Assembly (NCBI GenBank): GCA_020697375.1
Contig: JAJFBJ010000099.1
Location: forward strand, 1 to 11,804
DNA: 11,804 nucleotides
Source of the DNA: Nitrospira sp.
GTDB taxonomy: Bacteria; Nitrospirota; Nitrospiria; Nitrospirales; Nitrospiraceae
Direction: 5' to 3'
Positions within the stretch are counted from its first letter, which is position 1. Every line of letters begins with the position of its first letter. This document shows, piece by piece, positions 1 through 11,804 of this stretch. A program made the translations under genes and the position numbers. Under the pieces are notes generated by a model, which saw only the letters and a program-made list of their open reading frames with translations, did not search any database and was not told the origin of the DNA.

Positions 1-435
1 GCCGCCGCCCAATGCACGTCTGCCCTCCTCCATTTCAAGCCCCGATCTCATTCGCGAGGGACCGCGTCCGGCTTCAGGGCCCAGCGAGCTTGAGCCGGGA
101 CCGATCGAGGGAGTGAGTGGAAACGTCGTCGCTCCCAGATCGGGACTTCTTCGCGGAACGAATGAGCTGGGCACTCGATCGCGACGATCACGCGTTCGGT
201 CAAGGTTCGGCGAGATTCGTCCTTCGGAAGGCGTTTTCGCACCTCCCTTCCGGGGAACGAACCTCTCGAGTTCTTCCTCTTCTTCCAGCAAGGGATCAAC
301 CGGCTCCCCCTGATCACTGACTACCAAATTGGTCGCCATCACCTCTTTCGCCATGGATTCCGCCGTGGGCAGTTCATCGGCATAGACATCGGTCTCATAC
401 TCGGCCGTGGAGGGTGTGGCCAAGGAGGTCCACAC
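1..435 (-). CDS. Unrecognised partial open frame running off the left edge
   Basis: This minus-strand frame is open without a stop from inside the end of the adaptor gene to base 1, so its C-terminus lies outside the window. Candidate starts are GTG at 435, TTG at 423 and ATG at 354; none has a strong ribosome site, and the first two overlap the end of the adaptor gene. The first 65 or so residues read like a protein, with an acidic run (LLEEEEELE) near 270-290, and third-position GC is moderately high there. Left of about base 240 the frame becomes rich in Arg, Pro, Ser and Gly, loses third-position bias and looks disordered or non-coding. I recognise no family. Its place right behind the efflux operon would make it a fifth cistron if real. 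An out-of-frame GTG-started frame (48-317) competes with it and is no better supported. Confidence 0.3.
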   Translation of the reverse strand, partial: MWTSLATPSTAEYETDVYADELPTAESMAKEVMATNLVVSDQGEPVDPLLEEEEELERFVPRKGGAKTPSEGRISPNLDRTRDRRDRVPSSFVPRRSPDLGATTFPLTPSIGPGSSSLGPEAGRGPSRMRSGLEMEEGRRALGGG

Positions 436-1516
436 GGATTGCCCCGACTCGGTATCCCGGCCTGATGGGATGTTCCCGCAGTTCGTCGGCCGGCAAGGCA
501 ATACGCACCGGCACCCGCTCCACGATGTGAATGAAGTTTCCCGTGGAATTATCCGGAGGCAGTAAGGCAAAGGCGCTTCCACTACCCGGCACCAGGCCCT
601 CGACCGTGCCATGAAAGGTTTGCTTCGAACCATAGAGGCTCACGTTCACCAGAGCCGGCTGCCCGGGACGCACATGTTGGAGTTCCGTTTCGCGCAAATT
701 CGCTTCCACCCACAAGTGATCCAAGGGGACGATGGTCATGAGAGAAGCACCAGGTTGGACACGATCCCCCACCTGCGCCTTTCGTTTGGCCACATAGCCT
801 GAGATGGGAGCCCGGATCTGTTGGCGCGCATACTCCAGATGCGCCTCGATCAGCTGGTGCTTGGCGAGATCGACGGCCGGATGGGCCGTGACGGTCGTGC
901 CGCCGATCTGCGCATCAAGCGAATCCAGCTCGGCCTGCGTCTCCCGTACCTCCGCTTCCAGACTCGAAATCTTATCCGCCGTATTTTGCAAGATTTGTTT
1001 GGAGATGGCACCGCTCGGGGAAGCCCGTTGATACCGCTCCATGTCATGCTCGGCCAAATCCAGGCGGGCCGTGCGCGACCGCAATTTTTCCGCCAGCTGC
1101 TTCCGATTGATAAAGAGCGACGCAATGCGTCGGACCTCTTCGCCCAACCGCCCACGGGCTCTTCCCAAAGCGGCATAGGCCTGATGCTCATCCAGCCTGA
1201 TCAGCAAGTCCCCTCGATTGACGAACTGCGTCTCTTCGGCCAAGACCTGGGTCACGATCCCGGAGGCCTGCGCCGCCACGGGAACGAGATTGCCCGTGAC
1301 ATAGGCGTTATCCGTTCGAACCCAAAAACGGTCGTGGGTGTACCAGTACACCAGGTAACCGATCGTAGCCACTAACACCAATCCCGCTACCACCAGCAGG
1401 CGTCGATTCCTTCGCGCACGAATCGCTTTCGGATGGACACGATAGGGACCAGCCGGAGGCGGCGGTCCACCAGGGGATTGCGGAGCTTGGGACATGTCTG
1501 CAGTCGTGGTTGTCAT
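395..1516 (-). CDS. EmrA/HlyD-family membrane fusion protein (periplasmic adaptor)
   Basis: The 373-residue adaptor would bridge the inner-membrane facilitator to the outer-membrane factor encoded just upstream. Order: a Pro/Gly-rich cytoplasmic tail (1-38), one transmembrane segment (about 40-58), the first half of a lipoyl-like domain with the typical TDNAYVTGNLVPVAAQ stretch (68-83) and a G-D-LL-RLD motif (102-109), a long alpha-helical coiled-coil hairpin (about 113-215), the second lipoyl half with the family motif IRAPISGYV, then a beta-barrel region containing WVEANLRETEL. The length and the single N-terminal helix fit EmrA-type partners of DHA2 pumps rather than RND adaptors, which are usually lipoproteins. 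The ATG begins 5 bases after the porin stop codon with no clear ribosome site, so translation is probably coupled. Substrates cannot be read from the sequence. Confidence 0.93.
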   Translation of the reverse strand: MTTTTADMSQAPQSPGGPPPPAGPYRVHPKAIRARRNRRLLVVAGLVLVATIGYLVYWYTHDRFWVRTDNAYVTGNLVPVAAQASGIVTQVLAEETQFVNRGDLLIRLDEHQAYAALGRARGRLGEEVRRIASLFINRKQLAEKLRSRTARLDLAEHDMERYQRASPSGAISKQILQNTADKISSLEAEVRETQAELDSLDAQIGGTTVTAHPAVDLAKHQLIEAHLEYARQQIRAPISGYVAKRKAQVGDRVQPGASLMTIVPLDHLWVEANLRETELQHVRPGQPALVNVSLYGSKQTFHGTVEGLVPGSGSAFALLPPDNSTGNFIHIVERVPVRIALPADELREHPIRPGYRVGAIRVDLLGHTLHGRV

Positions 1517-1521
1517 ATGGA

Positions 1522-3030
1522 TTAGCTCGGGTTGTGTTTCGGTCGTTTTTCAATGTCCGGATTGTGATAGCCACCGCCCAATGATTCGATCAGATCGACT
1601 GCCGCCACCAGTTGGTCGCTCTCCAACGCCCTCAGCGCATATTCCTGCTCCAGGACCGGATAGCGATGCCTGAGCACCTCTCGATCATCATCCAGACCAT
1701 TGACGAGACGCACTTTCGCCAAGCGCCAATCATCACCCAGGGAGGCCACTAACCGTTTATGCGAGGCCATGATCTCATTGGTGGTGTGCCAGGCACTCAA
1801 ACTGTCGGCCACTTCCCGCATGGCATCCAGCAAGGTGTCGTTATACAGTTCCACCGCGGCATCATATTCCGCGCGTTGCGCCCCCAATTCGCCGCGCAGC
1901 CGGCCGCCTTCGAACCAGGGCATGCGCAAACCGGGCGCCAGTCCATAGGAAAAGCTTTGGCCGCTGAAGAGAAAATTGGCCAGCTTGTCGGTGCCCTTCG
2001 CCAACGTCAGCGCATTGAATCCCACGAACCCCGTCAGATCGATGGTGGGATAAAATTGCGTGGTCGCCACCCGGACCAATCGCGATGCGGCGTGCGCTCG
2101 ATAGAGGGCTGAGGCCAAGTCGGGCCGATGGACGAGTAATCCCATGGACAGATGGTCGGGCGCCGCAATCTGACTGGGAACAATCACTTTCGGTTTGGCA
2201 AACAGATGGGCCGCCTCGTCGGGGCCCTTGCCGGCCAACCGCGCCAGCAAATGGCGCTGCACGTCCAGCTGATCGCGAATCGCGGCTTGGCGCTTGAACG
2301 CCGCTTCATAGTCGGCCACCGCCATTTTGACCGGCTGGTCATTATCAAGCCCAAGGCGGAATCGAGTCTCCGCAAGCGTCTTGAGATCGCGGCGGATGCC
2401 GACGATGGTTTTGACAATAGTGAGTTGCTGCTGGAGAGCCTGTCCACGGAAGTAGGCGCGGGCAATACCGGTGGTCAATCGCAGGCGCACCTCGGCCGTT
2501 TCCGCCTCTTCGGCCGCCGCATGCCCCAAGGAGGCTTCCAGCATAGCCCGGTTCTTTCCCCAAAAATCGAATTCATATCGGAAGCTCAACGGGTTGATGA
2601 TCCCGTACATGATTCTGATGCCCGCCACTTCCGGGTTCAGGGCTGCAAACACACCATGTTGGGAAATACGCTCATAAGTCAGCGAGGCATCGGCTTCAAG
2701 AAACGGCAGCAGCCGCGCGCCTTCCACCTTCACGAGCGAGGTGGCCTGCCGCAGCCGGGCGGACGCATGTTTCAATCCGGGGTTATCCTTGAGCGCCTGC
2801 TCGATCAAGCCATTCAGTTCGGGATTGCCGAATTGTTCCCACCAGTGATCCTCCGGCCACTTCTGCAGACGGCTCGTGACTTCGGACAGCGTCTCCGTCA
2901 TTTCCGGCGGCTCGAGATATTGCGCCGGCGGATCCCCCTTCGGGACCCAGGCACAGCTGCTGAAGAGCAGTACGCAGCCGATCCCGAGACCGATCGGCAA
3001 TCGCCGGCTCGTCGATGAACGCGATCTCAT
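1522..3030 (-). CDS. Outer-membrane efflux factor lipoprotein (NodT/OprM-like, TolC superfamily)
   Basis: This 502-residue protein is the outer-membrane exit duct of the tripartite pump. The N-terminus is a lipoprotein signal: basic start (MRSRSSTSRR), hydrophobic core, then FSSC with the lipidation cysteine at residue 26. The mature part carries NodT-family features: a WWEQFGNPELNGLIEQAL stretch after about residue 60, heptad-rich helical segments, and two repeated outer-membrane efflux protein halves (about 60-260 and 270-480). In the second half, LLVHRPDLASAL and FYPTIDLTGFVGF are characteristic. The start overlaps the facilitator stop as ATGA and has a textbook AGGAGG ribosome site 4 bases upstream, which fixes the start. 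It ends 5 bases before the adaptor start. The length is normal for the family. Confidence 0.94.
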   Translation of the reverse strand: MRSRSSTSRRLPIGLGIGCVLLFSSCAWVPKGDPPAQYLEPPEMTETLSEVTSRLQKWPEDHWWEQFGNPELNGLIEQALKDNPGLKHASARLRQATSLVKVEGARLLPFLEADASLTYERISQHGVFAALNPEVAGIRIMYGIINPLSFRYEFDFWGKNRAMLEASLGHAAAEEAETAEVRLRLTTGIARAYFRGQALQQQLTIVKTIVGIRRDLKTLAETRFRLGLDNDQPVKMAVADYEAAFKRQAAIRDQLDVQRHLLARLAGKGPDEAAHLFAKPKVIVPSQIAAPDHLSMGLLVHRPDLASALYRAHAASRLVRVATTQFYPTIDLTGFVGFNALTLAKGTDKLANFLFSGQSFSYGLAPGLRMPWFEGGRLRGELGAQRAEYDAAVELYNDTLLDAMREVADSLSAWHTTNEIMASHKRLVASLGDDWRLAKVRLVNGLDDDREVLRHRYPVLEQEYALRALESDQLVAAVDLIESLGGGYHNPDIEKRPKHNPS

Positions 3031-4625
3031 GGCACCTCCTCCATCAATGCTTCAGCGCGCCGCTGCCGCAGGTCGTCGGCGGGAGTCGGCGTCAACGGCA
3101 AGTGCGTCGGATGGGCGAACCACACGAGAACGCCCAAGCCGACAAACATGAAACTCGCGACGAAAAAGGCGTCGTTGAGACCCAGGATCGCCGCTTCTTG
3201 TTTAATTAACAGTCCGAGCTTGGCCTGAATTTCAGGGGGCGACAATCCGGCCGCGCTCAATTTGGCCGTGAGCTGTCCCATCGGATCAAATGAGATTGAC
3301 TGGCGCCCTCCAAAGTGATCGGCCAAATGCAGTTGATGGAAATGGATGCGCCGGAACAGAACGATGCCTTGGAACGTAATCCCGAACGCTCCGGCAGCGA
3401 CACGCAACAGGTTCGCGACCTCGGCGGCGCGCATGACCAAGGGACCGGAGAGGCCATGGAGGGTCAGTACCGTGACCGGTGTAAAAAAGGATCCCAAGAA
3501 GATACCTTCCACGAGCATCGGCCAGAACAGTTCTTCGTAGGAATGGGGATGGTCATACAAACCCAGCCAGTAAAACGTCCAGGCAAACCCCAGGCTGTTC
3601 AGGCAGATCAGCCAACGGGCATCGATGTATTTGCAGAGCACGTGCATGACCGCGATGGCAGGCGCGCCCAGCAAGACCAGCGGCAGCAACGCCAACCCGG
3701 CGAGTTTGGACGAATATCCCAGGATAAGCTGAATTTGTACGATCAGAAGCGACAGGAGCCCTTGGATCGAGAAAAACCCGAGCATGAGGCTGATGAGGCC
3801 GATCACAAAATTGCGATGCATGAACAACCGAAGGTCGAGCGTCGGATGCCGTTCCCCCAATTCCCAAATGACGAAGCAAGGAAAGGCGATAAGCAGTACC
3901 ACGGCGATGGCCTGCAGGAACGGCGAATCCAGCCAGTCGAAATCGTTGCCCATGTTGAGCAAGGTCTGCAGTCCTAGGAGCAGCACGGCCAGCAACAGGA
4001 ATCCGACCAGGTCGAATCGCGCATACCGCCGGTGGAATCCGCGGCCGTACAACAAGGCGCCCAATGTGCCGACGATCACCAGTGTCAGCACGAAGTCCAA
4101 ATAAAATAAGAACCGCCACCCGAGCATATAGGCGATGTAGCCCCCCACCGGCATGCCGATCGTGAAGGGCGTAATGCTGAAGAGCCCCCAGACGGTCAAG
4201 GCGACTGCCTTTAATCGTTTGGGATATTCGTTGAGCAGCATGGATTGAGCAATCGGCAAGGTGATCCCGCCGGCAATGCCTTGCACGATGCGTGCGGGGA
4301 CGAATTGCGCAAGCGTTTGGCTGTCGCCGCACAGATAGGACGCGACGCTGTACACCAGGAAGGCCCCGATCAGCAGGCGGTAGTCGCCGATCCGCCCGGA
4401 CAGGTATCGCGCGAGGGGAAATCCCAACGCCAATCCGACCATGAAGTCGGTTTGGGCCCAGGTGAGAAAACTCGGCAGCACCCCGCCCAGATCCCCCGAG
4501 ACGTGCGGCAACAAGGCGATGTACGAACCGGCGTTGAACAGCACGACGATGTGCGACAAGCCGAGCACGGCATTGAAGAGCACGAATCGCCATCCATGCA
4601 ACCGCCTGAGATACACAGTCGCCAT
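3027..4625 (-). CDS. DHA2-type major facilitator drug/solute exporter (EmrB-like, 14 helices)
   Basis: This 532-residue proton-driven inner-membrane transporter has about 14 hydrophobic segments, as in DHA2 (EmrB) members. Family signatures are visible. A motif-A-like loop LARYLSGRIGD lies after helix 2 (about 71-81). Motif B with its key arginine is in ARIVQGIAGG (R112). A motif-C-like antiporter segment IGMPVGGYIAYMLGWRFLFYLD is at about 157-177, with M-P where G-P is usual. After the last core loop comes a segment of about 70 residues before a final helix, and the tail is short, hydrophilic and charged. The ATG at 4625 has GGAG 7 bases upstream and lies 16 bases after the channel stop. Its stop overlaps the porin start. 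With the adjacent porin and adaptor it completes a Gram-negative tripartite system. Whether it exports drugs, an organic acid or a metabolite is not shown. Confidence 0.93.
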   Translation of the reverse strand: MATVYLRRLHGWRFVLFNAVLGLSHIVVLFNAGSYIALLPHVSGDLGGVLPSFLTWAQTDFMVGLALGFPLARYLSGRIGDYRLLIGAFLVYSVASYLCGDSQTLAQFVPARIVQGIAGGITLPIAQSMLLNEYPKRLKAVALTVWGLFSITPFTIGMPVGGYIAYMLGWRFLFYLDFVLTLVIVGTLGALLYGRGFHRRYARFDLVGFLLLAVLLLGLQTLLNMGNDFDWLDSPFLQAIAVVLLIAFPCFVIWELGERHPTLDLRLFMHRNFVIGLISLMLGFFSIQGLLSLLIVQIQLILGYSSKLAGLALLPLVLLGAPAIAVMHVLCKYIDARWLICLNSLGFAWTFYWLGLYDHPHSYEELFWPMLVEGIFLGSFFTPVTVLTLHGLSGPLVMRAAEVANLLRVAAGAFGITFQGIVLFRRIHFHQLHLADHFGGRQSISFDPMGQLTAKLSAAGLSPPEIQAKLGLLIKQEAAILGLNDAFFVASFMFVGLGVLVWFAHPTHLPLTPTPADDLRQRRAEALMEEVP

Positions 4626-4641
4626 CGCCGATCTCCATCAC

Positions 4642-5523
4642 TCAATACGAAGGCGAATAACCGGGTTGATCGGATCGGGGATTCCCCGGTTGAGTCGCCG
4701 CCGCAACGGGCACCGATTGCGCCGAGGCAGGCGCTGCGCCACGATGCGCCGCATAAATCGCCAACCCCGTAAACAGCATGCCCCCGACCAAATTTCCCAA
4801 CGTCACCGGAATTTGATTCCAGAGCCACCAGGTCGAGAGGCTCACATTCGCGCCCAAGATCATGCCGACGGGAATCAGGAACATGTTGACCACCGCATGT
4901 TCGAAGCCTTGAGAAAAGAACAGCAAGGTAGGGCCCCAGATCGCGAGGATTTTCCCGGAAAACGATGTCGACATGAAAGCGGCGACGACCGCCAGACTGA
5001 CCATCCAGTTACAGAGCATCCCTTTCGTGAAGACCGCGAGGAGGCCGGCTGGGCCATGCGACGCATAGTAGTTGGTTTTCGCCTCGGCGATCGCAATCAG
5101 CTTGGTGCCCACTGCATTGATCTGGGCATCTCCGGAGGTCGTCAAGGCGATCGCGAACAATCCCGCATAGAGCGTGCTGCCCAGCAGATTGCCCAGGAAT
5201 ACCCATCCCCAGTTCGCGAAAACCCGGCGCAGGCCGGCGTTTTTCTGACCTGCGACCGCTGCGCAGGGCAGTAGGGCGAAACTGCCGGTGATGATCTCCG
5301 CCCCAAGCAGAATGGCCAGAGCCAATCCGAATGGAAAAAGAAGACTGCCGATGATCCAATAACCCGTTTCTACAGCGACCGTGACCGCCATACTGGTTCC
5401 TATTCCCAGGTAAGCGCCGGCCAGCATGCCCCGAAGTACGAGCTGATGTGGCGGCAAGCTCAGCTTCACTGCCCCGCCGGCCAACATGCTATCCACTACG
5501 CCGTATGGCTTCACATAGTCCAT
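4642..5523 (-). CDS. Formate/nitrite transporter (FNT) family channel
   Basis: The 293-residue inner-membrane protein belongs to the FNT family (FocA, NirC, HSC), pentameric channels that pass small monovalent anions such as nitrite, formate or hydrosulfide. Signature regions: KLSLPPHQLVLRGMLAGAYLG (20-40), the omega-loop motif GAEIITG (74-80), GMLCNWMVSLAV (168-179), and FSGKILAIWG followed by GFEHAVVNMFLIP (188-218). The last contains the central pore histidine, H209, which aligns with the catalytically important His of FocA/NirC. Six helices are followed by a low-complexity Ala/Pro/Ser tail after about residue 260. I chose ATG 5523 because AAGGAGG lies 5 bases upstream; the frame extends upstream to 5586 but that start has no ribosome site. 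It is the first gene after the sigma-54 promoter. Nitrite is the most likely substrate in a nitrite oxidiser, but formate cannot be excluded. Confidence 0.93.
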   Translation of the reverse strand: MDYVKPYGVVDSMLAGGAVKLSLPPHQLVLRGMLAGAYLGIGTSMAVTVAVETGYWIIGSLLFPFGLALAILLGAEIITGSFALLPCAAVAGQKNAGLRRVFANWGWVFLGNLLGSTLYAGLFAIALTTSGDAQINAVGTKLIAIAEAKTNYYASHGPAGLLAVFTKGMLCNWMVSLAVVAAFMSTSFSGKILAIWGPTLLFFSQGFEHAVVNMFLIPVGMILGANVSLSTWWLWNQIPVTLGNLVGGMLFTGLAIYAAHRGAAPASAQSVPVAAATQPGNPRSDQPGYSPSY

Positions 5524-5594
5524 CGCATCCTCCTTGTGGTCCGTTCGAGGCACGCTTGGCGATCCACCGATTCCGCCGAATGACATTCAGCTAT
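5524..5594 (-). promoter_or_regulatory. Predicted 71-nt leader of the FNT operon with strong ribosome site
   Basis: Counting 12 bases from the -12 GC of the sigma-54 promoter puts transcription start near 5594, giving a leader of about 71 nt. It ends in AAGGAGG at about 5529-5535, an ideal ribosome site for ATG 5523. A small GAATG-T-CATTC hairpin lies inside it. The start site is predicted from spacing, not measured. Confidence 0.5.
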
Positions 5595-5604
5595 TCCCAC
5601 TGTG

Positions 5605-5619
5605 AGCAAACCACGTGCC
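5605..5619 (-). promoter_or_regulatory. Sigma-54 (-24/-12) promoter for the FNT/efflux operon
   Basis: Read on the minus strand the sequence is GGCACGTGGTTTGCT. This matches the sigma-54 consensus TGGCACG-N4-TTGCW at every core position except the first T, which is A here. The -24 GG (5618-5619) and -12 GC (5606-5607) are separated by exactly 10 bases, the spacing sigma-54 requires. It lies 82 bases upstream of the channel start, points into it, and the divergent gene pair encodes a sigma-54-dependent activator. Confidence 0.75.
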
Positions 5620-5627
5620 TCACAGCC

Positions 5628-5642
5628 GGCAACAGATTTGCT
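5628..5642 (+). promoter_or_regulatory. Second, divergent sigma-54-like promoter towards the kinase/activator operon
   Basis: On the plus strand GGCAACAGATTTGCT again gives GG-N10-GC with a perfect TTGCT -12 box. The -24 box, GGCAAC, is one base off GGCACG in its C and another in its G. Predicted transcription start is near 5653, leaving a leader of about 270 nt before the kinase GTG at 5923. Its -24 box is only 8 bases from that of the minus-strand promoter, so the two polymerases could compete. It is weaker and less certain than its partner. Confidence 0.45.
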
Positions 5643-5653
5643 CACCCAAAACG

Positions 5654-5688
5654 GGAGGGAAGACCTCCATCGCTTCCCCTGTGGGAAG
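5654..5688. promoter_or_regulatory. Cluster of dyads; candidate activator site or structured leader
   Basis: CTTCCC (5673-5678) and GGGAAG (5683-5688) form a dyad with a 4-base spacer, centred about 86 bases upstream of the predicted FNT transcription start, a usual place for a sigma-54 enhancer site. A second GGGAAG at 5657-5662 can also pair with the same CTTCCC, and GGAGG/CCTCC (5654-5658, 5664-5668) forms a third small stem. In RNA from the plus-strand promoter these would be mutually exclusive hairpins at the very 5-prime end. Which reading is right cannot be told from sequence. Confidence 0.35.
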
Positions 5689-5696
5689 TTGCGCCT

Positions 5697-5725
5697 TTCA
5701 AGAGCCTCCATCCGATCAGTAAAAT
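5697..5725 (+). promoter_or_regulatory. Weak sigma-70-like promoter candidate for the kinase
   Basis: TAAAAT at 5720-5725 is one base from TATAAT. A poor -35 match, TTCAAG at 5697-5702, lies 17 bases upstream. It would give the kinase operon a constitutive basal promoter just before the 5736-5756 dyad. The evidence is thin. Confidence 0.2.
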
Positions 5726-5735
5726 TGGCGCGCTA

Positions 5736-5756
5736 TCGCACAAGCGCACAGTGCGA
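5736..5756. promoter_or_regulatory. Nested dyad TCGCAC-N9-GTGCGA with inner CGCAC-A-GTGCG; candidate enhancer
   Basis: TCGCAC (5736-5741) and GTGCGA (5751-5756) are inverted copies. Inside, CGCAC (5745-5749) and GTGCG (5751-5755) form a tighter palindrome around one A. The centre is about 150 bases upstream of the predicted FNT start. Closely spaced half-sites of this kind are typical of NtrC-family enhancer sites, but there is no direct evidence of binding. Confidence 0.35.
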
Positions 5757-5922
5757 AAACGCTCAAGCTGAAAAGTTACGTGCGTCAAACCGATACCGGC
5801 GAGCTCGTCCTGCCGGAGGGCCCACCCCGGAGGGTGCACGCCTCTGTCACGTCCAACGGGAGACGAAGTTGCACATGGACGGCGGTCAAGACTACGATGT
5901 CCCCGGAGATTGAAAAGCCCTC

Positions 5923-7878
5923 GTGAATGACCTGTTGAGCAACCTGCCGATCGCCCGCAAGCTCTTTCTTGCGTCGGTTATTCCTGCGCTGACGGTCCTG
6001 ATCCTCAGCGTTTTGACCTACCGCAGCGTCGAGACCTTCTCCGACGATGAAGGCCAGCTGAACGACATCTACTATTCCCAACGGCTGGCTTCGGAATATC
6101 TCCGACTGATCGTCGACCTTGAAACCGGATTCCGAGGCTTTGTCTTGACCAGCCAAGAACACTATTTGTTTCCCTATCGAACCGCTCAAGACCACGTACT
6201 GAACCTGGGCCGCACGCTGGAAGCCAAGGTCTCTCAGTATGAAGACCAACAGGCGCTCATCGCTTCCATTCAACAGTTGGTCAGACAATTCATCGAAGAA
6301 AAGGAGCTCTTGATCGAGGCGGTGAAGGCCGAACATACAAACGATGCGCGACTGTATATCGAGGAGGGCAAGGGCCGGACGCTCATGCTGAAAATCCGGC
6401 AAGAGATGGGCCAATTCGAGCACCTCGCGCAGACGGCACTGAATAGCCGTCTGGCGAAACTCGCGCAGGATCGTGACACCATGTTGATGACTATTCTGGG
6501 AGGCGGCCTCTTTGCGTTGATCTGCATGGTGGGGGTGTTGCACCTCATCGCGCATTCCATCACGGCGCCCCTCGAGCAGCTGGCCAAGGCCGTCGTCGCC
6601 TCCGACAACGATCCCGTCCCCCAGGTTCCCATCTTGTCCGGCACAGACGAAATTGGAAATCTATCCCGTGTCATGCATGCCATGAGTTCCGCCATCCATT
6701 CCCATATCGCCGCGGTGGAACAATCGGAGGCGAATCTGCGGCAACTCAATCAAGACTTGGCGGGATCGGAAGCGAAATATCGAAGTATCGTCGACCATGC
6801 TCCCTTCGGCATCTTCACCACCCGCGGCATGACCCTCGTCTTCAGCAATCGTTACAACAGAGTTCTCGCAGGACTCGATCCCAGTGAAGAGAAGGATCCG
6901 GACGCCGTCCGGCGCGCCATTCACCCGGAAGACCGGGAACGGGTCGTCACTGAATTTTCAGAAGCCGTGGCGGAGGGGCGCGCCTATGAAACAGTGTTCC
7001 GGTTTCTCCATGGCGACGGGACCGTGCGGAGGGTCCTGAGCCGCCGTATTCCCATCAGCGACCATTCCGGCCGGGTGCTGATGTATCAAGGTTTCAACGT
7101 GGACATCACGGCGCTCGATTTGATGCAGACCCGTCTCCGCCGGGCTGAACGGCTCGCCACGCTCGGCCAGGTCGCCGCGGGCATCGCGCATGAAATCAGA
7201 AATCCGCTGGTCGGAATCGGCTCCACCACGTCTCTCTTGCTCGACGATATCGACCCGGACGACGGGCGACGCCGCGACCTTGAAGTAATCTTGCAGGAGA
7301 CCAAACGTCTCGACCGGATCGTGAATCAGATCATTGACTATGCCCGCCCTCGCGAGATCGTGGCGCTCCCGTTCGATATGGTACAACTCGTGCAGGAAGT
7401 CACCAAGGTGTTGGATGAACCCCTCACACACAAACAGTCGGCCATACGTCTTCTGGCGCCGGCGGCGCCTTACACCATCCAAGCTGATCGGGATCAATTC
7501 AAACAGGTGTTACTCAATGTGATGCAGAATGCGATCGAAGCGACTTCTCCGGGCAGTCCCATCATCGTCTCCCTGGCACAACTCGCCCACGGTGTCGAAC
7601 CGGGGCTGGAGATTGCGGTGACGGACCAGGGCAGCGGCATCAGTCCTGCCCACCTGGCGCACGTATTCGAACCGTTCTTCACCAGCGGCAAACCCCGCGG
7701 CACCGGGTTGGGGCTGGCCATTTGCCGGAACATTCTCGATGCGCACGGCGGGGACCTGACACTCGAAAGCGAAGTCGGCAACGGTACGACCGTTCGGGTC
7801 TGGTGCCCCCTGCGACAACAACCGCTACGGATCCAGGAAGAGGAGCAGCATGCGGGCCACGATCTACGTCACCGATGA
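5923..7878 (+). CDS. Membrane sensor histidine kinase, CHASE3-HAMP-PAS-HisKA-HATPase
   Basis: The 651-residue kinase is the likely partner of the overlapping NtrC-type regulator. Order: TM1 (about 13-33), an extracytoplasmic CHASE3-like helical sensor (about 38-180) with the typical DLETGFRGFVLTSQEHYLFPY stretch (65-85), TM2 (about 187-210), a HAMP-like linker (210-265), PAS (about 283-400) with a PAC-like end, and HisKA with H-box AAGIAHEIRNPL, phospho-acceptor H423. The ATPase domain carries the N-box LLNVMQNAIEA (530-540), G1 DQGSGI (568-573), F-box FEPFF (582-586) and G2 GTGLGL (593-598). All catalytic boxes are intact. The GTG start at 5923 is the first start after an in-frame stop at 5911; the ATG at 5927 is out of frame and stops after three codons. 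The ribosome site is weak. The gene overlaps its regulator by 29 bases. CHASE3 ligands are generally unknown. Confidence 0.93.
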   Translation: MNDLLSNLPIARKLFLASVIPALTVLILSVLTYRSVETFSDDEGQLNDIYYSQRLASEYLRLIVDLETGFRGFVLTSQEHYLFPYRTAQDHVLNLGRTLEAKVSQYEDQQALIASIQQLVRQFIEEKELLIEAVKAEHTNDARLYIEEGKGRTLMLKIRQEMGQFEHLAQTALNSRLAKLAQDRDTMLMTILGGGLFALICMVGVLHLIAHSITAPLEQLAKAVVASDNDPVPQVPILSGTDEIGNLSRVMHAMSSAIHSHIAAVEQSEANLRQLNQDLAGSEAKYRSIVDHAPFGIFTTRGMTLVFSNRYNRVLAGLDPSEEKDPDAVRRAIHPEDRERVVTEFSEAVAEGRAYETVFRFLHGDGTVRRVLSRRIPISDHSGRVLMYQGFNVDITALDLMQTRLRRAERLATLGQVAAGIAHEIRNPLVGIGSTTSLLLDDIDPDDGRRRDLEVILQETKRLDRIVNQIIDYARPREIVALPFDMVQLVQEVTKVLDEPLTHKQSAIRLLAPAAPYTIQADRDQFKQVLLNVMQNAIEATSPGSPIIVSLAQLAHGVEPGLEIAVTDQGSGISPAHLAHVFEPFFTSGKPRGTGLGLAICRNILDAHGGDLTLESEVGNGTTVRVWCPLRQQPLRIQEEEQHAGHDLRHR

Positions 7879-9241
7879 CGAACCAGCCATTCGCACCGCC
7901 ATTCTCAAACGCCTCTCACGGCGACAACATGCCGTCACGGGGTTCGAGTCGGGAGAGGATTTAGTCAGGGCCGTTACGCAGCTCGTCCCGGATCTGATTC
8001 TGCTGGATCTCAAGATGCCGGGGATGGGAGGGCTGGAGGCGCTGCGGCAGATTCGTCCGATCGCCCCCCAGACGCTGGTGATCATGTTGACCGCCTACGG
8101 CACGGTGGAAGACGCCGTAGAAGCCATGCGGCTGGGGGCCTATGATTTCTTGATTAAATCCGTGGACCTGTCCGGCGTCGATCCCGTGGTCGATCGCGTG
8201 CTGGAATTTCTCGCGCTTCGCCAACGGCTCGAATTTTCGCTCGAAGACCAGAACAGCCCCTATGCCCTCTCGAATATCAACGCGCGCAGTCCGGCGATGC
8301 AACTGTTGTTGGGGCAGGTTCGCGACGTGGCCCAGAACGCCAAATCAACGGTCTTGCTTCAAGGTGAAACCGGCACCGGCAAAGAATTTCTCGCGCGAGT
8401 CATCCATTGCAACAGCCCGCGCGCCACGGGCCCGTTTGTCGCCGTCAATTGCACCGCCATACCGAAGGAACTCTTCGAGAGCGAGCTGTTCGGATTCGAG
8501 CGCGGCGCGTTCACGGGGGCGCACCAGCGCAAACGGGGGCTGCTGGAAAAGGCCGAAGGCGGCACCTTGTTTCTGGATGAAATCGGCGATCTGGACCCGG
8601 CGATGCAGGCCAAACTACTCAGAGTTTTGCAGGAACGCACGTTTCGCCGCCTGGGCGGCATGGAAGACCTCTCCGTCGATTTCCGCTTGATGACCGCGAC
8701 CAATCGCGACCTCAAGAAGGACACGGCGCGCGGCACGTTTCGGGAGGATCTCTATTTCCGCTTGAACGTGGTGACGTTCGAACTCCCGCCGCTCCGCGTG
8801 CGCACCGAGGACATACTGCCGCTCTGCATGCAAGCCATGCTCCGATTCGGCAAAGAATTTGGAAAAGACGTCGTGGATATCGATCCCGAGGCGCAGGAGC
8901 TGCTTCAACGGTACAGCTATCCGGGCAACATTCGCGAGCTTCAGAACATCATCGAGCGCGCAATGATCCTCTGTCACGACAAGACCCTCACCGCCGGCTG
9001 CCTGCCGCGGGAGCTTCGCGACCAGGCCCCGCATATCGCGGTTGCCACGGCCCAGGGCGCCCACCCGTCGCTTCGCATCGAGATGGTGCTGGGCCAACAG
9101 ACCTTGGCGGATGTCGAGACCGCCTTGATCGAAGAGGTGGTACGACTCTCCGATCACAATAAGACGCTGGCAGCCAAACATCTTGGTTTGACGCGATTCG
9201 CCCTGGATCGCCGCCTCAAGAAACAAATGGAGCAGGAGTGA
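7850..9241 (+). CDS. NtrC-family sigma-54-dependent response regulator (REC-AAA+-Fis)
   Basis: This 463-residue transcription activator would be phosphorylated by the preceding kinase. It would then hydrolyse ATP to open sigma-54 RNA polymerase complexes. The receiver domain (1-120) has acidic residues D9/D10, phospho-acceptor D53 and T81. The conserved lysine K103 is followed by S instead of the usual P. The AAA+ domain (about 145-380) has Walker A GETGTGKE (172-179), the sigma-54-contacting loop GAFTGA (219-224) and Walker B LFLDE with D243/E244. The C-terminal Fis-type helix-turn-helix is at about 425-460 (NKTLAAKHLGLTRFALDRRL). The ATG at 7850 has an AGGAGC-like ribosome site 3 bases upstream and lies inside the kinase 3-prime end, so translation is coupled. 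Its most obvious targets are the divergent sigma-54 promoters upstream of the kinase; that link is inference. Confidence 0.95.
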   Translation: MRATIYVTDDEPAIRTAILKRLSRRQHAVTGFESGEDLVRAVTQLVPDLILLDLKMPGMGGLEALRQIRPIAPQTLVIMLTAYGTVEDAVEAMRLGAYDFLIKSVDLSGVDPVVDRVLEFLALRQRLEFSLEDQNSPYALSNINARSPAMQLLLGQVRDVAQNAKSTVLLQGETGTGKEFLARVIHCNSPRATGPFVAVNCTAIPKELFESELFGFERGAFTGAHQRKRGLLEKAEGGTLFLDEIGDLDPAMQAKLLRVLQERTFRRLGGMEDLSVDFRLMTATNRDLKKDTARGTFREDLYFRLNVVTFELPPLRVRTEDILPLCMQAMLRFGKEFGKDVVDIDPEAQELLQRYSYPGNIRELQNIIERAMILCHDKTLTAGCLPRELRDQAPHIAVATAQGAHPSLRIEMVLGQQTLADVETALIEEVVRLSDHNKTLAAKHLGLTRFALDRRLKKQMEQE

Positions 9242-9267
9242 CCTTTCCGCCCTCCATGTCATGCACC

Positions 9268-9296
9268 TTGTGCAGTGCCGGGGCGAGGCGGATAAT
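9268..9296 (+). promoter_or_regulatory. Possible sigma-70 promoter abutting the second kinase start
   Basis: TTGTGC (9268-9273) and GATAAT (9291-9296) are separated by 17 bases; the -10 box is one base off consensus, the -35 box matches only its TTG. Transcription would begin around 9303, on top of the ATG at 9302, implying a leaderless message or use of the ATG at 9317. If it is not a promoter, the pair is simply read through from the upstream operon. Confidence 0.25.
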
Positions 9297-9301
9297 TATT
9301 C

Positions 9302-10459
9302 ATGGCTCGGATTCCGATGTCTGATCATCACACCCGATGGGTTCTCCCGGTCGTCGCCGGACTGAGCGGGGGACTCCTTGCGCTGGATCTGTTCATGCCG
9401 CTCGGAGTGGCCATCGGCGTGCTCTATGCCGGGATCGTCCTGGTGGCTTCGTCGTCGTCCAATCCTCGGCTTCCGCTACTCACCGCCGGCTGCGCCAGTG
9501 GACTGCTCATTGTGGGAGCGGCGTGGGGTCCTCGTCTGAGCAGCATTCCTCTGTGGGTCGGCCTCACAAATTGCGCGCTCGGTTTGGTCATCGTCTGGAT
9601 TTCCGCCATACTATTGCGCCAGCGACACCAGGCGGAGATCCACCTTCGCCAGACCAAGGACGAATTGGAAGACCGAGTCGCCGTCCGCACGAAAGAACTC
9701 GCGAACGTGAATCAATCGCTGTTGAATGAAATTTCGGAACATGTGGAGACGGAACAATCACTCCGCATGAGCGAGCAGGCGCTCGCGAACAGCCGCCAGG
9801 AGCTGCAGGATTTGGCAGCCCGTCTCCTCACGGCGCAGGAAGAAGAGCGGCGCCGTATTTCCCGAGACCTTCATGATGACATCAACCAGCGACTGGCCAT
9901 GCTGGTGGTGCAGGTAGAGTCCTTGGACAGCAACCTCCCACCTTCGACGAACACCTGCAGCAAGGAATTGCGCTCCATCCAGGACCGCCTGACCGAGTTG
10001 TCCGATGATGTTCGGCATTTGGCCTACCAATTCCATCCGTCGATTCTCGATGACCTGGGGCTCACAGTCGCCCTGCAACGCCTGGTCGATGATTGTACCG
10101 CCCGTTCGAACCTGAGGGGCACGTTCGATGCCTCCCACCCTCCCGAACAGCTTCCGCAGAACGTCTCCACCTGTCTCTATCGGATCGCACAGGAATGCCT
10201 CGCCAATGTCGTGAAGCATGCGCGCGCCACCAGCGTGCGGGTGTCTCTCTCGTCGACTGCCGAGACCGTCACACTTCGGGTGGACGATGACGGAATCGGG
10301 TTCGATTCGCACAGCGTGATCGACGGCCATCGCGGTCTTGGATTGGTCAGCATGACGGAGCGCGTGCGTCTGGTCCAGGGGACGGTGGCCATCGAGTCAA
10401 TCCCGCAGCGAGGCACTTCGCTGTGCATTACCGTTCCCCATCGCGAGGCGCTCGTATGA
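9302..10459 (+). CDS. NarX/DegS-like membrane histidine kinase (HisKA_3)
   Basis: The 385-residue kinase belongs to the class that pairs with LuxR/NarL-type regulators. The N-terminus holds three or four hydrophobic helices (about 13-33, 36-52, 57-75, 84-105) with almost no periplasmic domain, suggesting membrane-embedded or cytoplasmic sensing. A coiled coil (about 108-175) leads to the HisKA_3 dimerisation box AQEEERRRISRDLHDD, with phospho-acceptor H191. The ATPase domain (about 285-380) has RIAQECLANVVKHA as N-box, DDDGIGF as G1 and GHRGLGLVSMTERV as G2. The start at 9302 has a GAGGCGG-like sequence 10 bases upstream, a loose spacing; ATG 9317 is an alternative. It begins 60 bases after the sigma-54 activator stop and overlaps its own regulator by ATGA. 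No sensor ligand can be inferred. Confidence 0.92.
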   Translation: MARIPMSDHHTRWVLPVVAGLSGGLLALDLFMPLGVAIGVLYAGIVLVASSSSNPRLPLLTAGCASGLLIVGAAWGPRLSSIPLWVGLTNCALGLVIVWISAILLRQRHQAEIHLRQTKDELEDRVAVRTKELANVNQSLLNEISEHVETEQSLRMSEQALANSRQELQDLAARLLTAQEEERRRISRDLHDDINQRLAMLVVQVESLDSNLPPSTNTCSKELRSIQDRLTELSDDVRHLAYQFHPSILDDLGLTVALQRLVDDCTARSNLRGTFDASHPPEQLPQNVSTCLYRIAQECLANVVKHARATSVRVSLSSTAETVTLRVDDDGIGFDSHSVIDGHRGLGLVSMTERVRLVQGTVAIESIPQRGTSLCITVPHREALV

Positions 10460-11097
10460 CGATGCCGCGAGTCTTATTGGCAGACGACCATACGTTGGTG
10501 CTGGAAGGGTTTCGGCGAATCGTCGAGCAACGCTGCGAGGTCGTGGGAGCGGTCGAAGACGGTCGAGCCTTGCTGGAAGCTGCGGCACGCCTGCGCCCGG
10601 ATTTGATCCTTTTGGATATCTCGATGCCGCTTCTGAACGGCATCGATGCGGCGCGTCAGCTAAAAAAAACGCACCCCCACGTCAAACTTGTTTTCGTCAC
10701 GATGCATGCCGATCCCGCCTATGTAAGCGAGGCATTCAAAGCGGGCGCGTCGGCCTATCTGCTCAAGCGGTCCGCCGCCCGAGAGTTGGATCAGGCCATT
10801 GAGTCCGTCCTGAAAGGACAATTTTTCGTCACGGCTTTGCTGACGAAGGAACTCGTCACCTCTCTATCCGAAGGGCACCATACTCCCTTCGTCACACGGC
10901 AAGATTTGACGCCGCGACAACGCGAAGTGCTGCAGCTCGTGGCGGAAGGACGCACCATTAAGGAAATCGCCGCGCTGCTCAATATCAGCCCCAAGACGGT
11001 GGAGTTTCACAAGGCGCAGATCATGTTCCATCTCGACCTCCACACGACGGCTGAGTTAACGAAATACGCCTTGGCACATGGCCTCACATCGGCCTGA
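10456..11097 (+). CDS. NarL/FixJ-family response regulator (REC-LuxR HTH)
   Basis: This 213-residue DNA-binding regulator is the partner of the overlapping HisKA_3 kinase. The receiver domain (about 5-120) has the acidic pair D10/D11, phospho-acceptor D54 (LILLDISMP), a T in VFVTMHA and the conserved K in YLLKRSAA, where R follows instead of P. The LuxR-type helix-turn-helix (about 150-208) reads LTPRQREVLQLVAEGRTIKEIA followed by NISPKTVEFHKAQI, a very typical form. I chose ATG 10456 because it overlaps the kinase stop as ATGA, has GAGG 7 bases upstream and gives a normal N-terminus. The longer frame from GTG 10423 only adds an unconserved tail. Its targets are unknown. It does not contact sigma-54 polymerase and so should act at different promoters from the upstream NtrC-type regulator. 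Confidence 0.94.
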   Translation: MTMPRVLLADDHTLVLEGFRRIVEQRCEVVGAVEDGRALLEAAARLRPDLILLDISMPLLNGIDAARQLKKTHPHVKLVFVTMHADPAYVSEAFKAGASAYLLKRSAARELDQAIESVLKGQFFVTALLTKELVTSLSEGHHTPFVTRQDLTPRQREVLQLVAEGRTIKEIAALLNISPKTVEFHKAQIMFHLDLHTTAELTKYALAHGLTSA

Positions 11098-11168
11098 AAC
11101 CTAGGAGTCTGTCCGAGTAATGCCATTCTATTGCGGCACATGATCTGCAGTAGTTTGCGTCGTTCTCC

Positions 11169-11228
11169 GCTCGAAAAAATCCTCAACGTATTCGTATTCC
11201 AGCGAATACGCTTCCGGTTTTTTCGAGC
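11169..11228 (+). terminator. Long hairpin that could end transcription of the two-component operon
   Basis: The central palindrome of the element has an 11-bp outer stem whose right arm contains six Ts (11218-11223) and an 8-bp inner stem around an 8-base loop. Its position 70 bases after the last regulator gene, and the A-run/T-run symmetry, would let it terminate transcription from either side. The T-run is inside the stem rather than after it, so it is not a textbook terminator. Confidence 0.35.
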
Positions 11229-11253
11229 CTTCGGCCGCGCATCTACCAGCAGC

Positions 11254-11275
11254 TCCTTCGCCTCGCAACGAAGGA
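11254..11275. repeat. Small hairpin TCCTTCG-N8-CGAAGGA within the element
   Basis: TCCTTCG (11254-11260) and CGAAGGA (11269-11275) are perfect inverted copies around an 8-base loop in the right half of the palindromic element. The left half has no equivalent, so the two halves have diverged or this is a separate structural module. Confidence 0.5.
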
Positions 11276-11295
11276 TTCCTCGGACAGACTCTTAG

Positions 11296-11466
11296 TCTCG
11301 TTAAGATAATGGGCTTGTTATAGGCACGCGCAACATTTTCGCACCAACCTAGGTAGTTGCCTAGTTGTCAATCCCCTGTCATGTCGTTACTCTAAGTCGC
11401 TATGTCTGATCCCGCATCACCTATGTCGGTCGTTCTGTCCCCGTACCGTCCAAGGAGGCCTGGGCG
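11296..11466 (+). promoter_or_regulatory. Intergenic spacer with possible promoter for the small CxxC gene
   Basis: The spacer between the palindromic element and the small gene holds a short dyad, CTAGG-N6-CCTAG (11349-11353, 11360-11364). This is followed directly by TTGTCA (11365-11370, one base off the -35 consensus) and, 17 bases later, TACTCT (11388-11393), which keeps only the T, A and final T of a -10 box. Start would be near 11400. The dyad beside the -35 box could be an operator. I see no gene here; a short frame at 11402-11584 is out of phase with the better-supported gene. Confidence 0.3.
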
Positions 11467-11670
11467 ATGGACTGCACAGCCACCCAATGTCAATTCTGTT
11501 GGCGCATTCGGGACGACGGGAGTGACCGGCGTTCCTCCACGGTTTGGGCCGATCTGCCGGCTTTTATTCAGAAATACGATTTGAAGCCGCATGATCTCTC
11601 CTTTTCTGAAGGGTATTGCCCCGACTGTGATCGCTTTTATTGCCAGCTCACCCAAAGCGTCTGGTCATGA
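11467..11670 (+). CDS. Small CxxC/CxxC zinc-ribbon-like protein
   Basis: This 67-residue protein has four cysteines arranged as two CxxC pairs, C8/C11 (CQFC) and C51/C54 (CPDC), so it probably binds zinc. The pattern C-x-x-C-x-x-IRDD, then W, then about 20 residues, then S-x-G-x-CPDC, closely resembles a module seen at the C-terminus of many PAS and receiver-domain signalling proteins (typically written CxxCkkIRDD...W...FSHGICPDC). Here it stands alone. That comparison is from memory of the family pattern, not a search. The ATG has AAGGAGG 8 bases upstream, a strong site that supports translation. It follows two two-component pairs, so a role linked to signalling is plausible but unproven. 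The stop overlaps the next start as ATGA. Confidence 0.75.
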   Translation: MDCTATQCQFCWRIRDDGSDRRSSTVWADLPAFIQKYDLKPHDLSFSEGYCPDCDRFYCQLTQSVWS

Positions 11671-11804
11671 TGGACCTTCCGCTGCCATCGAACAGACGAG
11701 TGCGCAAGCGCATGGATTACCCGCGATGCGGGAGTCAGATGATGCAAGAGCGTTCTCTCTTACGATGTACCGTCGCGACTCCCCTCAGGTTTTCCGATGG
11801 GCGA
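11667..11804 (+). CDS. Unrecognised partial CDS running off the right edge
   Basis: A frame starting at ATG 11667, overlapping the previous stop as ATGA, stays open for 46 codons to the window end. The visible part is basic (RRVRKR at about 11-16) followed by PRCGSQMMQERSLLRC, which looks like a partial or degenerate zinc-ribbon knuckle (x-P-R-C-G ... R-C) with a tyrosine where the first cysteine of CPxCG would be. A later ATG at the MDYPRCG position is an alternative start. Too little is present to name it. The overlap with the small CxxC gene suggests the two are co-translated. Confidence 0.45.
   Translation, partial: MMDLPLPSNRRVRKRMDYPRCGSQMMQERSLLRCTVATPLRFSDGR

Follow-up and report, generated by a model that had tools for sequence, protein, structure and literature searches.

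How is a Nitrospira operon that encodes an FNT-family channel and a tripartite efflux pump controlled together with the histidine kinase and NtrC-type regulator genes that diverge from it? Nitrospira are major nitrite oxidizers and, to our knowledge, routine genetics is lacking in this genus; consequently, few regulatory sites have been defined in it. The question is raised by a contig of 11,804 nucleotides from Nitrospira sp. (JAJFBJ010000099.1, assembly GCA_020697375.1), analysed over its whole length and hereafter called the window. The original prediction placed two sigma-54 promoters back to back between these operons, with the two polymerases excluding each other and the cell possibly switching between making the transporters and making the sensor. 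Here, we compared this region with its counterparts in related genomes and weighed that switch against other arrangements.

Sequences and comparisons

Forty-seven FNT loci were collected, and the footprinting alignment was made with 23 of them (L001 to L023); those left out were a truncated Nitrospira locus (L039) and loci of other taxa without the kinase and the pump (the remainder of L024 to L047). The footprinting relatives are not independent, and two of them (L010 and L017) share an assembly. The FNT protein of the window was 84-91% identical to those of N. defluvii and related MAGs (L001 to L018, 18 of the 47 loci). When the intergenic DNA was used as a query, only short matches were obtained, in 14 of 175 genomes; by this DNA the closest relatives were L001 and L004. 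RpoN was present in all 15 relatives searched, the search covering 15 of 17 relatives. For promoter sites, P is the probability that the intergenic region (399 bp), once shuffled, contains at least one equally good match, as estimated from 2000 dinucleotide shuffles.

Gene content of the locus

The genes and sites of the window are listed in Table 1. The ATG at 5523, with AAGGAGGA before it, is probably the start of the FNT gene, rather than the beginning of the open reading frame at 5586, and the intergenic region is accordingly taken as 5524-5922; the same ATG and leader were seen in those relatives whose sequence extends to the FNT start. The channel scored below the equivalog cut-offs of FocA (TIGR04060, 109 of 290 bits) and NirC (70 of 293 bits); a FocA formate transporter in Nitrospira is mentioned in the part of PMC8407350 covered here. 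Likewise, the regulator stayed under the equivalog cut-offs of AtoC (429 of 714 bits), NtrC (395 of 559), and ZraR (338 of 760), and the GAFTGA motif that had been ascribed to it was present.

Table 1. Features of the window, with positions counted from its first nucleotide.
Feature	Position	Strand	Details
EmrA/HlyD-type periplasmic adaptor	395-1516	minus	PF13437; TIGR00998 276 bits, under the cut-off of 391
NodT-type outer-membrane efflux channel	1522-3030	minus	TIGR01845 305 bits, cut-off 210
DHA2/EmrB-type MFS efflux transporter	3027-4625	minus	TIGR00711 232.8 bits, cut-off 230.2
FNT-family channel	4642-5523	minus	Pfam PF01226 (longer ORF); NCBIfam fnt 143 bits, under the cut-off of 232
Inverted repeat	5602-5619 / 5628-5645		18-nt arms, 78%; includes both -12 boxes
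FNT-side sigma-54 promoter (predicted), AGGCACGTGGTTTGCT	5620-5605	minus	-24 GG 5619-5618, -12 GC 5607-5606, predicted start 5594
Plus-strand GG-N10-GC, CGGCAACAGATTTGCT	5627-5642	plus	GG 5628-5629, GC 5640-5641, predicted start 5653
Dyad TCGCAC-N9-GTGCGA	5736-5756		inner CGCAC-N-GTGCG; flanking CGCTC 5760-5764; nearly midway between the promoters
Kinase-side sigma-54 site (predicted)	5858-5873	plus	degenerate -24 GGAGAC, -12 GC 5871-5872, predicted start 5884
CHASE3-HAMP-PAS histidine kinase	5923-7878	plus	
NtrC-type response regulator	7850-9241	plus	receiver, sigma-54 activator domain with GAFTGA, Fis-type HTH
Second histidine kinase (HisKA_3)	9302-10459	plus	
Second response regulator (LuxR/GerE type)	10423-11097	plus	

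A conserved, predicted sigma-54 promoter before the FNT gene

Both GG-N10-GC signatures were found where they had been predicted, with exact spacing and with the 8-base gap between their GG pairs. The minus-strand site (5605-5620) agrees with the consensus at 11 of 12 positions (P 0.004 per intergenic region), and its GG, TTGC and spacing, in the form GG-N8-TTGCT, are kept in all 23 relatives as well as in the window, in an alignment where much of the neighbouring sequence is not conserved. These data support the predicted sigma-54 control of the FNT-efflux operon. The plus-strand site (5627-5642), on the other hand, agrees with nine of 12 positions (P 0.18), and no counterpart was found in any of the 23 relatives aligned, L001 and L004 included. 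Nearby plus-strand GG-N10-GC strings in L008, L010, L013, and L022 are weaker (7-8 of 12), stand at other offsets and are without TTGC. The original prediction held that two such signatures are unlikely to be chance and proposed following them through the intergenic regions of relatives; on both counts the minus-strand signature stood and the plus-strand one did not, the latter being probably a chance match or specific to this lineage. The two TTTGCTCAC boxes, being arms of one inverted repeat (Table 1), are not independent events.

Two further candidates in this region were rejected. The inverted repeat at 5602-5645 was considered as an operator, and its right arm was only partly kept in L001, L004, L007, and L009. 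A scan for sigma-70 promoters gave three sites in the window against 3.6 expected, none of them within 5524-5922.

The putative kinase-side promoter and the dyad between

Upstream of the kinase, the string GG-N8-TTGCAC stands approximately 50 bp before the start codon in 17 of the 20 relatives with a divergent kinase, and it is also present in the window, at 5858-5873. This site sits about 230 bp beyond 5627-5642, so that the divergent sigma-54 control proposed for the kinase-regulator operon is supported by another site than the one first named. Taken alone, the copy in the window matches seven of 12 positions and is not significant (shuffles equal it with probability 0.86). Its -24 box (5859-5864) is GGAGAC in the window against GGC in the relatives, which is either a true weakening or a sequencing error.

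If the two conserved promoters, about 290 bp apart from start to start, share one enhancer, co-activation is predicted, not mutual exclusion. We regard it as highly improbable that overlapping promoters within 5605-5642, with polymerases that exclude each other, act as a transporter-versus-sensor switch, which lacks support from the comparison. That switch is favored by two real signatures of exact spacing, and a lineage-specific replacement promoter is conceivable, given the degenerate copy of the conserved kinase-side site in the window; against it stand the absence of the plus-strand site from every relative, even the closest ones, its expected frequency by chance, the conservation of a kinase-side site elsewhere, and the leader of approximately 270 nt that it implies, with the enhancer downstream of the start.

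The dyad at 5736-5756 is likely a shared enhancer (upstream activating sequence, UAS) of the NtrC-type regulator. It is kept in 20 of the 23 relatives (a single mismatch in one of these); beside FNT in L014, L021, and L022 no dyad was found, though the FNT sigma-54 site is kept there. Measured from the center of the dyad to the -12 C of each site, the distances in the window are 140.5 bp on the FNT side and 125.5 bp on the kinase side; in 17 relatives they span 134.5-147.5 bp and 117.5-149.5 bp, respectively. In L019, L020, and L023, whose kinase is only 57% identical, the dyad (95 bp from the FNT site) and the FNT site are kept and the kinase-side site is absent.

These three loci bear on another reading, in which the FNT promoter and the dyad are real and the kinase operon of the window is not driven by sigma-54, so that control in two directions would not exist here. 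The missing site in L019, L020, and L023 and the degenerate -24 box of the window speak for it. We consider it unlikely, as GG-N8-TTGCAC recurs in most relatives with a divergent kinase and in the window itself, the intergenic region offers no sigma-70-like site, and a two-sided pattern was met in 21 of 175 genomes, with no hits in the control.

Recurrence of the dyad and the sigma-54 site

The exact dyad occurred in 42 copies in 17 genomes (0-5 per genome), 14 of which were at FNT loci. Half of the 28 non-FNT copies were inspected, picked partly for a motif-like core or nearness to an FNT locus; in nine of these 14, a near-perfect sigma-54 site stood at a distance of 75-88 bp, and in five none did. 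L070:304, L072:387, L067:7603, and L073:8419 are exact dyads for which no near-perfect site was seen at the usual spacing.

Across the 175 genomes of the family, the dyad followed after 50-80 bp by GGCAY-N5-TTGC was found in 37 genomes, and with the longer spacing (96-126 bp, then GGC-N7-TTGC) in 34, whereas the reversed-pattern controls gave 0 hits in both cases. Among those 34, the 21 genomes mentioned above carry a sigma-54 site on each side of one dyad. The remaining 13 are one-sided, and six of them (G062, G071, G072, G079, G113, and G132) share one near-identical sequence that resembles conserved coding DNA, meaning that the looser pattern yields false positives. By eye, the outer half-sites are separated by N9 in two-sided dyads and by N10 in one-sided dyads of short spacing, a difference that may reflect function or common descent.

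Targets were assigned for 32 of the 41 short-spacing hits, namely those within 30 fetched loci. Thirteen hits precede a gene for a 33-aa protein, six an FNT gene, five a gene for a CBS-domain protein, and two a CHASE3 kinase; one precedes a kinase 32% identical to the second kinase of the window, and five were left unassigned. A counterpart of the window's own CHASE3 kinase (59-62% identical) lies behind the dyad and sigma-54 site in G031 and G032. Read toward the promoter, the array at these other targets is roughly TCGCAC-A-GTGCG-N4-GTGCGA-ATTCGCTC (32 instances).

The 33-aa protein, MVRMIKKVGDRELAWVMLAIAAVALWSTWGLAS (L064:4560-4658, minus strand), has one membrane span by eye and gave no Pfam or NCBIfam matches. 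It was first met through the motif and afterwards collected by protein similarity, which makes its loci a partly independent test. The similarity search found it in 36 of the 175 genomes, from which 30 loci were taken and 29 parsed (L180 was not). Upstream of the gene, all 29 parsed loci have both a dyad and a sigma-54 site of at least 10 of 12 positions each, and 16 of these loci were absent from the short-spacing hits; mononucleotide shuffles reach 10 of 12 in 2% of cases for the dyad and 1.3% for the sigma-54 site. Counted from the dyad start, the site lies 81 bp away in 26 loci, 80 bp in two and 90 bp in one, the dyad chosen in L183 being 9 bp off the common spacing.

Neighborhood of nitrite oxidoreductase

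A gene for a GAF-type activator and then nxrA come after the pump operon in L063 (N. defluvii), L064, and L066, while in L065 no nxrA was found there; this flank was seen in relatives and lies outside the window. Nitrite oxidoreductase chains of PDB 7b04 gave matches for the L063 alpha subunit (E 0) and the L064 beta subunit (E 3e-176). The dyad was considered as an nxr promoter element and rejected, none being found within 450 bp upstream of nxrA in these three genomes. About 250 bp upstream of nxrA, TGGCATGTGAGGTGCA forms a sigma-54-like site, identical in L063, L064, and L066 and with no dyad nearby, which is possibly an nxr promoter used by the GAF-type activator. A free-standing CHASE3-domain protein is encoded after nxrAB in L064 (4890-5549, minus strand); its alignment with the sensor domain of the CHASE3 kinase in the window shows 32% identity across 106 residues.

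Which activator may bind the dyad

The neighboring NtrC-type protein had been named as the likely activator, and its GAFTGA motif, its domain make-up, and its co-occurrence with the motif support this assignment. At E 1e-150, the regulator gene was found in 34 of 37 motif-positive genomes and in 55 of 138 others (Fisher 4e-9, a value that overstates independence because the genomes are related). These 55 genomes have the regulator and lack the short-spacing motif. Three motif-positive genomes gave no match at this threshold; in G001, the regulator gene is cut by a contig end (L001), leaving G038 and G111 as exceptions.

Another sigma-54 activator, for instance the GAF/NifA-like one encoded next to nxrA, might instead bind the dyad, which we think quite improbable. 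Its gene lies after that of HlyD in L002 and before nxrA in L063, L064, and L066; it too is enriched, being present in 23 of 37 motif-positive genomes and in 37 of 138 others (Fisher 9e-5). This association is weaker than that of the NtrC-type regulator: at E 1e-150 the GAF-type gene is missing from 14 of the 37 motif-positive genomes, against three of 37. Furthermore, upstream of nxrA the dyad was not found despite the sigma-54-like site there, and the motif precedes the CHASE3 kinase counterpart in G031 and G032, which also argues against the GAF-type activator.

Regulatory model

Taken together, the two conserved promoter sites, the dyad, their spacing, their recurrence, and the co-occurrence with the regulator gene, all read from sequence, make it probable, in our judgment, that the transporter and kinase-regulator operons form an autoregulated sigma-54 regulon, with a two-way control region in which one dyad would serve both sides. 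Binding, phosphorylation, looping, co-activation, and the signal are what we infer in the following scheme. A signal would activate the CHASE3 kinase, which would phosphorylate the NtrC-type regulator; the phosphorylated protein would bind the array at 5736-5756 and loop to the sigma-54 polymerase at 5605-5620, turning on the FNT and EmrAB/NodT-type efflux operon. From the same array it would also reach 5858-5873, its own kinase-regulator operon, in a positive autoregulation by which transporters and sensor would rise together. Other array-bearing promoters, notably those of the 33-aa membrane protein and the CBS-domain protein, may be driven by the same regulator. That nitrite or its by-products are linked to this signal is no more than a guess made from the gene neighborhood.

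A broader proposal is tentative, and we hold it to be improbable as it stands: a Nitrospira sigma-54 regulon for envelope or anion stress tied to nitrite oxidation, in which the CHASE3 kinase and its NtrC-type partner would induce FNT, the EmrAB/NodT-type pump, and the 33-aa protein, and in which the latter, or the CHASE3 protein adjacent to nxrAB, would feed back on the kinase, somewhat like ZraP, which reportedly represses ZraSR.

Relation to known systems and significance

The literature was covered in part (portions of PMC12342949, PMC5767232, PMC7522533, PMC8407350, PMC4987338, PMC6606698, PMC3897727, and PMC4641369), and in what was searched we met no description of the enhancer, the regulon, the FNT promoter, or the 33-aa protein, which leaves their absence from the literature unproven. 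One close parallel is zraP/zraSR of Salmonella and E. coli, where the two-component NtrC-type ZraR controls divergent sigma-54 promoters (PMC4987338). As in that system, one promoter belongs to the kinase-regulator operon itself and the other to an envelope-related target (PMC4987338); unlike it, the target here is a channel and efflux operon instead of a periplasmic chaperone, and the sensor domain and the dyad differ. In Desulfovibrio vulgaris, the divergent sigma-54 operons orp1 and orp2 are co-activated by their cognate regulator DVU2106 at palindromic sites (PMC3897727), and our locus resembles them, by sequence, in its divergent sigma-54 operons and in a dyad at enhancer distance between them. 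The gene of DVU2106 is sigma-70-driven and negatively autoregulated (PMC3897727), whereas the regulator operon of the window has a conserved sigma-54 site.

Within Nitrospira, sigma-54 or NifA-like regulators of nxr paralogues encoded next to nxrAB have already been published (PMC6606698, PMC7522533). They share the genus and, in some relatives, the neighborhood with our locus, and, as described in the portions covered, differ from its two-component system, enhancer, FNT promoter, and 33-aa protein (PMC6606698, PMC7522533). The pump itself is of the EmrAB tripartite type, with an EmrB-type MFS transporter, an EmrA-type adaptor, and a NodT-type channel in common, the difference being that an FNT channel leads the operon.

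In brief, the comparison replaces the switch with a co-activation model, brings to light a conserved 33-aa protein that matches neither Pfam nor NCBIfam, and supplies a concrete enhancer sequence, its spacing, and a list of targets on which the purified regulator of Nitrospira could be tested.
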